In this document: one piece after another, positions 1-64,000 of the stretch
Layout of the letters: each line of letters begins with the position of its first letter
How positions within the stretch are numbered: position 1 is the stretch's first letter
Assembly (NCBI RefSeq): GCF_017874375.1
Contig: NZ_JAGGLK010000001.1
Span: 372,001 to 436,000, forward strand
Source of the DNA: Methanohalophilus levihalophilus
Lineage (GTDB): Archaea > Halobacteriota > Methanosarcinia > Methanosarcinales > Methanosarcinaceae
Direction: 5' to 3'
Length of the DNA stretch: 64,000 nucleotides
Notes under the pieces: generated by a model
Seen by the model: the letters and a program-made list of their open reading frames with translations, nothing else
Told to the model about the DNA's origin: nothing
Database searches by the model: none
Translations under genes and position numbers: made by a program

Positions 1-2
1 CG

Positions 3-1316
3 GCAAAACGTGGGGAAACAGTTTCCCTTTTGATTAGTCCCAGAACAGGAAAAGCCGTGGAAAAAGGCGATGAAGTCTATGTGACCACAGACTCTTCATT
101 GCTCAAACAGCTTCAGGCAGTTGAGCTTCCAAAATTCCCAGTTGACATAGTTGTAGATGCACATCTTGACAGGGAACTGTCAATTTCAGTTTCTGAAGGT
201 CATTCGCAGATCGAGCATGTATCTGATTATGTGGTCCATCCATCCAGAAAAGCTCCAACAGGTGAAGAACAAATATCCTCTATTATGGAAAGGCTGGGTG
301 ACACTCCCTATTCTGTTTCCAGTATCACAATAAATGCAGATGACAATATTTTCATCCCTCTTGGTGTGTTGACACAGGCTCGAAGGGATGCTTTTGATGC
401 GCTTCTGGAAAATAAACTTTCGGCGTTTCAGAAGGAAGCCAAGTATCCTTTCTTTGATACCGAAAAATCCGATTCCCATGAAGTCAGTGACTCCCTGCTG
501 TTAGCTGTGGAAGTTGGAAGCATTGATGCCTTGCTGGCTGCTCTTGAGAACGGAGCTGACATAATACATGTTCCAATATCTCTGTTCCCTGAAATACAGC
601 AATTTGAAGTTGGAAGACTTTTGGAATCCAATAATGGAGTACCTGAGATTATTTTATCCCTTCCACCGATTATTCATGATTCTGAACAGGAGTCCGTTAT
701 CCAGCTGCTTTTGGAAGCAAAGAAATACGGATTCTCTGTAGAGTGTTCTGATCTTGGTTCCCTTAAGCTTGCAGAAGATTTGGGATTGTCTTTTGTGGCT
801 TCCAAATCTCTCAACACTTTTAATTCACTTTCAGTTACGACTCTGTCACAAAAAGGAGCTTTCAGGGTTGATGTCTCTCCTGAATTATCTGTTAAGGAAA
901 TACGGGAACTTTCAAGTGGTGTTGATCACGGCGCGGTGCAGCTTGAATCTGTGGCTTACGGAAGACAATTGATGTTTGTTACCGAACATGATCTACTGGC
1001 TCCTCTTGTAAAACAGGGATTTTATCGCAATGGAGTTTCTGCCTATCTCGTTGACAAAAAAGGTGACAGGTATCCTATAAGAAGATGGGGTACACGGACA
1101 CTGTTGTATGATTCTCGTGTAATCAACATGTCTGGAAAGTTGAGGGACTTGCAGGAAGCAGGAATATCTGTAATTCGCCTTGAGCTTGGAAGCGATGGTC
1201 AGAAAAAAGTAGCAAATCTCGTGACTACTTACAGGGAAGCTCTGGACAGGTTATCCAGTGCAACTTCTTCAGGTTCAACACAGCATTTTACTGGTCACTA
1301 TTTCGAAGAAGTCTAA
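3..1316 (+). CDS. U32 family peptidase, 3' part of gene (5' end outside window)
   Basis: The reading frame is open from the first bases of the window (A-K-R-G-E-T-V-S precedes the first possible start at 30), so this is the C-terminal part of a longer protein. It contains the DUF3656-like insert of long U32 peptidases (residues 1-150 of the visible part: RTGKAVEKGDEVY, then a helix-rich stretch). A second TIM-barrel half follows, with the U32-typical YGRQLMFVTEHDLL segment and a closing INMSGKLRDLQEAG helix. Long U32 proteins of this type are collagenase-like or act in tRNA/cofactor modification (RlhA, TrhP relatives), so the substrate cannot be named. It ends in TAA just before the operators of the next operon. 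Confidence 0.8.
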   Translation, partial: AKRGETVSLLISPRTGKAVEKGDEVYVTTDSSLLKQLQAVELPKFPVDIVVDAHLDRELSISVSEGHSQIEHVSDYVVHPSRKAPTGEEQISSIMERLGDTPYSVSSITINADDNIFIPLGVLTQARRDAFDALLENKLSAFQKEAKYPFFDTEKSDSHEVSDSLLLAVEVGSIDALLAALENGADIIHVPISLFPEIQQFEVGRLLESNNGVPEIILSLPPIIHDSEQESVIQLLLEAKKYGFSVECSDLGSLKLAEDLGLSFVASKSLNTFNSLSVTTLSQKGAFRVDVSPELSVKEIRELSSGVDHGAVQLESVAYGRQLMFVTEHDLLAPLVKQGFYRNGVSAYLVDKKGDRYPIRRWGTRTLLYDSRVINMSGKLRDLQEAGISVIRLELGSDGQKKVANLVTTYREALDRLSSATSSGSTQHFTGHYFEEV

Positions 1317-1322
1317 GACGGA

Positions 1323-1342
1323 ATTTCAAATTTAATTGAAAT
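1323..1342. promoter_or_regulatory. ArsR-type operator 1 (perfect inverted repeat)
   Basis: ATTTCAA, six-base spacer, TTGAAAT: a perfect 7-bp inverted repeat just upstream of a TATA-like run (1352-1358). Half-sites of this kind with a short A/T spacer are typical of ArsR/SmtB-type winged-helix repressors. The regulator itself is not in the window. Confidence 0.6.
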
Positions 1343-1359
1343 AGGAAGTCTTATATATG

Positions 1360-1383
1360 GTGTTTCAAATAATCTTGAAACAC
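1360..1383. promoter_or_regulatory. ArsR-type operator 2 overlapping the expected transcription start
   Basis: GTGTTTCAA, six-base spacer, TTGAAACAC: a perfect 9-bp inverted repeat sharing the TTTCAA core with operator 1, centre-to-centre distance 39 bp. It lies about 25 bases after the TATA run at 1352-1358, over the expected start of transcription, and ends just before the ribosome binding site AGGTGA (1384-1389). Position and symmetry suggest repression of the permease operon. Confidence 0.65.
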
Positions 1384-1397
1384 AGGTGAACGTCGAA

Positions 1398-2441
1398 ATG
1401 GCAGATCAATATTTGATTGACCTCATAAACGTAGGTCTTGGAGCACTTCAGGAGTATCTCGCACTTCATGTACTTCTCTGCCTCGTTCCTGCTTTTTTCC
1501 TTGCAGGTGCCATAGCATCTCTTTTCTCAAAAGAATCTGTCCTTAAGTTCTTTGGCAGTGATACTCCAAAATACATCTCCTATCCGGTAGCTGCAGTTTC
1601 GGGTTGTATGCTTGCGGTTTGCAGTTGTACAGTTCTTCCCCTCTTTGCTGGCATTTTCCGTCGTGGCGCTGGAATTGGTCCGGCAACAACTTTCCTGTTT
1701 TCAGCTCCTGCCATTAATATTCTGGCAATAGTGTACACAGCTAAGATACTGGGTTATGATCTGGGAATTGCCAGGGCTGCGATTGCAATTTCTTTTTCTG
1801 TAGTCATAGGAATAACGATGGCTGCTATTTTCGAAAGAAAAGTATCGAAGAAAGAAGGATTGGTGGCTTTTGGTGATGAAAAGCACAAATATAGCGTATA
1901 TCTGTTCATCTTACTACTTGCGATTCTTGTGCTTCCGGAATTCATTAGCGACTGGAGATTGCTGGCTGCACTTGAAATCCCATTGGTACTTATTACGATC
2001 TCATTGTCTTTCAAATGGTTCTCAAGGGAAGAACTTGAAAGCTGGATGTCTGAAACATGGTTCCTTGTGAAACAAATTACACCCCTCCTTCTTGTAGGTG
2101 TTTTTGCCGCAGGAATTATTGTTGAACTCCTTCCGGCAGAATATGTTGTTGCAGTGGTGGGAAGTGATTCATTTTTCTCCAATTTTGTCGCATCCGTTGC
2201 CGCTGCATTGATGTATTTCTCAACTCTTACTGAAGTTCCTATCATTAGTGCACTAACTGAATTGGGTATGGGCAGAGGTCCGGCTCTGGCAATGCTTCTG
2301 GCAGGCCCGGCTCTCAGTCTCCCGAATATGATTGTAATTAGCCGTATAATGGGCATCCGGAAAGGATTCGTATACATAACCCTGGTTGTTCTGGTTGCCT
2401 CCATTGCAGGTTTTGCTTTTGCCCGATTGTGGCTTGCGTAA
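1398..2441 (+). CDS. YraQ/ArsP-family membrane permease
   Basis: About 347 residues with eight or more hydrophobic segments. The conserved CxCTVLPLFAG motif, followed by RRGAGIGPATTFLFSAPA near residues 70-110 and a second similar half (LTELGMGRGPALAMLLAGPALSLPN), marks the PF03773 permease family (YraQ, ArsP). Members export organoarsenicals or handle sulfur compounds; here the substrate is not known. An earlier GTG exists at 1386, but AGGTGA at 1384-1389 lies eight bases before ATG 1398, so that start is preferred. First gene of an operon with a phosphoesterase and a mini-thioredoxin, behind two ArsR-type operators, which suggests a metalloid or thiol stress role. Confidence 0.85.
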   Translation: MADQYLIDLINVGLGALQEYLALHVLLCLVPAFFLAGAIASLFSKESVLKFFGSDTPKYISYPVAAVSGCMLAVCSCTVLPLFAGIFRRGAGIGPATTFLFSAPAINILAIVYTAKILGYDLGIARAAIAISFSVVIGITMAAIFERKVSKKEGLVAFGDEKHKYSVYLFILLLAILVLPEFISDWRLLAALEIPLVLITISLSFKWFSREELESWMSETWFLVKQITPLLLVGVFAAGIIVELLPAEYVVAVVGSDSFFSNFVASVAAALMYFSTLTEVPIISALTELGMGRGPALAMLLAGPALSLPNMIVISRIMGIRKGFVYITLVVLVASIAGFAFARLWLA

Positions 2442-2457
2442 CAGGGAGGAACAATAA

Positions 2458-3198
2458 ATGAAAATTCTGGTGATATCTGACATACATGGCAACATGGAAG
2501 CCCTTGAATCTGTCATGCAGGTTCCACATGATGAGGTGCTATGCCTGGGGGATCTTGTTGACTATGGCCCTTCACCTGTGGAAGTAATTGAATTTTTAAA
2601 ATCACATAACATCCCGGTTATCAAAGGTAACCATGACAATGCAGTAGCCACAGGTCTTGAATGCGGCTGCAGTTATGAACTCAAGTACTTGTCCATTGCT
2701 ACAAGGGATTATACAAGATCCGTAGTTGGAAAAGGCCACATAGATTTCCTGAAATTGTTGCCATCTGAAATAGAAAGGGAAATTAATGGAACAAAAGTTC
2801 ATTTTACCCATGGAAGTCCTCGTTCTTTCTATGAATACATTCGTCCTGAAACTCCGGAAAATGAATTAAGGGAAATGACCGAGGAAATTGATGCGGATTT
2901 ACTTTTTGTGGGACATACACATATTCCGTTTGAAAAGCAAGTTGGCGATCTTCGCATAGTCAATGTCGGTTCAGTTGGACAACCACGAAATGGTGATCCA
3001 CGGGCAAGTTGTGTTCTTCTCGACACTGCTACGATGGAGATTGAATTCATAAAAACTGAATATAAATCCGACAAAACAATATCTGGAATAAGGGAGAAAT
3101 TGCCTTATCCTGACGACCTTATCTCAATACTTAAAACCGGAAAAACAGACTATGCAAAACGAACCGGTGAAAAACCTGAATCGGAGGGAAATAATTGA
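2458..3198 (+). CDS. Calcineurin-like metallophosphoesterase
   Basis: 246 residues. The metal-binding motifs of the family are all visible: DIHGN at residues 8-12, GDLVDYGP, GNHD, HG and GHTHIPF, with a binuclear metal site expected. It resembles the MJ0936/YfcE group of small phosphodiesterases acting on nucleotides or artificial diesters; the true substrate is unknown. A strong ribosome binding site (AGGGAGGA) precedes the ATG, 16 bases after the permease stop, so the two are co-transcribed. The lysine- and acid-rich tail (residues 220-246) extends beyond the catalytic fold. Its last codon overlaps the TTG start of the thioredoxin-like gene. Confidence 0.85.
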   Translation: MKILVISDIHGNMEALESVMQVPHDEVLCLGDLVDYGPSPVEVIEFLKSHNIPVIKGNHDNAVATGLECGCSYELKYLSIATRDYTRSVVGKGHIDFLKLLPSEIEREINGTKVHFTHGSPRSFYEYIRPETPENELREMTEEIDADLLFVGHTHIPFEKQVGDLRIVNVGSVGQPRNGDPRASCVLLDTATMEIEFIKTEYKSDKTISGIREKLPYPDDLISILKTGKTDYAKRTGEKPESEGNN

Positions 3199-3425
3199 AA
3201 ATTGAAATACTCGGTACCGGGTGTGCCAAATGCAAAAAGACTCAAAAGAATGTTGAAGAAGCAGTTTCAGAAGCTGGTGTTGATGCTGAAATCATAAAAG
3301 TGGCAGACATCAACACAATAATGGATTATGGCGTAATGATAACTCCCGGTGTTGTGATTGATGGTGATGTCAAAGTAGCCGGTAAGATACCTTCTGTTGA
3401 GGAAGTCAAATCCTGGCTTGGCTAA
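3195..3425 (+). CDS. Small thioredoxin-like redox protein (MTH895 type)
   Basis: 76 residues with the active-site motif GTGCAKCKK (CxxC at residues 9-12) and the cis-proline segment MITPGVVIDG, the pattern of glutaredoxin-sized archaeal thioredoxin-like proteins often called redox-active disulfide protein 2. Start is TTG within ATTGA overlapping the previous stop; GGAGGG at 3183-3188 gives a good ribosome binding site. Such mini-thioredoxins often accompany PF03773 permeases, where they probably reduce a bound metalloid or disulfide. Last gene of the operon, convergent with the ion-channel gene. Confidence 0.85.
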   Translation: MKIEILGTGCAKCKKTQKNVEEAVSEAGVDAEIIKVADINTIMDYGVMITPGVVIDGDVKVAGKIPSVEEVKSWLG

Positions 3426-3430
3426 TCACT

Positions 3431-4399
3431 TCAATCAAGGAAAATAAGGGAATCGCCATTTTCTATTTTTGTGTCGGGTGAAGGATTAACCTGATTACTT
3501 CCATCTTTGTTTATTGCAAGCAGGATTACATTCCTGTCTCCTTTTAATTCAGTTGAGACTTCCCCGAATGATTTCCCTGCCATATCCGATGTAGCGAGGA
3601 TTTCAACTATATCATGACCCTGTAGTGTACTGGTCACCTCTGTTATCAGATCCACAACTGCAGGTTCCAGAACTGCTGATGCAAGCAGTCTTCCTGTGAC
3701 TGTATCAGTGTTTATAATCTGGTTTGCCCCAACAGTTTTGAGGGTGTTTGCTTTCTCTTCTGAAATAACAGTTGCAGTGATATTTACTTTTGGATTGAGC
3801 TCCCGCACCAGGGCGGTAACGAGAAGGGTAGTGCTATCGCTTTTCTCAGCGACTATTACATTAGCAGCCCTTTCAACTCCTGCCTGGATAAGAATCGCTT
3901 TGTTCTCCGGATTACCTTTTACGAAGTGTAATTTTTTATCAAAGGGATTTGCTTCATAGATATCAGTAACAAGGCAAATTTCAGAAGTATCCCTCATTTC
4001 TTCTATGATTGCTTTTATGATCTCATCCGAATCTCCAATCACAACTATGTGATCACTTTGTTTTGAATCAGTCATTCCTCTCACTTTCTGTTGTTGCATT
4101 TCATAAATAACGACTGCTACCGCCGGGAGCATAAGCACCCCTGCAATCATTGTTGGCATAAAAAGCAGGCGTGCAAGCGGTGAAGAGGGGGATACATCCC
4201 CAAAACCGACTGTGGTAACGGTTGCCACGGTCGCATATAATGAGTCCACAAAAGTCTTGCCGTCAAGGAAATAGAGTATTAGTAGCTGGGACAAAAATAT
4301 TAAGAGAAAGGCCAGAAGCAGGTTTCTCTGGCTATTTTTTACGCCATCAATAACCTTTACAATTGATTTGCGCATTCTTCTTAATGGCCAGAGAACCAT
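3431..4399 (-). CDS. Two-TM potassium channel with RCK (TrkA-N/TrkA-C) domains
   Basis: 322 residues from ATG 4399, which lies after GGAGG at 4405-4409 (an upstream in-frame TTG at 4411 overlaps that site and is less likely). An N-terminal membrane helix, the selectivity filter TVGFGD near residues 65-71, and a second helix form a KcsA-like pore. A TrkA-N Rossmann domain follows (HIVVIGDSDEII; the usual glycine-rich loop is altered to GDSDE), then a TrkA-C domain with a final GDSLIFLD strand. Ligand-gated potassium channel of the MthK layout; the altered nucleotide loop suggests that the ligand may not be NAD. Confidence 0.85.
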   Translation of the reverse strand: MVLWPLRRMRKSIVKVIDGVKNSQRNLLLAFLLIFLSQLLILYFLDGKTFVDSLYATVATVTTVGFGDVSPSSPLARLLFMPTMIAGVLMLPAVAVVIYEMQQQKVRGMTDSKQSDHIVVIGDSDEIIKAIIEEMRDTSEICLVTDIYEANPFDKKLHFVKGNPENKAILIQAGVERAANVIVAEKSDSTTLLVTALVRELNPKVNITATVISEEKANTLKTVGANQIINTDTVTGRLLASAVLEPAVVDLITEVTSTLQGHDIVEILATSDMAGKSFGEVSTELKGDRNVILLAINKDGSNQVNPSPDTKIENGDSLIFLD

Positions 4400-4446
4400 T
4401 TTTTCCTCCAATAGCCTTCCATTAAAGACAGTAGTTCAAAAAGTGT

Positions 4447-4980
4447 TTAGCATTTCGTGTTCCGGTATCCTTCAACAAGTTCAAGGTTTGCTTCAATAAC
4501 GTTTTGCTTGAATTCAGACAGATCGCAAGTGAGTTCCGGTAGCCTTGCAGCCTCTTTTTCTGTAACAATTACAGCACCAATTGGCACATTTCTTCCGGAT
4601 TCAATTGTAACTCCGTGGACTGTTGTGTTGTGCAATATTACTACATCGTCACCAATTTTACAATCGAAAACAACCGCACCAAACCCAATGAAACATCCCT
4701 TTCCAATTGTGCAGGGTCCATGGACAATGCATCCGTGTGCAAGAGATGTCTCTTTCCCGATAACAACTTCTGAACCGGAGATTCCATGTATTGTAACATT
4801 GTCTTGTACATTGCAGTTATCTTCAATCCTGATAGATGCATCAGGTTCATCTGCGCGTATTACGGCATTAGGTCCCACAAAAACTTCATTCCCTATATAC
4901 ACGTTACCAATAATGGTTGCTTTATCTGAAATCCAGGCACTTTCACTTATTTCAGGATGTTGTCCGGCAGGGTTTTGCAA
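4447..4980 (-). CDS. Gamma-carbonic-anhydrase-like hexapeptide-repeat protein
   Basis: 177 residues of left-handed beta-helix repeats (I-G-N-V-Y-I-G-N type). Three histidines in NVTIHG and LAHGCIVHG occupy the positions of the zinc/iron ligands in gamma-class carbonic anhydrases (Cam, CamH, YrdA). Length and lack of the acidic proton-shuttle loop place it with the CamH/YrdA group rather than classical Cam, so hydration of CO2 is possible but not certain. The start is TTG 4980, chosen because AGGTGA lies five bases upstream. Confidence 0.8.
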   Translation of the reverse strand: MQNPAGQHPEISESAWISDKATIIGNVYIGNEVFVGPNAVIRADEPDASIRIEDNCNVQDNVTIHGISGSEVVIGKETSLAHGCIVHGPCTIGKGCFIGFGAVVFDCKIGDDVVILHNTTVHGVTIESGRNVPIGAVIVTEKEAARLPELTCDLSEFKQNVIEANLELVEGYRNTKC

Positions 4981-5111
4981 AATTTCACCTCGTTGTCAAT
5001 CTAGTTTACATCATAATGTTCTGCTGGCTATTTCTATTTGTTGTCTACACTTAATCTCTGAATGTTGATTTTGTGAACAAGCAACAGTGGAGAATGAATT
5101 GATTTGCATGG

Positions 5112-5252
5112 TCACATGTCATCAGTGTCACGAGATGGATTTGGCCCCTCGTAGTAATCCTGCTGACGTGCTGCCTTGTAGTACTTCCTGCAGGCCCTGA
5201 ACCAAGCACATTCTCCTTTTTTATTCCTGATTTTTGTTTTTTCCGACGCCAT
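5112..5252 (-). CDS. Small basic hypothetical protein, 46 residues
   Basis: An open frame between the hexapeptide gene and yigZ: Lys/Arg-rich N-terminus, then GECAWFRACRKYY with two cysteines eight apart, then an acidic end (RDTDDM). A second in-frame ATG four codons upstream (5264) is an alternative start. No known domain. The codon pattern and composition look coding, but the ribosome binding site is weak, so expression is unproven. Confidence 0.4.
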   Translation of the reverse strand: MASEKTKIRNKKGECAWFRACRKYYKAARQQDYYEGPNPSRDTDDM

Positions 5253-5383
5253 AATTTCTCTCATGGTACAATTGTTGCAACTAGGATTAATAGTTCTCGG
5301 ATAGAAGTTAATTTGTGTCAGCTTATAAGCATCTTAAAAGCTGACATTTGTCTGCTTTTTGTCAGACAAGCAAAGTTATGGTT

Positions 5384-5977
5384 TTATTCAATTTGAAATG
5401 TGCAGCCGGCCGCCAGAAGTTTTTCCCTGATTTTTTCATTTTCCTCCTCCGGAATACTGGCGTTAATCGTAACTGTGTCTGAAAAATCCTCACTTTTAAT
5501 GCGACCAAACTCGATTACAAGCATTCTTATTTTTTGTGATTCGGAATATGTGGTGACAATTTTTAAATCAATAGTTTCGCATTTTTCCATGATTCCCGCA
5601 TTTTCAATGGCTTCAATTGCAGCCTGCCTGTATGCTCTTGCCAGTCCTCCAAAGCCTAACTTTGTACCACCAAAATATCGTGTCACAACGACCACTACAT
5701 CAGTCAGGTCTTTCATTTCAAGGACCTTGAAAACTGGTTTTCCGGAGCTTCCGGATGGTTCACCATCATCATTGAAATAGAGGGCAAGTTTTCCACCCGA
5801 TGTGAACCTATAAGCTGGAACATTATGAGTTGCATCGGGATGGAGTTTCCTGATCTTTGCAATAAACTGCTTTGCTTCTTCTTCAGAATCTACATTTTTT
5901 GAATAAGCAATGAATTTAGAGCCTTTAACTTCTGTTACTGCTTCTCCTGCACCTTTGAGAGTTCTGTAGCTTGCCAT
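5384..5977 (-). CDS. YigZ/IMPACT family protein
   Basis: 197 residues. The N-terminal UPF0029 domain shows GSKFIAYSKNV, the HNVPAYRF segment, the DDGEPSGSSGKP signature and VTRYFGGTKLGFGGLARAY (to about residue 125). The C-terminal part is the DUF1949 domain typical of YigZ. Eukaryotic IMPACT regulates the GCN2 kinase; prokaryotic members are probably nucleic-acid-associated, with unknown function. Length matches the family. It lies 34 bases downstream of the MATE gene and may be co-transcribed with it. Confidence 0.9.
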   Translation of the reverse strand: MASYRTLKGAGEAVTEVKGSKFIAYSKNVDSEEEAKQFIAKIRKLHPDATHNVPAYRFTSGGKLALYFNDDGEPSGSSGKPVFKVLEMKDLTDVVVVVTRYFGGTKLGFGGLARAYRQAAIEAIENAGIMEKCETIDLKIVTTYSESQKIRMLVIEFGRIKSEDFSDTVTINASIPEEENEKIREKLLAAGCTFQIE

Positions 5978-6011
5978 TTTTCCATTTCCAAGGAAGTTGG
6001 CATAGGTAATA

Positions 6012-7361
6012 TCAGTTTTCCATTGTCATTGCTTCTCGTTTCATTAAAAGAACTGCAACTAGAAATCCCATAAAATCTGAAATCGGGAACGATATCCATA
6101 TGCCCATCAGACCGAAATACAACGGCAGTATAAGTATAAGGGGTGGGAGAAATATCAGTTGCCTTGAAAGAATCAGCAACAGTGATGCTCTTGATTTTCC
6201 CAGTGACTGCAGGAGTGCAGTTGCTACCACCTGTGCACCAATAAACGGCATCATGAGATAACAAATCTTAATTGCCGGCACCCCCATTTCAATAAGGGCT
6301 GGATCATGGCTGAAGATGCCAATAATTTGCTCCGGTATCAAAAAGACAATTACCATGCTCAGGAAGCAAAGTCCGGTAGCCATGTAAGCTGACAGGGTGA
6401 TGGTTTCCCTGACTCGTGCAAAATTGCTGGCTCCATAGTTGTAACCGAAGATCGGCTGAATTGCCTGCTTAAGGCCGATTATCGGCATGAGAGTCAACAT
6501 GAACACTTTGATTACAATGCCGAATACAGCAATTGCCAGATCTCCGCCGTAGAAGAGAATACTCTGGTTGAACAGCAGGAACAACAGGCTCTCAACAAGG
6601 TTGAACATGAATTCCGACAATCCGATGTAGCTGGATTCCTGAATTATAGCCGTGTCAGGCCAAAGGGTATTGAAAGAAAACGGAACTGTAGCTTTACCGG
6701 TGGCATAGTAATAGAACACCATCAAGGTGCCAACAATCTGGGAAATAACAGTTGCTATGGCTGCTCCCTTGATTCCCATTCCAAGTATAAAAATGAAGAT
6801 CGGATCGAGAATGATGTTGGTGATGCTGGCTATGAGCAGCAACATCATTGCATATCTTGTATTTCCTTCAGCACGAATAGCGTTGCTCATTGTAGCGGAG
6901 AATGTAAAAAACACTGTCCCCAGGACAATGTAATACGTGTACTCGGCTGCAAAGGGCATTACGGTTTCAGATGCACCGAATAGTGAAAGCATTGGTTTCA
7001 GGAATAACAGGGCCAGCACAGTGAAAATGAGGCTTGTAACAGTGACCATTGAAGCCATGTTTCCAACGGTTTTTTCGGCATGCTTCCTGTTGTCTTTTCC
7101 CAGTGATCTCGAGACAATGGATGCTCCACCAATTCCCACACCAAGGGCAATTGCCATCATCAGCATCTGAACAGGAAATGCAACTGAGATTCCTGCAATC
7201 CCGAGAACACTTTGTTCTCCCAGCCCCCTGCCAACAAAAATAGTGTCAACAAGGTTGTATAGAGCCTGGACTACAAGCCCGATTATGGCAGGAGTTGCAA
7301 GCTTGACTATGAGATTGCCAATATTATCCTGACCCAGCAGTTCTGTATGTTGCATTTGCAC
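6012..7361 (-). CDS. MATE family multidrug/Na+ antiporter
   Basis: 449 residues with twelve predicted membrane helices in two homologous halves. The N-terminal half shows PAIIGLVVQALYNLVDTIFVGR and the second half contains GLKQAIQPIFGYNYGA, the MATE hallmarks. It should export cationic compounds in exchange for Na+ or H+. The frame starts with GTG 7361; ATG 7355 is two codons later and equally possible. The upstream spacer to 7532 is AT-rich and carries divergent promoters for this gene and the large surface protein. Confidence 0.9.
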   Translation of the reverse strand: MQMQHTELLGQDNIGNLIVKLATPAIIGLVVQALYNLVDTIFVGRGLGEQSVLGIAGISVAFPVQMLMMAIALGVGIGGASIVSRSLGKDNRKHAEKTVGNMASMVTVTSLIFTVLALLFLKPMLSLFGASETVMPFAAEYTYYIVLGTVFFTFSATMSNAIRAEGNTRYAMMLLLIASITNIILDPIFIFILGMGIKGAAIATVISQIVGTLMVFYYYATGKATVPFSFNTLWPDTAIIQESSYIGLSEFMFNLVESLLFLLFNQSILFYGGDLAIAVFGIVIKVFMLTLMPIIGLKQAIQPIFGYNYGASNFARVRETITLSAYMATGLCFLSMVIVFLIPEQIIGIFSHDPALIEMGVPAIKICYLMMPFIGAQVVATALLQSLGKSRASLLLILSRQLIFLPPLILILPLYFGLMGIWISFPISDFMGFLVAVLLMKREAMTMEN

Positions 7362-7532
7362 TCTTCTGATTTGGTGATTTATTATAATGTTTCTGGAAGG
7401 AGAGATTCGAGTTTATTTATAAATAATATTTAATAATATTATGCGTCAATTTATCAGGTGTTAAAATATAAATTTACGAAAGTATTTATCTGATGCAGTC
7501 AAACTAGTTTTAACAATCGTGAGGGTGATTGA

Positions 7533-9995
7533 ATGGAATTGACAAGCAAATTTAGAAATAATCGTAGATTTAAAAATCCAAAAAGTAACTTTTTTTTAAA
7601 ATTGGCAATTGCTATTGAAATTGTGATTGTTTTATCTTTAAGCATAGGCTGTTCCCACGTCTTAGCTGATTCAGGTCCTGCATGGTTAAACACAACCCTG
7701 GACAATGTTTCATATACTGAACAGGAAGGATGGGTGAAAATAGATGCAGATGTAACGGTATTTTCCAATACTGATGATTTTTCAGAAGGGTATCTGGAAG
7801 TAAACATCACTGACGGCACAAGCTATGATGAATTTAGATTGGTTAGCAGTGGTCTTTTGACTGTCAGCGGAGATGCAGTTTCATGGGATGGTGAACGTGT
7901 GGGAACAATTCATAATACCAAAGATGGAAGCAATGGGGTTCTCCGTATTGATTTTAGTTCTTCTGCACCCCTTCCAAATGCTGATTTTGAAACTGGTGAT
8001 CTTACTGGTTGGACAGTAAATGATACTTATCCCGGAGTAAATGGAACTGTACAGGCATGGGTTGAGAGTCCATTGGATGATCCCGATGTATCAACTGTAG
8101 ATTCTGATCCAAGAATAGATGATCACAACTCTGTTTCACAATCTGCAACTGTTCAAAGCTCCACAATATATGAAGGAAGCTATGCCCTCAAGCTCACGAT
8201 TGGAGGTAATATTTTAGAGGGATATGGTACTGCACATGGCCCTATGATCACCAGTTCGAGTTTTGCTGCTGCTGAAGGCGATAATTTGTCTCTTAATTGG
8301 AATGCTGTAGCCGGTGGCGATTGGTATGATGTCTATGGTTTTATTTTCAAGGACGCAAATGACGATGGTATATGGGACAATGGCGAAAATTATCAAAAAC
8401 TTTTCCATGACGTTGGATCCACCACAGGCGGCTGGATAACAACTAATGCCACAGTTAATTCCAATGTAGCCGGGGAAAATGTACGATTTGTTTTCCTGAA
8501 TGGAAATTATGACAAAACTGGTGGTCAGGGTATAGGTTCTGATCTTTATATTGACGGCATTGTGCTTGAGATCAATACTTCTACTGCAGTCAATAACAGT
8601 ATCATGGAATCAGTCATTGAAAATATTGAATATAACAATACTTATGACAGTCCAATTCCTACAAAAACATATACGTTAACTCTAAAGGAAAGTAATGCAG
8701 GAACTGGATTTAATACAGGTTACATCAACATAACAACAGTAGATCCGATCCTTACACTTGGTAATATTGCAGATCTCACTATAGATTGGGGTATCATCTT
8801 AAATCTGAATCACTCAATAGCAGTATCAATTGATCCGGCGAATAATGCTGGGATAAATTATAATATTTCATGGATTACAGATTCGACTCCGGGAAATATG
8901 AATACTGGTGAGATTACTTGGTCCAATCAGACAATTTCAAACTCCACGGCTCAAGATATAACTGTTCTTGTAAATGCAAATACCACAACACCATTAGGAA
9001 ATAATGATTCTGCAATCTTTCAGTTGAACATTACAAAGAGAGATATCAACATAACATCAGATCCGATTACCTCACAGAATGTCAATAGAAATGAACTTTT
9101 CTGGATAAATGGAAGTGCACAGGGTGAATACAGTGAGACTTTCCTTGGGAATGCTACCCTGACAAGAAATGGTGTTGCAATCGGCACACCAAAGACTGTA
9201 ACTGATGGGAATGCAAGTTTCAATTGGACAGAGTCTTCTGGAGGAACCTATAATTTTGCAGTATTGTTCTACAACAGCAGCTATTATTTCAACACATCCA
9301 CGAATAATTCGGTGGTAACAGTCCCCAGCCCTTCGTCCAGCAGCAGTTCCGGAAGTCGCGCTTATGTGGGACCCAGTCAACCTCCAGAGGAGGTAATGTC
9401 TACTGATTCCGCAATTAAACACGTAATTGCTGGTGACACTGTAGACTATGACTTTGGTGATGCGGAAGGTCCTGTTATCGGAATTAGTTTTGATGCCAAG
9501 GACGATAAAGGCGTAGTTGTTGCCAACGTTCAGGTACTTGAAAAGATGCCGGATGTTGTAACTGGATCTCCTGAAGGAGTAGTAGGTCCGGTGATGAGCA
9601 TAACTGTTGGAAGTGAAGGTACCATTTCCCAGAAGAGTGCAGAAAATATACTCATTGAGTTTAAGGTTAGTTGGGAATGGATAAAAGAGAATAATATCGA
9701 TCCTACCACGATACGCCTATCAAGATTCCATGATGGCAAATGGGAGGATCTTCCCACCACGCTTATGAGTGATAATGGTGAAATTCTTTATTTCACGGCC
9801 GAAACACCCGGTTTTTCGATTTTCTCTGTTGTTGGAGACAATATGGAAGAAGCAGCTGATGTAGAAATACCTGTAGCCGAAGAACCTGTTACTCCAGAAG
9901 AAGCTGAAGATTCTCCCGATGCTTCCGGGTTTACATCATTTATGGCAATTGGTATAGTTGGATTTGCTTTCCTGATGTACAGGAAAGTTAAGTGA
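7533..9995 (+). CDS. Large exported surface protein with PGF-pre-PGF domain
   Basis: 820 residues, start ATG after GAGGGTG. Signal-anchor helix at residues 28-45 (after a long basic N-terminus). It then has Asn/Thr/Ser-rich beta domains with many N-glycosylation sequons (residues 50-600) and a Ser/Pro linker near 605-625. The PGF-pre-PGF domain covers residues 630-770, starting at VIAGDTVDYDFGDAEGP and including KVSWEWIKENNID and TPGFSIFSVVG. An acidic linker precedes a terminal helix with YRKVK, a PGF-CTERM-like anchor in which the motif reads SGF instead of PGF. Likely an archaeosortase substrate fixed in the cell envelope. A hairpin terminator follows directly. Confidence 0.85.
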   Translation: MELTSKFRNNRRFKNPKSNFFLKLAIAIEIVIVLSLSIGCSHVLADSGPAWLNTTLDNVSYTEQEGWVKIDADVTVFSNTDDFSEGYLEVNITDGTSYDEFRLVSSGLLTVSGDAVSWDGERVGTIHNTKDGSNGVLRIDFSSSAPLPNADFETGDLTGWTVNDTYPGVNGTVQAWVESPLDDPDVSTVDSDPRIDDHNSVSQSATVQSSTIYEGSYALKLTIGGNILEGYGTAHGPMITSSSFAAAEGDNLSLNWNAVAGGDWYDVYGFIFKDANDDGIWDNGENYQKLFHDVGSTTGGWITTNATVNSNVAGENVRFVFLNGNYDKTGGQGIGSDLYIDGIVLEINTSTAVNNSIMESVIENIEYNNTYDSPIPTKTYTLTLKESNAGTGFNTGYINITTVDPILTLGNIADLTIDWGIILNLNHSIAVSIDPANNAGINYNISWITDSTPGNMNTGEITWSNQTISNSTAQDITVLVNANTTTPLGNNDSAIFQLNITKRDINITSDPITSQNVNRNELFWINGSAQGEYSETFLGNATLTRNGVAIGTPKTVTDGNASFNWTESSGGTYNFAVLFYNSSYYFNTSTNNSVVTVPSPSSSSSSGSRAYVGPSQPPEEVMSTDSAIKHVIAGDTVDYDFGDAEGPVIGISFDAKDDKGVVVANVQVLEKMPDVVTGSPEGVVGPVMSITVGSEGTISQKSAENILIEFKVSWEWIKENNIDPTTIRLSRFHDGKWEDLPTTLMSDNGEILYFTAETPGFSIFSVVGDNMEEAADVEIPVAEEPVTPEEAEDSPDASGFTSFMAIGIVGFAFLMYRKVK

Positions 9996-9999
9996 GAAG

Positions 10000-10035
10000 A
10001 AAAGGCAGTATTGCTGCCTTTTCATATCTTTTTTA
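10000..10035 (+). terminator. Hairpin terminator of the surface-protein gene
   Basis: AAAAGGCAG (10000-10008) pairs with CTGCCTTTT (10014-10022) around a 5-base loop, followed by a T-rich run to 10035. It starts four bases after the stop codon at 9995. Confidence 0.7.
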
Positions 10036-10102
10036 ATCTATTTTTTCAATAAATGTTTGCTTACAGATTATCTTATCAGGCAAACATCAAAAGTAAAAAT
10101 GG

Positions 10103-10131
10103 AAAAAGAAAGCTGCCAGAATAGCAGCTTT
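10103..10131 (-). terminator. Hairpin terminator of the PPOX-like gene
   Basis: On the minus strand AAAGCTGC, a 7-base loop and GCAGCTTT are followed by TCTTTTTCC. The stem overlaps the stop codon of the gene ending at 10131. Confidence 0.65.
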
Positions 10132-10571
10132 TAGTAAGTCACCATGTCACGGTGAGTGAATCCCTTTGAATAATCGAGGTAGTAACCTTCTACCGGATCA
10201 ACCCTGAAGACAACTGAATCAGGTGTCTGTGGCATGTCCTTCATGAATGGAAATTTTTCTATCATTAACATGCCGAATTTTTCCATCTCAGAAGGATCTG
10301 TTACTAAAGTGGCTTTTCCCTGCATCTGCACGCCTGTTATTGTCATAACATCCACATCATCCTCATCAACGGTGTATGCAACGTTAGGATTGTTCATCAT
10401 ATCATCGGCTTTGTGTGTCTCTTTCGAGGTTCCAAAATAGACAGTTGTCCCATCTGCCACATATGCCATGGTGTGAACCATTGGTTTTCCTTCGGAATCC
10501 ACGGTTCCAAGGTTTAACCATTTATGATCTTTCAAATAATCTTCTATTTTCTGCTTAATATCATCGGTCAT
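10131..10571 (-). CDS. Pyridoxamine 5'-phosphate oxidase-like flavoprotein
   Basis: 146 residues in one PPOX split-barrel domain: WLNLGTVDSEGKPMVHTMAY at the start, VYFGTSKETHKADDMMNNPNVAY (FMN phosphate-binding region) and the VTIT/GxAT strands (VQMQGKATLVTD). Family members bind FMN, F420 or heme and act as oxidoreductases. The short form, the lack of a PdxH-type C-terminal motif and the host lineage favour an FMN- or F420-binding reductase rather than vitamin B6 synthesis. Confidence 0.8.
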   Translation of the reverse strand: MTDDIKQKIEDYLKDHKWLNLGTVDSEGKPMVHTMAYVADGTTVYFGTSKETHKADDMMNNPNVAYTVDEDDVDVMTITGVQMQGKATLVTDPSEMEKFGMLMIEKFPFMKDMPQTPDSVVFRVDPVEGYYLDYSKGFTHRDMVTY

Positions 10572-10652
10572 CTTAAAACCCCTTAAATTGGTACAAATAA
10601 TATGTTCTTGTAATAGAAATAGTTTCCAGTTTCATTATGCATGCGCATCTTT

Positions 10653-11792
10653 TCATTCTTTTTCCAGCAACTCAACTATTTCTTCCAGCATTTCGGGAAT
10701 AGGTATGTCCTGAGGACAGCGTTCAGAGCATCTTCCACAGTTAATGCAATTGGAAGCCTTCCTATCATCTCCAACATGATTCCTGTACGCCCTTCGGGCT
10801 TTTTCGAGATCACCAAAAAGCATTGCATTATTCAGGTATTTGAAATTCAGTGGAATATTAACACCTGCAGGACATGGAAGGCAATATCTGCATCCTGTGC
10901 AATTGACTTTCAGTTTTTCTCGATAGACATCCCTGACGTTCGAAATGAGTTCGTGTTCAAAACCAGTAAGTGATTTTGGTTCCCCTTTCTCTGCTGTATG
11001 AATATTTTCCTTTAGCTGGGAAAGCGTTGTCATTCCGCTAAGTACTGTATTGATTTCAGGATGATCCCACAGGAATCTCAATCCCCATTCTGCAGGTGTT
11101 CTTTTAACAGGATTTTTGTCCCAGATGTCCAAAATTGTTTCAGGAACGTTTTCAGCAAGGCATCCGCCACGCAGGGGCTCCATTATCACGATTCCAAGAC
11201 CCTTTTCAGCTGCATAAAGCAGACCTTCCTTTCCAGCCTGGTAATCGATATCAAGATAGTTGTATTGGATCTGGCAGATATCCCATGGGTAAGCATCCAC
11301 GATTTCCCTGAACAATTCAACGTCATCATGGAAAGAAAAACCAACGTATCTTGCCTTTCCCTCTTTCTTAATGGTGTCAAGAAACTCAAACAATCCTGAT
11401 TCTCTCAGTTCTTCCCAGAAATCGCTGTTCAGGGTATGTATAAGGTAGGCATCGACGTAATCGGTTTGTAGTTTTTCAAGTTGTTCTTCAAAAAAAGCAT
11501 CCATATCTTCCCGACTTTCAATCAGCCAAGATGGCATTTTGGTTACCAGGAATACTTTCTCACGGTCACTTTCAGTAAGGACTTTCCCGAGAAAATCTTC
11601 ACTTTTGCCTTCGTGATATGGATAGGCAGTATCAAAATAGTTAATTCCACTATCAATCGCATAACGGACGATCTCTTCGGCGGCTATTTCATCAATATTT
11701 GATGGATCGTCACCGAGGACTGGAAGCCTCATGCACCCGAGTCCAAGAATTGAGACTTTTTCACCTGTGTTTCCAAGATTACGATAAAGCAT
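10653..11792 (-). CDS. Aldo/keto reductase with C-terminal ferredoxin domain
   Basis: 379 residues. The N-terminal TIM barrel (residues 1-280) has the AKR residues Asp (YFDTAYPYHEGKSE), Lys (VTKMP) and His (YLIHTL). The C-terminal extension holds CTGCRYCLPCPAGVNIP and CINCGRCSERCPQDIPIP, two cysteine groups for [4Fe-4S] clusters. This layout is the common archaeal/clostridial Fer4-AKR type, probably taking electrons through ferredoxin. Physiological substrate not known. Confidence 0.9.
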   Translation of the reverse strand: MLYRNLGNTGEKVSILGLGCMRLPVLGDDPSNIDEIAAEEIVRYAIDSGINYFDTAYPYHEGKSEDFLGKVLTESDREKVFLVTKMPSWLIESREDMDAFFEEQLEKLQTDYVDAYLIHTLNSDFWEELRESGLFEFLDTIKKEGKARYVGFSFHDDVELFREIVDAYPWDICQIQYNYLDIDYQAGKEGLLYAAEKGLGIVIMEPLRGGCLAENVPETILDIWDKNPVKRTPAEWGLRFLWDHPEINTVLSGMTTLSQLKENIHTAEKGEPKSLTGFEHELISNVRDVYREKLKVNCTGCRYCLPCPAGVNIPLNFKYLNNAMLFGDLEKARRAYRNHVGDDRKASNCINCGRCSERCPQDIPIPEMLEEIVELLEKE

Positions 11793-11830
11793 GGTAAACT
11801 GTATGTCTTGGGGTTAGTTTTTCAAAAGCA

Positions 11831-12199
11831 TTAAGCGGATTTTTTCTTTTTCTGCTTTTTCTCTTTTTTAGGAAGGGAACTCACGTATGAATATGAGATA
11901 TCCATCCATTTGTGCAATTCAATTTCATCATCATAGACAGAAGGCGGAAGAGCTGCATATTCCCTCATCCTGCGCCCATTGGGTGCGAAAGGTTCAGCTT
12001 CCTCATGCTCTTCATAGAGTTCTTGCTGGTCCTCTTCATTGAGCCTGAGCATTATTCCTTCTCCGTGTACTCCGCAAAACATGTTTCCGTTAACAAAATA
12101 CACTGGATACCCGAACATTTTCCGGAATTCCACTTCGTAGTTTGCCACCGCCTCCTCCAGAATAGCAATATTTTCCTCGGATGCTTTTTCCCATGCCAT
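11831..12199 (-). CDS. TfoX N-terminal domain protein
   Basis: 122 residues. The pattern FRKMFGYPVYFVNGNMFCGVHG, MLRLNEEDQQEL, FAPNGRRMREYAALP is that of the TfoX/Sxy N-terminal domain family. In bacteria Sxy governs competence, but single-domain archaeal members have no known role. The tail after residue 108 is almost pure lysine (KKEKKQKKKK), which could bind nucleic acid. Confidence 0.8.
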   Translation of the reverse strand: MAWEKASEENIAILEEAVANYEVEFRKMFGYPVYFVNGNMFCGVHGEGIMLRLNEEDQQELYEEHEEAEPFAPNGRRMREYAALPPSVYDDEIELHKWMDISYSYVSSLPKKEKKQKKKKSA

Positions 12200-12299
12200 G
12201 GTATATTGATTTGAAGACTAGGGGATAAATAGCTGTCTATGATTGCAACTTTCAAACACGAAAAAAAGAAATCGCTAACAATATTTAATTATACAAAAA

Positions 12300-12335
12300 C
12301 GAAAAAACAAAAAGGATGCCTTCAAACATCCTTTT
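12300..12335 (-). terminator. Hairpin terminator of the methyltransferase gene
   Basis: AAAAGGATG (12310-12318) and CATCCTTTT (12327-12335) form a 9-bp stem. On the minus strand it is followed by a run of T with one G. It overlaps the stop codon of the gene ending at 12322. Confidence 0.65.
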
Positions 12336-13179
12336 CCTCAATATTCTTCCTCGCTTTACAGAACAGCACGTTTTTCCCATTCCACATGTCTGACTCTGGT
12401 AACACATCATCAAAAACTTCGATGTTCTCAAAGCCTTCACCTTCCATTATCTTCTTCAAATCATCAGAAGCAAAGAAATGAGTCCAAAAGCGGTAGATGT
12501 CAAATTTATCAGATTCATCCATCACTATATGCTGGTACAATATCGCCTTTTCATCCGGGTAAAGGAATGAATCCGAAAGTGCCAGATATGGCCTGTCTTT
12601 CCAGAAGCCGTTCTCTTCCATCTCCCACGTTCTTGGAGCAACCTTAAGTTCGATGTTTTTGTCGCTCAATACATCAAAGATGAAGGCTCCACCTGGCTTT
12701 AAAGCTCGATTCACATTCTTGATGAGTATCTTTCTTTCATCTGGTTTCAGTACACCGAAGTCGGCAAATACCATCATTACAAGGTCGTATTTGTCCTCTT
12801 CTTTGAGCTCGAGATAGTTTAAGTTTTCATATTCAATATTCAGCTCTTTCTTCAAGGCTTCCTTTCTTGCATACTCAATAGAATTCTTCGAAAAATCGAC
12901 ACCTTTGACCTTATGTCCCCTTCCCGCCATGATCTCACAATACAGCCCCGGTCCACAGCCGAGATCGAGTATGTTCATCTTCTTTGCGTTGACCGAATTA
13001 AGTATCCAGTCAACCGTTATCTCAATACTTGGCCTTTTCCGGCTTGCCAGATCGATATCCGGATCAAGATGGATGTTCAACAACTGTTTCGAAATGTGGG
13101 CATCCGTCCACATAACTGCATTTCCTTCTGTGTATAACTGTGGTTTCTTTGTAAACTCTACAATTTCTGTAAAATTCAT
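12322..13179 (-). CDS. Class I SAM-dependent methyltransferase
   Basis: 285 residues. The SAM-binding Rossmann core shows ILDLGCGPGLYCE (motif I, about residues 96-108), GVDFSKNSIEYA (motif II), YDLVMMVFADFGVL and LKPGGAFIFDV. An N-terminal extension of about 60 residues with VMWTDAHISKQLL precedes the core. Substrate unknown. GGAGG nine bases before the ATG gives a strong ribosome binding site. It stands alone between convergent or unrelated genes. Confidence 0.85.
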   Translation of the reverse strand: MNFTEIVEFTKKPQLYTEGNAVMWTDAHISKQLLNIHLDPDIDLASRKRPSIEITVDWILNSVNAKKMNILDLGCGPGLYCEIMAGRGHKVKGVDFSKNSIEYARKEALKKELNIEYENLNYLELKEEDKYDLVMMVFADFGVLKPDERKILIKNVNRALKPGGAFIFDVLSDKNIELKVAPRTWEMEENGFWKDRPYLALSDSFLYPDEKAILYQHIVMDESDKFDIYRFWTHFFASDDLKKIMEGEGFENIEVFDDVLPESDMWNGKNVLFCKARKNIEEKDV

Positions 13180-13368
13180 AAATGAGCCCTCCTTTCTGGA
13201 TAAAAATCCGGGACTCCAAATCTTCGATTAACTACTAACAACTTTCAATAGAACAGGATGCTTAGTTGTTGTTCATCGAGACTAACAGGTTCTTCTATCT
13301 CATTAATAATTAACGGTGCATTACCACACTTAGTTTTGTGGAAAAATGGAATTGGATGCGATGTCTCC

Positions 13369-14055
13369 TCAATTCCCTTCCACCCACTCATCATTTACCA
13401 GCCTACCATCTTCAAAGGTAATGACCCTGTCAACATAGTCAACATGCCAGGGTTCATGGGTTACCATTACAATTGTCTGGCCATAGTTATCATTCAGATC
13501 CTTGAATACTTCAAGCACCTGCTTCGAATTTCTGGTATCAAGGTTTGCACAGGGTTCATCGGCAAACATGATATCGGGTTTTTTGGCAATAGCCCTTGCA
13601 ATTGCTACTCTTTGCTTCTCTCCGCCTGACAACTCATCAGGTACACGGTCATGTTTGTCTTTCAGGCCAACCTTGTCCAGAGCTTCAAGTGCAATTTTAT
13701 AGGATTCCTTTTTTGATTTTCCTTCCATCATGGAAAGCACGTAGACGTTTTCCGCAGCAGTCATTTCATTAATGAGTGCATAATCCTGGAAAACATAACC
13801 AACTTGTGTCAATCTGTAATAGCTCCTTTCTGCTTCAGGCAGGTTGGAAACCTGTAGACCCCGAATTGTATACTCCCCATCAGTTGCATCATCCAGTAGT
13901 GCCAGTATCCTCAAAAGGGTTGTTTTCCCGCTTCCGGATGCTCCCATAATGGCAACAAACTCCCCTTTCTTTATCTCAAATGACACATCATTGAGAGCCT
14001 TGACAGCAGTCTCCCCGGAACCATAACACCTTTTGAGGTTTTTCACGATTATCAT
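13369..14055 (-). CDS. ABC transporter ATP-binding protein (LolD/MacB type)
   Basis: 228 residues from ATG 14055; an upstream extension in the same frame would run into the permease gene, and GGGGAAGAT lies just before this ATG. Walker A GASGSGKTT, Q-loop FQDYALI, signature LSGGEKQR, Walker B IMFADEP and the H-loop VTHEP are all present, in the LolD/MacB family arrangement. It directly follows the FtsX-type permease (one base gap) and should power it. Last gene of a four-gene operon. Confidence 0.9.
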   Translation of the reverse strand: MIIVKNLKRCYGSGETAVKALNDVSFEIKKGEFVAIMGASGSGKTTLLRILALLDDATDGEYTIRGLQVSNLPEAERSYYRLTQVGYVFQDYALINEMTAAENVYVLSMMEGKSKKESYKIALEALDKVGLKDKHDRVPDELSGGEKQRVAIARAIAKKPDIMFADEPCANLDTRNSKQVLEVFKDLNDNYGQTIVMVTHEPWHVDYVDRVITFEDGRLVNDEWVEGN

Positions 14056-14056
14056 A

Positions 14057-15268
14057 TTATCTTCCCCATATGGCTTTGAGTATACTCTCTTTTGATACGC
14101 TCCATGCAGGAAGTGTACCGGCAATTACTGATAATGTTAGCATTGTAATTATGCTCTGGATAAGTAGCATGGGTTCAATCACCGGACTTATTTCCATAGT
14201 CTCATAGAATTTCACCGGGTTTGCCTGGAAGTATAGCATAAGGGAGAAATACAAAATCAATCCGGCAAGTATTCCCAGGGAGACATAGAACATGCTGAGG
14301 AAAGCATAAGACAACACTATTGATCTTGGGGTAATCCCTATTGCCTTCAAAATGCCTATTTCTTTTTTCCTGTTAAGTATGTTAATGTAGATTATGATCA
14401 GTATCAATGCTGCTCCAACTATCAATCCCACAAACTTTGACATTGTGTTCAGTGCACCAAGGCTTTGTAGTGCCTGCCTGATGAGTGTCTCGGATTTATC
14501 AGCCCATGTGAAAACCTGCTCATTCACCCCGGCATCCCTGATCTTGTCCTTAACCTGATCTTCACTTCCCGGTGGATTTACCCTTACAACTACGCTGGTA
14601 GCTTTACTCCCTTCCAGACCATATACTTCTTCTATCTCTTTGTAGTGCACAAGGGCATTAAGGTCAACAAGTTCAAAATTGCCTTCCATGATTCCTTTAA
14701 CCTTGTAGGTCCTTTGAACACCGTTACTGTATGTAACCTCAACAAGAGAGCCAACTCTGGCTTCGCCCAGATCATCATATATGTCTCCAAAAGTTGTACT
14801 CGTGCCTGCGATTGCAGCACCAAGGATGATCTCATCCCGGGACAGTTCTCCCAGGAAATCCCCTTCAACGATGCTGTACGGGTATTGCGAGATTTCATAC
14901 TCTTCAGTGGGAACCAGTCCCGTTATTGTCACCCCCACAACGTTTTGTTTGTGCTCTATGGATGCTCCTACATCCAGTCTTTTTGTTGCAGCACTCACCC
15001 CCTCCACAGCCCGGGCCTTCTGCAAGACGCTGTCAGCGTCATTGATGTAGGTATTGTCTCCAGAGGGTTCAATTACAATATCTCCATATGGATAGTCCTG
15101 CATAATCCCGGTAAATAGAACCATCATTCCTCCGATCATTGATGGAAGGAATACTAAGTTCATGAAAATGAGGGAGAGGACAAAAACAACGAATATTAGT
15201 GTTTTTTTGTTCCCTCGTTTTATACTGCTTGATGCAATGAGGGCTCCAACCCTGACATCGTCTATCAT
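14057..15268 (-). CDS. FtsX-like ABC transporter permease
   Basis: 403 residues. One N-terminal membrane helix (residues 24-46) is followed by a large external MacB-like periplasmic core domain (about 50-270). Three more helices lie in the FtsX domain, where the conserved ILNRKKEIGILKAIGITPRSI loop is clear. This is the MacB/LolC topology: a mechanotransmission protein that works on extracellular or membrane-embedded substrates rather than as a classical importer. It sits between the exported CARDB-like protein and the ATPase. Confidence 0.9.
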   Translation of the reverse strand: MIDDVRVGALIASSSIKRGNKKTLIFVVFVLSLIFMNLVFLPSMIGGMMVLFTGIMQDYPYGDIVIEPSGDNTYINDADSVLQKARAVEGVSAATKRLDVGASIEHKQNVVGVTITGLVPTEEYEISQYPYSIVEGDFLGELSRDEIILGAAIAGTSTTFGDIYDDLGEARVGSLVEVTYSNGVQRTYKVKGIMEGNFELVDLNALVHYKEIEEVYGLEGSKATSVVVRVNPPGSEDQVKDKIRDAGVNEQVFTWADKSETLIRQALQSLGALNTMSKFVGLIVGAALILIIIYINILNRKKEIGILKAIGITPRSIVLSYAFLSMFYVSLGILAGLILYFSLMLYFQANPVKFYETMEISPVIEPMLLIQSIITMLTLSVIAGTLPAWSVSKESILKAIWGR

Positions 15269-15280
15269 ACCAGAGACCTC

Positions 15281-16513
15281 TTATTCATTACCATCTTCTT
15301 TTTTGCCAGCAGAGTTATTACTATCTTCCATTAGCTGTTTGATGATTTCGTCTTTTGATCTTTTCATCCTGTAATTGTAGTAAACCAAACCACCAATAAC
15401 TGCCAGGACAAGCAGGATTGCTACAGCGGTTCCTGCTCCACTGCTGCTTTCCAGAACGATGATGTTGATCTTTGTATCGACCTGCTCTTCACCAAAATCA
15501 TCAATATAAGTGATGGTAATCGGTATTTCGTATTCTCCGGCTTCGTCTGCTATGAAAGTGAGAACTGCAGGCCCGTCCTCATCGGGATCCAGGGTTCCGA
15601 TAAAGGATTCTTTTACCCCCTTGAATGGGTGATCAGCATAAACGCGGATTGAATTAATTGTCCTGTCGCCGGAGTTCTCGATTCTCATGGTCAGCTCGAC
15701 GGTATCATCGACATAAGGAATTACAGGGTCTACCTTAACAGATGCCAGATTCAGGCTTCCTTTTTTATCAAGTACGGTTATCGTGATGTTGTGTTCATCA
15801 CTTTGCTTGCCGAAATCATCTTCATATTCAATGGTGACAGGTATCCTGAATTCCCCGGATGCATTTGCCTTAAACTTGAACAAAGCAGTTTGGCTTCCAT
15901 TGAGACCAAGGGTACCAATTGTTGAGTTCTTGATTCCTTCAAAATCATGATCCACTCTAACAGAAACGGACTTTGCAATTGCCTCCCCGTAATTTTCTAT
16001 GCCCAATGTCAGATCAACTGTATCTCCTTCATAGATGTATTCGGGACTGGTTGTGATGGAAGAAACTCTGGGTTCTGCATCTTCGCCTGTTACCCTGACA
16101 TCAACTTCGTAGTACTTGGTTGTTTCCAGTTCTTTATTGTCATATGTCAGTTTCATCTTAATGATGTGAGGACCGGGATTTGCATCAGGGGTCGTTCTCA
16201 TGTGGTACACAAGATGCCTTTCACTTGTAGGGTATGAGAATTCATCAATTGTAGTTACGAGATCTTCAATTACTACGATGTCCGAAGGGATACTGATGAT
16301 TTCAAAGGTAATGCCTTCAGGAGCCTTGGTTCCACAGCTCTCAAGATCGATAGCAAGTGTGAATTCTTCGTCAATGCCAACAGAACTTGGACTCAATTCC
16401 TTAATTTCTGCTTTTACGCATATTATTCCGTCAGTAAAGTCAGCTGAAGCCACTCCTGTAAATATAATGCTGAGAGCAAACAGCAAACAGCAAAGTCTAA
16501 AATTCAGATTCAT
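15281..16513 (-). CDS. Exported CARDB-like (COG1361) envelope protein
   Basis: 410 residues: signal peptide (1-24, cleaved near VASA-DF), then at least three beta-sandwich repeats with the CARDB pattern (TVDLTLGIENYGEAIAKSV; DDTVELTMRIENSGDRTI), one membrane helix (TAVAILLVLAVIGGLVYY, near 370-388) and a charged cytoplasmic tail. It should stand outside the cell on a single helix. Its start overlaps the regulator stop (ATGA), and the FtsX permease follows 12 bases later, so it is probably the extracytoplasmic partner of that transporter. Confidence 0.8.
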   Translation of the reverse strand: MNLNFRLCCLLFALSIIFTGVASADFTDGIICVKAEIKELSPSSVGIDEEFTLAIDLESCGTKAPEGITFEIISIPSDIVVIEDLVTTIDEFSYPTSERHLVYHMRTTPDANPGPHIIKMKLTYDNKELETTKYYEVDVRVTGEDAEPRVSSITTSPEYIYEGDTVDLTLGIENYGEAIAKSVSVRVDHDFEGIKNSTIGTLGLNGSQTALFKFKANASGEFRIPVTIEYEDDFGKQSDEHNITITVLDKKGSLNLASVKVDPVIPYVDDTVELTMRIENSGDRTINSIRVYADHPFKGVKESFIGTLDPDEDGPAVLTFIADEAGEYEIPITITYIDDFGEEQVDTKINIIVLESSSGAGTAVAILLVLAVIGGLVYYNYRMKRSKDEIIKQLMEDSNNSAGKKEDGNE

Positions 16514-17001
16514 CTTTTATTCACCTCTCCCCTGAGTTCTTCTACATATTCAGTTAATTTCTTGAAAATCAATTCTAATGCAGCCATTTGTTGATAGTAA
16601 TTTTCGATAATACTGAGCATTTCTTTTGCATCTTCTGCATCACTATTTTTGCATCTTTCAATTATTGGAGGAAGGTTTTGAAGTGCTGGCACTACCATAG
16701 CCTGATTCTTAGCCTGTATCGCATTGAGGCTCATTTTCAGCATATCCCGTTGAACCGAGAAGTATAATTTCTTTGAGCCGGATTTTTTTGTTTTCTCCAC
16801 CAGTTTTATTCCACTAAGCAGTTTCATTTGGGCACTAACTGCTGAAAGGCTGTATCCGGTCATTTTCGAAAGCTCATCCAAAGTCAAGGCTTCTGTTGCG
16901 GAATAAAGTACCGCAAACAATTTCGATGATAAATCATCAAGTCCGTATGACTTCATGCTCTGGTATACCACATTTTCAAAATCTTTTTTTGCTTCTTCCA
17001 T
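16510..17001 (-). CDS. Winged-helix transcriptional regulator (GbsR/MarR-like)
   Basis: 163 residues. A winged HTH occupies residues 15-95 (ALTLDELSKMTGYSLSAVSAQMKLL as recognition region, then a KKSGSKKLYFSV wing), followed by a helical C-terminal dimerisation part. The SxxxLS helix pattern is that of archaeal GbsR-like regulators. First gene of the operon with the exported protein and the ABC transporter, overlapping by four bases, so it probably controls them. Confidence 0.8.
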   Translation of the reverse strand: MEEAKKDFENVVYQSMKSYGLDDLSSKLFAVLYSATEALTLDELSKMTGYSLSAVSAQMKLLSGIKLVEKTKKSGSKKLYFSVQRDMLKMSLNAIQAKNQAMVVPALQNLPPIIERCKNSDAEDAKEMLSIIENYYQQMAALELIFKKLTEYVEELRGEVNKR

Positions 17002-17151
17002 TTCAATGCCTTATTTATTCTATTTCCAGTAATTACTGTATATTGCGGAAATTGTACTTAAATCTTCTGTTTGATCCAGGGCAGAACTATTCCAATCAGC
17101 TTATATACAAGTTTTTCACATTGAGGTTAGGTTTTTTCAAGGAGATGGAGT

Positions 17152-17667
17152 ATGTTAATACGATCTGAATCGTCTTCGGACTACGTGGGGATATCGAAAT
17201 TAAACGATGAAGCTTTCGGAAGACCAAATGAAAGCAAGCTTGTTGCAGATCTCCGCAAGAATCCCGGATTTGTCAGTGATCTATCCTTTGTTGCAGAGCA
17301 GGATGGACAGATTGTAGGTCATGTTTTGTTTTTCCCGATTACAATTTCCACGCCAACTGGTAGTGTGCAGTCCCTTTCCATAGCACCACTTTCCGTACTC
17401 CCCCCATGTCAGGGTCAGGGTGTTGGAAGTGTTCTCATAAGGGCCGGAATAGATGAGGCCGAAGAACTTGGTTATACTTCAGTCATTGTCGTTGGGCCAT
17501 CTGAATACTATTCGATGTTTGGTTTTGAGCCTGCTGGAAAATGGAATCTCCGCTGTCCATATGACGTTCCGGACGAAGCATTCATGGGCCTTGAACTGGT
17601 AGAAAACTCCCTTGACATTGGTGGTGGAGTGGTCGAGTTTCCTCCGGAATATGATGATGCGATTTGA
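17152..17667 (+). CDS. GNAT N-acetyltransferase (YhbS type)
   Basis: 171 residues in one GNAT fold: LIRSESSSDYVGISKLNDEAFGR at the start, then SIAPLSVLPPCQGQGVGSVLIRAGI, which carries the acetyl-CoA pyrophosphate-binding Q-x-x-G-x-G/A loop, and VVGPSEYYSMFGFEPA (motif B). YhbS-like enzymes acetylate small molecules or proteins; the substrate is unknown. TATATAC about 50 bases upstream and GGAG before the ATG support the start. Confidence 0.85.
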   Translation: MLIRSESSSDYVGISKLNDEAFGRPNESKLVADLRKNPGFVSDLSFVAEQDGQIVGHVLFFPITISTPTGSVQSLSIAPLSVLPPCQGQGVGSVLIRAGIDEAEELGYTSVIVVGPSEYYSMFGFEPAGKWNLRCPYDVPDEAFMGLELVENSLDIGGGVVEFPPEYDDAI

Positions 17668-17709
17668 GAAGGGTTGCTTATTGTCCTGTTTTCCCTTTTT
17701 CAAAAGAAA

Positions 17710-17745
17710 ATTATTTAAAACAGCATTAGCTTCTTTGTTCTCGTG
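17710..17745 (+). promoter_or_regulatory. TATA promoter for a leaderless APC-USP transcript
   Basis: TTATTTAAAA at 17711-17720 lies about 25-30 bases before the GTG start at 17743, and no Shine-Dalgarno sequence is present between them. In archaea this spacing places transcription at or next to the start codon, so the mRNA is probably leaderless. Confidence 0.5.
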
Positions 17746-19986
17746 CCAGATGATAATATTCGGGTAAGCCTGAGTCGCGACCTGACACTTTTTGATATTA
17801 CGATGATTGGTATTGCCGGCATGATTGGCGCCGGTATCTTTGCATTAACAGGTATAGCTACCGGTATCGCCGGTCCTGCTGTGATGCTTGCTTTCCTGCT
17901 AAACGGCATAGTTGCAACTTTTACGGGGCTTGCGTATGCAGAACTTGGTTCTGCTATCCCGGAGGCCGGAGGTAGCTATCTCTGGGTAAAAGAAGGACTG
18001 GGTAATCACCTTGGTTTTCTGGCAGGATGGGTTGACTGGGCAGCTCACACAATCGCCTGCGCTCTCTATGCGGTTACTTTCGGAGCATTTTTTTCAGAAA
18101 TGGTAGTACACTTTTTGGGATACGATGCCATTCCCCAGAGCCTTTTGTTGAAGGTTTCTGCCCTTTTTATAGTAACTTTAATGGCTTTCATTAACTATCT
18201 TGGTGCCAAGGAAAGTGGAAGGTTAGGTGGTTTTGTCACTCTCCTGAAAGTCGCTATTCTTGTTATCTTTGCAGGGTTTGGAATTTATCAGACCCTGACG
18301 ACTCCGGGATGGTCGATAGCTTTTCTCTCAAATCCCTCTTTCCTTCCAAATGGATTTACAGGTCTTCTTGTTGCAATGGGTCTGACATTTATCGCATTTG
18401 AAGGCTATGAAATAATCGTACAGAGCGGAGAAGAAGTAAAAAATCCGGAAAAGAACATTCCAAAGGCAGTCATGATCTCCCTCTGGACAGCAGTTATTAT
18501 TTACATTCTCGTGGCTTTTGCATTGATCGGAGCTATTGATTCGGATGTTCCAAGCTGGGTTTTTCTGGGTGAGCTCGGGGAATTCAGTATGATCCGTGTG
18601 GCTGATACAATAATGGTTTTCGGTTCAGTTTTAATCCTTGCAGGTGGCTTTGTATCAACCATAAGTGCCATGAATGCCACTGTATATTCCTCTTCAAGAG
18701 TTGCATTTGCTCTTGGAAGAATGGGGTTTTTGCCGGCTGCTCTTTCAAAGATAAATGAAAAGCGCCGTACTCCCCACTATGCTATTCTCTTCAGTTATTT
18801 TATAATCGCTTCAATGACGGTTTTTCCAATTGAAACAGTTGCCTCTGTGGCAAATGTGATGTTTCTCATTTTGTTTATTATGGTGAATGCGGTTCTTGTG
18901 ATTTTGAGATTTAGAAGACCTGATCTCAAGCGCGCGTTTAAGATGCCTTTGGCTCCATATTTGCCAATTCTTGCAATTATTACACAGGCTGCAATTGGCT
19001 ATTTCCTCATAACAGAGCTTGAGCAAACCGGATTTATCATGGGTGTTACTATTCTGTGGATATTGCTTGGTTCCTTTGTTTTTTTAGCTTATTCCGAGAA
19101 ATCTCTCAGGAAAATCACGAAAGAACTCCGGAGAAAAGTCTACGAGCAAAAACCTGTTGCTCACGAGGGTTTCAATATCCTTGTACCTGTAAAAAACATA
19201 GCTTTAGCTTCAAATCTTGCAAAGTTTGCCAGCTCAATCGCTGAAGAAAGAGGTGGCAGCATAACTTTCCTTAATATTATCACTTTACCTGAGCAGACGC
19301 CTCTTTCAGCAGCAGACGAGTATGTTGAACGGCAAAAAGAAATAGTGCATAAATTAATGGATGAAACAAGTGTGCCCTCGGGTGGTATAATTAAGGTAGG
19401 GAGAAAAGCTTCTGAAACCATCTTTGAAACAATAGAGGAAGAAAATCCCGATATGCTTGTAATGGGCTGGCGTGGAAGAACTTACAGGAAGGATTTCGTT
19501 CTTGGAAGCACCATTGACCCGATTTTGCTGAAAGCGAGATGCGATGTGGTTGTGGTTCGCTTTGAAAAAGGAAGGGTATGGGAAAATATGCGCAACATTC
19601 TGCTTCCAACTGCCGGCGGTCCCCATTCTATTCTGGCTTCAGATCTGGCCCGTGAGCTTGCCAAAAAAGAGATGGGTAAGATTACTCTTCTGAATGTAGG
19701 GTCTTCAACTTCCGATGAAAAAAGAGCAATGGATGCCTTTAGTGAGATATCTGCGAATTTTGCGGATGTAAACACAGAAGAAAAATTCATTCAGGCAACC
19801 GATGCTCCAAAAGCTATTGCTTCCGAAGCTTCAAACCATGATGTTGTATTCATTGGTGCTACAAGTCGGCCGTTCCTCACAAATTTCCTTCGGGGAGTTT
19901 TCCCGGAAAAAGTCATTCTTAATACCAATCGGACTGTCGTAATGACCCGTAAATGGGTCAAATTCAGGGATGTTTTAAAGAGATAA
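17743..19986 (+). CDS. APC-family amino acid transporter fused to two universal stress domains
   Basis: 747 residues. The N-terminal 450 form an APC permease with about twelve helices and the opening signature GIAGMIGAGIFALTGIA and AIPEAGGSYLWVKEGLG. After a basic linker (LRRKVYEQKP) come two UspA-like domains (about 470-600 and 610-740). The first has the ATP-binding G-x2-G-x9-G pattern in WRGRTYRKDFVLGST. This is the archaeal CAT/AfUSP layout, in which USP domains probably sense nucleotide state and gate uptake. The start is GTG, with no ribosome binding site. Confidence 0.9.
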   Translation: MPDDNIRVSLSRDLTLFDITMIGIAGMIGAGIFALTGIATGIAGPAVMLAFLLNGIVATFTGLAYAELGSAIPEAGGSYLWVKEGLGNHLGFLAGWVDWAAHTIACALYAVTFGAFFSEMVVHFLGYDAIPQSLLLKVSALFIVTLMAFINYLGAKESGRLGGFVTLLKVAILVIFAGFGIYQTLTTPGWSIAFLSNPSFLPNGFTGLLVAMGLTFIAFEGYEIIVQSGEEVKNPEKNIPKAVMISLWTAVIIYILVAFALIGAIDSDVPSWVFLGELGEFSMIRVADTIMVFGSVLILAGGFVSTISAMNATVYSSSRVAFALGRMGFLPAALSKINEKRRTPHYAILFSYFIIASMTVFPIETVASVANVMFLILFIMVNAVLVILRFRRPDLKRAFKMPLAPYLPILAIITQAAIGYFLITELEQTGFIMGVTILWILLGSFVFLAYSEKSLRKITKELRRKVYEQKPVAHEGFNILVPVKNIALASNLAKFASSIAEERGGSITFLNIITLPEQTPLSAADEYVERQKEIVHKLMDETSVPSGGIIKVGRKASETIFETIEEENPDMLVMGWRGRTYRKDFVLGSTIDPILLKARCDVVVVRFEKGRVWENMRNILLPTAGGPHSILASDLARELAKKEMGKITLLNVGSSTSDEKRAMDAFSEISANFADVNTEEKFIQATDAPKAIASEASNHDVVFIGATSRPFLTNFLRGVFPEKVILNTNRTVVMTRKWVKFRDVLKR

Positions 19987-20026
19987 CTTATCCAAATAGA
20001 TATTTGCAGGATCAAAAAGAAACGAA

Positions 20027-20054
20027 TTTATACTTTCTGGACTAGTTTTTTTCA
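20027..20054 (+). promoter_or_regulatory. TATA box for a leaderless GNAT transcript
   Basis: TTTATACT (20027-20034) lies about 20-27 bases upstream of ATG 20054, with no ribosome binding site between. A second probable leaderless start after the APC-USP gene. Confidence 0.45.
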
Positions 20055-20590
20055 TGAAAGTAAAAGTTCCTGAGAGATTGGAATCGGAGAGGCTCATCAT
20101 CAGGCCGTTTGTCCAGGATGATCTCGATGGATTTTATTCATTCATGTCAGATGAAGACGCACCCAAATATATACTTTTTTCAGAAGACGAAACTACAATA
20201 GATGAAACTCCACAATCATTCTTGCCCCCGCTTAGTAACTATGATGGCCGTGATCAGATTTATGCTCTGGCTGTTGCAACCAAAAATGAAAACAGTTTTA
20301 TTGGATCAGTTGGGATAGGGCCTGATTTTTCCGGGGATAAGTACCAGATCTACTGGAATATTTTGCCGCAGTTTTGGGGAAAAGGCCTTGCGACGGAAGC
20401 TGTGATAAGGTTCATGGATTATTTACTCCGGGAGGTTGGTCTGGGTAAACTGGTTGCATACTCCCATCCCGATAATATTGCATCCGCAAAGGTGGCAGAA
20501 AAGGCTGGTATGCAGAATCAGGGAACGATTTTGATTGATGGTCTTGATCACGAGCCTCTCTATTTCGAGGTTGAAAATGATTCCGAATGA
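20054..20590 (+). CDS. RimJ/RimL-type GNAT acetyltransferase
   Basis: 178 residues. LESERLIIRPFVQDDLDGFYSFM is the standard N-terminus of the Acetyltransf_3 group. IYWNILPQFWGKGLATEAV contains the acetyl-CoA binding loop and HPDNIASAKVAEKAGM is the conserved C-terminal motif. Relatives acetylate N-termini of proteins or small amines; this substrate is unknown. Its start probably lacks a leader. Confidence 0.85.
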   Translation: MKVKVPERLESERLIIRPFVQDDLDGFYSFMSDEDAPKYILFSEDETTIDETPQSFLPPLSNYDGRDQIYALAVATKNENSFIGSVGIGPDFSGDKYQIYWNILPQFWGKGLATEAVIRFMDYLLREVGLGKLVAYSHPDNIASAKVAEKAGMQNQGTILIDGLDHEPLYFEVENDSE

Positions 20591-20683
20591 TTCGGTTTTA
20601 TTCTTCCCAATTTTTTAATAAATGAATCCCCTTAAATAGGAGCAAGTCAGAATATTCTATAGCTATTCCGTGGGGGAGTACAT

Positions 20684-21982
20684 TTGTTAAAACAAATTTG
20701 CATAGCTTTAGCTGTATTAATGATATTTGCTGCAACTGCAGTGGCATGGCAACCTGAAACCTGTAAGAGCTGTCACCTTGAACAGTACGAAATCTGGAAT
20801 TCATCGGCACACGCTGATTCTCTAAAAGCTGCCGGTGGTTCGGTTGTGGATATTGAAAGTTGCACCGAATGCCACGTGGAATCCTCAATAAAAGAAACAT
20901 GGGGGAGGGAGGATGTTGAGACTACAATCGAACCCATTACCTGTGAGGTTTGTCACTTGCCTCCTGAGGTAGGTTATGATGCCCATTTGAATGCTCCTTC
21001 CGATCATCTGCCGGAGGTAACCCTTTCTGCCGAATTGTGTGGTAACTGCCACAGGGATTCCCATCATCCGGTCATAGAGGAATGGAATGAGTTTGATAGC
21101 AGCGGATTTAACATGACCGCAACAGCAAGTCACTCCGAACCCACCGATATTGCAGAACCCTACATTCTTGGAATGGACAATGAATGTGTAGCCTGCAAAG
21201 CTACTGATGGTGCAATTCCAAACCTTGCTGATCCTGAAGTTTTCGGATTAAACCTTGATGAAGTTCCTGAACCCGCAGAAGTTTCCGAGTGGCGCATTAC
21301 CTGTGTTGCCTGCCATGAACCCCACTCTGCAGATTACAGGATTGAGGATGATGCGCAGCTCTGTGGAAACTGCCACAATTCGGAACATGCCATTCCTGAT
21401 GGCATGACTCCTGCAGTTCGCCATCCACAGTGGGAAATGTATAATGGTTCCATATATGATACTGGAATTCATCCCGGGGATCTCGGATGTTCTGACTGTC
21501 ATATGGCTGCTCGGGAATACAATGATACAACACAAGAGGCTGCCATAACAGGGCATACATTTGATTTTGATCCGGAGTTGCTGTTTAGCTCCACATCTTC
21601 TAACGGGTGCTATGATTGTCATCAGGAAGGTTTCATCGTAGTTGTGGAAGCAAAACAGGAAATTGTCACCGAACGTCTTGATGAACTTGCAACCCTGAAA
21701 ACTAATGCAACGGTTTCACTGGAAGAATTGAACGGGACCAGTGGTTATGATGCAGCACTGGAAGATTACAACAACGCCCTGTTCTATATGACTGCGGTGG
21801 AATCTGATGGAAGCCACGGCATTCATAACATGGAAAAAGTGAAAGAGTACCTTGACAATTCCGAGGAGCTTTTCAATGCAGTTATTACCCGTCCTGAAAC
21901 GGTTGCACAACCCGGCTTTGAAGCAATTCTCGGAGTAATCGGATTGTTTGCAGTTTTGTGGATTGTGAAGAAGAGAGAGTAA
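20684..21982 (+). CDS. Nine-heme cytochrome c with CxxCK site and PGF-CTERM anchor
   Basis: 432 residues. Signal peptide 1-21, then eight CxxCH sites (C27, C60, C87, C119, C207, C227, C269, C309) and one CVACK site (168-172). Lys as the fifth ligand is the active-site signature of NrfA-type nitrite reductases. The segment RHPQWEMYNGSIYDTGIH before CSDCHM and the late HGIHNMEKVKEYL helix also resemble that superfamily. QPGFEAILGVIGLFAVLW plus KKRE at the C-terminus is a PGF-CTERM archaeosortase signal, so the protein should be fixed at the outer face. Start TTG after GGGGGAG. No NrfH-like partner is adjacent. It may reduce a nitrogen or sulfur compound, or carry electrons to or from the outside. 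Confidence 0.85.
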   Translation: MLKQICIALAVLMIFAATAVAWQPETCKSCHLEQYEIWNSSAHADSLKAAGGSVVDIESCTECHVESSIKETWGREDVETTIEPITCEVCHLPPEVGYDAHLNAPSDHLPEVTLSAELCGNCHRDSHHPVIEEWNEFDSSGFNMTATASHSEPTDIAEPYILGMDNECVACKATDGAIPNLADPEVFGLNLDEVPEPAEVSEWRITCVACHEPHSADYRIEDDAQLCGNCHNSEHAIPDGMTPAVRHPQWEMYNGSIYDTGIHPGDLGCSDCHMAAREYNDTTQEAAITGHTFDFDPELLFSSTSSNGCYDCHQEGFIVVVEAKQEIVTERLDELATLKTNATVSLEELNGTSGYDAALEDYNNALFYMTAVESDGSHGIHNMEKVKEYLDNSEELFNAVITRPETVAQPGFEAILGVIGLFAVLWIVKKRE

Positions 21983-22009
21983 ACACTCTCTTCCAAAATC
22001 TTTTTTAAA

Positions 22010-22774
22010 TTACTTTTTTTCTTCATCGCCTTCGGAGATTATATCCCGCATAGCTTTGATTCCAAGTGTAGGAGGTACTTTTTTTGGACAGATTGCAACA
22101 CATCTGTAAACCAGATCACACCCCCAGACTCCGGAATCAGAGTCCACGAAATCAAGTCTCTCCTGTCTTTTTATGTCATTTTCCCTTGGATCAAGATGCA
22201 GTCTCCACGCTTTTGCAAGGGTTGCGGGACTGAGATAGGTTTTATCTCTTGCGGCAACCGGACAAACACCATGGCAACAGGCGCAGAGGATACAATTTGT
22301 GTATTTCTCAATTTTCTCCCGTAATTCCGGGTCCATGAGGTTGCCACTTTGGGGATACTCTTCAGGTGACGTAACCCAGGGTTTGATTGAATCAACAAGA
22401 CTGTAGAATAAATCCATGTCCACGATAAGATCCCTGATGACTTCCAGGTTTGGAAGTGGCTCGATCAGGATTTCACTTTCCTGTTCTGCATGTTTTGGAG
22501 AAACAAGAATTTCATTGGAATCTTCATTATTAACTTCATTTTTTACAAGGCTCATCTGCGTTCTGCAGGCAAGGCGTGGAACCCTGTTAATCAGCATTGC
22601 ACAGCTTCCACATACCGCTCCCCTACAGGCATACCTGAAGCAAAGGCTTCCGTCAAGGTGTTCCTGCACGTAGAAAAGAGCTTCAAGTACAGTCATTCCG
22701 GGTGTTTCATCGACATTAAAGGTATCGTGCCAAACCCGGTTTTCATCCTGTCTTTTGATTTTGAGTGTTGCCAT
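22010..22774 (-). CDS. Fumarate reductase/succinate dehydrogenase iron-sulfur subunit
   Basis: 254 residues. N-terminal plant-type ferredoxin domain with CFRYACRGAVCGSC and a distal Cys (LAC) for [2Fe-2S]. The C-terminal alpha-helical domain has CILCACCHGVCP and CDLVYRCVAICPKKVP for [4Fe-4S] and [3Fe-4S]. Length is that of plain SdhB/FrdB: it lacks the C-terminal CCG domains of methanogen thiol:fumarate reductase TfrB. The start overlaps the flavoprotein stop by one base (TGATG). No membrane-anchor gene follows, so the electron partner is unclear. Confidence 0.9.
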   Translation of the reverse strand: MATLKIKRQDENRVWHDTFNVDETPGMTVLEALFYVQEHLDGSLCFRYACRGAVCGSCAMLINRVPRLACRTQMSLVKNEVNNEDSNEILVSPKHAEQESEILIEPLPNLEVIRDLIVDMDLFYSLVDSIKPWVTSPEEYPQSGNLMDPELREKIEKYTNCILCACCHGVCPVAARDKTYLSPATLAKAWRLHLDPRENDIKRQERLDFVDSDSGVWGCDLVYRCVAICPKKVPPTLGIKAMRDIISEGDEEKK

Positions 22775-24450
22775 CAGTACTCTCTCCTCTTTGGCTGGAA
22801 CCGGGTAATAGTAACTTCCTTATACTCCAGCCTTGGCCCTTGTGGGGTTCTGTATGCAAGAGTGTGCTTGAGCCAGTTTTCATCATCCCGCTCAAGGAAA
22901 TCAGTACGATAGTGGGCTCCCCGGCTTTCCTCCCTCACAAGCGCTCCTTCAGTAATAACACGTGCAAGTTCCAGCATGCCTTTCACTTCAATAGCATTCA
23001 TTAATTCAAGGTTGAAGGTCTTCACCTTGCTTTTTACACGGATATTTTCACCACGTTTCTCAAGCTCTTTTATCTTCTCAAGGCCGGTTTCAAGATCCTT
23101 CCTGTTCCGGTAGACACCAACATATTTCTGCATTGTTTCCCTGAGTTCATCCTTAACATCGGCAAAACTTTCCCCGCCTTCTCCCATAAGAGAATCAAGT
23201 TCCGCTTTTTTCTCCTCAAGAGCTTCATTGAGGCTATCCTGTGCAGGCATCTCTCTTTTCTTCACATAATCCGCAGCATGTTCTCCCGCCCTTTTTCCGA
23301 AAACAATAGTATCAAGCAGGGAATTCCCTCCAAGCCTGTTTGCACCGTGGACGCTGATGCAGGCGCATTCTCCGATAGCATAAAGCCCGTCCATTGGAGT
23401 CATTCCATCTTTGCCTGAAGGAATGCCTCCCATGGAATAATGGTGTCCGGGTTGCACGGGAATCGGCTCCTTTACGGGATCAACGCCTGCAAAATCAATG
23501 CAAATCTGCCGGATTCCACTTAACCTGTCGTTAATCAGATCCGTGTCAAGGTGGGTGATGTCAAGATGCACGTAGCCACCCGGAAAGCCGCGTCCTTCAT
23601 CGATTTCCGTCTGGATTGAACGGGCAACAATATCCCTGGGCGCAAGCTCCATGGAATTTGATGCATATTTTTCCATGAATCGCTCATGATCCTTGTTGTA
23701 AAGGTAACCTCCTTCGCCGCGTACGCCCTCTGTTATGAGGATATTGGTTCCCCAGAGAGTTGTAGGGTGGAACTGGACGAATTCCATGTCCTGCATGGGA
23801 ACACCTGCCTTGTACGCAAGGCTAATTCCAAAACCTGTATTGATTATGGAGTTGGTGGATCGCTGATAGATTCTACCGTAGCCCCCTGTGGCAAGAATTG
23901 TTGCTTTTACCCTGAAGGCTTCAAGCTCCGAATTAAATAGGTTAATTGCTACAAACCCTGTGCATTTCCTGTCCTCAAGAGCAAGATTTGTTACCATCCA
24001 TTCGTTGTAGATCTTAATACCTGCCCACAGAATCTGCTCGTAAAGAGTATGCAAAAGATTGTGCCCGGTCTTGTCACCGGCATAGCATGTTCTTGGGAAT
24101 CCGGCACCACCGAAAGGACGCTGGGCGATTTTTCCATCCTCGGTTCTGGAGAACAGCACTCCCCAGTTTTCCATTTCATAAACCCTTTCAGGTGCTTCCT
24201 TACACAGGATTTCAACGGTATCCTGATCCGCAAGGTAATCGCTTCCCTTCACTGTGTCATAGGCATGGTTTTCCCAGCTGTCATCAGAACCTATGGCTGC
24301 ATTTATACCTCCCTGTGCTGCCACAGAATGGCTGCGTATGGGAGGAACTTTTGAAATAACTGCTACATCAGCTCCTTTCTTCTTAGCTTCAAGGGCAGCC
24401 CGAAGGCCAGCCAATCCACCGCCAATTACAATTATTTCATGTTCTATCAT
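22774..24450 (-). CDS. Fumarate reductase/succinate dehydrogenase flavoprotein subunit
   Basis: 558 residues. FAD-binding GGGLAGLRAALEA at the N-terminus, the covalent-FAD histidine region IRSHSVAAQGGINAA, active-site segments HPTTLWG and RGEGGYLYN, and QPGHHYSMGGI with the capping residues. The C-terminal helical domain shows ESRGAHYRTDFLERDDENW. It should interconvert fumarate and succinate with the iron-sulfur subunit. Start overlaps the fumarase stop (ATGA). Probably completes a reductive partial TCA branch in the cytoplasm, or links to an unusual donor. Confidence 0.9.
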   Translation of the reverse strand: MIEHEIIVIGGGLAGLRAALEAKKKGADVAVISKVPPIRSHSVAAQGGINAAIGSDDSWENHAYDTVKGSDYLADQDTVEILCKEAPERVYEMENWGVLFSRTEDGKIAQRPFGGAGFPRTCYAGDKTGHNLLHTLYEQILWAGIKIYNEWMVTNLALEDRKCTGFVAINLFNSELEAFRVKATILATGGYGRIYQRSTNSIINTGFGISLAYKAGVPMQDMEFVQFHPTTLWGTNILITEGVRGEGGYLYNKDHERFMEKYASNSMELAPRDIVARSIQTEIDEGRGFPGGYVHLDITHLDTDLINDRLSGIRQICIDFAGVDPVKEPIPVQPGHHYSMGGIPSGKDGMTPMDGLYAIGECACISVHGANRLGGNSLLDTIVFGKRAGEHAADYVKKREMPAQDSLNEALEEKKAELDSLMGEGGESFADVKDELRETMQKYVGVYRNRKDLETGLEKIKELEKRGENIRVKSKVKTFNLELMNAIEVKGMLELARVITEGALVREESRGAHYRTDFLERDDENWLKHTLAYRTPQGPRLEYKEVTITRFQPKRREY

Positions 24451-25838
24451 TTCTTTGCCCCGGTCATTCTGAGAGTATCGAATAACTCAGCAGCTTCTTC
24501 TTTGGTTATGCCTAATTCTGAATTTTCTACGATTTCACGCACAGTTTTGTTATTCCTGTGTGCTTCATAGGCAATTTCAGCCGCCTTTTCATACCCGATC
24601 TTCGGAGCAAGTGAAGTTCCTAGTGCAAGACTTGATTCTGCAAGTTCAGTGCAACGTTTAACGTTAACCTCGATTCCTTTTATGCAGCGTTCATTGAAGC
24701 AGTCAATACCTCCTGAAAGGATTTTGATTGAATCGAGAAGGTTGTGGGCAAGAACCGGCGTGAAAACATTTAATTCAAATTGTCCGCCCTGTGCTGCCAT
24801 TGTTATGGTTGTGTCATTGCCGATTACCTGGAAACAAACCATATTCATCATTTCAGCCATGACAGGATTCACTTTCCCGGGCATGATGGATGATCCGGGT
24901 TGTACCGCAGGAAGTATAATTTCTCCTATACCCGTCCGTGGTCCGCTTGAAAGTAGTCTCAGGTCATTGGCAATCTTAATGAGGGTTATAGCAATATCCC
25001 TTAATGCAGCCGATGTGGCCAGGATTGCTCCAGCTCCCTGTGTTGCCTCAAATGTATTTTCCGTGAGCCTGAAATCAATCCCTGTAATAAGCTTCATTTC
25101 ACGAATCGCAGAATTGCTAAATCCGGGAGGTGTGTTCAGTCCGGTTCCAACTGCAGTGCCTCCCATATTGAGTTCTTTCAGATCTATCATTGCCCTGTGA
25201 AGGCGCTGGAATCCAAGTTTTAGCATTCGTGAATATCCGCTGAATTCCTGCCCAAGTGTGACCGGAACAGCATCTTGAAGATGGGTTCTCCCGGGTTTGA
25301 CAATTTCCATATATTCATCAGATTTTGAGTCAATTTCCTTTTGAAGGGACCGCAACGCCGGGACAAGCACGTTCGCCAGTGTTTCCGTTGCAGCAATATG
25401 TATTGCAGTATGTGTGGTGTCATTGGAGGATTGCGACATGTTTACATGGTCATTGGGATTAATGATATCATATCTTCCTTTTCCAAACCCAAGTAATTCT
25501 AATGCCCGGTTTGCAATGACTTCATTGGCATTCATATTCTGGGAAGTTCCTGCACCCGATTGGAACGCATCCAGTACAAACTGGTCATCAAACTTTCCTT
25601 CCCGCACTTCTGAAGCAGCTTTATAGATAGCTTCCCCGATTAGATGTTCGAGTTTTCCTGTTTCCATATTGGCTCTTGCGGATGCCATTTTGATAGCTGC
25701 TTGCGCCTTGATGAATACCGGGGGTAGTCTCTGTCCGCTAACCCTGAAATTTTCCACTGCCCGGGTTGTCTGGGGGCCGTAGTAAACATCATCTGGCACC
25801 TCCACATTCCCGAGAGTATCTTTTTCAACCCTTGCCAT
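24447..25838 (-). CDS. fumC: Class II fumarate hydratase
   Basis: 463 residues of the aspartase/fumarase superfamily. GAGTSQNMNANEVIANRA, the SQSSNDTTHTAIHI segment (fumarase type; aspartases read SQSTNDAYPT), TGRTHLQDA-like PGRTHLQDAVPVTLGQE, and the signature GSSIMPGKVNP are all visible, as is the C-terminal LAPKIGYEKAAEIA. It hydrates fumarate to malate. AAAGGTGAG precedes the ATG. First gene of the operon with both fumarate reductase subunits, so the three form malate-fumarate-succinate interconversion. Many methanogens use a two-subunit class I fumarase instead. Confidence 0.85.
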   Translation of the reverse strand: MARVEKDTLGNVEVPDDVYYGPQTTRAVENFRVSGQRLPPVFIKAQAAIKMASARANMETGKLEHLIGEAIYKAASEVREGKFDDQFVLDAFQSGAGTSQNMNANEVIANRALELLGFGKGRYDIINPNDHVNMSQSSNDTTHTAIHIAATETLANVLVPALRSLQKEIDSKSDEYMEIVKPGRTHLQDAVPVTLGQEFSGYSRMLKLGFQRLHRAMIDLKELNMGGTAVGTGLNTPPGFSNSAIREMKLITGIDFRLTENTFEATQGAGAILATSAALRDIAITLIKIANDLRLLSSGPRTGIGEIILPAVQPGSSIMPGKVNPVMAEMMNMVCFQVIGNDTTITMAAQGGQFELNVFTPVLAHNLLDSIKILSGGIDCFNERCIKGIEVNVKRCTELAESSLALGTSLAPKIGYEKAAEIAYEAHRNNKTVREIVENSELGITKEEAAELFDTLRMTGAKK

Positions 25839-25993
25839 TTGCTCACCTTTTAAATGATGTTTTGTGCCACTCTGATATTGAATTTAAAGACTTGAATAAC
25901 GAAAAACACCAAACTCCCTATAAATTTTGCTCCTTATTTCTTATAAGGATATGGTCATGAACAACTGACCAAGAATTAAAAAAGAGGAGGAAA

Positions 25994-26022
25994 GATGATA
26001 ATGGAAACCCGTTATCATCCTT
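25994..26022 (-). terminator. Hairpin terminator of the FTR1 gene
   Basis: On the minus strand GGATGATAACGG, a short loop and CCATTATCATC form an almost perfect stem with one G-T pair, followed by a pyrimidine-rich run with TTTTTT. The stem overlaps the stop codon at 26015. Confidence 0.55.
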
Positions 26023-26830
26023 CGATATAGTTTACTTTTTCCTGTCTGTTGCCAAAGCCTTTCAGCCCTGCAAAAAGTGCAATGTAGTACCCAGCATACG
26101 AGAATACTTCCAGCAGTGATGGGTTTCCATTGTATCCAAAGAGAGATTTCAGGATTGAACCGCCAAGTCCATTTTCATCAATTATGTTGTTCATATCCCA
26201 CACATGTTCAATGACAATTGGAATTACTCCTGCTTCCTGAAGTTCATGGACGCCATGTGCTGCAAGTCCTGCTGCAAAGAGGATAAGGAATATTGTTGTG
26301 ATGTTGAAGAACGTACTCAGGTGTGTATGCTTTGAGAACTTGAACACACTGTATGCGAGCACCAGTGAGGCTCCAAGCCCAAGCAGTCCGCCGTAGAGTA
26401 CTTGGCTTCCATCGGTTCCGGTTGCTGCTGCCCCAAGGAAAAGGGTTGTTTCAATTCCTTCCCTGAAAACCGAAAAAAATGCAAGCCCGAAAAGACCATA
26501 TGCCTTAGTGGATTTTGCCTTTTCCTCAATATTTGCAGCAATGTTGTGCTTTTCCCTGCTCATCCACACAATTACGTACGTAATGACAGCGACTGCGAGC
26601 AGCATAACCACGCCTTCAAAGATCTCTTCATTTCTTCCTTCAAACTGTATTGAGAGGAGATTGAAAAGGACTGCAAGGATTGCACTGAGTCCAATACCAA
26701 CTCCTGCACCAGAATAAACATATTTTTGGAGATCAAGCTTTCCAGTTTGTACAAGATAAGCCAGAATAATTCCTATGATCAGGAATGCTTCAAGCCCTTC
26801 CCTGAATGTTATCATGAAACTTGTGAACAT
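26015..26830 (-). CDS. FTR1-family iron permease
   Basis: 271 residues with seven membrane helices. Both essential REGxE motifs are present: FREGLEAFLIIG at residues 8-18 (helix 1) and FREGIETTLFLG in helix 4 (about 120). Such permeases move Fe3+ across the membrane, in bacteria with EfeO/EfeB partners and in yeast with a ferroxidase; none is adjacent here. The promoter is framed by DtxR-type boxes, so iron repression is very likely. Confidence 0.9.
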   Translation of the reverse strand: MFTSFMITFREGLEAFLIIGIILAYLVQTGKLDLQKYVYSGAGVGIGLSAILAVLFNLLSIQFEGRNEEIFEGVVMLLAVAVITYVIVWMSREKHNIAANIEEKAKSTKAYGLFGLAFFSVFREGIETTLFLGAAATGTDGSQVLYGGLLGLGASLVLAYSVFKFSKHTHLSTFFNITTIFLILFAAGLAAHGVHELQEAGVIPIVIEHVWDMNNIIDENGLGGSILKSLFGYNGNPSLLEVFSYAGYYIALFAGLKGFGNRQEKVNYIEG

Positions 26831-26845
26831 TTTTCATCACCGTTT

Positions 26846-26865
26846 TTAGGCAAACCTAACTTAGG
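26846..26865. promoter_or_regulatory. DtxR-type iron box over the FTR1 transcription start
   Basis: TTAGG-CAAA-CCTAA (26846-26859) is directly followed by a further TTAGG half-site (26861-26865), giving CCTAA-C-TTAGG. It lies 16 bases upstream of the FTR1 start codon and about 25 bases downstream of the TATA run at 26888-26896 (minus strand), where transcription should begin. The half-sites match the metal-dependent DtxR/IdeR/MDR1 type. Confidence 0.6.
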
Positions 26866-26898
26866 TGGTACGAAACTGACCTAATGTTATATAAATGT

Positions 26899-26916
26899 TT
26901 TTAGGGATGCCTAAAA
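26899..26916. promoter_or_regulatory. DtxR-type iron box upstream of the FTR1 TATA element
   Basis: TTTTAGG-GATG-CCTAAAA is a perfect 7-bp inverted repeat with the same TTAGG/CCTAA core as the box at 26846. The two boxes bracket the FTR1 TATA element (26888-26896). It may also act on the divergent iron-sulfur flavoprotein gene starting at 27023. Confidence 0.65.
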
Positions 26917-27022
26917 TGAAGTCTATAATCAAATGGTTTATATGATTGCTGAGGAAAACAATTAGATGTGAAAGTACAAAATGCATAATTGGTACAATTC
27001 ACGATCACAGGAGTGGAATAAA

Positions 27023-27580
27023 ATGAAAGTGTTAGGTATTGTCGGAAGTCCCCGGAAGAAAGGTAATACTGATATCCTGGTTCAGCAGGTTTTAGACGGT
27101 GCAATAGAAGCCGGTGCTGAAGCTGAAAAAATTTACATCAATGATCTGGATTTTAAAGGCTGTCAGGGATGTGGCTTTTGTAACTATCAGGATCATTGCA
27201 AACTTGAAGACGATATGACTCCGGTTTATGATAAGATAAAAGAAGCAGATGGATTTGTGTTTGGTTCTCCTATTTACTTTGCTCAATTCACCGGTCAGAT
27301 GCGCCTTTTCCTTGACAGGTGCTATGCTCTTTCGGATGCAGATCTAAAACCACGGGTTGAAGCGGGGAAAAAAGCAATTCTCGTTGGATCACAGGGTTTT
27401 GAGGATGATTCTGTTTACAAGGGAGTATTTGATGAGTTTGCCGAGCAGCTGCTAACCTATGTGGGAATTGAAGTGAAAGATATTTTCATAGGCGCAGATG
27501 TGAACCTTCCCGGTGAGGTTCGAAAAAACCATGAACTCATGGACAAGGCAAAAGCTGCCGGCCTTGAATTATTTAAATAA
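27023..27580 (+). CDS. Iron-sulfur flavoprotein (Isf family)
   Basis: 185 residues from ATG 27023, preceded by AGGAG with nine bases spacing. N-terminal flavodoxin-like FMN site GIVGSPRKKGNTDILV; compact cysteine motif GCQGCGFCNYQDHC near residues 45-58, which binds a [4Fe-4S] cluster in Methanosarcina Isf; then FGSPIYFAQFTGQMRLFLDRC. Isf proteins pass electrons from ferredoxin and can reduce O2 or peroxide. It faces the iron permease gene, so shared iron control through the boxes between them is plausible. Confidence 0.9.
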   Translation: MKVLGIVGSPRKKGNTDILVQQVLDGAIEAGAEAEKIYINDLDFKGCQGCGFCNYQDHCKLEDDMTPVYDKIKEADGFVFGSPIYFAQFTGQMRLFLDRCYALSDADLKPRVEAGKKAILVGSQGFEDDSVYKGVFDEFAEQLLTYVGIEVKDIFIGADVNLPGEVRKNHELMDKAKAAGLELFK

Positions 27581-27598
27581 AAGCACTCATTTCCGGCT

Positions 27599-27626
27599 CG
27601 GGGTGTTAAATCACCCCGGGTTTTTT
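27599..27626. terminator. Bidirectional hairpin terminator
   Basis: CGGGGTG, 6-base loop, CACCCCG, then GG and TTTTTTG. It lies between the convergent iron-sulfur flavoprotein and YdeI-like genes; the loop contains the stop codon of the latter (27606-27608). Confidence 0.75.
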
Positions 27627-28157
27627 GTTTTCACGCGCCCTTTCAACAACTGATTTGATTCTTTTGGCACGCGTCTCTTCCCTTTTTGCATCAAGTACCC
27701 ACCGAATATAATTTTTCTGATAGCTTGGAGCAAAAGCCGAAAAATTCTCCCATGCTTTTTCATAATTCATGAGCTCTTTTTTCATGTCAGCAGGCATAGT
27801 AATAGGTTTTTCAGGTACAGGTTTTTCGTTGAGAGCATTGCCGAGTTTCTCAAATCCGGCTTCTGTCATTTTTCCCTGCTTGATCATGTTCCGGGCAATT
27901 TCTTTGTTTGCTTCCGACCAGACACTTCCTTCTTTCCGGGGTGTGAATCTCTCGGCGTACTTTTCCTCGTCAATCTTTTTTACGCGGCTGTCTATCCAGC
28001 CAAAACAGATTGCTTCTTCCAGGGCTTCGGTGTAAGAGAATCTGCTTTTTCCGGTATCTTTTTTGTAAAAGATCAGCCAGATTTCTGTCTTCCTCGAATG
28101 GTTTGCTTCAAGCCAGTTTCTCCATTCTTTAATGGATTCAACTTCTAAGGTATTCAT
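27606..28157 (-). CDS. YdeI/OmpD-associated family protein
   Basis: 183 residues: EWRNWLEANHSRKTEIWLIFYKK at the start, SRFSYTEALEEAICFGWIDSRVKKIDEEKYAERFTPRK in the middle, and YQKNYIRWVLDAKREETRAKRI at the end are the family pattern. In bacteria, members protect against bacteriocins or peptides; the mechanism is not known and in archaea none has a proven role. Length normal. Confidence 0.85.
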   Translation of the reverse strand: MNTLEVESIKEWRNWLEANHSRKTEIWLIFYKKDTGKSRFSYTEALEEAICFGWIDSRVKKIDEEKYAERFTPRKEGSVWSEANKEIARNMIKQGKMTEAGFEKLGNALNEKPVPEKPITMPADMKKELMNYEKAWENFSAFAPSYQKNYIRWVLDAKREETRAKRIKSVVERARENKKPGVI

Positions 28158-28416
28158 GAAAGTAGATTTGAGTTGATTCGTTTATTATGGTTTGGCTTAC
28201 TTAGAGACAATTTCAATAAGGTTTAAATCTAAAAGGCTAGAGAAATTCCATTTTAATCCCATTTGAAACGCTATTGGTGATGAGGCATTAGGATTAACTC
28301 TTCAGTTTCTTCAAAACGAAAACCATTATATAGTATACAAGTGTATTCATTTGTATTCAATAGCATTGTATTGCATCATGAATTTAATCTTACTACATAC
28401 TGAAAGGAGATACAAC

Positions 28417-29208
28417 ATGAGAACAATAGAAAAATCCTTTGTGACATTGGTTGTTCTTGCTTTGCTTCTTTTCCAGCCTATTGCGGTTAGTGCATTAACT
28501 GCCGGTGAAGCTAAACAGGCATGGTATGACGCAAAGGAGGCAACTCTTGAAGCTCAGGAAGAGCACAGGGATGCTAAACTCGCATGGGCCGAAAACAAAA
28601 CCGATGAAAATAATGAAAAAGTAATTGAGACAGGGAAAGATTCCTTAAATGCAGCTCTTGATGAAGCTGAAGCCTGGCTAGTGTGGAAGAATCTTGAAGT
28701 TGAGGAAAACCCGGAAATTCCGGAAGACCTGAAAGAAACAATTCAGGAGGATGTTGACACAAATCTCGCGAAGATTGATGACTTGAGAGCAGAAGTCGAC
28801 GAAGTGGAAAACCGGCTTGAACTGGGAATTGTTTTCCTGAAAATGGTTGGCAGTTATCTTGAGCTTGTTTCCGATGTTGCAAGGAATTCCGGCTTTGTTT
28901 GGGTTCATATTGCAGATGAGCATGCAGGTACCCTAGAGGAATACGAGTCAGAGCTGCGCATGATAGCAGATGACATGGACGACAATGACGAGATAATTGA
29001 GAAGCTGGATATGGCAAAATCAGAAATTGAAGATGCCCGGGAGAATATCGATAATGCTGAAGAAGAATACGAGCAAGTACGTCTTCCCGGAACTCCTCTG
29101 GTTATGTTTTCCAACGGGAACAACTATCTTCGGATTGCAAGAGGCAACATGATCACTGCTCATGGTCATCTCAATGAAGCCTATACATTAATCGTCAGGG
29201 GAGCGTGA
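28417..29208 (+). CDS. Exported helical protein of unknown function
   Basis: 263 residues from ATG 28417, eleven bases after AAGGAGAT; an upstream in-frame ATG at 28351 lacks a binding site. Signal peptide (hydrophobic 10-27, cut near VSA-LT), then almost entirely charged helix with heptad character: residues 30-105 (KEATLEAQEEHRDAKLAW), 115-145 and 190-230 (LDMAKSEIEDARENIDNAEEEYEQ). A helical globular part lies between. No recognised family. The lipoprotein gene follows after four bases. Upstream, 28335-28376 has repeated GTATTC/GTATTG half-sites that may bind a regulator. Confidence 0.75.
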   Translation: MRTIEKSFVTLVVLALLLFQPIAVSALTAGEAKQAWYDAKEATLEAQEEHRDAKLAWAENKTDENNEKVIETGKDSLNAALDEAEAWLVWKNLEVEENPEIPEDLKETIQEDVDTNLAKIDDLRAEVDEVENRLELGIVFLKMVGSYLELVSDVARNSGFVWVHIADEHAGTLEEYESELRMIADDMDDNDEIIEKLDMAKSEIEDARENIDNAEEEYEQVRLPGTPLVMFSNGNNYLRIARGNMITAHGHLNEAYTLIVRGA

Positions 29209-29212
29209 TAAA

Positions 29213-29467
29213 ATGAAAACCACAATCCTGATTCTTGGAATCATAATGGGACTCCTGCTTGTCAGTGGATGCGCCCAGCAAACTGATATTGTTGAAGAAG
29301 GTACAACTGATGAAGTTGTTCAGGAAGAAATTCCGGAAGAGTCATCAGGGGACGAGAACCTTTCCAACGAATCAGAGGACCTTCCCATTTCACAGGAAGA
29401 ACTTGATAACTTAAAAGAAGAACTTGAAGGGCTTGAGTTTGAAGATCTGGGCGGTCTTTCCGAGTAA
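29213..29467 (+). CDS. Small acidic lipoprotein
   Basis: 84 residues. Signal sequence with the lipobox LVSGC (Cys near residue 20), followed by an almost purely acidic tail rich in Glu, Asp and Ser, without other features. It should be lipid-anchored outside the membrane. It starts four bases after the helical exported protein, so the two are probably made together. Confidence 0.75.
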   Translation: MKTTILILGIIMGLLLVSGCAQQTDIVEEGTTDEVVQEEIPEESSGDENLSNESEDLPISQEELDNLKEELEGLEFEDLGGLSE

Positions 29468-29662
29468 ATTCTTTCTGAATATGGCACATAGGCATGATTG
29501 TTGTCAATCAGTTTTTGAACTTGATTTCAACAATCTTTCCTCTTTTTTTGTGTAAATCTTTATCTTCCACAAATAAACCAATAAGTAAAAATACTAATCG
29601 TCTTTTTCTAAATAGAAGCTTCATTTAAAGATCCCTGAAATAGAAAATGCAAAGGAAACAAA

Positions 29663-30433
29663 ATGGAAAACGTCCTTAAAATCGTAATAACAATTTTATT
29701 TTGCTCGCTTTTTGTTTTCACATTATATGCCTCTGACATAAGTCCATCCATGGAAGAGGAAGTGATTAGCAGTTATAACTACAGGGTTGATATAAAATCC
29801 GGTGAACCGATTTATGATGTGACATTGTATTTACCTGTACCACTTTCTGAAGATGGGAACGTTTTAACTGCAAATGATTTGACCAATATTCCATCCGGAT
29901 GGAACTGCAGTATAATCAATACTTCCGAAGGACGAATGCTCATGCTAAAGGCTCCCATTATCAATCCTAATTTTCATGGTTCTCCAAATGAAAATGACGA
30001 CATTGATGAGAATGTAAACTTGCAGGCTCAGACTTCTCCAAACAATATTTCTTCACCTTTTTACCATCAGGGGATTAGCATCAATAAAAATTCTGATCGT
30101 GAACTCAATACCATGAATCCTTTTGAGGGTGAACCTTTGCTTTTTCCGAGATATAGCCTGGCTAAAATGGATACGAGATCATCGGATGAACATTTTTATG
30201 TTCCTGATTTTTCATTGCATGGTTACGAAAGCAGGGTTTATACTTACTATAGAACCTCGCCAAGAAATAATGTTGAAATTCTTGTAGAAATTTCCGGTTA
30301 TAATCAGTGGTGGACGTCAGGATGGACGGGAAACAAGTATACTGATCAGGTAACTATAGCTTCAACAGGTACCCAGATGGGATGGCAGAATGCCAGAGGA
30401 CTTATAACTTCAGGTACAGGGAACTATCAGTAA
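29663..30433 (+). CDS. Exported protein of unknown function
   Basis: 256 residues. Signal peptide 1-24 (hydrophobic, ending YASD). The next 90 residues look like a beta domain (SSYNYRVDIKSGEPIYDVTLYLPVPL). A polar stretch without clear structure follows, and then an aromatic end (YNQWWTSGWTGNKYTDQVTIAS). No cysteines beyond the signal region and N40-type sequons only, no C-terminal anchor. AAGGAAAC precedes the ATG. No known family; it is likely secreted. Confidence 0.65.
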   Translation: MENVLKIVITILFCSLFVFTLYASDISPSMEEEVISSYNYRVDIKSGEPIYDVTLYLPVPLSEDGNVLTANDLTNIPSGWNCSIINTSEGRMLMLKAPIINPNFHGSPNENDDIDENVNLQAQTSPNNISSPFYHQGISINKNSDRELNTMNPFEGEPLLFPRYSLAKMDTRSSDEHFYVPDFSLHGYESRVYTYYRTSPRNNVEILVEISGYNQWWTSGWTGNKYTDQVTIASTGTQMGWQNARGLITSGTGNYQ

Positions 30434-30456
30434 TATTTTCCTGTGTAATTGTGCCT

Positions 30457-31248
30457 TTATTCCTCGTCCTGATTCATTTCATCTTCCTGTCCATGCTCTT
30501 TCTCTTGCTCGTCAACAACACGTTGTTGTTCGGCAATAGCTTCAACATGTGCCACTTCACCGCGAAGTCCGCGACGACGCCTGTCTAATTCCTGTATAGC
30601 TCCCCCTCTTCCGTAGAGCAGGAGTACATCCCTGTCCATTATCTTTGTAGTAGCAACAGGTGCACCAATGTATTTCCCACCGGGTTTTTGTATTCCCAGA
30701 ACAAGCAGGCCTTCATCAGCCAGTTTGGAATCTGCAAGAGTCTTTTCAGCCAGCCAGTCCTCAGGTGAGACTTCAAGCTCGGAAACCTGATAATCACCGC
30801 CAAGGTAGATCAGGCTTGCAGAATCGGATGTTTCAAGATCGGTCCATCGCCGAAGTGCAATCGTAATAAGTCGGGATAGTCTCTTGTCCACCCACGTACT
30901 TTTTGTTAGCAATAGAAGACATGTAAGACCGAGAATAATTACCAGTCCCTGTACTTCAATATTGTCAGAGCCGGCATTTGCAACTACCAGAATTGCTGAT
31001 GCAATCACTGTAACAATTCCTGCATTTCCCACTAGCATTAGCAGCATAAGAATCCTGCGTCTTACCGGGTGATTCATCATTTTTTCGGATTCGGAAGTTG
31101 TAAATCCTGCTCCTGTCAGAGCTGAGCGCGCCTGAAACCGTGCGACTTCCCTTGAAATCCCGGTCAGGGTTAATGCAATCGTTGCGATACGTGTGATAAT
31201 CAGTGAAATAATGATAATTGCAAATAATGTGATGAATGCTGCTAACAT
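30457..31248 (-). CDS. Membrane protein with cytoplasmic TrkA-C (RCK_C) domain
   Basis: 263 residues. Three hydrophobic segments (about 3-28, 66-90, 100-118), with the ARFQARSALTGAGFTTSESE loop between the first two. A TrkA-C domain follows (residues 145-215: EVSPEDWLAEKTLADSKL, ending DVLLLYGRG), then a highly charged tail (RRRRGLRG; EQEKEHGQEDEMNQDEE). This lay-out is seen in archaeal RCK_C membrane proteins that probably regulate ion movement with a nucleotide ligand; it has no pore filter of its own. Confidence 0.75.
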   Translation of the reverse strand: MLAAFITLFAIIIISLIITRIATIALTLTGISREVARFQARSALTGAGFTTSESEKMMNHPVRRRILMLLMLVGNAGIVTVIASAILVVANAGSDNIEVQGLVIILGLTCLLLLTKSTWVDKRLSRLITIALRRWTDLETSDSASLIYLGGDYQVSELEVSPEDWLAEKTLADSKLADEGLLVLGIQKPGGKYIGAPVATTKIMDRDVLLLYGRGGAIQELDRRRRGLRGEVAHVEAIAEQQRVVDEQEKEHGQEDEMNQDEE

Positions 31249-31503
31249 GGAACTCTGACCCGTTTTTAATCTGTTAATCCTTATTAAATTATTTTTCCCA
31301 GTTTAACTAAGTTAAACCGTAATTCCATTTTCTTCAATTTCCTCAGGGTATAAATCCTTAATGTGTTTCATAGTTTTCCAATTGTTTTTCAAATACATGT
31401 ATATTATTTGTTTTATATTATTATTTCACAGGTCCGGTTATTATGGCATTGCTATTACAAGAGTTTATAAAAGTAGGTAACAATTAGAGTATCAGGTGAT
31501 TTC

Positions 31504-32328
31504 ATGAAAGTAATTTCAATTGATTCAGAAGCTTGCACCAGTTGTGGTACCTGTGTGGACGTATGTCCATTTGGGCTCATAGTTTCAGTCGATGATTCAT
31601 CTGTGCCTTTTATGCCTGACGAAGTCGGGGATTTTTGTTCCGAATGCGGGCATTGCGAGGTATGTTGTCCCGAAGGGGCGATTTCAACGGAATTTAAACT
31701 TCCACGTGCCGGAATTTCAGGTTCTGCTTCATCGGCTATATCGCCGGAGCAGCTCGGCAATTATATGCTACATCGCCGTTCGGTACGTAATTACAGTGAT
31801 AAAATAGTTGAAAAGGATAAGATTGAATCTATCCTTGATGTTGTAAGATATTCTCCTTCCGGCATGAACAATCAGCCAGTACACTGGACGATTATACACG
31901 ATCCCGCAAAAGTCCGCAAACTTGTCAGCCTGACCATTGACTGGATGCGTGAAATTGCAGAAAGCGAGGAGGAACATCCTCTTAAAATGATAGTTTCCGA
32001 ATTGATTTCATCTTATGAAATGGGAGGGGACCCTATCTGCAGAGGTGCACCTCATCTGGCAATTGCCCATGCTTCTTCCAAAAACCCTATGGCATACACT
32101 GATTCCATTATCGCCCTTTCATGGTTTGAGCTTTTAGCACCTTCATTTGATCTTGGAGCGTGCTGGGCAGGTTTTTTGCAGATAGCTGCAACTTCTTACC
32201 AGCCACTAATTGATGAATTGGATCTTCCAGAGGGGCATGCAGTACAACATGCAATGATGTTTGGTTATCCTGAGTACAAGGTACACAGGATTCCAGGAAG
32301 GCAGCCTTTGAGAATTAACTGGAAGTGA
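31504..32328 (+). CDS. Nitroreductase with N-terminal ferredoxin domain
   Basis: 274 residues. Two cluster motifs at the N-terminus, CTSCGTCVDVCPFG and CSECGHCEVCCPEGA, then a nitroreductase domain from residue 95 with RRSVRNYSDKIVEKDKI and YSPSGMNNQPVHW (FMN binding). Fer4-nitroreductases take electrons from ferredoxin to reduce nitro compounds, flavins or quinone-like substrates. AGGTGAT before ATG 31504 fixes the start. Confidence 0.9.
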   Translation: MKVISIDSEACTSCGTCVDVCPFGLIVSVDDSSVPFMPDEVGDFCSECGHCEVCCPEGAISTEFKLPRAGISGSASSAISPEQLGNYMLHRRSVRNYSDKIVEKDKIESILDVVRYSPSGMNNQPVHWTIIHDPAKVRKLVSLTIDWMREIAESEEEHPLKMIVSELISSYEMGGDPICRGAPHLAIAHASSKNPMAYTDSIIALSWFELLAPSFDLGACWAGFLQIAATSYQPLIDELDLPEGHAVQHAMMFGYPEYKVHRIPGRQPLRINWK

Positions 32329-32370
32329 AATTTGGAATGAAGTCCACAGGCTTCATTTTTTCTTTTTCTC

Positions 32371-33075
32371 TTATTTTTTCACACACAGGTAGTCAGCCAT
32401 AAAGTCGTCCTGATAGTCAACCAGTTTTATCTGGAAGCCGGCTCTTTCAAGCAAGCCCTCCATAACCCATTCAAAAGTAGAGAATTCTTCCCGGATATGT
32501 GTTTTTATTTCTTTTATTGTTTCTTCCCCGGCTTTTTCTGAGATAGCTTCCATAGCATCAAAAAGAAAGTTTTCATATTCATTCGTTTCAGGAGAATAAA
32601 CCACATCTTTCAGGTAAAACTGTCCACCATCTTTGAGCATTGAATGAATGCGTTTTAATGCAATAATTTTCCAGAAATCGGGTAGATGATGCAGAACTAA
32701 TTGGGAGACTACAGCATCAGCTTTTTCACCATCATGCTCATAAGTGAGAAAACCGGCATTATGAAACTCAATGTTTTCCACATTTCTTGACTTTGCTTTC
32801 CTATGTGCATATTTGATCATTTCATTGGAAATATCGATTGCAAAAACTTTCTGGCAGCGCTTTGCTATTTCAATGGAAAACTCGCCGGTACCACATCCAA
32901 TTTCAATAACAAGGTAATTTGGTTTTATATGGAGTAATTCAAGGATATCTTTAGTTTCTTCCTTTACATCCCTCATTTTTTTCATATTCTCATCGTAGTT
33001 GATTACCTGTTCGATATCGGTGTAATCGACGCCAGCCTGTACAAACTCATCATAATACCAGTCTGGTTGATCCAT
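32371..33075 (-). CDS. Class I SAM-dependent methyltransferase
   Basis: 234 residues. VIEIGCGTGEFSIEIAKRC is motif I, FAIDISNEMIKYAHRKA motif II, and ADAVVSQLVLHHLPDFWK plus LKDGGQFYLKDV complete the UbiE/Methyltransf_25 fold. The C-terminal third is helical and may form the substrate lid. It stands back to back with the corrinoid protein gene (33211), which may be chance, or may point to a linked methyl-transfer role; SAM enzymes do not normally use corrinoid donors. Confidence 0.85.
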   Translation of the reverse strand: MDQPDWYYDEFVQAGVDYTDIEQVINYDENMKKMRDVKEETKDILELLHIKPNYLVIEIGCGTGEFSIEIAKRCQKVFAIDISNEMIKYAHRKAKSRNVENIEFHNAGFLTYEHDGEKADAVVSQLVLHHLPDFWKIIALKRIHSMLKDGGQFYLKDVVYSPETNEYENFLFDAMEAISEKAGEETIKEIKTHIREEFSTFEWVMEGLLERAGFQIKLVDYQDDFMADYLCVKK

Positions 33076-33210
33076 TTATTATCTCCTCGATTGCAATCTT
33101 GTTTGATATCCAGTTTGTTTTGATGGTATCTTAGTTCTTTTGTCTGAAATGATAGGTTAAACTAGGAAAAGAACAAAATTATGGTTATTCAGGGGAAATG
33201 GAGGATTTGA

Positions 33211-33861
33211 ATGTCAAAAGGAAAGGCAATTCAAAATGATATTCATCAAGCTCTTTTGGAACTGGATGAGGGTAGAGTCGAGCATCTTACTTCAGAGTAC
33301 TTGCGTGCTGGATATGAAGTTACCAGTTTGCTACAGACAATGAGTAATGCCGTATCTGAAATTGGAGCAAAATTTGAAAATGGGGACTGTTATCTTCCAC
33401 AGCTCATCAATTCTGTTGAAATAATGGAGAATACAATCAAACTGATACACGAAAAGCTTGCTGAATCAGATGAACTAGCTGAGGAAAAAGGAGTCCTTGT
33501 TATTGGAACTGTGAAGAACGATGTTCATGATCTGGGAAAAAACGTTACTTCCAGTATGCTTAGGATTGCTGGCTTTAGGGTAATCGATCTGGGCACGGAT
33601 CTTCCTGCTCTCGACATTGTGGAAGACGCTCTTGAAAACGACGCGGATATCATTGCAATTTCATCTATGACGACAGTAACTATGCCGTGCCTTGCTGAAG
33701 TAATTGCAATTCTTGAAAACATGGGTGTAAGGAGCCGTTTCAAAGTACTGATTAGTGGAGCTCCGGTTACTCAGGAATATGCCGAACTGATTGGTGCGGA
33801 TGCATATGTGAAATCTGCGGAAGAGGCGGTAGTAACTGCAAAGCGGCTGATGGGGAGATAA
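33211..33861 (+). CDS. Corrinoid (B12-binding) methyltransferase protein, MtaC/MtbC type
   Basis: 216 residues. The N-terminal helical cap (8-90) is followed by a cobalamin-binding Rossmann domain with DVHDLG at residues 104-109, in which H106 should be the lower cobalt ligand, and later SSMTTVTMP and ISGAPVTQEYAELIGAD. It carries the methyl group between a substrate-specific methyltransferase and coenzyme M. No MtaB/MtmB/MttB-type partner is near, so its substrate is open. GGAGG before the ATG. A nested hairpin lies just downstream. Confidence 0.9.
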   Translation: MSKGKAIQNDIHQALLELDEGRVEHLTSEYLRAGYEVTSLLQTMSNAVSEIGAKFENGDCYLPQLINSVEIMENTIKLIHEKLAESDELAEEKGVLVIGTVKNDVHDLGKNVTSSMLRIAGFRVIDLGTDLPALDIVEDALENDADIIAISSMTTVTMPCLAEVIAILENMGVRSRFKVLISGAPVTQEYAELIGADAYVKSAEEAVVTAKRLMGR

Positions 33862-33880
33862 ATTAATTATCTGAAATAGG

Positions 33881-33925
33881 AAACCCGCCAAAAATGAAAA
33901 GGGAGGTGGTACTCCTGGCGGGTTT
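33881..33925 (+). terminator. Nested hairpin after the corrinoid gene
   Basis: AAACCCGCCA (33881-33890) pairs with TGGCGGGTTT (33916-33925), a perfect 10-bp outer stem. The 25-base interior contains GGAG...CTCC, which can form a second small stem. There is no T-run afterwards, so it may serve mRNA stability or be a small RNA rather than an intrinsic terminator. Confidence 0.4.
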
Positions 33926-34068
33926 GAATGGATGCTGCCTATAAAAATTCTGAGAGTTCCGCTATGGACAGATGTATCACAGCACATAATGATATGCATT
34001 TTTTTCCGTATAAAGATAACCCTCAGTAATTTCCAATCGTTCTGAAAAATAATTTTGATGAAATTACT

Positions 34069-34872
34069 TTATTTTCCACCATATGCCCTGACGTGATTCC
34101 ATGCATTATGATATTTCTGAAAGGTATTTTTTTGTTCATACATCCGTATGTTTTCCCTCTGATATGTCTCCCTATCTTTTCCTATAGGACAAACCTTGAT
34201 ACAGATCCCGCATGGCGATATGTGCCGCTCCCGGAGTTTGGAACTGTATAAGGCACAGGCTTTTTTGTTTGTAATACCTTCCGGGTAGTCTTTTTCATCA
34301 AGGGCATTTACCGGACAATGTTTGACACACAGCATACATCTTGTGCAAAGTTCCTCATCAGCTATAGGATACGCTTCCAGCTTTGCCGTGGTAAGAATGG
34401 TTCCAAAACGTACCCTTGGACCATATTTCGATGTCAATAAGGTGTTATTTACTCCAAAGGTTCCCAACCCTGCAAGAAAAGCTGCATGGCGGTGTGAGAA
34501 GAATGCAATTGGTTTTTCCAGCAAAACATCGATAGATCCATATCCATCCCTGGGTATGAAGATAGATGGGTGACCCTTTTCCGTGAGAAAAATAGACAAC
34601 CTGTAAGTGTATTGATCAAGAAGAGAGTTTATTGTCCTGTATAATTCGTGATAATAAATTGATGGTGTGGTTTCCAGAACAGGAAGATTAACAGGTAAGC
34701 CAATGACAATTGCAGACCTTGCTTCCGGATATATCGACCGGGGAAAAAACTCTTTCGGCATCCATGGATGGAAAGGCGGAGTCTCCCAGCTTTCCACACT
34801 GGCAACTCCCACGATGGGAATTTCCATCTCCCTGCATTTGTCCAGAAGAATTCTCTTCAGGTCTTTGTTCAT
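34069..34872 (-). CDS. Epoxyqueuosine-reductase-like 4Fe-4S protein
   Basis: 267 residues. A QueG-like N-terminal part includes PRDGYGSIDVLLEKPIAFFSHRHAAFLAGLGTFGVNNTLLTSKYGPRVRFG, split here as RHAAFLAGLGTFGVNN and SKYGPRVRFGTI. Two 4Fe-4S motifs, CTRCMLCVKHCPVNAL and CGICIKVCPIG, follow. Archaeal relatives lack a proven queuosine role and probably act as corrinoid- or cluster-dependent reductases. Just downstream of the flavodiiron gene (29 bases), so both may respond to oxidative stress. Confidence 0.75.
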   Translation of the reverse strand: MNKDLKRILLDKCREMEIPIVGVASVESWETPPFHPWMPKEFFPRSIYPEARSAIVIGLPVNLPVLETTPSIYYHELYRTINSLLDQYTYRLSIFLTEKGHPSIFIPRDGYGSIDVLLEKPIAFFSHRHAAFLAGLGTFGVNNTLLTSKYGPRVRFGTILTTAKLEAYPIADEELCTRCMLCVKHCPVNALDEKDYPEGITNKKACALYSSKLRERHISPCGICIKVCPIGKDRETYQRENIRMYEQKNTFQKYHNAWNHVRAYGGK

Positions 34873-34901
34873 GCTTCACCATTGCAGAATCGGGAAGGCA
34901 A

Positions 34902-36083
34902 TCATGGATTTTCCCTTATTTTTCCCACGAGTTCGGCAGATAGTTTCTCTATATCCTGATAATCCTTGTCGGTTGGAGGACCATTTACATCAATGGCACC
35001 CAAAATTTCGATTTTAGTGCCGCTAAGCATTTCTTGTGCCTGTTTTATTGAGCCTCCTCCCCAACCGTAGGAACTCAGGGCTACAGCATATTTTGCCGGT
35101 GGTTTGAGGGCTTTTACGAGGTAAGTGCCATACACGGCCAGCGGGTGCATGCCTCCAAGGACTGTTGGTGTGCCAAGGACTATGGCCCTTGAATCCACAA
35201 GTTCACGGGCTATATCCCCAATATCGGAATTTTCAAGGTTGAAAACTTTCACATCCATGCCAGCCCGCACAAGCTCCTGAACCATCCTGTCAACCATTTT
35301 TCGGGTTGAGTTCCACATGCTTACATATACAACAATGACTTTTTCCAGTGTTTCTCCAGCAGTCCATTTTTTGTAAGCTTCCAGAATTAGTTCGGGATTG
35401 CGATGAATAGGTCCATGGCTTGGCGCAATGATTTCAATATCGAGATCCTCGATTTTGCTAAGGGCTTTTGCACCCAGCTTGCGGAAAGGCATCATTATTT
35501 CACCGAAATAGCGTTTTGCCATGGGGATTAAATCTTCAACTTCATCCGAATAGAATCCTGCTGCAGTGTGGGATCCGAAGAAATCACAGGTGAAGAGAGT
35601 TTTTTCTTCTACCAGATATGTGAACATGGTTTCTGGCCAGTGGAGCCAGGGTGCAGCGATGAATTTGAGAGTTTTTCCTCCAAGATCCAGCGTGTCACCA
35701 TCCTGAACGATTTTTATCCGTTCCTCAGGGACATCATATTGAACCATGGCCATTTTTGCTCCCTTTTCAGAAGTTATCAATGTGGCTTTTGGAACACTAT
35801 TCATTATTGACTGGATTGTAAATGCATGGTCGGGTTCCGCATGGTTCATTATAACGTAATCGAGGGAATCCACTTTTGAGTACCTGTTGATGTTTTGCCT
35901 CAATTGTTCTTCAAAACCCGGATTGACGGTGTCTATGAGGGCGGTTTTTTCGTTGCCCTGAACAAGATATGAATTGTAAGACGTGCCCTGTGGAAGAGGT
36001 ATTAACGCATCAAACATGCGTCTGTCCCAATCTTTCACACCTACCCAGTACACACTTTCAGATATTTTGGTTATGTCACCCAT
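34902..36083 (-). CDS. fprA: F420H2 oxidase-type flavodiiron protein
   Basis: 393 residues. N-terminal metallo-beta-lactamase-like domain with the diiron ligands in NHAEPDHAF, then H and D (WLHWPETMFTYL, CDFFG) and SHGPIH. The C-terminal flavodoxin domain starts at about 255 (VVYVSMWNSTRKM) with LGTPTVLGGMHPLAVY and SSYGWGGGSI. In methanogens this enzyme takes electrons from F420H2 and reduces O2 to water. Divergent from rubrerythrin, its usual companion. Confidence 0.9.
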   Translation of the reverse strand: MGDITKISESVYWVGVKDWDRRMFDALIPLPQGTSYNSYLVQGNEKTALIDTVNPGFEEQLRQNINRYSKVDSLDYVIMNHAEPDHAFTIQSIMNSVPKATLITSEKGAKMAMVQYDVPEERIKIVQDGDTLDLGGKTLKFIAAPWLHWPETMFTYLVEEKTLFTCDFFGSHTAAGFYSDEVEDLIPMAKRYFGEIMMPFRKLGAKALSKIEDLDIEIIAPSHGPIHRNPELILEAYKKWTAGETLEKVIVVYVSMWNSTRKMVDRMVQELVRAGMDVKVFNLENSDIGDIARELVDSRAIVLGTPTVLGGMHPLAVYGTYLVKALKPPAKYAVALSSYGWGGGSIKQAQEMLSGTKIEILGAIDVNGPPTDKDYQDIEKLSAELVGKIRENP

Positions 36084-36239
36084 ATTACCAACTTCCCTAA
36101 GTAAAGATCAAGACACTGGAATATATCTGTTTGGATTGCGGCTATTTGATGCTGTTTTTAAGTATAAATTTGAAGTGGATACCAATACGATAATAAAGAA
36201 CTGAGGATAATATATTGGTTGACTAACGAGGTGATATGT

Positions 36240-36821
36240 ATGAAAAAGACAATTGAAAACCTTTCCAAAGCTTTTGTAGGCGAAAGCCAGGCCAGAAACC
36301 GCTACACAATGTATTCCAAGATTGCAAAGAAGGAAGGCTATGAGCAGATTGCAGATATCTTCCTTGTAACGGCAGATAATGAGAGGGAGCATGCAAAATG
36401 GGCTTTCAGGCTGATTAACGAGCTAAAAGGAAATGATGCTTCACTTGATGAACTCATGATTGAAGCTGCGGTTCCTACCATTCAGGGAAACACCATTGAA
36501 AACCTGAAAGCTGCAATTGCAGGCGAGACCTATGAAACCACTACAATGTACCCCGAATTTGCAGATGTTGCAGATGAAGAAGGTTTCCCGGAAATCGCAG
36601 AGCGCCTCAGGGCAATTGGTGAAGCTGAAGCACATCACAAGGACAGGTATGAAAAACTTCTCAAGGAAGTGGAAAACGGCACGGTTTTCAAAAAGGAAGA
36701 AGAGGTCGAATGGGTATGCCGGAAATGTGGTTACGTTCACAAGGGAACCAAACCTCCTGAGGAATGTCCTTCCTGCGATCATCCCTCCAGCTATTTCGAG
36801 AGAAAGTGTGAAGCTTTCTAA
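36240..36821 (+). CDS. rbr: Rubrerythrin
   Basis: 193 residues from ATG 36240 after GAGGTG (36228-36233); a TTG at 36219 is less likely. The diiron four-helix domain shows ESQARNRYTMY, DNEREHAKWAF and EAEAHHKDRYEKLL, followed by a rubredoxin domain (CRKCGYVHKG, CPSCDHP). It reduces hydrogen peroxide with electrons from rubredoxin-type donors. With the divergent FprA it makes an oxygen-defence pair. Confidence 0.95.
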   Translation: MKKTIENLSKAFVGESQARNRYTMYSKIAKKEGYEQIADIFLVTADNEREHAKWAFRLINELKGNDASLDELMIEAAVPTIQGNTIENLKAAIAGETYETTTMYPEFADVADEEGFPEIAERLRAIGEAEAHHKDRYEKLLKEVENGTVFKKEEEVEWVCRKCGYVHKGTKPPEECPSCDHPSSYFERKCEAF

Positions 36822-36830
36822 AACTAAAGT

Positions 36831-36866
36831 GATTGAGGTTTTTATTCCTCAATCCTCACTTTTTTT
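36831..36866 (+). terminator. Hairpin terminator of rubrerythrin
   Basis: GATTGAGG (36831-36838), 8-base loop, CCTCAATC (36847-36854), then CTCACTTTTTTT. It starts ten bases after the stop codon. Confidence 0.7.
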
Positions 36867-37033
36867 ATCAATCTATACACTTTAAAAGTTTGATGAGGCA
36901 CTGAGTGGTACCTCACTGACTATCTGGGAAGCATTTCCCTGCTGGTGGATGTCAACGGCACTGAGTTACTCTACGGTGACAGCTCAAAAAACCACGTAAA
37001 ATTCATATCCCATACGGTTTATTGGAAGTGCCA

Positions 37034-37966
37034 ATGTGGCTTGATGCATTGTACATGGCTTTTGATTATCTCATCAAAGTCATTCCCCCCATCATCATTG
37101 GCGTTCTTGTGATGGATTTCGTTGTGGAAATGGGCTGGGTTAAAAAAATCGGCTTTATTGCTTCTCCACTCATGCGCTTTGGTCATCTCCGTGAGGAAAT
37201 CGGGCTTAGCTTTATCACTTCTTTTGGATCTTCCGCTGCAGGAAACTCCATGATAGCAAGACTGCATGATGACAATCACATTGACCGGCGGGAAACCATT
37301 GTTGCAACCATGGTGAACTCATTCCCCTCAAGCATTGTACTTTCAAGGGATCTGCTTCCTGTGGTGGTCACACTGCTTGGAACCACAGGTCTGATTTATC
37401 TGGGAATTGTGATTCTCATCGGTTTCCTGAAAACGCTCATGGCACTGCTGGCAGCACGTTTTCTTCTTACACCCCGCTCATTTGAGGAAATACACTACCA
37501 CAGGGAAAAAATAAGTTACCGGGAAGGTGTATCAAAAACCCTTCGCAGATCTAAGCCCTCCCTGACACGAATTACACTTACCTTGATAGTTGTTTCAATT
37601 CTTGTTTTCCAGCTAATGGAAACCGGCATATTTGACTGGATTGCATCCATCATGCGTGAATCCTTCCTGGTTGGGTACGTTCCGGCCGAAGGGTTGCCCA
37701 TAATCGCAGGCTGGTTTGCCAGCAATATTGCAGCATACACCATAGCAGGCAATCTCATGACTGCTGATATACTTTCCACCAGGGACATTATTCTGGCTCT
37801 GCTTGTGGGGAGAGTACTGGCAAGTATTCCCCGGATAAAAAGCATGATGCCATATTACGTTGGTATATTCAGGCCAAATCTCGGAATACGGATAATGTTC
37901 GTTTCTCTTGCAATGCAGAATGGTATCATGCTGGCAATGGTTGCAGCAATTCTCTGGTTCTGGTAA
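37034..37966 (+). CDS. Nucleoside-recognition (Gate) domain membrane protein, COG3366
   Basis: About 310 residues with eight membrane helices. GSSAAGNSMIARLHDD and MVNSFPSSIVLSRDLLPVV are the two conserved Gate segments; a charged loop (RSFEEIHYHREKISYREG) separates the halves, and the second half has AGWFASNIAAYTIAGNLMTAD. The family is related to spore maturation proteins and nucleoside transporters, function unknown in archaea. ATG 37034 follows GGAAG; a TTG at 37022 is an alternative start. Confidence 0.75.
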   Translation: MWLDALYMAFDYLIKVIPPIIIGVLVMDFVVEMGWVKKIGFIASPLMRFGHLREEIGLSFITSFGSSAAGNSMIARLHDDNHIDRRETIVATMVNSFPSSIVLSRDLLPVVVTLLGTTGLIYLGIVILIGFLKTLMALLAARFLLTPRSFEEIHYHREKISYREGVSKTLRRSKPSLTRITLTLIVVSILVFQLMETGIFDWIASIMRESFLVGYVPAEGLPIIAGWFASNIAAYTIAGNLMTADILSTRDIILALLVGRVLASIPRIKSMMPYYVGIFRPNLGIRIMFVSLAMQNGIMLAMVAAILWFW

Positions 37967-38001
37967 AAAAAAGAATGTTAGAAGAGACATGAAGAAAAAG
38001 C

Positions 38002-39345
38002 TTACTCGAGCTTCTCCTTCAAATATGCTTTAAAGGCATCATAATCAGTGTTGAGATGATCCATGAATTCCTCCTTTGCCTCAACATCTTTCAGGCTCTG
38101 GGGCGGTTCAGGATCTACTCCGGTTGCAGCAATCACTTCTGCCGGGAACTTTGCCGGATGGGCTGTTTCAAGTGTAACCGCAAGCGTATTGTCGCCGGTG
38201 GTTTCCCTGTAATCCAGCAGTCCTTTTATACCCACAGCCCCGTGAGGTTCGATGCTGATGTTATAATCCTCAAAGAACTTCCTGATGGTGGCTTTTGTTT
38301 CCTCGTCGGTTACTGATACGGATGAAATGTCGTTATTCAGTTTTTCCATGTCAGGAAGTTTGCTGATGTTTCCTTTTTCGTCCATTACCCCGCCATAGAC
38401 AGCTATCAGTCTTGCGAGGTTGCTTGGATGCCCGACGTTCATTGCATTGGACAAACAATTTCTGGAAGGTTCAATCTTTGCATATTTCCCGGTTTCAAGG
38501 AAAACCGGCACTTCATCGTTTTCATTAACTGATGCAAGGATTCTCTTTATAGGAACTCCCATCTCCCGGGCAAGAACACAACCCATCATGTTACCGAAAT
38601 TTCCTGAAGGAATTGAGTAAATGATTTCTTCGGGATAGTTCCTGAGTTTTGCATAAGCATAGAAATAGTATATTGATTGCGGGATAAGACGCCCGATGTT
38701 AATGGAATTCGCAGATGAAAGATTCAGGTGTTCGAGCTCATCATCAGCAAATGCCTGTTTGGCCAGTGCCTGACAGTCATCGAATTTACCATCCATGGCA
38801 AGTGCGGTGATATTCTTATCAAGAGTGGTCATCTGTTTTCTCTGGCGATCAGAGACTTCAGTTTCCGGGAATAAGACAATGACCTTTATGTTGTCAAGAC
38901 CGTAGAAAGCATGAGCAACAGCGCTTCCTGTATCGCCGGAGGTGGCCGTGAGAATTACCAGGCTCTTATTTTCCTGTTTAAGGTAGTACTGCATGAGCCT
39001 TGCCATCATACGAGCTGCAAAGTCCTTGAAAGAAGCTGTAGGGCCCCGGTCAAGTCTCATAATGTAGGTCTTGTTGTCCACTTCTTCCAGAGGCACATCG
39101 TAGTTGTATGCGTCGTACGTGATTTCCCGGAGAGAATCATCATCGATTTCGCCTTCCAGAACCTTTGAGAGGATCCTGAATGCTATTTCCGGATACTTTT
39201 CATTCTTCAATGAATTAAGTTCTTCTTCCGAAAAATGTGGAAGTTCTTTTGGCAGGTATAGCCCCTTGTCAGGAGCAAGACCTTTGATAAGTGCAGTTTT
39301 GAAGGTTGCTTCATCTGCTTTGAGGTTAGTGCTGTAGAGTTTCAC
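38002..39345 (-). CDS. thrC: Threonine synthase
   Basis: 447 residues of the fold-type II PLP enzyme family. The PLP lysine is in RGPTASFKDFAARMMARL. The glycine-rich phosphate loop is seen in ATSGDTGSAVAHAFYG and the later SIPSGNFGNMMGC. N-terminal MKLYSTNLKADEATFKTALIKGLAPDKGLYLP matches the long bacterial/yeast-type class (shown here only by its key part KGLAPDKGLYLP). It turns O-phosphohomoserine into threonine. Confidence 0.9.
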   Translation of the reverse strand: MKLYSTNLKADEATFKTALIKGLAPDKGLYLPKELPHFSEEELNSLKNEKYPEIAFRILSKVLEGEIDDDSLREITYDAYNYDVPLEEVDNKTYIMRLDRGPTASFKDFAARMMARLMQYYLKQENKSLVILTATSGDTGSAVAHAFYGLDNIKVIVLFPETEVSDRQRKQMTTLDKNITALAMDGKFDDCQALAKQAFADDELEHLNLSSANSINIGRLIPQSIYYFYAYAKLRNYPEEIIYSIPSGNFGNMMGCVLAREMGVPIKRILASVNENDEVPVFLETGKYAKIEPSRNCLSNAMNVGHPSNLARLIAVYGGVMDEKGNISKLPDMEKLNNDISSVSVTDEETKATIRKFFEDYNISIEPHGAVGIKGLLDYRETTGDNTLAVTLETAHPAKFPAEVIAATGVDPEPPQSLKDVEAKEEFMDHLNTDYDAFKAYLKEKLE

Positions 39346-39487
39346 GGTTATCAGTCACTTAGCTTGGTATATGGTAACAGGTAAGTATACAATAATTAGG
39401 AATAAGAATATGAAAAGATTACTTTTTTAATTAACATTTCGCTGAAAATCCCAAATCATCCACGAACCTCTGCATGTTTTTTGGAAA

Positions 39488-41011
39488 TTAATTGCAAGAA
39501 GGATCCAGCAGGGTAAGTTGCTTTTTGGAACCTTCGTTTGGTATCGAAAAGGTAAACGTACTGCCCTTTTCAGGTTCGCTTTCAACCCAAATTTTGCCAC
39601 CATGCATTTCCACATATTTTTTTACCAGAGCAAGCCCAAGTCCGGTTCCATCATATTGCCGGCTGGTGAACGAGTCAATCTGGGTGAAAGGAGCGAATAT
39701 TTTGTCCATATCGTCCTTTGATATTCCAATACCAGTGTCGGAAACAGAAATATAAATGAAATTCCTTGCACTTTTTACAGTGACTTCAATCTTTCCGCCG
39801 TTGGGAGTGAATTTAATTGCATTGCTGAGCAGGTTATATAGTATCTGCTTCATTTTTTTCTTGTCTGCATATAAAGCAAGGTATTTTGCTTCCGTATGAA
39901 TTGAAAAACTGATCTCTTTTGCTGCCAGTAAAGGGAAAACCAATGCTTTTACCTCATTTAAAATCGTAGGAATCTGGAAACTTTCATATTCCATCTCCAT
40001 GGTTCCTGCTTCGATTTTTGAAAGATCCAGTACCTCATTGATAAGATCAAGGAGATGTTTTCCGCTTCTTACAATGTTGGAAACGTATTTTTCCTCAATG
40101 TTATCCAGATTTCCATTCTGGTTTTTGGCCAGTATCTGGGAAAAACCAATTATTGAGTTAAGGGGTGTGCGGAGTTCATGACTCATGGTTGCAAGAAATT
40201 CACTCTTTAGCTGGTTTGCTTTCTCAGCCAGGATTTTGGCCTGAAGCAGCGATTCTTCAATTTCTTTTCTATGGGTAATATCCCTGCCAATACCCACTAC
40301 GCCGATAAGCTGCCCCTCAGAATCGTACATGGGAGTTTTAATAGTTTCAAGGAGTTCCGTGTGGCCATCGTCTGCATACGTCACTTCCTCTTCATTAATG
40401 ATGGATTTGCCGGCCTCAATTACATTCCTGTCATTCTTTGTAAAGAAATCCGCAAGTTCCTTACCCACAAAATAGTAATCTGTTTTTCCAATGATTTCTG
40501 CCTCTTTTGCACCAAAGAAGCGCTCAAATTTTGAGTTGCATGCAAGATAGACGCCATCAGGATTCTTAAGCCACACCAGATCTGGAATGGTCTTAATTAA
40601 AGCACTAATCTGCCCTTCTCTTTCCACCAGTTTTCTTTCTACGATCTTTTGCTCGGTTATGTCCGTAGCTGTAAACGTAACCCCTTTTGAGAGATCGGTG
40701 ACATCTAATGGTGTGGAAGCGAGTAAAATATCGATTATTTCTCCGCTCTTTTTCTTCCATCGGGTCTGAACGGCCCCCGTTCCTTTCTCGGCAATTTGTT
40801 TGTATTTTTCACTTCCAACAAAATCAAAGTCCTGTTGCGTGGGATAAAGTATTCGGGCGGTTATCCCTATTAATTCTTCACGGGAATAGCCGGTCATTTC
40901 ACATATTCTGGGATTTACATCAACAAAAACCCTGTTTTTCACAATCCCAATACCCGAAGGTGCAGCACGAAAAATGCTTTTCAGATAATCTTCATTTGTA
41001 TGCAATGTCAT
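39488..41011 (-). CDS. PAS-domain sensor histidine kinase
   Basis: 507 residues, no membrane helix. Two PAS/PAC domains (about 8-125 and 135-250), HisKA with SHELRTPLNSIIGFSQIL (phosphoryl His near residue 272), and HATPase_c with NLLSNAIKFTP (N box), DTGIGI (G1) and GTGLGLALVKK (G2). Methanogens carry many cytoplasmic kinases of this kind, and their response regulators are often elsewhere. The structured 78-bp element (41182-41259) lies about 170 bases upstream. Confidence 0.9.
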   Translation of the reverse strand: MTLHTNEDYLKSIFRAAPSGIGIVKNRVFVDVNPRICEMTGYSREELIGITARILYPTQQDFDFVGSEKYKQIAEKGTGAVQTRWKKKSGEIIDILLASTPLDVTDLSKGVTFTATDITEQKIVERKLVEREGQISALIKTIPDLVWLKNPDGVYLACNSKFERFFGAKEAEIIGKTDYYFVGKELADFFTKNDRNVIEAGKSIINEEEVTYADDGHTELLETIKTPMYDSEGQLIGVVGIGRDITHRKEIEESLLQAKILAEKANQLKSEFLATMSHELRTPLNSIIGFSQILAKNQNGNLDNIEEKYVSNIVRSGKHLLDLINEVLDLSKIEAGTMEMEYESFQIPTILNEVKALVFPLLAAKEISFSIHTEAKYLALYADKKKMKQILYNLLSNAIKFTPNGGKIEVTVKSARNFIYISVSDTGIGISKDDMDKIFAPFTQIDSFTSRQYDGTGLGLALVKKYVEMHGGKIWVESEPEKGSTFTFSIPNEGSKKQLTLLDPSCN

Positions 41012-41181
41012 TTGAATACAACTAATTAATCCAGTTCTTACTATTTAACAATAGGGAATTGAGTGTATGGAAACAAGTATCAACTACTGTGTTCCTTTCT
41101 TTTTTAGTTAACAGGAACCACATTTTAAATACAAAAACAGTTTCAAAACATTTATATGTAAGGAAGTTTTTGGAGTTCCCC

Positions 41182-41259
41182 GGAAACATTCGGACTAGTG
41201 GGCTTATACCCACCCCCAACACCCCACCACTTCCAAACTGTTGTTTTCCGAATGTTTCC
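41182..41259. repeat. Inverted-repeat element with inner hairpin (MITE-like or structured RNA)
   Basis: A perfect 13-bp inverted repeat, GGAAACATTCGGA (41182-41194) and TCCGAATGTTTCC (41247-41259), encloses 52 bases. The interior has its own hairpin GTGGG-CTTATA-CCCAC (41198-41213) and a C-rich stretch CCCCCAACACCCCACCAC. A related C-rich stretch without the long arms is at 45819-45841. It could be a miniature transposable element or an RNA fold; no target duplication is visible next to it. Confidence 0.5.
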
Positions 41260-41302
41260 CGCCGAAGAATAGCGTTATTTTTGAATCATAGTTTCCAGCA
41301 GT

Positions 41303-44047
41303 TTAATCCTTTTTAAGATAGCAAATTGCTTTTTGTGCCTGCGGATCTGCTGCGATTACAGCACTTGCTCCATCTGCAGCTTTTCTTACATCTATCAGCT
41401 TAATCACATTGGCAAAATCGGAGAAACGGGGCAGGATCTCTGGCAGCAGGTTTCCGGATTCTTTGAAGAATAGTTCATTGAATTCCGATTCTTTCCTGTC
41501 AGGGTAGGCTGGCATATAGATTATCTGTCCTTCCACAAGATCCTGGAAAAAGTGTGTTCCGTAGGATACTTCCGGTGTGTGTCCGGCTTTTTCCCTTGCT
41601 ATTTCAACCAAAACTGAAGTTCCGTCAATTTCCGAATATGTGACGTTGACTCCAAGTTCAATGTTACTGCTTCCCCATCTGCCGGGTCCCATCATTATGA
41701 AGCTGGAGTTCATTGATCTCATTTTCTCATTTACGTGCCCAACTACCCTCCCTATGGATTTCTTTATGTCCATGTCCTCAATGTCATCATAGGATGTCGG
41801 TTCAATGTACAGGATATAACCTATGTTTTCTATTGTGCCTCCATTTATGATTTTGTCAGATCTGAACAGTATATCTGTAGCCGGTATTTTTTGAGGAATT
41901 TCGATTTGACCTGTGATTCCGGGAATGGTCATGGGCCTGCATTGCACAATGTTCAACTTTATTTTCTTTTCAGGATCCAGAGATGCTGTAAACTCAATAT
42001 CTACAGGTTGTTCGTACACTCTTTCTATGGTTGCCAGCATTTCTTCGATTATGGGGATAAAATCAGTCTTTGAAATCAGGTTGTTGAATGTGAGAACCAT
42101 CTGTTGGGCCGTACAATCCGTGATTTTCTTGTAAGGATCGGTGAGGTATCCGCCGGTTAAGATTGAAACAAACATTCCAAGGTTCGGATAGTCACAGTCT
42201 TCAACCAGATCCCTGAAATGCACTGTCTCAAGGTTATTTTTCCTGAAATCTATTACGTCCACTTCCCATTGGGAGTATTTCGTAATCTGGTTTCCTGCTT
42301 CCGGTCTTAATCCGGGATGACTTACCGCTATCATGCGGGGATAATCTCTTCCAACCCTGTCAACTGCCCTTGTACCGAGCCCAAAGACAAGCCTTACCAT
42401 ACCTTTGTTGGGATCTATCCGTTTTGTCCAGGTAAAGAGATTTCTTGAAAATGTAACTCCCGCCAATGCCGGGAAAAAATATTGCTTGTAAGGAATACCG
42501 GCTACCCTTTGGACAAGTATCGCCATTTGCTCATCTTCATTTTGCAACCCTCTTTTTCTTCTGTAGGAGAGTGCGTCGGGATTAAGTGCGCTGGCATATA
42601 CAAGTTTTACAGCATGCATAAATGCTTCAAGTCTTTCATCAGGAGTACCCTGATTTGCACAGAATTCACTCCTGTATTTTCCCGCAAAAGCATTCCCAAA
42701 GCTATCCTCCTGCAGACTGCTTGATCTTGCAATGATTGGCGCCTGTCCGAAATAATCCAGCATATCCCTGAATTCTTCTACAATTTCCTCAGGGAATTTT
42801 CCTTCGAGGAATTTTTGTTCTACTTCCTCGAACTCTTCCCTGCTCATATCGGAGCTTTCAGCCATTTTGACTTTCAGGCGAAACAGGTCATTCTTAATAA
42901 GGAAAGTAAAAAACACATCCGAACCGATATAAAAGGAATCGTGGGATTCCATTATTTTCCTGAAATCCTTTTTTCCGTTTGATTTTATTACGATACTTCG
43001 TGCAAGAAGCATACCTGCTGCCTTTCCACCCACGCGTCCCGAGCCGATTATCCGGTCCCGGATGCTGAGCAGGTCTTCCAGCGTAAAATATTCGTCTGCA
43101 AGTTTGTTGAATCTCGGATGGTTGCCTATTACCATTCTTGAAAGTTCCTGCTTGAGAGCCAATATATCAGGATCGGTTATTCTGGATTCCGGGTTTATTG
43201 CATAGTAATATTTTAATCTTGAGTAGACACTTTCCCATGGTGCAATCGTCTTTATTGAACGTTTTAATCCCTTCTTTCGCTCAGTGGATGAAACCGCCGC
43301 AGCTTCCCCGCTATTGAAAACCGGCTTCCATTTTTCTTCTGAAACAAGATGTGGAAGATACATGTCCGGGGAATACCTGGCATAAACCTTGAGGGGGTGA
43401 AGGTAAGTGTTGTCTCCTACGTGGTAGTAGCTCAGCAATATTTGTGTGGTGTCACGGATTGCTGCGACAGCTGAATGGCTGTGCCTTCCTTTTGTAAGTG
43501 CAAAATATGCTATGGTATCAAGTTCGAACAGGTACGGACATGTCACTTTGAAGAAGTCTGCAAGAAGCTCATCGGTTGCCCATTCTGTTACAAGGGAAGA
43601 AAGATTGTCAAAAACGTAGAATATTTTTTCCCCGTATTTTTCGATTGTGTGATGTACCTGGCTGCTGAAATAGTCAAAACCCGGACTTGGGTTGATTGTA
43701 ACAATTTCAACATTTTCGGTATCCTGAAGGATGGGCTCGTGGGGAGCAAAGCGGATATAAACGCATTTGTATCCCGCATCCAGTCCTTTTTGGACGAATT
43801 TATTTGCAAAGTGCCTGTAATCATCCAGCTCCTCGATTTTCCATACTACATTGTCCCCGAGACGGAAATAATGCAAAATCTCATCAAGCTGGCCTACTCC
43901 GCTACTTATTTTTTCTTTTTGTTCATACTCTGCAACATGATTTTTTTCCGAAACCTTTTTGCTTTCCACACCTGATCCCCCATGATCATTACATTCAAGA
44001 TGTGTGGTAACCCTTGATTTATCTTTTGCAACTTCGCATTTAAACAT
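41303..44047 (-). CDS. RecA/KaiC-like domain fused to PEP-synthase-type ATP-grasp
   Basis: About 914 residues from ATG 44047; the frame continues upstream to 44164 but would overlap the PsiE gene. Residues 40-270 resemble a RecA/KaiC-type fold (GVGQLDEIL, CVYIRFAPHEPIL, KIFYVFDNLSSLVTEWA) with a degenerate Walker A. Then comes the PPDK/PEP synthase nucleotide domain (about 330-690): GKAAGMLLARS, PIIARSSSLQEDSFGNAFAG and final QCRPMTIPG. The phospho-histidine swivel and the PEP-binding barrel are missing. A distinct C-terminal domain with MMGPGRWGSSNIELG replaces them. It is not a normal PEP synthase; it may be an ATP-dependent phosphotransferase or a signalling protein. Confidence 0.75.
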   Translation of the reverse strand: MFKCEVAKDKSRVTTHLECNDHGGSGVESKKVSEKNHVAEYEQKEKISSGVGQLDEILHYFRLGDNVVWKIEELDDYRHFANKFVQKGLDAGYKCVYIRFAPHEPILQDTENVEIVTINPSPGFDYFSSQVHHTIEKYGEKIFYVFDNLSSLVTEWATDELLADFFKVTCPYLFELDTIAYFALTKGRHSHSAVAAIRDTTQILLSYYHVGDNTYLHPLKVYARYSPDMYLPHLVSEEKWKPVFNSGEAAAVSSTERKKGLKRSIKTIAPWESVYSRLKYYYAINPESRITDPDILALKQELSRMVIGNHPRFNKLADEYFTLEDLLSIRDRIIGSGRVGGKAAGMLLARSIVIKSNGKKDFRKIMESHDSFYIGSDVFFTFLIKNDLFRLKVKMAESSDMSREEFEEVEQKFLEGKFPEEIVEEFRDMLDYFGQAPIIARSSSLQEDSFGNAFAGKYRSEFCANQGTPDERLEAFMHAVKLVYASALNPDALSYRRKRGLQNEDEQMAILVQRVAGIPYKQYFFPALAGVTFSRNLFTWTKRIDPNKGMVRLVFGLGTRAVDRVGRDYPRMIAVSHPGLRPEAGNQITKYSQWEVDVIDFRKNNLETVHFRDLVEDCDYPNLGMFVSILTGGYLTDPYKKITDCTAQQMVLTFNNLISKTDFIPIIEEMLATIERVYEQPVDIEFTASLDPEKKIKLNIVQCRPMTIPGITGQIEIPQKIPATDILFRSDKIINGGTIENIGYILYIEPTSYDDIEDMDIKKSIGRVVGHVNEKMRSMNSSFIMMGPGRWGSSNIELGVNVTYSEIDGTSVLVEIAREKAGHTPEVSYGTHFFQDLVEGQIIYMPAYPDRKESEFNELFFKESGNLLPEILPRFSDFANVIKLIDVRKAADGASAVIAADPQAQKAICYLKKD

Positions 44048-44093
44048 GGATAAAACTATCTTCAAGAAACTTTGCCGATAAGCAGGTCCAATC

Positions 44094-44564
44094 TTAATGT
44101 GTTTTTGGTGAAACAGGATTATGGATTTCTTCTGGTGAATACTTGATAGCAAGGACTCGCACAATTACGATAACAAGCAGTAGTGCCGAAAGAGAAAGGA
44201 TAAATGCCGGCTCAAGCTTACTTCCATACATTCCAACTGCAACTTCACGCATCACTATGAGGATTGTAGCATCAGCAACATATGTGAGTTTAATGCGATC
44301 ATGTTCGTGATAATCAACAAAAATGTTAAAAAGATCTATTAATATGAAGATGGTAAGCACGTTGGATACCATTTGGTTAAAACCAACCTCAAGTGATGTG
44401 AATACTGCAAATTTAAGATCCAGAATCGTTTTTGCCATTCCTACTATCAGGGTTAGGAGAAGAACATAAAGAACGATAGTTGTTATAAAGTCAATTGTTT
44501 TCCTGAACAGTTTTGTGTTATCCAGTTTAATCTTTTTTGGAAATAACTTATTAATTCCTGACAT
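44094..44564 (-). CDS. PsiE-like membrane protein
   Basis: 156 residues with four membrane helices (about 25-45, 58-80, 102-120, 125-145). The pattern DYHEHDRIKLTYVADATILIVMREVAVGMYG is the central motif of the phosphate-starvation-inducible PsiE family (shown by VADATILIVMREV). Function unknown in all organisms. It lies upstream of the PEP-synthase-like gene in the same direction, about 45 bases apart. Confidence 0.75.
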   Translation of the reverse strand: MSGINKLFPKKIKLDNTKLFRKTIDFITTIVLYVLLLTLIVGMAKTILDLKFAVFTSLEVGFNQMVSNVLTIFILIDLFNIFVDYHEHDRIKLTYVADATILIVMREVAVGMYGSKLEPAFILSLSALLLVIVIVRVLAIKYSPEEIHNPVSPKTH

Positions 44565-44764
44565 TTTTATTTAATATCTGGATGCACCTAATATATAGTT
44601 AATTAAAATATTCTATATATGGCCTCTGCAAATATATATTATACTTGCAGGATGGTTAATCCTGATTATTCTAATTCAGATCTTTTCGAAAAAGCTTCTC
44701 TGGAAATCTTACTGGCAAATAAAAAAAGTAAAGATTAAAAGAGCGCTGCTATTGTCTGTTCATG

Positions 44765-44799
44765 CAAAAAAGAATGGAAATCCGATTGCTTATCGGATT
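44765..44799 (-). terminator. Hairpin terminator of the 36-residue protein
   Basis: AATCCGAT, 5-base loop, ATCGGATT (44779-44799); on the minus strand it is followed by TCCATTCTTTTTTG. The stem overlaps the stop codon at 44798-44800. Confidence 0.6.
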
Positions 44800-44908
44800 A
44801 CATTATGCTTACAATCGTTAATTCAGCCCAAAGAGTGAATACAATAATTGCAAACCCCAGCAACCCTTCTGTTAGATTTCCCCGAATCATGTTTTCATTT
44901 ATTGTCAT
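44798..44908 (-). CDS. Small single-helix membrane protein, 36 residues
   Basis: Polar N-terminus (MTINENMIRGNLTEG) followed by one hydrophobic helix LLGFAIIVFTLWAELTIVSIM that ends the protein (split here: LLGFAIIVFTLW, then AELTIVSIM). AGGTG lies six bases before the ATG and a clear hairpin terminator follows, so the unit has all the signals of a gene. No known family; too short for homology from memory. Confidence 0.55.
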   Translation of the reverse strand: MTINENMIRGNLTEGLLGFAIIVFTLWAELTIVSIM

Positions 44909-45092
44909 GTCCTACACCTGTAAAATTATTCTCTGGTTAAGAATTGCTATGTGTTAGAATATATCTATAATGTACATAAAATTGGCCAGCTATGTACATG
45001 ATGGCGCGCTGCATATTCTTTTTTAACCCCGAAATCCGGTATTGCTGTCATACGTATACAGGTAAATGAAAAGAGCATTTGTCTTTAGATTC

Positions 45093-45548
45093 CTATATGA
45101 AATAGGGAAAAACTTTTGTGAAAACAATTCCCCTGTGGTTTTCTGTTTCATATGTCTTCAGCTGTAAAACAATAACAGGGATGTTGCTGGTAAAAAGATG
45201 CAGCAACCTTAAAGTAGTGTAATTGATAGCTTTTGCTGCAATAACAATACAATGATTGGAGCCAGAATGATTGTTTTCTTCCAGATTCCAGTATTCAATT
45301 GCTTTTGTGATATAGGCAAAATCTACTTCTCCACTATGGATCTCGACTTCATACATCTTACTTGAATCCAGATCATAAAACAAAGCAGCCAGACTACTGG
45401 AATCCCTGTAAAACTCTTTTATACATTTTATTGAGAGATTCCCAAGTCTTAGAAGAGCTGGCCTCATTAATATTTGTTCCAGTGCCCAATCTGCATCAAA
45501 TTCGGAATCGTCATCTAAAGAGAATGAATTGTAAACTCCCTGTTTCAA
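45093..45548 (-). CDS. PD-(D/E)XK-like domain protein with degenerate active site
   Basis: 151 residues. The middle and end (YEVEIHSGEVDFAYITKAIEYW, then ITKAIEYWNLEENN, CIVIAAKAIN, LHLFTSNIPVIVLQLKTYE) follow the nuclease-like family in which the usual motif is EIKLGE-x-D-x-x-H-I-I-R-T-I-E-Y-W. Here the catalytic Lys is replaced (EIHSGE), so nuclease activity is doubtful. Start TTG 45548 after GGGGTG. The gene ends with TAG, rare in this window; reading through it would add 16 residues to a TGA at about 45042. Confidence 0.5.
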   Translation of the reverse strand: MKQGVYNSFSLDDDSEFDADWALEQILMRPALLRLGNLSIKCIKEFYRDSSSLAALFYDLDSSKMYEVEIHSGEVDFAYITKAIEYWNLEENNHSGSNHCIVIAAKAINYTTLRLLHLFTSNIPVIVLQLKTYETENHRGIVFTKVFPYFI

Positions 45549-46169
45549 TAAAACACCCCGAAGAATATTTTATCAATGTACACAAAATATCGTTTTAAGA
45601 TATTTGTGAACCTTCTCCCATTACCCCATAATACATGGATTTGATTTTATATAAAAAATGGTAATTTTAATTTTCCAGAGGTTATTCAAAAATGAGTATT
45701 CTCATCTTTGTCTTGTACCATTAAAAAAGATAAGGGTAAAAAAATTTAAAATGGAGGGATGGAAGCAGGCCATTTCTGCATTACCCATTACGTAATTATC
45801 ACGTGTTCTCCTGTGCGCCCACTTCCCCAATACACCCCACCTAATAATTAATTGGTTTTTCAATGTTATATATCATTACGAACTTTAGATACTGTTTTTA
45901 AATTCTAATCTTTTGTTGAATGCGTTTCTCAAAAATTTCTGCGGAATAGGACAATGCACTGTGTTCCTAATTTTTGCTAATAAAATAGCTTATGCTGACG
46001 GGTCACAGTTCAATGTCATTAAATGCGATTTCTTGTATCGTTAGAGTAAAGTAAAAACACTTCCTCTTAATTATTAATATTAGTAAATTGAGAATGGTTA
46101 TGACTCATTTCAGAACTGGAAAATCCGCATTGTGATTTTCTGAACCTGATACAAATGGGGGGAATTATT
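45549..46169. other. 620-base AT-rich spacer
   Basis: No open frame that looks coding on either strand. It holds a C-rich stretch (45819-45841, CCCACTTCCCCAATACACC...) similar to the interior of the 41182 element, and long A/T runs that could hold promoters for the two flanking divergent genes. Nothing else is visible. Confidence 0.5.
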
Positions 46170-46292
46170 GTGGATTTGGACAAAAAGGTTGAAGATCTTG
46201 AAGATGAATTGTCAGATCTGAAATATATGCTTGAGTTACTCAAAAAGGATGTGGATGAGCTAAATAAGCTGCGCAACAAGCCTAATGAATAA
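46170..46292 (+). CDS. Small coiled-coil protein, 40 residues
   Basis: From GTG 46170, six to seven bases after GGGGGGA; heptads of Leu with Lys/Glu (KKVEDLEDELSDLKYMLELL and KKDVDELNKL) form one amphipathic coiled coil, much like short archaeal zipper proteins. An ATG at 46155 is in frame but overlaps the binding site. No family recognised; possible dimerisation or adaptor peptide. Confidence 0.55.
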   Translation: MDLDKKVEDLEDELSDLKYMLELLKKDVDELNKLRNKPNE

Positions 46293-46472
46293 AAAATCTA
46301 TTTCCAGAATATCCTTCACTGTGATGATAGTGTTTGGATGTTGTTTTAATTACCTTTTTTTGCTTGATTCTTTTTTTAAATCAGTATCATCGATTACTTT
46401 CACTTAACTTAGTATTAATTCTTATAGTAAGAATTGCAGAAAGTATTGTGCAATTAAAAGAGGTTTTTGGGT

Positions 46473-46961
46473 ATGGAAATCATAAACGAGCCAGAGATAA
46501 CAGAATTGGAAGAGAGAACTGTAGCATATGTTTCCTTCGTTGGCAATTACGTGGGAAATGCTGAGGTTTTTGCAGATTTGTTTGGTAAACTGGATAACTG
46601 GGCAGGCCCTAAGCAATTATTCGGACCAAACACTCTTTTTATGTCTGCTTATTACGATGATCCGGGAGTCAGCCCTCCGGAAGAACTCAAGCTGGATGCC
46701 TGCATGACCATCGCCGATGATGTTGAAGTTGAGGGTGAAATCAAGAAGCAAAAACTACCCGGTGGAAAATACGTCGTGATGCGTGCGGAACTGACAGGCG
46801 CCGAAGAATATGGTCCTGCATGGGAGACGATCGTTGAGTGGCTTATACAGAACAACCTTGAGATCGATATGTTCCGGGCAAGCTATGAGATCTATTTGAA
46901 TGATCCGGAAATACATCCGGAAAAGCATCATATCCTTGACATTTGTATGCCTGTTAAATGA
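46473..46961 (+). CDS. GyrI-like/AraC effector-binding domain protein
   Basis: 162 residues. Pattern EERTVAYVSFVGNY, ACMTIADDVEVEGEIKKQKLPGGKYVVMRAELTGAEEY (key part LPGGKYVVMRAELTG) and FRASYEIYLNDP is that of the GyrI-like small-molecule binding fold (SHS2 duplication). Stand-alone forms bind or hydrolyse small toxic ligands. ATG 46473 is preferred over the in-frame TTG 46467 because AGAGGT is at 46459-46464, eight bases before it. Confidence 0.8.
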   Translation: MEIINEPEITELEERTVAYVSFVGNYVGNAEVFADLFGKLDNWAGPKQLFGPNTLFMSAYYDDPGVSPPEELKLDACMTIADDVEVEGEIKKQKLPGGKYVVMRAELTGAEEYGPAWETIVEWLIQNNLEIDMFRASYEIYLNDPEIHPEKHHILDICMPVK

Positions 46962-46981
46962 AGCAGAATAATACTGATAGT

Positions 46982-47018
46982 AAAGGCAAGAAGTGTTTCA
47001 GGAGAAACACTCGCCTTT
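46982..47018 (+). terminator. Hairpin after the GyrI-like gene
   Basis: AAAGGC and GCCTTT close an interior stem AGTGTTTC-AGGA-GAAACACT. The long hairpin lies about 20 bases after the stop codon and is followed by a short T-rich stretch. Confidence 0.55.
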
Positions 47019-47040
47019 GCGTATTTTATTAAAGTTAGGC

Positions 47041-47142
47041 TCATTCAGAAAACAGTTGGCTGGCTGTGACATGCTTTTCCCTGAAAGGAAACTCTTTATC
47101 GGATGTTTCAACTTCTTCTTCAGGCCGAATTGAAATATCCAT
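47041..47142 (-). CDS. Small polar protein, 33 residues
   Basis: Frame MDISIRPEEEVETSD...ASQLFSE with charged composition and no hydrophobic part. GAGGAGG nine bases before the ATG is one of the strongest ribosome binding sites in the window. It starts 25 bases after the metallophosphoesterase stop, so both are probably one transcript. No known family. Confidence 0.45.
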   Translation of the reverse strand: MDISIRPEEEVETSDKEFPFREKHVTASQLFSE

Positions 47143-47167
47143 TATTTGCCTCCTCTTCTGGCAACAT

Positions 47168-47728
47168 TTAGCTAAAATCTAAAAATTCAGTTAAAAAGCA
47201 GTTTTTTTCGTATTTAAAATAATCGCAGACGTCCCCGTTACATCGGATTACGCTCCCCTTCACCTTGCCTTCCGATATCTCAAGCTCGATGGCACTGGGT
47301 TCAGCGATTCCAGGGACAATTGCACTTCCCGGGGAAAGCAAAAGCACTTCAAAATCCTCGATTATGGGATGGTGAAAATGCCCGAAAACCAGTACATCAA
47401 CGCCCATTTCTTTTGCAAGATAACGCAGGCCGTCCGGGTTATCAGATGTCAGTTGTCCCTTGTGAATTACCCCGATCTTAATGCCTTCGACCTCGATGAC
47501 TCTTCTTTCAGGAAGGAGTTCCATTATTTCAGGCACGTCGGTATCCCCTCGAACCGCTACAAGATTGCCAAGCTTCGCCAACTCATTATAGCATTCCATT
47601 GTTTCAAAATCCCCTGCATGGATAATCATGTCACTGTTTTTGATAATTGTAACCAGATCATCCGGAAGCAAATCAATGAGCGATTTTCCGGGTTTGATAT
47701 GAGTATCTGATAAAATGATTATTTTCAT
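47168..47728 (-). CDS. Metallophosphoesterase (YfcE/MJ0936 type)
   Basis: 186 residues. Motifs ILSDTHIKPG, IIHAGDFE, VRGDTD, HKGQ and FGHFHHP give the full binuclear metal site of the YfcE-like phosphodiesterases. The domain order and length fit the archaeal MJ0936 type. Substrate in the cell unknown. It is followed by the 33-residue protein in the same direction. Confidence 0.85.
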   Translation of the reverse strand: MKIIILSDTHIKPGKSLIDLLPDDLVTIIKNSDMIIHAGDFETMECYNELAKLGNLVAVRGDTDVPEIMELLPERRVIEVEGIKIGVIHKGQLTSDNPDGLRYLAKEMGVDVLVFGHFHHPIIEDFEVLLLSPGSAIVPGIAEPSAIELEISEGKVKGSVIRCNGDVCDYFKYEKNCFLTEFLDFS

Positions 47729-48010
47729 GTGTCCCCATCCTTTATCTTATTAAAAGGTTGTATTGAAAGCATATACTGCTTTCTCCGATTTCATCACAGT
47801 GATGGGAGATTGGAAAATTTTCAGCATTTGCAGTCTCATCCGTCAGTATTTCCTTTTTATTACTGATTCTCCTGACAGATACAATTTGGCAGGTAATAAC
47901 CAGATATAGTAGAAGCCTCTAAACAAAACTAATAAATGGCTGTTGACAAAGTATAAAATTGAATTTAAATAAAAATATTCAAAGGAACCGGGATCAGCGA
48001 GATGGCTTGA

Positions 48011-48490
48011 ATGAAACAAAAAGAAAAAATAATGCTTGGTTGGAGGGAGTGGGTGTCGCTTCCTGATTTGGGCTTGCCTGCCATTAAAGCAAAAGTTGAT
48101 ACAGGTGCCAAGACATCTTCAATACATGCATTTGATGTAGAACATTACAGTGAGAATGGCGTTGAAATGGTTCGCTTTTTAATTCATCCCATACAGGATA
48201 ACCAGGATTTTTATATTGAATGTGTATCTCCAATAAGCGATTATCGTCAAGTCAGTGATTCGGGGGGGCATAAGGAGATGCGCTATGTTATTGAAACATG
48301 TGTCACTATTGCATCTCACAGTTTTCCAATTGAATTAACACTTACAGATCGTGATACAATGCGATATCGAATGTTATTGGGGCGTAGCGCACTTAAAAAT
48401 TGGGCACATGTTGACCCAAGTGTCTCATTTCTGTGTGGAAAGCTTGAAGCCGAATCTTTATATGGGTTAGAATCTGAGGTTGGAAAATGA
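48011..48490 (+). CDS. Retropepsin-like protease (PF05618, RimK-associated)
   Basis: 159 residues. [16 protein letters not shown] carries the aspartic protease DTGA at residues 30-33; RMLLGRSAL is the second conserved strand pair. The family is often named ATP-dependent zinc protease but has the fold and motif of retropepsins. First gene of a tight operon: its stop overlaps the RimK start by four bases. It may trim what the ligase adds, or process the same target. Confidence 0.8.
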
Positions 48491-49392
48491 AAATTGCCTT
48501 GCTATCAAGAAACAAGAATCTTTATTCGTCCCGTCGCTTGATTGAAGCAGCAGACGAAAGAGGACATGAAGTTGTAGTAATAGACGTATTGCGTACTTAC
48601 ATGAACATCGCTTCTCACAAACCTTCTATCCACTACAAAGGCAAGGAACTTGATGATTTTGACGCCGTGATACCCAGAATCGGTGCTTCAGTAACATTCT
48701 ATGGTGCTGCCGTTTTGCGCCAATTTGAAATGATGGGTGTCTTTCCTTTGAATGAATCCGTTGCAATTACCCGTTCCAGAGATAAACTTCGTTCTCTGCA
48801 GCTACTTTCCCGCAAAGGCATAGGCCTGCCTGTAACTGTTTATGCAAGCAAACCAGATGACATAAAAGATATGATAAAAATGGTCGGTGGTGCTCCGCTT
48901 GTTATCAAAATCCTTGAAGGAACACAAGGCATTGGGGTAGTATTGGCTGAAACACAAAAGGCTGCAGAAAGCGTCATTGAAGGTTTCATGGGTGTAAAGG
49001 CAAACATTCTGGTGCAGGAGTATATAAAAGAGGCCAATGGAGCTGACATTCGCTGTTTTGTAATCGGGGGCAAAGTGGTGGCAGCTATGAAAAGACAGGC
49101 CTCGAGTGGTGAATTCAGGTCAAATATACATCGGGGCGGTTCTGCCGAATTTATTCGGATTACTCCTGAAGAACGCTCTACAGCAGTTCGTGCTGCAAAA
49201 ATTATGGGGCTTAATGTCGCCGGTGTTGACCTCTTGCGTTCCAACCATGGACCTGTAGTAATGGAAGTCAATTCCAGTCCTGGTTTGGAAGGAATAGAAA
49301 AAGTTACGGGAAAGGACATTGCGGGTATGATTATTGAATACATTGAAAAGAATAATAAATTCGGCAAAACTCGTACAAGAGGAAAAGGCTAA
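48487..49392 (+). CDS. rimK: RimK-type ATP-grasp amino-acid ligase
   Basis: 301 residues. The N-terminal domain has [15 protein letters not shown] and [23 protein letters not shown]. The ATP-grasp core shows [38 protein letters not shown] and the Mg-binding end [24 protein letters not shown]. In bacteria RimK adds glutamates to ribosomal protein S6, which archaea lack; archaeal relatives CofF and MptN glutamylate F420 and methanopterin. The tie to a protease and a deacylase suggests a protein- or peptide-modifying role. Confidence 0.85.
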
Positions 49393-50442
49393 TTGATGCA
49401 ACAACCAATTACAATAGCCGGTATAACGATTCAGCCCGGAACGCGGAAATCTATTGAATTGCCCATTCCCAGTTTTTATACTCATACGTCAGCATCAATG
49501 CCGGTTCATGTGGTACATGGGCGTAAACCGGGGCCATGCTTACTAATATGTGCTGCCCTGCATGGTGATGAAATAAATGGTGTGGAAATTATTCGCCGTG
49601 TTTTAGCGCACAAAACCATTGATAAGATAAAAGGCACTCTCATAGCGATTCCAATTGTAAATGTCTTCGGGTTCGTCTCCCAGTCTCGCTATTTACCGGA
49701 CAGAAGAGACTTGAACCGTTCTTTCCCAGGTTCAAAAAAAGGATCGATGGCTTCCCGTCTGGCAAATATTCTAATGGTCGAAATAATTGACAAATGTACG
49801 CATATAATTGATCTTCACACCGGGGCAGTCGCCCGTGATAATCTTCCACAAATACGCGCATGTCTGATAGATGATAAAGAAACCGAAGCCTTTGCCCGTT
49901 CCTTTGGTGTGCCAGTAATAATTAACACTGAACTGCGTGATGGTTCGCTGCGCGAAGCGGCTCGTGAACACGGCATATCAGCTTTATTATATGAGGCCGG
50001 TGAAGCACTTCGTTTTGATGAGGTAGCTATTCGGGCCGGTGTAAGGGGTATACTGGGAGCAATGTCCCATTTGGGCATGAGGCCAAAAGCTACTAAGAAA
50101 AAAGATAAAAAATCTGTTATTTCCCAATCTACTCACTGGATTCGGGCGCCAGAAAGTGGAATCCTACGCTCCATTATCCCTTTGGGTGCTCCGGTCAAAA
50201 AGGACGATATATTAGCTTACATAAACGATCCATTAGGTGAGATTGAAACAAAAGTCACGAGTCCTGATTTTGGAATTGTCATCGGGAAAACAAATTTGCC
50301 GCTTGTTCATGAAGGCGAGGGCATCTTCCATATTGCAAAATATCCAGAAGCAGAAGAAGTTTCCAATTATATAGAAAATTATCGCGATGACCTGAATCCC
50401 ACCAATGATGAAGTAGAGACAACTGAAGTTCCTGTAGTATAA
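49393..50442 (+). CDS. Succinylglutamate desuccinylase/aspartoacylase-family deacylase
   Basis: 349 residues. The zinc ligands are in ALHGDEINGVEIIRR (HxxE) and IIDLHTGAV (H); NVFGFVSQSRYLPDRRDLNRSFPG is the conserved substrate-binding part. The C-terminal 110 residues (from IRAPESGILRSII) form a lipoyl-like/beta-barrel end with DPLGEIETKVTSP. It starts one base after the RimK stop. Probably removes an acyl or amino-acyl group made by the ligase. Confidence 0.85.
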   Translation: MMQQPITIAGITIQPGTRKSIELPIPSFYTHTSASMPVHVVHGRKPGPCLLICAALHGDEINGVEIIRRVLAHKTIDKIKGTLIAIPIVNVFGFVSQSRYLPDRRDLNRSFPGSKKGSMASRLANILMVEIIDKCTHIIDLHTGAVARDNLPQIRACLIDDKETEAFARSFGVPVIINTELRDGSLREAAREHGISALLYEAGEALRFDEVAIRAGVRGILGAMSHLGMRPKATKKKDKKSVISQSTHWIRAPESGILRSIIPLGAPVKKDDILAYINDPLGEIETKVTSPDFGIVIGKTNLPLVHEGEGIFHIAKYPEAEEVSNYIENYRDDLNPTNDEVETTEVPVV

Positions 50443-50546
50443 TTTTCCACCTGACATAAACCTCCGGCTATTTTGTCTATAATCGGTTTATGTATTGAAG
50501 AGCAGAGCAGTTTGTCTGGGTTGGATATGTTTCTAATTGCCTCCGT

Positions 50547-50574
50547 GAGCTTTCAAACTACTCTTTGAAAGCTC
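50547..50574 (-). terminator. Perfect hairpin after katG
   Basis: GAGCTTTCAAA, loop CTACTC, TTTGAAAGCTC: an 11-bp perfect stem 22 bases beyond the katG stop, between the convergent deacylase and katG genes. It can end transcription from either side; no strong T-run. Confidence 0.6.
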
Positions 50575-50595
50575 CCGAAGATGTTGATGCTGTTA

Positions 50596-53112
<2,517 letters not shown>

Positions 53113-53766
53113 TCACTTCAACTGTTCATGTAAGTCGTTTACATATTCCATTCTTGTAACAATAATCAACTCATCATCCTTTTCCAGAGTTGGGTTTTCA
53201 CCAGCCAGAATAAAATCCTTTTTCCTATAAAGACCAATAACCGAGCTCTTTTTTGGAAGGGATACTTCGGAAGTCTTTAGCCCTGTTGCTTTTTCACCAA
53301 TTATAACGCTTATAAATCTAACATCAGATCGCACGAGGTTGCTCAATTCCACTGTGTTTACGCCTCGCAGCAAATCGGATACAATCATCGAAGAAATATT
53401 AGAAGGATTGATGATGTGATTAAATCCGAGCTTTTTTGCAACTTCCATAAACTGCTTCTCGTCGGTCTTTACAATAATTTTATCGACATTTTCTTCCTTT
53501 GCAATGAGCCCTATCATTATGTTGTTTTGATCACTGCTTGTGCATGCAACAATCGCATCTGCTTTATCGATTTCCGCCTTTTCCAGGATATCAGGCCTTG
53601 TTCCTTCGGCCTGTATGACAGTGCAATCCAGGGATTCTGCAAGCTCCTTTGCAATAGCTGGATTCTTCTCTATAAGCACAACTTCATTTCCCTGATCGAT
53701 CATATTTTTTGTCAGATGTTTTCCAAGGCTGCCTGCACCAACTATAATCACTCTCATAATTTTCAC
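53113..53766 (-). CDS. trkA: Trk potassium uptake protein TrkA
   Basis: 217 residues: a single TrkA-N/TrkA-C unit. RVIIVGAGSLGKHLTKNM has the complete glycine-rich NAD loop, IEKNPAIAKEL ends in the acid that binds the ribose, and the C-terminal TrkA-C domain (KTSEVSLPKKSSVIG, ending DDELIIVTR) follows. It regulates the TrkH channel by NAD(H)/ATP. Six bases after trkH, same direction. Confidence 0.9.
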   Translation of the reverse strand: MKIMRVIIVGAGSLGKHLTKNMIDQGNEVVLIEKNPAIAKELAESLDCTVIQAEGTRPDILEKAEIDKADAIVACTSSDQNNIMIGLIAKEENVDKIIVKTDEKQFMEVAKKLGFNHIINPSNISSMIVSDLLRGVNTVELSNLVRSDVRFISVIIGEKATGLKTSEVSLPKKSSVIGLYRKKDFILAGENPTLEKDDELIIVTRMEYVNDLHEQLK

Positions 53767-53772
53767 CAGAAA

Positions 53773-55197
53773 TTAAATTTTTATCCAGGTTCTCGGCATA
53801 GCTAATATTAACAGGGGAATGATTTCTATTCTCCCAAGCAGCATATCCGTGCAAAGAATCACCTTAAGGATTGCGGGCATAGATGCATCCGTCACACCTG
53901 CAGACAGTCCTACAGTTCCCAGTGCGCTTGAAACCTCAAATATCGCATCTCCGGCACCCACTCCGTTAAGCATGAATATGTATGCAGATATTATTAATAC
54001 AATTGCATAGAGCAGCACGAATACCGTTAGCTGCTTTAGCTCTTCATTCTCTACAACATGATCCTTTACCATAAGTGGAGTAATGGTTTCCTTGGGAAGG
54101 AAATATCTTGCAATCACTATTTTGATGAGTTTAACAAGGACAATCAGACGGAATATCTTTACTCCTCCGGCAGTGGATCCGATGCCTCCTCCTATACACA
54201 TAAGGCCGCTCATTAAACCCTTTGAAGCATCAGAAAGTACGGAGAGATCAGTAGTCGAAAAACCTGCTGTAGTGAGTGCCGAAACTACCTGGAAGAGTAT
54301 ATCAGAAAGGTGCATGTTTGTTTCCGGCTCTCTTGAAATACTATATGCAAGGGCTACCGTACCAACAGCGATTACCAGTAAAAAATATCGCACTTCAAGG
54401 TTTTCTATCAGCACTTTCGGATTTTTAATCATTTTTGGGTATATTGCAAAACTAATCGCACCCATTATGCAGGAAATTGTGATCATGAGAGGTATCAAAG
54501 GCCCCTGGAATGCGGCTATGCTTTCCGGATGGGTGGAGAATCCTCCTGTAGATACGCTGCTGAAAGCATGGCAGACAGCATCAAAAAAGGTCATTCCTCC
54601 CAGCAGGAGGATAATGATGGCAATTAAAGTGATTCCTACGTAAATTCTTCCAAGCAGCCGGGTAGTTGATATTACGTTTGGAAGAATCTTTTCTCCTCCG
54701 TATACCTTGTATATTTTTGCTGCATTGATACCCGGAGTGATGAGAATCGATAGCATTATCAGGAGGATCCCTATTCCACCAACCCATTGTGACCATGAGC
54801 GGGAGAAAAGAAATACGGGTCCCAGATCCGCTGGCGCGACACTAAGTCCTGTTGTTGTAATTGCTGAAACGCTTTCGAAAAACGCGTCTATAAACGGCAT
54901 GCCGGTTGAAAGAGCCATTGGTACGGCACTTATCAGGGATGAGAGCGGGAACACAATGGCTACGAGTATTATCGCTTCTTTTGTCTCAAGTTCATAATGT
55001 GGTAGAAGTTTATAGATGGTAAATCCCGCTATAAAGGCCGCAATAGCTGTCACACCATAGAATATTGCAGTTGCGTATTCTGAAAAAATGATTGCAACAA
55101 CAACCGGTACCAGTTGAACAAAAGCAATTATCATTAGCAGATATCCAATATATTTCAACACAGCACGGGGATTGATGGGTGATAAAAGCTCATACAT
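53773..55197 (-). CDS. trkH: Trk potassium uptake channel TrkH
   Basis: 474 residues with about twelve helices. The four P-loops are visible, e.g. SVSAITTTGLSVAP, AFSSVSTGGFSTHPES, VVSALTTAGFSTTDLS and EVSSALGTVGLSAG, and the GGIGSTAGGVKIFR motif precedes the last part. With TrkA it takes up K+, important in a halotolerant methanogen. Cell-membrane protein. Confidence 0.92.
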   Translation of the reverse strand: MYELLSPINPRAVLKYIGYLLMIIAFVQLVPVVVAIIFSEYATAIFYGVTAIAAFIAGFTIYKLLPHYELETKEAIILVAIVFPLSSLISAVPMALSTGMPFIDAFFESVSAITTTGLSVAPADLGPVFLFSRSWSQWVGGIGILLIMLSILITPGINAAKIYKVYGGEKILPNVISTTRLLGRIYVGITLIAIIILLLGGMTFFDAVCHAFSSVSTGGFSTHPESIAAFQGPLIPLMITISCIMGAISFAIYPKMIKNPKVLIENLEVRYFLLVIAVGTVALAYSISREPETNMHLSDILFQVVSALTTAGFSTTDLSVLSDASKGLMSGLMCIGGGIGSTAGGVKIFRLIVLVKLIKIVIARYFLPKETITPLMVKDHVVENEELKQLTVFVLLYAIVLIISAYIFMLNGVGAGDAIFEVSSALGTVGLSAGVTDASMPAILKVILCTDMLLGRIEIIPLLILAMPRTWIKI

Positions 55198-55309
55198 CCT
55201 TTTCTGATAATAGCTATTAATTTAAGTTCTTTCGTATTCACCGTGTCAGGGCTATTGATATTGCTTTAAGTGCAGGGAGCTTGAGTTTTCTGTGATTGGG
55301 TGAAGCAGA

Positions 55310-55699
55310 ATGTTATTTAAGGAATGGTTTTTCAGCTTGAGATTGAAGCCTATGGGAGCCAGAAAGGTTACTGCTGAGTTCAATTCTATGTTAAATAGTA
55401 AAACCAAGTACAGAAATAAGAATACTGCTTGGAGTTCTGTTTTATTATTGAAGAGTAGGGAATTAGCTCATCATCTTGTTGGTAAGAGAAAGACACTTGA
55501 TTTTGTGAAACCTGCTCACCAAATTGAGAGAAATAATTCTGATGATATGAGGCAGAAGATAATGGATATTTCCTATTCGGAGTGGATGAAAATGGGATTC
55601 TCGAAAGGTACTTTGCATTATATGAAGCAGAATGCTAAATCAGGTAAAACGTTTAGTCTTAATTCTCATGTAAAGGAAAGATTGAAAGGGATTTGTTAA
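55310..55699 (+). pseudogene. C-terminal fragment of a Cas1/casposase-like integrase
   Basis: 129 residues. ELAHHLVGKRKTLDFVKP, the charged RNNSDDMRQKIMDISYSEW and the helix-turn-helix GFSKGTLHYMKQNAKSGKTF agree with the C-terminal part of Cas1 forms that carry an HTH, including casposon integrases. The N-terminal beta domain and the metal-binding residues of Cas1 are absent; an in-frame TGA at 55301 lies just before the ATG, so the 5' part is lost. No cas2, array or polB is near. The frame overlaps the stop of the convergent membrane-protein gene by four bases. It is probably a decayed element end, though a short expressed DNA-binding protein is not excluded. Confidence 0.6.
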
Positions 55700-56976
55700 G
55701 GGGTTTCTGTAGTTGTATTTACCAATTTAAGCATAATTGTTCCAGAAGAGTTCTTTTCGAGACGCACATATGTTAAAAACAAATCTTCATCTCTAATCGA
55801 GTATCCTTGAATACCACCACGATGATTGGAGAAATGTTGTGTTTTAACAAAATCCTTTTCTTCAAGTGAATAACCATTGGGTATTGGAATAGTTAATACT
55901 TCAATCTCAATGTTATGTGGAAGATAATTGTTAAGTGAAATATTCGTAAACATTGAATCATTTGTGAACATTGGTTCATCAAATGTTACCATTTTAGGAA
56001 AAGACACTTCTGTATAATTGTAGAGCGTTACTGTAACATTTACAACCTTAGATGTATCATTAACAAGAAAAGTATTCTGTTCTTCCACTATTACGTATTT
56101 CAAGTTGCTCTCACTATCAAAATCACTTTTAAGAGGTAGGTCTGGATGCACTTTTGCCCATGAAACAGCTATGGGCATTTTTATGGAATAGTCTCTAAAT
56201 ATAACTTCTTTAGCTGGTGAAACTTCATACCTTCGTATGTCTATTTCTTCTATAGATATTAAGTCAATTTTTTCTTCGTTTTCCGTAACTTCATAGCTAA
56301 ACAAAAACACACCTGTTGAAATTGGTAGTATGATTAATACCACTCCTAACAAAACTAAATGTGGGTTTTTCAGTTTAAGGTTCGAAAAAAACAAGCCAAT
56401 TTCTTCAATAATAACCTTCATTGATGCTTTGTGAATCGCCAAATAGACGAAGAAAAATATGCATAAAAAGAAGATGCTCATAACAATGTTATTGATTACA
56501 TTAAACATGTAAGCTCTAAAGGAGCTGAAGTATATTGCGACAGCTAATTCAACTACAAATAGGATTAAGAAACAAATTGATAAAAAATATGCAATAAAAA
56601 TTGATTTGACTACTTTGATATTTTCATATAATGGCTTCGCGGATGCAAAAGCACCAATAAAAAGCCCAATCAATATCCAATAATATATTTGCTTGTATGT
56701 ATTGACTATTTCATCTGATTCAATTTTTCCAAAATCATAGCCAGTAATAAAATATTCCATTGCAAAAATAATTCTGGCTAAAGGGACCACTAGACCCATA
56801 AAAACAATAAAACCACAAACAATTGAAAATGACAATTTATCAAAGTCTGAAAAAGTCTTCCATAACTCACTATTGTAAAAATACATGAAAAATATCAAAA
56901 AGCCAGTGATTATCATTATACTTAATAATCGGGGGTCGACTGCCCCAAAAACAATATTTCCAAAATAATCCTCCAT
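55696..56976 (-). CDS. Membrane protein of unknown function with large outer domain
   Basis: 426 residues. Six or seven helices in residues 15-220 (e.g. LSIMIITGFLIFFMYFY, ILIGLFIGAFASA, LVLLGVVLIILPISTGVFLF), then an external beta-type domain (230-425) with many sequons (NDTS, NVTV, NYTE, NISL, NSSG). No family recognised. AT-rich codons set it apart from neighbours. It lies between the Cas1-like fragment and the tRNA with the duplicated end, so it is probably cargo of an integrated element. Confidence 0.65.
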   Translation of the reverse strand: MEDYFGNIVFGAVDPRLLSIMIITGFLIFFMYFYNSELWKTFSDFDKLSFSIVCGFIVFMGLVVPLARIIFAMEYFITGYDFGKIESDEIVNTYKQIYYWILIGLFIGAFASAKPLYENIKVVKSIFIAYFLSICFLILFVVELAVAIYFSSFRAYMFNVINNIVMSIFFLCIFFFVYLAIHKASMKVIIEEIGLFFSNLKLKNPHLVLLGVVLIILPISTGVFLFSYEVTENEEKIDLISIEEIDIRRYEVSPAKEVIFRDYSIKMPIAVSWAKVHPDLPLKSDFDSESNLKYVIVEEQNTFLVNDTSKVVNVTVTLYNYTEVSFPKMVTFDEPMFTNDSMFTNISLNNYLPHNIEIEVLTIPIPNGYSLEEKDFVKTQHFSNHRGGIQGYSIRDEDLFLTYVRLEKNSSGTIMLKLVNTTTETP

Positions 56977-57076
56977 TGCTTAGGAATAACTCTACATAGT
57001 TAAAAAATCTGTTGGAGTTAGGCTCAATTAATTGTATTGTATGCTATTCCAGAAAGCGTAGTGTTTTTTCTAGTTA

Positions 57077-57127
57077 CCTATAACCCCGATCTAATATGCG
57101 AGGGGTATAATTCGAACCTCTGAAAAC
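57077..57127. repeat. Degenerate copy of the tRNA-Leu 3' end and its downstream flank
   Basis: 51 bases similar to 57163-57213: CCTATAACCC is identical in both, followed after an equal 10-base spacer by TGCGAGGGG, and then TTCGAACC...GAAAAC in tRNA register. By eye 24 of 31 bases match across the tRNA part. Copy spacing is 86 bases. This fits an old attachment-site duplication left by an integrating element, or a truncated tandem tRNA pseudogene. Confidence 0.6.
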
Positions 57128-57182
57128 ACAAAATTTTATAAGAGTAGCATTTTTACAAGATGCCTATAACCCATAAAACAAG

Positions 57183-57267
57183 TGCGAGGGGAGGGATTCG
57201 AACCCTCGAAAACCTTCGTTACCGGATCTTAAGTCCGGCGCCTTTGACCTGGCTGGGCAACCCTCGC
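57183..57267 (-). tRNA. tRNA-Leu (anticodon UAA)
   Basis: Acceptor stem GCGAGGG pairs with CCCTCGC followed by discriminator A. The D-arm contains CCCAGCCAGG. The anticodon stem CCGGA/TCCGG encloses CTTAAGA, anticodon TAA. The long variable arm (TAACGAAGGTTTTC) is typical of type II tRNA, and the T-arm is GAGGG-TTCGAAT-CCCTC. CCA is not encoded. Its 3' end lies at the border of the foreign island, the usual integration site for casposons and other archaeal elements. Confidence 0.95.
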
Positions 57268-57371
57268 AAGTAGCAAAAATAAATTAAGCCGAGGTCGTTT
57301 TGAACGGATTTAAATAGCCCGTTTCGGAGTAGATAATTAAAGTTAAGTTACTTAAGCCTTATTATAAAACT

Positions 57372-58121
57372 ATGAAATTACATTTCCTTGGTACTGGTGT
57401 GGGTATTCCGCAGGCTGGGAGAGTGCAATCCGGCCTACTGGTTGAACCGGATTATAGTCGTCATTTTCTTTTTGATTGCGGAGCCGGGGTTCTCCAGCGA
57501 CTTTTCGAAAGCGGGCACAGTCCACTTGACATAGATGCGATTGTGATTTCACACCTGCATCTGGACCACGTTGCTGATGTCCTCCCGCTGCTCAAGAGTC
57601 GCTGGCTTTGTGGAAAAACCACCTGCCGAATAATCGGTCCTGAAGGTACCCAGGAATGGTTTGACAAAATGTTTGATGTTTACCCCTACCTTCAGGGACA
57701 TTTTGATCTGGCAATAACCGAAATTAATCCGGACATTGAACTTGATCTTGGCTGGAACTGCAAACTCAGCTGCGCTCCCGGAATACACAGTATCCCATCC
57801 CTTGGCTACCGGCTTGAAGGAGAAGGGAATAGCCTTGTCTACTCTGCCGATACCGAACCCTGTGAATCAATCATGGAGCTTACAAGGGAAGCGGATGTAC
57901 TGGTTCATGAGTGTTCATTCCCTCTTAATTTTGAAGTTACAAACCACACAACACCAGACATGCTGGCCCCATTCCTGAAAAATATTGATGTTGAAAAGCT
58001 CTACCTGACGCACCTGTATCCGCACATGCAGGGTCATGAAGAAGAAGCTCTGGAATTTCTTAGAAAAGAGTTCACAGGAGAAGTGGAAATAGCAACCGAT
58101 CTCCTTGAAATTGAGATCTGA
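57372..58121 (+). CDS. MBL-fold hydrolase, RNase Z-like
   Basis: 249 residues. KLHFLGTGVGIPQAGRVQSG opens the fold; SHLHLDHVADVLPLL is the HxHxDH metal site, then YSADTEPCESI (D) and LYLTHLYPHMQG (H). It resembles RNase Z/ElaC-type metallo-beta-lactamase proteins, but without the flexible arm expected for tRNA 3'-end processing, so phosphodiesterase activity on another substrate is also possible. It lies next to the tRNA-Leu gene by chance or function. Confidence 0.85.
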   Translation: MKLHFLGTGVGIPQAGRVQSGLLVEPDYSRHFLFDCGAGVLQRLFESGHSPLDIDAIVISHLHLDHVADVLPLLKSRWLCGKTTCRIIGPEGTQEWFDKMFDVYPYLQGHFDLAITEINPDIELDLGWNCKLSCAPGIHSIPSLGYRLEGEGNSLVYSADTEPCESIMELTREADVLVHECSFPLNFEVTNHTTPDMLAPFLKNIDVEKLYLTHLYPHMQGHEEEALEFLRKEFTGEVEIATDLLEIEI

Positions 58122-58126
58122 AGGTA

Positions 58127-58774
58127 TCAGACCTGAATCATTTTGACATCAACTTTATGGCTGTCAGCATCCAGTTCAATCAGCGCAGCCGAACCCTGGG
58201 AGGCCATTCCCGTGTTAACTATTGTGGTTCCCTGCTCTTCCATTATGCCACCATCCTCGTGAATATGGCCGCTAACGATAAGGTCAACCCTGCCAAGCAA
58301 CTTGGCTGTTGATTTGCATCCCACATTTCCGGACTCAACCCTGTCCAGTGTACAAAATGGAGGTGAATGACTCAAAAGTACTATGTAACCACCATTTGCT
58401 TTCGCATCCGAAACAAGCTTTTCAAGAGAGGAGGCGATTTCGCTTTCCTCAATTTCAAAAGGCGTATTAAAAGGAGTGGGATTGGAACCACCCATTCCGA
58501 TAAAAGTAACATCCCGGAAAACCTGCATCCTTTTATGCAAGTTTGTAGCATTTGATTTTTCAATTGTTTCTACAATAGTGCGAAGATCACAATTCCCCGG
58601 AACTGCGAAGACCGGAACTTCAAACATGTCCAGAAGTTCCACTGCCTTTTCATCAGGGCCAAAATTGGTGATATCCCCTGCAACAAGGACAAGGTCTATG
58701 TCACCTGCTTTTTCAAGGATATCCGGTATCCGATTGAATTTTCCATGGGTATCGGATATCGCAAGAATACGCAT
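58127..58774 (-). CDS. Metallophosphoesterase (calcineurin-like)
   Basis: 215 residues with AISDTHGKFNRI, LVLVAGDITNFGP, VPGNCD, LLSHSPP and VSGHIHEDGG, the full set of metal-binding motifs. It belongs to the archaeal COG2129-type phosphoesterases. The sequence shows no extra domains, and the in vivo substrate is unknown. Short spacing (18 bases) to the upstream AIM24-type gene suggests co-transcription. Confidence 0.85.
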   Translation of the reverse strand: MRILAISDTHGKFNRIPDILEKAGDIDLVLVAGDITNFGPDEKAVELLDMFEVPVFAVPGNCDLRTIVETIEKSNATNLHKRMQVFRDVTFIGMGGSNPTPFNTPFEIEESEIASSLEKLVSDAKANGGYIVLLSHSPPFCTLDRVESGNVGCKSTAKLLGRVDLIVSGHIHEDGGIMEEQGTTIVNTGMASQGSAALIELDADSHKVDVKMIQV

Positions 58775-58792
58775 TATTGTAAACTCCTGTCT

Positions 58793-59572
58793 TCAGAAGC
58801 TGCGGTCGCCGCCAAGGATTCCTCCGAGAGCACTCTCGCCGATTCCTGAAATACCTCCGCGTTCACCACGGTTCTGGGCACCGGCACTGGTGGCAGCTAC
58901 AATCCTGTCAGCAAGTCTTGAGAATGGAAGGCTCTGGAGGTACACGGTTCCGGGTCCGGATACGGTTGCAAGTACAACACCTTCTCCTCCGAAGAGCGCG
59001 TTCTTGAATCCGCCGACAAACTGGATATCATATCTCACAGATTCCGAGAAAGCAACAAGACAACCGGTATCCACCCTCAGGGTCTCGCCTGCTGTGAGTT
59101 CTTTCTTGATGATTGTACCACCTGCATGAACAAATGCCAGACCGTCTCCCTGAAGCCTCTGGAGGATAAATCCTTCTCCTCCGAACAATCCTGCGCCGAT
59201 ACGCTTGGAGAAGGCAACTTCGACTTCAATTCCTTTGGCAGCACACAGGAATGAATCCTTTTGACACAGGAAACTTCCACCCTGCTGGGATAAATCAATT
59301 GGGATTATTTTTCCCGGGTAAGGTGCACCGAATGCTACATGCTCTTTTCCGCTTCCTTCGTTTGTGAAGGAGGTTATAAAAAAGCTCTCGCCGGTGACCA
59401 TTCTTTTCAGACCTTTAAACAGCCCGCCACCTGTTGAAGTCTGCATTTTGATGTCGGGGGACATGAACATCATTGCTCCTGCTTCTGCTCTTACACTCTC
59501 CCCTGGATCAAGCTCGATTTCCACAAGCTGCATATCGTTCCCAATAACCTCGTAATCGATTTCATCTGCCAT
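58793..59572 (-). CDS. AIM24/TIGR00266 family protein
   Basis: 259 residues. The family pattern is clear: YEVIGNDMQLVEIELDPGESVRAEAGAMMFM, of which ESVRAEAGAMMFMS is the key part; then GESFFITSFTNEGSG, FLCAAKGIEVE, LFGGEGFILQRLQGDGLAFVHAGG and a second LFGGEGVVLATVSGPGTVYLQ. Glycine-rich C-terminus (SAGAQNRGERGGISGIGE). Members form beta-prism trimers; function is not known, though the yeast form acts in mitochondrial inner membrane organisation. Confidence 0.85.
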   Translation of the reverse strand: MADEIDYEVIGNDMQLVEIELDPGESVRAEAGAMMFMSPDIKMQTSTGGGLFKGLKRMVTGESFFITSFTNEGSGKEHVAFGAPYPGKIIPIDLSQQGGSFLCQKDSFLCAAKGIEVEVAFSKRIGAGLFGGEGFILQRLQGDGLAFVHAGGTIIKKELTAGETLRVDTGCLVAFSESVRYDIQFVGGFKNALFGGEGVVLATVSGPGTVYLQSLPFSRLADRIVAATSAGAQNRGERGGISGIGESALGGILGGDRSF

Positions 59573-59781
59573 TTTCCAAATCCTCCGAAATAAATTCTAT
59601 CAGAAAAATGAGCTTATAGGCTTATATAATTAATGAAGTGGAAAATGCTGCTTTTCAGCATTTTATTGTTTCAATGGTGGTCGCAGCCCTGATCCGTTTT
59701 TATTTTAGATTTATAGGAGACAGATCCATAAATCACAAAGTATATTACCATGAAAATCTAATGAGTATTTGGTGGTATGAA

Positions 59782-60378
59782 ATGAAAGTAAATTCTTTTT
59801 CACTATTACTTATCAGTGTCCTTATCTTTGGATTATTGGGCGCTGGCAGTGCTCTTGCAACCTATGATGGATACTATGTCAATTATTGCCAGTATGCAGA
59901 ATTGGACAAGACAGATCACTCCAGAACAGTTTGTCTTGGTGCCGAGTTTACCTATGATATAAGTATTGACTTTAATGAGTCAGCCGCAGAAGCCAATGTC
60001 ACAGTTCTCAGGGTGACGGATATTCTGCCCCCGGGAGTTGACTTTGTGAGCGCTACAGATGGAGGCGTATACGATGCTTCCAGACACAAGGTTTATTGGA
60101 GGTTTGAAGATCCTGATCTTCCAAAAACTCTGGGTGTCACAGTCCGTGAATCTTCCGGAGAAATTGGAACATGGCACAAAAATACTGCAATAGCTAGATT
60201 TGTAATTCTTCCGGACGGCCCCTCAGATTAGGTAGACACAGTCAGGATAGGGAAGCAGACCTGCGACTGGACAAAAGTTGTCGAATGTGAAGAAATTCCT
60301 GAATTCCCAACTGTAGCACTTCCAATAGCAAGCATCATTGGAATCGCATTCATACTACAGAGAAGGAATGAAGAGTGA
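59782..60378 (+). CDS. PEF-CTERM surface protein 1 with in-frame UAG (possible pyrrolysine)
   Basis: ATG 59782 (GGTGGT upstream; longer frame from 59638 less likely). Signal peptide KVNSFSLLLISVLIFGLLGAGSALA (cleavage after ALA; written in part). It then has the same domain as the two genes after it: TVCLGAEFTYDIS, VTDILPPGVDFVSATDGGVYDAS. A TAG stands at 60229-60231, but the frame stays open for 48 more codons. These encode the conserved Cys (KVVEC) and the complete anchor EIPEFPTVALPIASIIGIAFI-LQRRNEE. In both paralogs these elements belong to one protein. UAG read as pyrrolysine, or suppressed, would give the anchored form; otherwise the gene makes a soluble, secreted form. Confidence 0.75.
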
Positions 60379-60405
60379 GATTCGTTTCTCACTTATTTCT
60401 TATTT
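60371..60405 (+). terminator. Hairpin terminator of surface protein gene 1
   Basis: AGTGAGA, short loop TTCGT, TCTCACT with a T-rich tail (TATTTCTTATTTTTG). The stem overlaps the TGA stop at 60376-60378, supporting that the gene ends there rather than at the TAG. Confidence 0.65.
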
Positions 60406-60545
60406 TTGATTTTGACATTAGCCATACTTTCCATCAGAATGGATTCACCTTTCATTGTATTTTTTTTAAGTTTACTTCAAAAAGAGAAAGTAATATATTA
60501 TATTAATCTCAAATGTGTTGCATTACAATCAGGTGGTGGAATTTC

Positions 60546-61214
60546 ATGAGACTCAAGTTAGCTTTAATTTTATCAATAGTGTTAATCTTCGGAGTAGTTA
60601 CCTCCGGTTTGGCTCTTGCTGACGTCGAACCGACTTCTCCGGCAGAGGCATTTGTTACATTTGAAAAGACTGATGATCAGGACACGGTTTGTGCTGGTGG
60701 GAATTTTGCTTATAATTTAACCTTCGCTTTAGATCCATCTTTTGATGAGGTTTACCTGTTCCCATACCTGGATCCGTCCTACCAACAGGTTGTTCTCATC
60801 AACGTTACTGATTTCCTTCCTGATGGAGTCAATTTTGTCAGTGCCTCTGATGGCGGGGATTACAATGCAACCGCTCATTCTGTTTTCTGGTCATTTGAAT
60901 ATCTTCCGGAGGAAACCGGAGGGGAAGAAAAGACCTTAACTATCGATGTCACTGAAACCTCGGGCACACCCGGAATTCTCTTAGTTAACGAGGCAGAGTT
61001 GGATCTGGGAGTTTTCGCCGAAGATACTCCGGGAATTACTTCAGCTCCAAATGGTTTGGTTGAAGAATACAGACAAGTTGCTTTCCTCTTGGCTGCTGAT
61101 GAAACAAGAGTTGCAGATTGTGGGGGGGAAATCCCGGAATTTCCAACAGTTGCGCTTCCAATTGCCGCAATTCTCGGACTTGCTTTTATCTTCCAGAGAA
61201 GGAAGAATGAGTGA
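60546..61214 (+). CDS. PEF-CTERM surface protein 2
   Basis: 222 residues from ATG 60546 (GGTGG upstream; an earlier in-frame ATG at 60513 lacks a signal start). Signal peptide RLKLALILSIVLIFGVVTSGLALA (in part), one DUF11-like beta domain (TVCAGGNFAYNLTF, VTDFLPDGVNFVSASDGGDYNATAHS, KTLTIDVTETSG), a conserved Cys (VADC) and the tail EIPEFPTVALPIAAILGLAF plus FQRRKNE. Archaeosortase-type anchor. Hairpin terminator overlaps the stop. Confidence 0.85.
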   Translation: MRLKLALILSIVLIFGVVTSGLALADVEPTSPAEAFVTFEKTDDQDTVCAGGNFAYNLTFALDPSFDEVYLFPYLDPSYQQVVLINVTDFLPDGVNFVSASDGGDYNATAHSVFWSFEYLPEETGGEEKTLTIDVTETSGTPGILLVNEAELDLGVFAEDTPGITSAPNGLVEEYRQVAFLLAADETRVADCGGEIPEFPTVALPIAAILGLAFIFQRRKNE

Positions 61215-61220
61215 GGGTTG
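61155..61220 (+). repeat. 66-base repeat, copy 1 (end of surface protein gene 2)
   Basis: Identical to 61959-62024. It covers the last codons of the anchor, the stop and the first part of the terminator hairpin, beyond what protein conservation alone would keep identical. Confidence 0.85.
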
Positions 61221-61240
61221 GTTCCCTTACTCCGTTTTCT
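61207..61240 (+). terminator. Hairpin terminator of surface protein gene 2
   Basis: GAGTGAGGG, loop TTGGT, TCCCTTACTC followed by CGTTTTCTCGTTTT. The stem overlaps the stop codon. Confidence 0.65.
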
Positions 61241-61394
61241 CGTTTTACATTAAAACTCAGTTCTTCGTAAGAAATATAGTTTCTAACTTTAAGTCTCATA
61301 ATCATTATGAGACTGTCTATTTTTATTGAGAAAGTAGAAACTTATATAAACAATTAAAATCTACCGCTTAATAATATAATGATGGTGGTATAAT

Positions 61395-62018
61395 ATGAAG
61401 CTGAAATATTTGACAGGAACTCTAGTCGCCATGCTCCTAATTGGGCTTATTGGTGCCGGAACAGCAATTGCTCCCGCAGTCGATTACTATGATTTTCAAA
61501 AGACAGACGGGTTGGAAGAGATTTGTGCAGGTGAAACATTCACATATGACATTACCTACAATATCACTGATCCCTCAGTTTTAAGACCTCTTTCACTGAC
61601 TACAGCTGCTCCAACAATGCAGTACATGGGGTATATTTTTATAGATGACATTCTACCTTCGAATGTATCTTTTGTAAGTGCTACAGATGATGGAGTTTAC
61701 AATGCGAGTACTCATTCTGTAGAGTGGGATCTTGAGTACCCTGAATCAACCAAGACTCTTACCGTTACGGTCACTGAATCATCTGCTTCTACAGGTTATG
61801 TTTTATTTAATGCAGCTTATGCAGAATTTGAACCTGAAGTTCGCACGATTGCTACAATTGACACCGTTTCATCTGAACCGCAATACAGGAAAGCAGGTGA
61901 TAAGACCTTGGTAATAGATTGCCAGAAGGAGGAAATTCCGGAATTTCCAACTGTAGCACTTCCAATTGCCGCAATTCTCGGACTTGCTTTTATCTTCCAG
62001 AGAAGGAAGAATGAGTGA
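61395..62018 (+). CDS. PEF-CTERM surface protein 3
   Basis: 207 residues, ATG 61395 after GGTGGT. Signal peptide LKYLTGTLVAMLLIGLIGAG. Single DUF11-like domain with EICAGETFTYDITYN, IDDILPSNVSFVSATDDGVYNAS and KTLTVTVTESSAS; conserved Cys (LVIDC); anchor EIPEFPTVALPIAAILGLAF with FQRRKNE. Third of three tandem paralogs, each with its own promoter and terminator. Confidence 0.85.
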   Translation: MKLKYLTGTLVAMLLIGLIGAGTAIAPAVDYYDFQKTDGLEEICAGETFTYDITYNITDPSVLRPLSLTTAAPTMQYMGYIFIDDILPSNVSFVSATDDGVYNASTHSVEWDLEYPESTKTLTVTVTESSASTGYVLFNAAYAEFEPEVRTIATIDTVSSEPQYRKAGDKTLVIDCQKEEIPEFPTVALPIAAILGLAFIFQRRKNE

Positions 62019-62024
62019 GGGTTG
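61959..62024 (+). repeat. 66-base repeat, copy 2 (end of surface protein gene 3)
   Basis: Identical to 61155-61220; see that entry. Upstream of it the two genes differ at many bases. Confidence 0.85.
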
Positions 62025-62046
62025 ATCCCTTACTCCGTTTTCTCTT
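62011..62046 (+). terminator. Hairpin terminator of surface protein gene 3
   Basis: GAGTGAGGG, loop TTGA, TCCCTTACTC followed by CGTTTTCTCTTTTT, overlapping the stop codon. Confidence 0.65.
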
Positions 62047-62164
62047 TTTAAAACTATTCTTTTTTTGACTCGTTTTCAAATTCAGGCGTAAGAACCTATA
62101 TCTTTATATACATTGCAACGTGGAATACTGCTCGAACCTAATTGCATTTATTCCGGAGTTTACT

Positions 62165-62770
62165 ATGAAACACTTTTTGATAATCGGTCACAAAGCCGTT
62201 ACAAGCGGGGATTATTCCCTTAATGACATGCCCGGTTCAGCCGGAAGGATGGACATCCTTTGCAGGTGTGTCAGTTCTGCTTTTTTCTTATCTCATGATC
62301 TTCGCAGGGATGTCCAAATTCATTTGCTCCTGCTCGGAGAGCCACATCCGGGAAGGTATGTTAGATTTGAAGGGGAACATGTTCGCTACCTGAGTCCGGA
62401 TGAAAGAAGCGCAGGTGCACTAATCAAAAAAGCATTACAAAAAGATGTTTCCAGTTTTGAAAGCCGTTCAACTCCTGGCGTGAATACCCGTACTGCCACT
62501 CTTAAGGAATTGCTTGATGAATTTTTGGAAAAGGGTTGTGAACTTGTGTATCTCAGGGAAGATGGTGATGATCTCAGAAGCACCGCAGATTTTGCGGAAG
62601 ATACTGTTTTTATACTAGGTGATCATGTTGGGGTCACTGAAGAAGAAGAGAAACTAATACTGGATGCAGGAGCAAGACTTCTTTCCATAGGTCCCCTGTC
62701 ACTGCATGCAAATCACTGTATTACAATAATTCACAACGAACTTGATCGCCGGGGAGGAGAGAAACAATGA
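62165..62770 (+). CDS. trmY: tRNA (pseudouridine54-N1)-methyltransferase TrmY
   Basis: 201 residues from ATG 62165 (GGAG six bases upstream; an earlier in-frame start at 62120 lacks one). MKHFLIIGHKAVTSGDYSLNDMPGSAGRMD (key part: GDYSLNDMPGSAGRMDIL) and LLLGEPHPGRYVRF, then the SPOUT knot FILGDHVGVTEEEEKLI and SIGPLSLHANHCITIIHNELD, define TrmY. It methylates pseudouridine 54 in archaeal tRNAs. Its stop overlaps the Pus10 start by four bases. Confidence 0.92.
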   Translation: MKHFLIIGHKAVTSGDYSLNDMPGSAGRMDILCRCVSSAFFLSHDLRRDVQIHLLLLGEPHPGRYVRFEGEHVRYLSPDERSAGALIKKALQKDVSSFESRSTPGVNTRTATLKELLDEFLEKGCELVYLREDGDDLRSTADFAEDTVFILGDHVGVTEEEEKLILDAGARLLSIGPLSLHANHCITIIHNELDRRGGEKQ

Positions 62771-64000
62771 GTATCCTTGAAATTGCAAAGAAGATTTTGC
62801 CGGAAGGCCCCATCTGTGATCACTGCATGGGAAGGCAGTTTGCAAACCTTTCCACAGGTCTTACAAATGATGAGAGGGGAAGAGCGGTCAAGCTTGCACT
62901 TGCAATGGAAGCTGATAAACTGAACAAGGATGAAGACGATAAATCCCTTCTGGAACAACTTTCTCCTTCAAGCCGCAATGCCAGACTTAGCCTTAAGGAT
63001 TCAGGAAAAAAAGATGAACAATGCTGGGTTTGCCTTGGTATTTTTGACAGGGTTGAAGAGTGGGCAGACAGAGCCCTAAAGGCTGTTGAAGAAATTGAAT
63101 ACTCAACTTTTGTCGTTGGTACAAAGGTAAGTGGTCTTCTTTCTGAAAATGAGGAAATCCTCTGGGCTGAATCCGGTACAACCTATGGTGAACCTATAAA
63201 GAGCGAAATTAACCGGGAAGTCGGGAAACTGATAGCTGCAAAGAGCGGCAAAGAAGTGGATATCAAGAATCCTGATGTTGTTATAACTCTCGATATTGCA
63301 AAGGAAGTTGTTTACACTCAGATTCGTTCCATTTATATTGCAGGCCGATACAGGAAATTCATTCGCGGAATTCCGCAGACGCGCTGGCCATGTCGTAGCT
63401 GCCGTGGCAGGGGTTGTGAGAAATGCAACCAGACGGGACAGCAATATCCTGAATCAGTTGACGAACTGATTCGCGGACCTGTTATCAAAGCTACAAATGG
63501 TGAAGACACACGCTTCCATGGATCAGGCAGGGAGGATATTGATGCCCTTATGCTTGGAACAGGCCGGCCGTTTGTTGTGGAAGCTTTATCTCCCAAAATC
63601 CGTACTATCGATGTAGCTGCTATTCAGGACGAGATTAACCGTGAATCTGCAGGAAAAGTTGAGGTTGAAGGGCTCAAACTGGTCTCAAAAGATCTGATTC
63701 ACGCATTAAAGAGCTCAAAGGCGGATAAAGTTTATAAGCTTAAAGTTACATTCAGTGACCCGGTTCCAGAGAACACTCTCCGATCAGCCGTTGAAAAACT
63801 CACAGGCTCACGGATTGAACAGCGAACCCCAAATCGCGTATCCCATCGTCGTGCGGATCTCGTAAGGGAACGAAATGTGCATTCCATGGAATTACTTGAG
63901 TACCATGATGAATACTCAATATTCAAAGTGGATTGCCAGGGTGGTTTGTATGTCAAGGAACTTGTTTCCGGGGATGAAAACCGAACATCTCCAAGTCTGA
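62767..64000 (+). CDS. pus10: tRNA pseudouridine(54/55) synthase Pus10 (3' end outside window)
   Basis: The frame is open to the last base. N-terminal zinc/THUMP part with CDHCMGRQF and CWVCLGIF; PDVVITLDIAKE; YIAGRYRKFIRGIPQTRWPCRSCRGRGCEKCNQTG (key: GRYRKFIRGIPQT), which precedes the catalytic Asp region GSGREDIDALMLGTGRPFV (catalytic D in GREDID). The last residues EYSIFKVDCQGGLYVKELVSGD lie in the C-terminal PUS fold. It makes pseudouridine 54/55, the substrate of TrmY, encoded just upstream. Confidence 0.92.
   Translation, partial: MSILEIAKKILPEGPICDHCMGRQFANLSTGLTNDERGRAVKLALAMEADKLNKDEDDKSLLEQLSPSSRNARLSLKDSGKKDEQCWVCLGIFDRVEEWADRALKAVEEIEYSTFVVGTKVSGLLSENEEILWAESGTTYGEPIKSEINREVGKLIAAKSGKEVDIKNPDVVITLDIAKEVVYTQIRSIYIAGRYRKFIRGIPQTRWPCRSCRGRGCEKCNQTGQQYPESVDELIRGPVIKATNGEDTRFHGSGREDIDALMLGTGRPFVVEALSPKIRTIDVAAIQDEINRESAGKVEVEGLKLVSKDLIHALKSSKADKVYKLKVTFSDPVPENTLRSAVEKLTGSRIEQRTPNRVSHRRADLVRERNVHSMELLEYHDEYSIFKVDCQGGLYVKELVSGDENRTSPSL

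Follow-up and report, generated by a model that had tools for sequence, protein, structure and literature searches.

The nearest solved relative of the cytochrome described here is OcwA of Thermincola potens, whose hemes 1-4 are reported to superpose on cytochrome c554 and hemes 5-9 on NrfA (PMC6703420). The available part of that paper describes hemes 2 and 5 of OcwA as open, lying beneath His-His motifs and bound by CxxCH at both sites. OcwA is reported there to reduce Fe(III) oxide, electron shuttles and nitrite (1 per min), to reduce as well as oxidize hydroxylamine, to exchange electrons with electrodes, and to leave sulfite unreduced. OmhA of Carboxydothermus ferrireducens (6qvm) is an undecaheme S-layer cytochrome. 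In a published tree, as far as the accessible text describes it, proteins with 9 to 16 hemes, from monoderm prokaryotes and from methanogenic archaea, stand beside OmhA and OcwA (PMC7829351). Kin of the protein studied here thus appear to be placed in print already; no functional work on them was found in the literature searched. In methanogens, MmcA is described as a heptaheme cytochrome related to OTR, with CXXXCH motifs (PMC11024163).

Gene layout and nearest solved relatives

The window, meaning the whole 64,000-nucleotide stretch of Methanohalophilus levihalophilus DNA that was analysed, encodes a nine-heme cytochrome in a host genome of 2.116 Mb on five contigs. Site X in the list below is a codon in the linker between hemes 2 and 3.

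20684..21982, + strand: nine-heme, PGF-CTERM-tailed cytochrome gene, 432 aa (open reading frame; TTG start after a GGGGGAG stretch)
20684..20746, + strand: putative signal peptide, residues 1-21 (judged by eye from a hydrophobic N-terminal stretch that ends in AVA)
20762..21052, + strand: c554-like tetraheme half, hemes 1-4 (motifs, Pfam Cytochrome_C554, c554 profile match)
20762, 20861, 20942 and 21038, + strand: heme motifs 1-4, CKSCH, CTECH, CEVCH and CGNCH, respectively
20909..20911, + strand: the GAG codon of Glu76 (site X), between hemes 2 and 3 (sequence; codon comparison with relatives)
21062..21067, + strand: His127-His128, aligned with the OcwA His-His pair (281/282) above open heme 2 (6i5b, domain 3)
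21185..21622, + strand: NrfA-like pentaheme half, hemes 5-9 (motifs, Pfam, profile alignment)
21185, 21302, 21362, 21488 and 21608, + strand: heme motifs 5-9, CVACK, CVACH, CGNCH, CSDCH and CYDCH, respectively
21197-21199, + strand: Lys172 of CVACK
21419..21424, + strand: Arg246-His247, aligned with NrfA HPEYET and OcwA HHPHKEM; distal face of the CxxCK heme
21629..21886, + strand: C-terminal helices of NrfA/OcwA type with a DGSxGIHN signature (model and profile alignment)
21908..21973, + strand: PGF-CTERM anchor, residues 409-430 (Pfam PF18204)

An earlier note on this DNA had read the frame as carrying eight CxxCH motifs and one CVACK, and a motif-by-motif count agrees, with the CxxCK fifth in order. 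Because nine motifs fall within 432 residues and are all kept in orthologs of 66-73% identity, a chance array is excluded; dN/dS against the Methanolobus copy G119 is 0.05. Pfam Cytochrome_C554 matches residues 26-91, and a 39-row family profile searched against solved structures matches c554 (1bvb/1ft5) over positions 23-119 (E 1.2e-6). The NrfA-like segments that the note had pointed to are real, as Pfam Cytochrom_C552 matches residues 244-394 (E 2.4e-9). The PGF-CTERM tail scores over the Pfam cutoff (22.8 bits vs 18.8), although under that of NCBIfam TIGR04126 (14.6 vs 24.5). The cytochrome is probably anchored at the cell surface, as the note had proposed. Genes for cytochrome c maturation, whose absence would have spoken against the note's reading, are present in the genome as CcmE and two Cytochrom_C_asm proteins.

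In the profile search, the best solved-structure match was OcwA (6i5b, E 7.8e-45), a protein the earlier note did not name, followed by OmhA (6qvm, 4.5e-37), NrfA (2j7a, 1.7e-18), MccA (3e-17), ONR (about 1e-15) and c554 (1bvb). AlphaFold2 models of the window protein (39 rows, mean pLDDT 59.5) and of a relative from genus g5, L043 (32 rows, pLDDT 67.0), are too weak for heme placement, and the former also for judging open sites; only fold-level matches were taken from either. Foldseek ranked OcwA first for both models, then OmhA, NrfA and ONR. For the window model these matches have rmsd values of 5-16 and TM-scores of ~0.17-0.35, and they support kinship only jointly with sequence. VIA-align placed the g5 model nearest ONR (Z 17.7), NrfA (about 17) and OcwA (16.2), with HAO, HDH and MccA at Z 10-11, where kinship is possible.

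The window protein and OcwA share nine hemes divided into a c554-like four and an NrfA-like five, a His-His pair above heme 2 (by alignment only, His127-His128 being the HH before YPEW) and C-terminal helices with DGSxGxHN; a surface location like that of OcwA is expected for the window protein. They differ at heme 5, which is CxxCK in the window protein and CxxCH in OcwA, and in the beta-sheet insertion that OcwA has between its hemes 1 and 2 (residues 75-156), which the window protein lacks; the profile alignment passes over OcwA chain residues 47-119, the region of that domain. The archaeal PGF-CTERM tail and the TAG-bearing relatives described below are likewise confined to the window side of the comparison. 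OmhA aligns with the profile in a single long stretch over hemes 2-9, but has eleven hemes and CxxCH (CLECH) where the window protein has CxxCK. The distinction from MmcA drawn in the earlier note holds, since the motif list shows no seven-heme CXXXCH/CXXXXCH layout of the MmcA/OTR kind and the neighbours include no Rnf operon.

The CxxCK heme and the proposed function

In the profile alignment, hemes 5-9 correspond to the pentaheme core of NrfA and ONR. The CxxCK of NrfA (2j7a) falls on that of the family, and at the next motif CVACHEPH falls on CATCHDPQ. The CxxCK heme is, by homology, the NrfA active-site heme, and this first heme of NrfA stands fifth because four extra hemes precede it. 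Consequently, the earlier note was right in its count, fifth of nine, but not in setting the motif apart from NrfA and the octaheme reductases, given that the whole NrfA set, CxxCK included, maps onto hemes 5-9. ONR (TvNiR) has the identical order of CxxCK then four CxxCH, and octaheme relatives in other genera carry CxxCK as heme 4 of 8, which is the ONR layout. The window protein differs from ONR in its nine hemes, its weak sequence match (~1e-15, by profile) and the absence of the NrfA-type Tyr. Neither five nor eight hemes, the numbers of NrfA and ONR, are found in it, and 13 of the 39 aligned relatives have eight with CxxCK fourth.

The active-site Tyr of NrfA follows the third core heme, in a motif we take to be CxxCHVEYYF. 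The window protein has CGNCHNSEH instead, and none of the 39 aligned rows has a Tyr at those two places; one row without CxxCK (L039) has a Tyr nearby. The distal His (E. coli His264) is present as His247, aligned with HPEYET of NrfA (2j7a) and HPEAET of TvNiR, and is replaced by Tyr in 8/39 rows (L014, L019, L052, L033, L034 and L041-L043). A dedicated nitrite or hydroxylamine reductase with the function of NrfA or ONR, for detoxification or ammonium formation, would suit the alignment of CxxCK and distal His, the ONR heme order of the octaheme relatives and the Cytochrom_C552 match. Because the NrfA Tyr is missing, however, the protein does not appear to be a bona fide nitrite reductase: a Tyr218Phe variant of NrfA is reported in the accessible part of a review to lose nearly all nitrite activity and to keep sulfite reduction (PMC8840924). 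The replacement of the distal His in some rows, and the lack of nitrogen-cycle genes in the neighbourhood examined, also weigh against such an enzyme, which we consider rather unlikely.

We favour, with somewhat better than even confidence, a secreted, PGF-CTERM-anchored, multipurpose terminal reductase of the OcwA type, with an NrfA-type Lys-ligated heme and a detoxifying side activity. Its layout, the CxxCK homology, the Ccm genes and the conservation are read from sequence; the open sites, electron source, substrate and surface location are what we infer. As in OcwA, a c554-like tetraheme half is fused to an NrfA-like pentaheme half; heme 5 retains the lysine ligand of NrfA and ONR, and heme 2, with the His-His pair above it, is the second presumed open site. 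Electrons could pass from a membrane chain through the nine hemes to the cell surface, where the two open hemes would hand them to whichever acceptor arrives, be it humics, metal or, slowly, nitrite or hydroxylamine. At the core heme, OcwA and OmhA both carry CxxCH where the window protein has CxxCK, and its range of catalysis may therefore be different. The earlier note's suggestion of a reductase or an electron outlet is sound as a possibility. Metal respiration is opposed by a report, in the available text of PMC11024163, that Methanolobus vulcani is incapable of reducing soluble Fe3+, even when AQDS is supplied; the family is present in two M. vulcani genomes, which may not be of the strain in that report.

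The neighbours of the gene are mostly cytosolic metabolic genes. Encoded there are a permease-Usp fusion, a GNAT acetyltransferase, a fumarate reductase pair, a fumarase and FTR1. The locus showed no further multiheme gene, and a PF14537 search of the genome returned the cytochrome gene alone, below cutoff, with a model that is weak for other cytochromes. The fumarate reductase flavoprotein and iron-sulfur subunits lie with the fumarase at 22010-25838 (- strand), convergent with the cytochrome. They adjoin it in the same order in both Methanohalophilus loci inspected (the window and G106), and this flank is absent at the inspected loci of Methanolobus, g9 and g5. Because the flank is not kept at the loci inspected in other genera, the fumarate reductase link was not used for function. 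Elsewhere in the window, a CARDB/BatD-like protein with a signal-like N-terminus is encoded at 15281-16513 (- strand), opposite in strand to the cytochrome; its gene adjoins an ABC-type permease frame (14057-15268) and an ATPase frame (13369-14124), both named by eye.

Heme loss among the relatives

A search of the order gave matches at E 1e-3 or better in 59/185 genomes, many of them partial. Within the host's own family, the gene occurs in 7/8 Methanohalophilus genomes (the host included, and G105 with a broken copy), in some Methanolobus, and in genera g5, g7 and g9. At 1e-15, 35/392 genomes sampled from the phylum matched, including four that lie outside the order; 14 pattern matches in viral contigs included no relatives. 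One match from outside the order, L076 / L081 (G193; E 2.9e-102), keeps CxxCK, has CGHCM in the place of heme 2 and carries repeats before the anchor. The Methanohalophilus copy in G105 (L012) has a TGA replacing the heme 5 Cys and a TAG in place of a conserved Trp, neither of which is site X; given this broken copy, at least one species seems able to do without the gene.

The variant table comprises 39 rows, and the broken copies of G105 and G124 were left out of it as well as of alignments A1 and A2 and the tree. The window type, with nine hemes, CxxCK and Glu/Asp at site X, accounts for 9/39 rows. Heme 2 and its linker are deleted and CxxCK kept in 14/39 (g7, g9 and two Methanolobus); 13 of these have eight motifs with CxxCK fourth, in ONR order, and the remaining one, L020, has a short extra motif. 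Conversely, CxxCK and its linker are deleted and heme 2 kept in 5/39 rows, all Methanolobus, with TAG at site X in one and ATG in four. Five rows combine CxxCK with TAG at site X, three of them from g5 with nine motifs and two from Methanolobus with ten; 6/39 are distant rows from other families without CxxCK.

Sister lineages have thus lost now heme 2, now heme 5, the two hemes presumed to be active. Because either heme may be deleted, depending on lineage, and because a pyrrolysine codon stands in the linker between hemes 2 and 3 of some relatives, the family seems to consist of two reaction modules that were lost and remodelled separately. This pattern also bears on the idea that the protein is purely an electron wire for electrode or partner contact, with no catalysis at CxxCK. 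The many hemes, the surface tail and the electrode exchange reported for OcwA (PMC6703420) would all be in keeping with a wire, but the conservation of CxxCK in lineages without heme 2 speaks for some special function of the CxxCK heme, and the idea strikes us as doubtful. The multipurpose reductase remains our preferred reading.

An in-frame TAG between hemes 2 and 3

Seven relatives share an in-frame TAG at site X. They comprise three species of genus g5, three intact Methanolobus copies and one pseudogene, in genomes G081, G082, G083, G132, G116, G112 and, for the pseudogene, G124. The TAG lies at position 7394 of locus L033, 8304 of L034, 7413 of L036, 8672 of L041, 7434 of L042, 8194 of L043 and 7328 of L035. 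Across the relatives, site X is TAG in seven, ATG in four and GAA/GAG/GAT in ten (the broken G105 copy included); this codon listing contains duplicates of three loci, and the seven TAG copies are distinct. The window gene has no TAG inside it, its site X being GAG. Each intact TAG copy has a single TAG in the gene body and a frame open up to the C-terminal anchor.

TAG at site X is very probably read as pyrrolysine in these relatives. PylS scored over cutoff in 22 of the 23 genomes searched, all seven TAG hosts among them. Nei-Gojobori omega, computed for the segments before and after the TAG, was 0.18 and 0.26 for G081/G082, 0.15 and 0.25 for G081/G083, 0.25 and 0.31 for G082/G083, and 0.14 and 0.16 for G132/G112; for G132/G116 and G116/G112, dS was saturated before the TAG, and omega after it was 0.15 and 0.24, respectively. 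The TAG is unchanged at dS values, after the codon, of 1.4 (G132/G116), 2.3 (G132/G112) and 1.7 (G116/G112), and the probability of a neutral triplet staying the same is about 0.05 at dS 1.4 and 0.02 at dS 2.3. It is the presence of PylS in the hosts, the purifying selection on both sides and the persistence of the codon at high dS that argue for a constrained amino acid.

A sequencing error or pseudogene was rejected for six copies, which come from six assemblies, are open to the anchor and have omega of 0.14-0.31 where dS is unsaturated. The G124 copy (L035) is a pseudogene, with a TAA and an internal deletion removing later hemes. A real stop followed by re-initiation is unlikely, as a signal peptide and two hemes precede the TAG, seven or more heme motifs follow it, and both parts are conserved. 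In the tree, TAG occurs in two clades, and a Met clade (support 94/80) lies within one of them beside the TAG row of G112. This tree, whose root is not fixed, is compatible with one ancient TAG that became Glu in the window clade and Met in a second clade; alternatively, TAG may have been gained twice.

A 2025 paper is reported to describe an archaeal code with every TAG as pyrrolysine and may list this cytochrome family; we accordingly do not claim that the finding is new to the literature. Searches of open-licence full texts in PMC listed no paper reporting pyrrolysine in a heme protein, and the word 'cytochrome' is absent from the main text of PMC3639795 and PMC2933860. Multiheme cytochromes with selenocysteine (ExtKL, NF040886; MccSep, 9wt8) resemble the TAG-bearing proteins in having a recoded residue, and their N-terminal hemes match weakly; they differ in that UGA encodes selenocysteine at another position, and no codon is recoded in the window protein.

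Site X lies 12 residues past the heme 2 His in the window protein and is present only where heme 2 is present, so that it may plausibly act at the heme 2 site. The second His above heme 2 is absent in five of the six intact TAG copies; G112 has both TAG and HH, and covariation between TAG and loss of this His was dropped as a rule because of that exception. Sulfite is reported to add to the imine carbon of pyrrolysine in crystals of MttB and MtmB (PMC9842639, in the text available). It is conceivable, though on the unlikely side, that these proteins are heme reductases with two reaction sites, and that pyrrolysine originally served as a functional residue next to an open heme 2, as it would to this day in two lineages. 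The imine would then trap a nucleophile, such as hydroxylamine, sulfite or an amine, which the heme would reduce; alternatively, the pyrroline nitrogen would be a ligand of the iron at the position where sister proteins have Met. Pyrrolysine may also simply be tolerated at site X. A reductase for sulfite or another sulfur oxyanion, to which the relatives' pyrrolysine could bind sulfite, is the least probable function considered, for despite this adduct, the MccA profile match and the sulfite activity kept by Tyr-less NrfA, OcwA is reported not to reduce sulfite, the window protein shows no sign of the beta-sheet insertion that OcwA has in common with MccA, and the neighbours scanned include no sulfur genes.

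On the preferred reading, an OcwA-type terminal reductase with the lysine-ligated heme of NrfA would now be found in methylotrophic methanogens. Extracellular respiration in these organisms is debated, and the route studied in them is that of MmcA. Pyrrolysine near one of the two likely reaction centres of such a protein would be in an unusual place, and the two-site proposal, if true, would give a pyrrolysine enzyme beyond methylamine methyl transfer, acting outside the cell. The natural series of variants, with TAG, Met, Glu or a deleted segment at site X and with heme 2 or heme 5 deleted, offers a way to test what pyrrolysine does in a redox protein.

Follow-up and report, generated by a model that had tools for sequence, protein, structure and literature searches.

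The gene of a PEF-CTERM surface protein in Methanohalophilus levihalophilus, here called P1, carries an in-frame UAG that is probably decoded as pyrrolysine by tRNA-Pyl, giving a single anchored surface protein of 198 residues. We infer both the reading of UAG in the P1 mRNA and its efficiency: tRNA-Pyl, with its CUA anticodon, would read the TAG at 60229 as pyrrolysine, and the full-length product, with its Ig-like domain and PEF-CTERM tail, would be exported by means of its signal peptide and anchored by archaeosortase C. In the host genome as a whole, UAG behaves for the most part like a 62nd, rarely used sense codon. The initial annotation had raised this reading of P1, and a complete pyl cluster together with interruptions of homologous genes by TAG but not by TAA or TGA (5/11 versus 0/227) now supports it, short of proof.

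A surface protein gene probably read through TAG

The window is the whole stretch of 64,000 nucleotides analysed here (G000:C1:372001-436000), taken from a genome of 2.12 Mb that is 98.8% complete and assembled in 5 contigs. The frame at 59782-60378 reads MKVNSF...GPSD-TAG-VDTVRIGKQTCDWTKVVECEEIPEFPTVALPIASIIGIAFILQRRNEE-TGA and stays open for 48 codons beyond the TAG (60229-60231) up to the TGA (60376-60378), in the frame and at the coordinates first described (Table 1). These 48 codons encode the last predicted β-strand, the conserved cysteine and the PEF-CTERM anchor, as in the tandem paralogues P2 and P3. The DUF11 match lies wholly before the TAG and the TIGR03024 match after it; the tail has the C-terminal PEF motif, hydrophobic stretch and basic end and scores above the curated cut-off (34.6 bits against 23; 43 bits in the paralogues). 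With Cys169 aligned as well, the parts said to be missing before the TAG are indeed coded after it. The extension has a coding score of +9.7 bits in its own frame and negative scores in the other five, and since this lies above all 398 control extensions of TAA- and TGA-ended genes that overlap no other gene, none of which exceeds 7.5, we do not regard it as a product of chance.

Table 1. Features of P1 and its tandem paralogues, in window positions
Feature	Position	Strand	Basis
P1, gene of a PEF-CTERM surface protein; 198 residues + TGA when the TAG is read	59782..60378	+	ORF, DUF11 and TIGR03024 matches, paralogue alignment
N-terminal hydrophobic helix, residues 1-26, likely signal peptide	59782..59859	+	sequence; model helix 3-26; inference
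Match to a DUF11 / Ig-like surface domain, residues 41-110	59902..60111	+	PF01345 25.9 bits vs cut-off 24.6
In-frame TAG, codon 150	60229..60231	+	sequence; alignment with paralogues
Last predicted β-strand of the domain, residues 155-167, 3' of TAG	60244..60282	+	predicted model
Cys169, pre-anchor, invariant across three paralogues	60286..60288	+	alignment
PEF-CTERM anchor, residues 172-198: IPEFPTVALPIASIIGIAFILQRRNEE	60295..60375	+	TIGR03024 34.6 bits
Hairpin containing the TGA stop 60376-60378, then U-rich sequence	60373..60394	+	folding; also in both paralogues
P2, tandem PEF-CTERM paralogue without internal stop	60546..61214	+	
P3, tandem PEF-CTERM paralogue without internal stop	61395..62018	+	

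The shared plan of the three genes is confirmed by 44-46% identity of P1 to P2 and P3, by TIGR03024 tails in all of them, and by an alignment in which both Cys169 before the anchor and the IPEFPTVALPIA tail are invariant. Aligned with the TAG stand a Leu codon (TTG) in one paralogue and a Thr codon (ACC) in the other, and TTG becomes TAG by one base change. Compared with the paralogues, the P1 tail has a pN of 0.14 against a pS of 0.59-0.80, which, on sequence grounds, shows that the tail has been under constraint, with dS so near saturation that the paralogues do not date the TAG; the tail's synonymous divergence from them may predate it. A hairpin spanning the TGA is common to all three genes (z -2.0, -3.2 and -3.8), whereas RNA folding at the P1 TAG gave nothing unusual; as proposed, the hairpin lies at the downstream TGA and not at the TAG.

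In a three-sequence AlphaFold model of P1 (mean pLDDT 70, pTM 0.57), residue 150 falls in a loop (147-153) that joins two predicted strands and is modelled with low confidence; the closest structural neighbours are β-sandwich domains of pilins and adhesins, at low TM-scores. Model and alignment together indicate that termination at the UAG would cost the protein its last strand (155-167), Cys169 and the anchor. Given that UAG behaves mainly like a rare sense codon in this genome, the residue at this position probably reflects a tolerated, neutral single-base change (TTG to TAG, for example) in a surface loop and plays no part in catalysis.

Pyrrolysine machinery and release factor

A search for the pyrrolysine genes, suggested by the initial annotation as a check, recovered pylT, pylS, pylB, pylC and pylD as a complete cluster on contig C2 of the host genome, where tRNA-Pyl with the anticodon CTA is accompanied by open frames for pylS (profile match of 384.6 bits), pylB, pylC and pylD, in that order (stretch L017). 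The PylC family PF21360 gave no match, although pylC is present by position and sequence. ARAGORN found no other amber-reading tRNA in the sampled stretches, tRNA-Pyl being the only one with CUA. Each genome has one aRF1 above the cut-off, which could terminate at UAG in competition with its reading. A PYLIS element was not matched at the P1 TAG, whereas the mtmB control matched PYLIS_1 with 102.8 bits; the element has been reported not to be essential (PMC2933860).

In three genomes of the genus, the stop codon annotated for pylB is itself a TAG (L017:5244-6299 (-) in the host, L153:14878-15918 in G003 and L206:12222-13262 in G006), as has been reported for other Methanosarcinaceae too (PMC2933860). 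The extension after this TAG is 39 codons long and lies over pylC in another frame. It is possible that the codon provides feedback of the pyrrolysine supply on PylB, or that it is a leftover true UAG stop; its occurrence in the host and two relatives suggests that some UAGs are still stops.

Use of TAG across the genome

To describe TAG usage, we drew on a sample of 873 kb in stretches, or 41% of the genome, with genes called by a simple codon-usage caller. The 811 called genes end in TAA (409), TGA (378) or TAG (24), and the 3.0% share of TAG compares with about 30% expected from base composition. Within the window the caller gives 58 genes, two of them with TAG, in agreement with the earlier count of about 60 genes and one other ending in TAG. 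An in-frame extension of at least 40 codons follows 54% of TAG stops, compared with 18-19% of TAA and TGA stops.

We then asked how often a homologue continues across the stop, using as query the last 60 residues of each gene together with the stop and as many as 40 codons beyond it, and as target 1.2 Mb from G003 and G006, two genus mates with complete genomes. A crossing was counted where the homologue had a sense codon at the site, no gap there and no stop within 15 residues. TAG was crossed in 5 of 11 cases, TAA in 0 of 132 and TGA in 0 of 95 (Fisher P = 7.6e-8); some of the TAG matches are paralogues rather than orthologues, and for phosphoenolpyruvate (PEP) synthase a separate comparison with true orthologues bore the result out. 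The reverse comparison, starting from the genus mates, gave 3/6 for TAG and 1/256 for TAA and TGA (P = 2.7e-5). Because random nonsense mutation, pseudogenes or sequencing errors would not single out TAG, they are a poor cause of such interruptions, and we take this genome-wide, TAG-specific pattern as the decisive evidence that UAG is, most likely, a sense codon here.

Other genes with an in-frame TAG

The classical in-frame TAG is present in both mtmB genes and in mttB, and plainly internal TAGs were also found in a geranylgeranyl-reductase-like protein, a histidine kinase, a β-helix surface protein and a TPD-motif protein; in the last of these, relatives hold Tyr or Leu at the site. At the TAG of a phosphatase-superfamily protein whose C terminus forms a membrane anchor, relatives have Lys or Glu, and in a LEU3-type dehydrogenase the TAG lies ten codons from the end, at a position occupied by His in the closest relative. 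Several of the other TAG-ended genes have short extensions, for which stop and sense are both possible.

In the PEP synthase (L057:15208-17616 (-)), codon 451 is the TAG; the aligned relatives show Thr, Asn, Asp or Met at this position, and both flanks are conserved. It is the sole match in the genome at E <= 1e-100, fits its equivalog model over the full length with 1214 bits and has an omega of about 0.04 on either side of the TAG. From these sequence comparisons, central metabolism appears to depend on the reading of UAG through this enzyme, and pyrrolysine may accordingly be needed even without growth on methylamines.

The phosphatase-superfamily protein and the β-helix protein are two further apparently exported proteins in which the TAG precedes a hydrophobic anchor at the C terminus (L055:2566-3978 (+) and L063:300-1814 (-)). 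An integrase/recombinase-like frame (L073:15443-17029 (-)) contains two in-frame TAGs and matched no Pfam or NCBIfam family. In the genus mates G003 and G006, in-frame TAGs occur at L154:1910-2590 (+), L207:5284-5589 (-) and L150:5204-5452 (-), and the interrupted genes resemble, by the appearance of their sequences, DNA polymerase IV, a tRNA methyltransferase-like protein and a GNAT acetyltransferase. In the citrate synthase of another relative, G007, a TAG in frame begins 178 nt from the ATG, as published for Methanohalophilus mahii (PMC3017947). Across the genus this gene (L224-L228: G007, G005, G001, G006, G004) is intact in the host and G003, and four relatives have a C-terminal fragment only; loss of citrate synthase is under way in the genus, so the published M. 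mahii amber could be an early loss too.

Distribution of the PEF-CTERM system

None of the seven genus-mate genomes has an orthologue of P1, and matches in distant genomes are at the level of the domain or the tail. Six genus mates have both flanking genes within a short stretch, without a homologue of P1-P3 there. Archaeosortase C is found in one of the eight genomes of the genus, the host (TIGR03762, 337 bits against a cut-off of 100), and strong PEF-CTERM matches within the genus are likewise confined to it. Archaeosortase C (G000:C4:40326-41132) is thus absent, with P1-P3 (window 60546-62018), from the seven other genomes, which suggests that the components of this PEF-CTERM system were gained or lost jointly. 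No internal TAG was seen in the other PEF-CTERM matches listed by the family search.

Alternative readings of the P1 codon

Clusters of paralogous surface proteins tend to hold decaying copies, and P1 could be such a copy, with the UAG as a plain stop left by a recent nonsense mutation. P1 is species-specific among the genus genomes examined, its paralogues have no TAG, six genus mates lack the cluster at the corresponding syntenic position, and the genus does lose genes, the citrate synthase fragments in four relatives being an example. The rest of the P1 frame is intact, however, with a PEF-CTERM tail still above its cut-off; interruptions of homologous genes are confined to TAG, and with tRNA-Pyl present the UAG is probably read at least in part. 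Together these points make recent inactivation quite unlikely. An error of sequencing or assembly, conceivable for a single genome in 5 contigs, should have produced TAA and TGA interruptions as well, and with 0 of 227 comparable cases we consider it extremely improbable.

A different possibility is that the UAG is read partly, according to the pyrrolysine supply, so that one mRNA yields an anchored and a shorter, released form. The position of the TAG upstream of the anchor, the aRF1 above its cut-off in every genome and the ambiguity of UAG described for M. acetivorans in a review (PMC2933860) are compatible with such a dual product, but the short form would lack strand 155-167 and Cys169 and, according to the model, probably have an ill-formed domain. 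There is neither a PYLIS match nor unusual structure at the TAG, and TAGs elsewhere, such as that inside PEP synthase, occur without any such logic, so that no special design is needed. We therefore judge two products unlikely, and the idea of regulated secreted and anchored forms in the initial annotation gained no support, given the missing PYLIS match and the loss of the last β-strand on truncation. A more elaborate version, which we hold to be very unlikely, would make the UAG a nutrient-sensing switch: with plentiful pyrrolysine the protein would be anchored by archaeosortase C, with scarce pyrrolysine it would be truncated and released or degraded, and the envelope would track the methylamine supply. 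Such a switch could extend to the anchored proteins at L055 and L063.

Significance and relation to known systems

If confirmed, decoding of the P1 UAG as pyrrolysine would bring the 22nd amino acid to the cell surface through a protein that has nothing to do with methylamine catalysis, and would back UAG as a working sense codon in the genus over a few special recodings. It would also mean that automatic annotation probably cuts genes with such a UAG short or divides them, PEP synthase among them, and labels them as incomplete or as pseudogenes.

P1 shares with MtmB, MtbB and MttB an in-frame UAG within a frame that is conserved, in a genome that carries the pyl genes, and pyrrolysine in MttB of Methanohalophilus portucalensis has been observed by mass spectrometry (PMC4928046). 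In those methyltransferases, however, pyrrolysine takes part in catalysis and orthologues share the UAG, with a PYLIS match in mtmB, whereas the P1 site is a species-specific position in a variable loop without PYLIS. Closer counterparts are lineage-specific in-frame UAGs outside methylamine metabolism, in Thg1 of M. acetivorans, where pyrrolysine was detected by mass spectrometry according to a review (PMC2933860) and is not needed for activity, and in the citrate synthase of M. mahii, whose amber codon was proposed to encode pyrrolysine (PMC3017947). Both are cytoplasmic enzymes, whereas P1 is a predicted exported and anchored surface protein; UAG as pyrrolysine outside methylamine metabolism has already been described, and P1 would add to it the new case of a PEF-CTERM surface protein.

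The host resembles archaea with a 'Pyl code' in its rare TAG, its in-frame TAGs across many ordinary genes and its complete pyl genes; it differs from them in that the TAG of pylB may still be a stop, and the TAGs reported here come from a 41% sample of the genome. In such archaea TAG reportedly serves as a general pyrrolysine codon, as described by Kivenson and colleagues in Science in 2025. Finally, P1 is like other proteins of the PEF-CTERM/archaeosortase C system in its signal peptide-like N terminus, its TIGR03024 tail and the presence of ArtC in the genome, and it is set apart from the other PEF-CTERM proteins listed by a UAG between the domain and the anchor.
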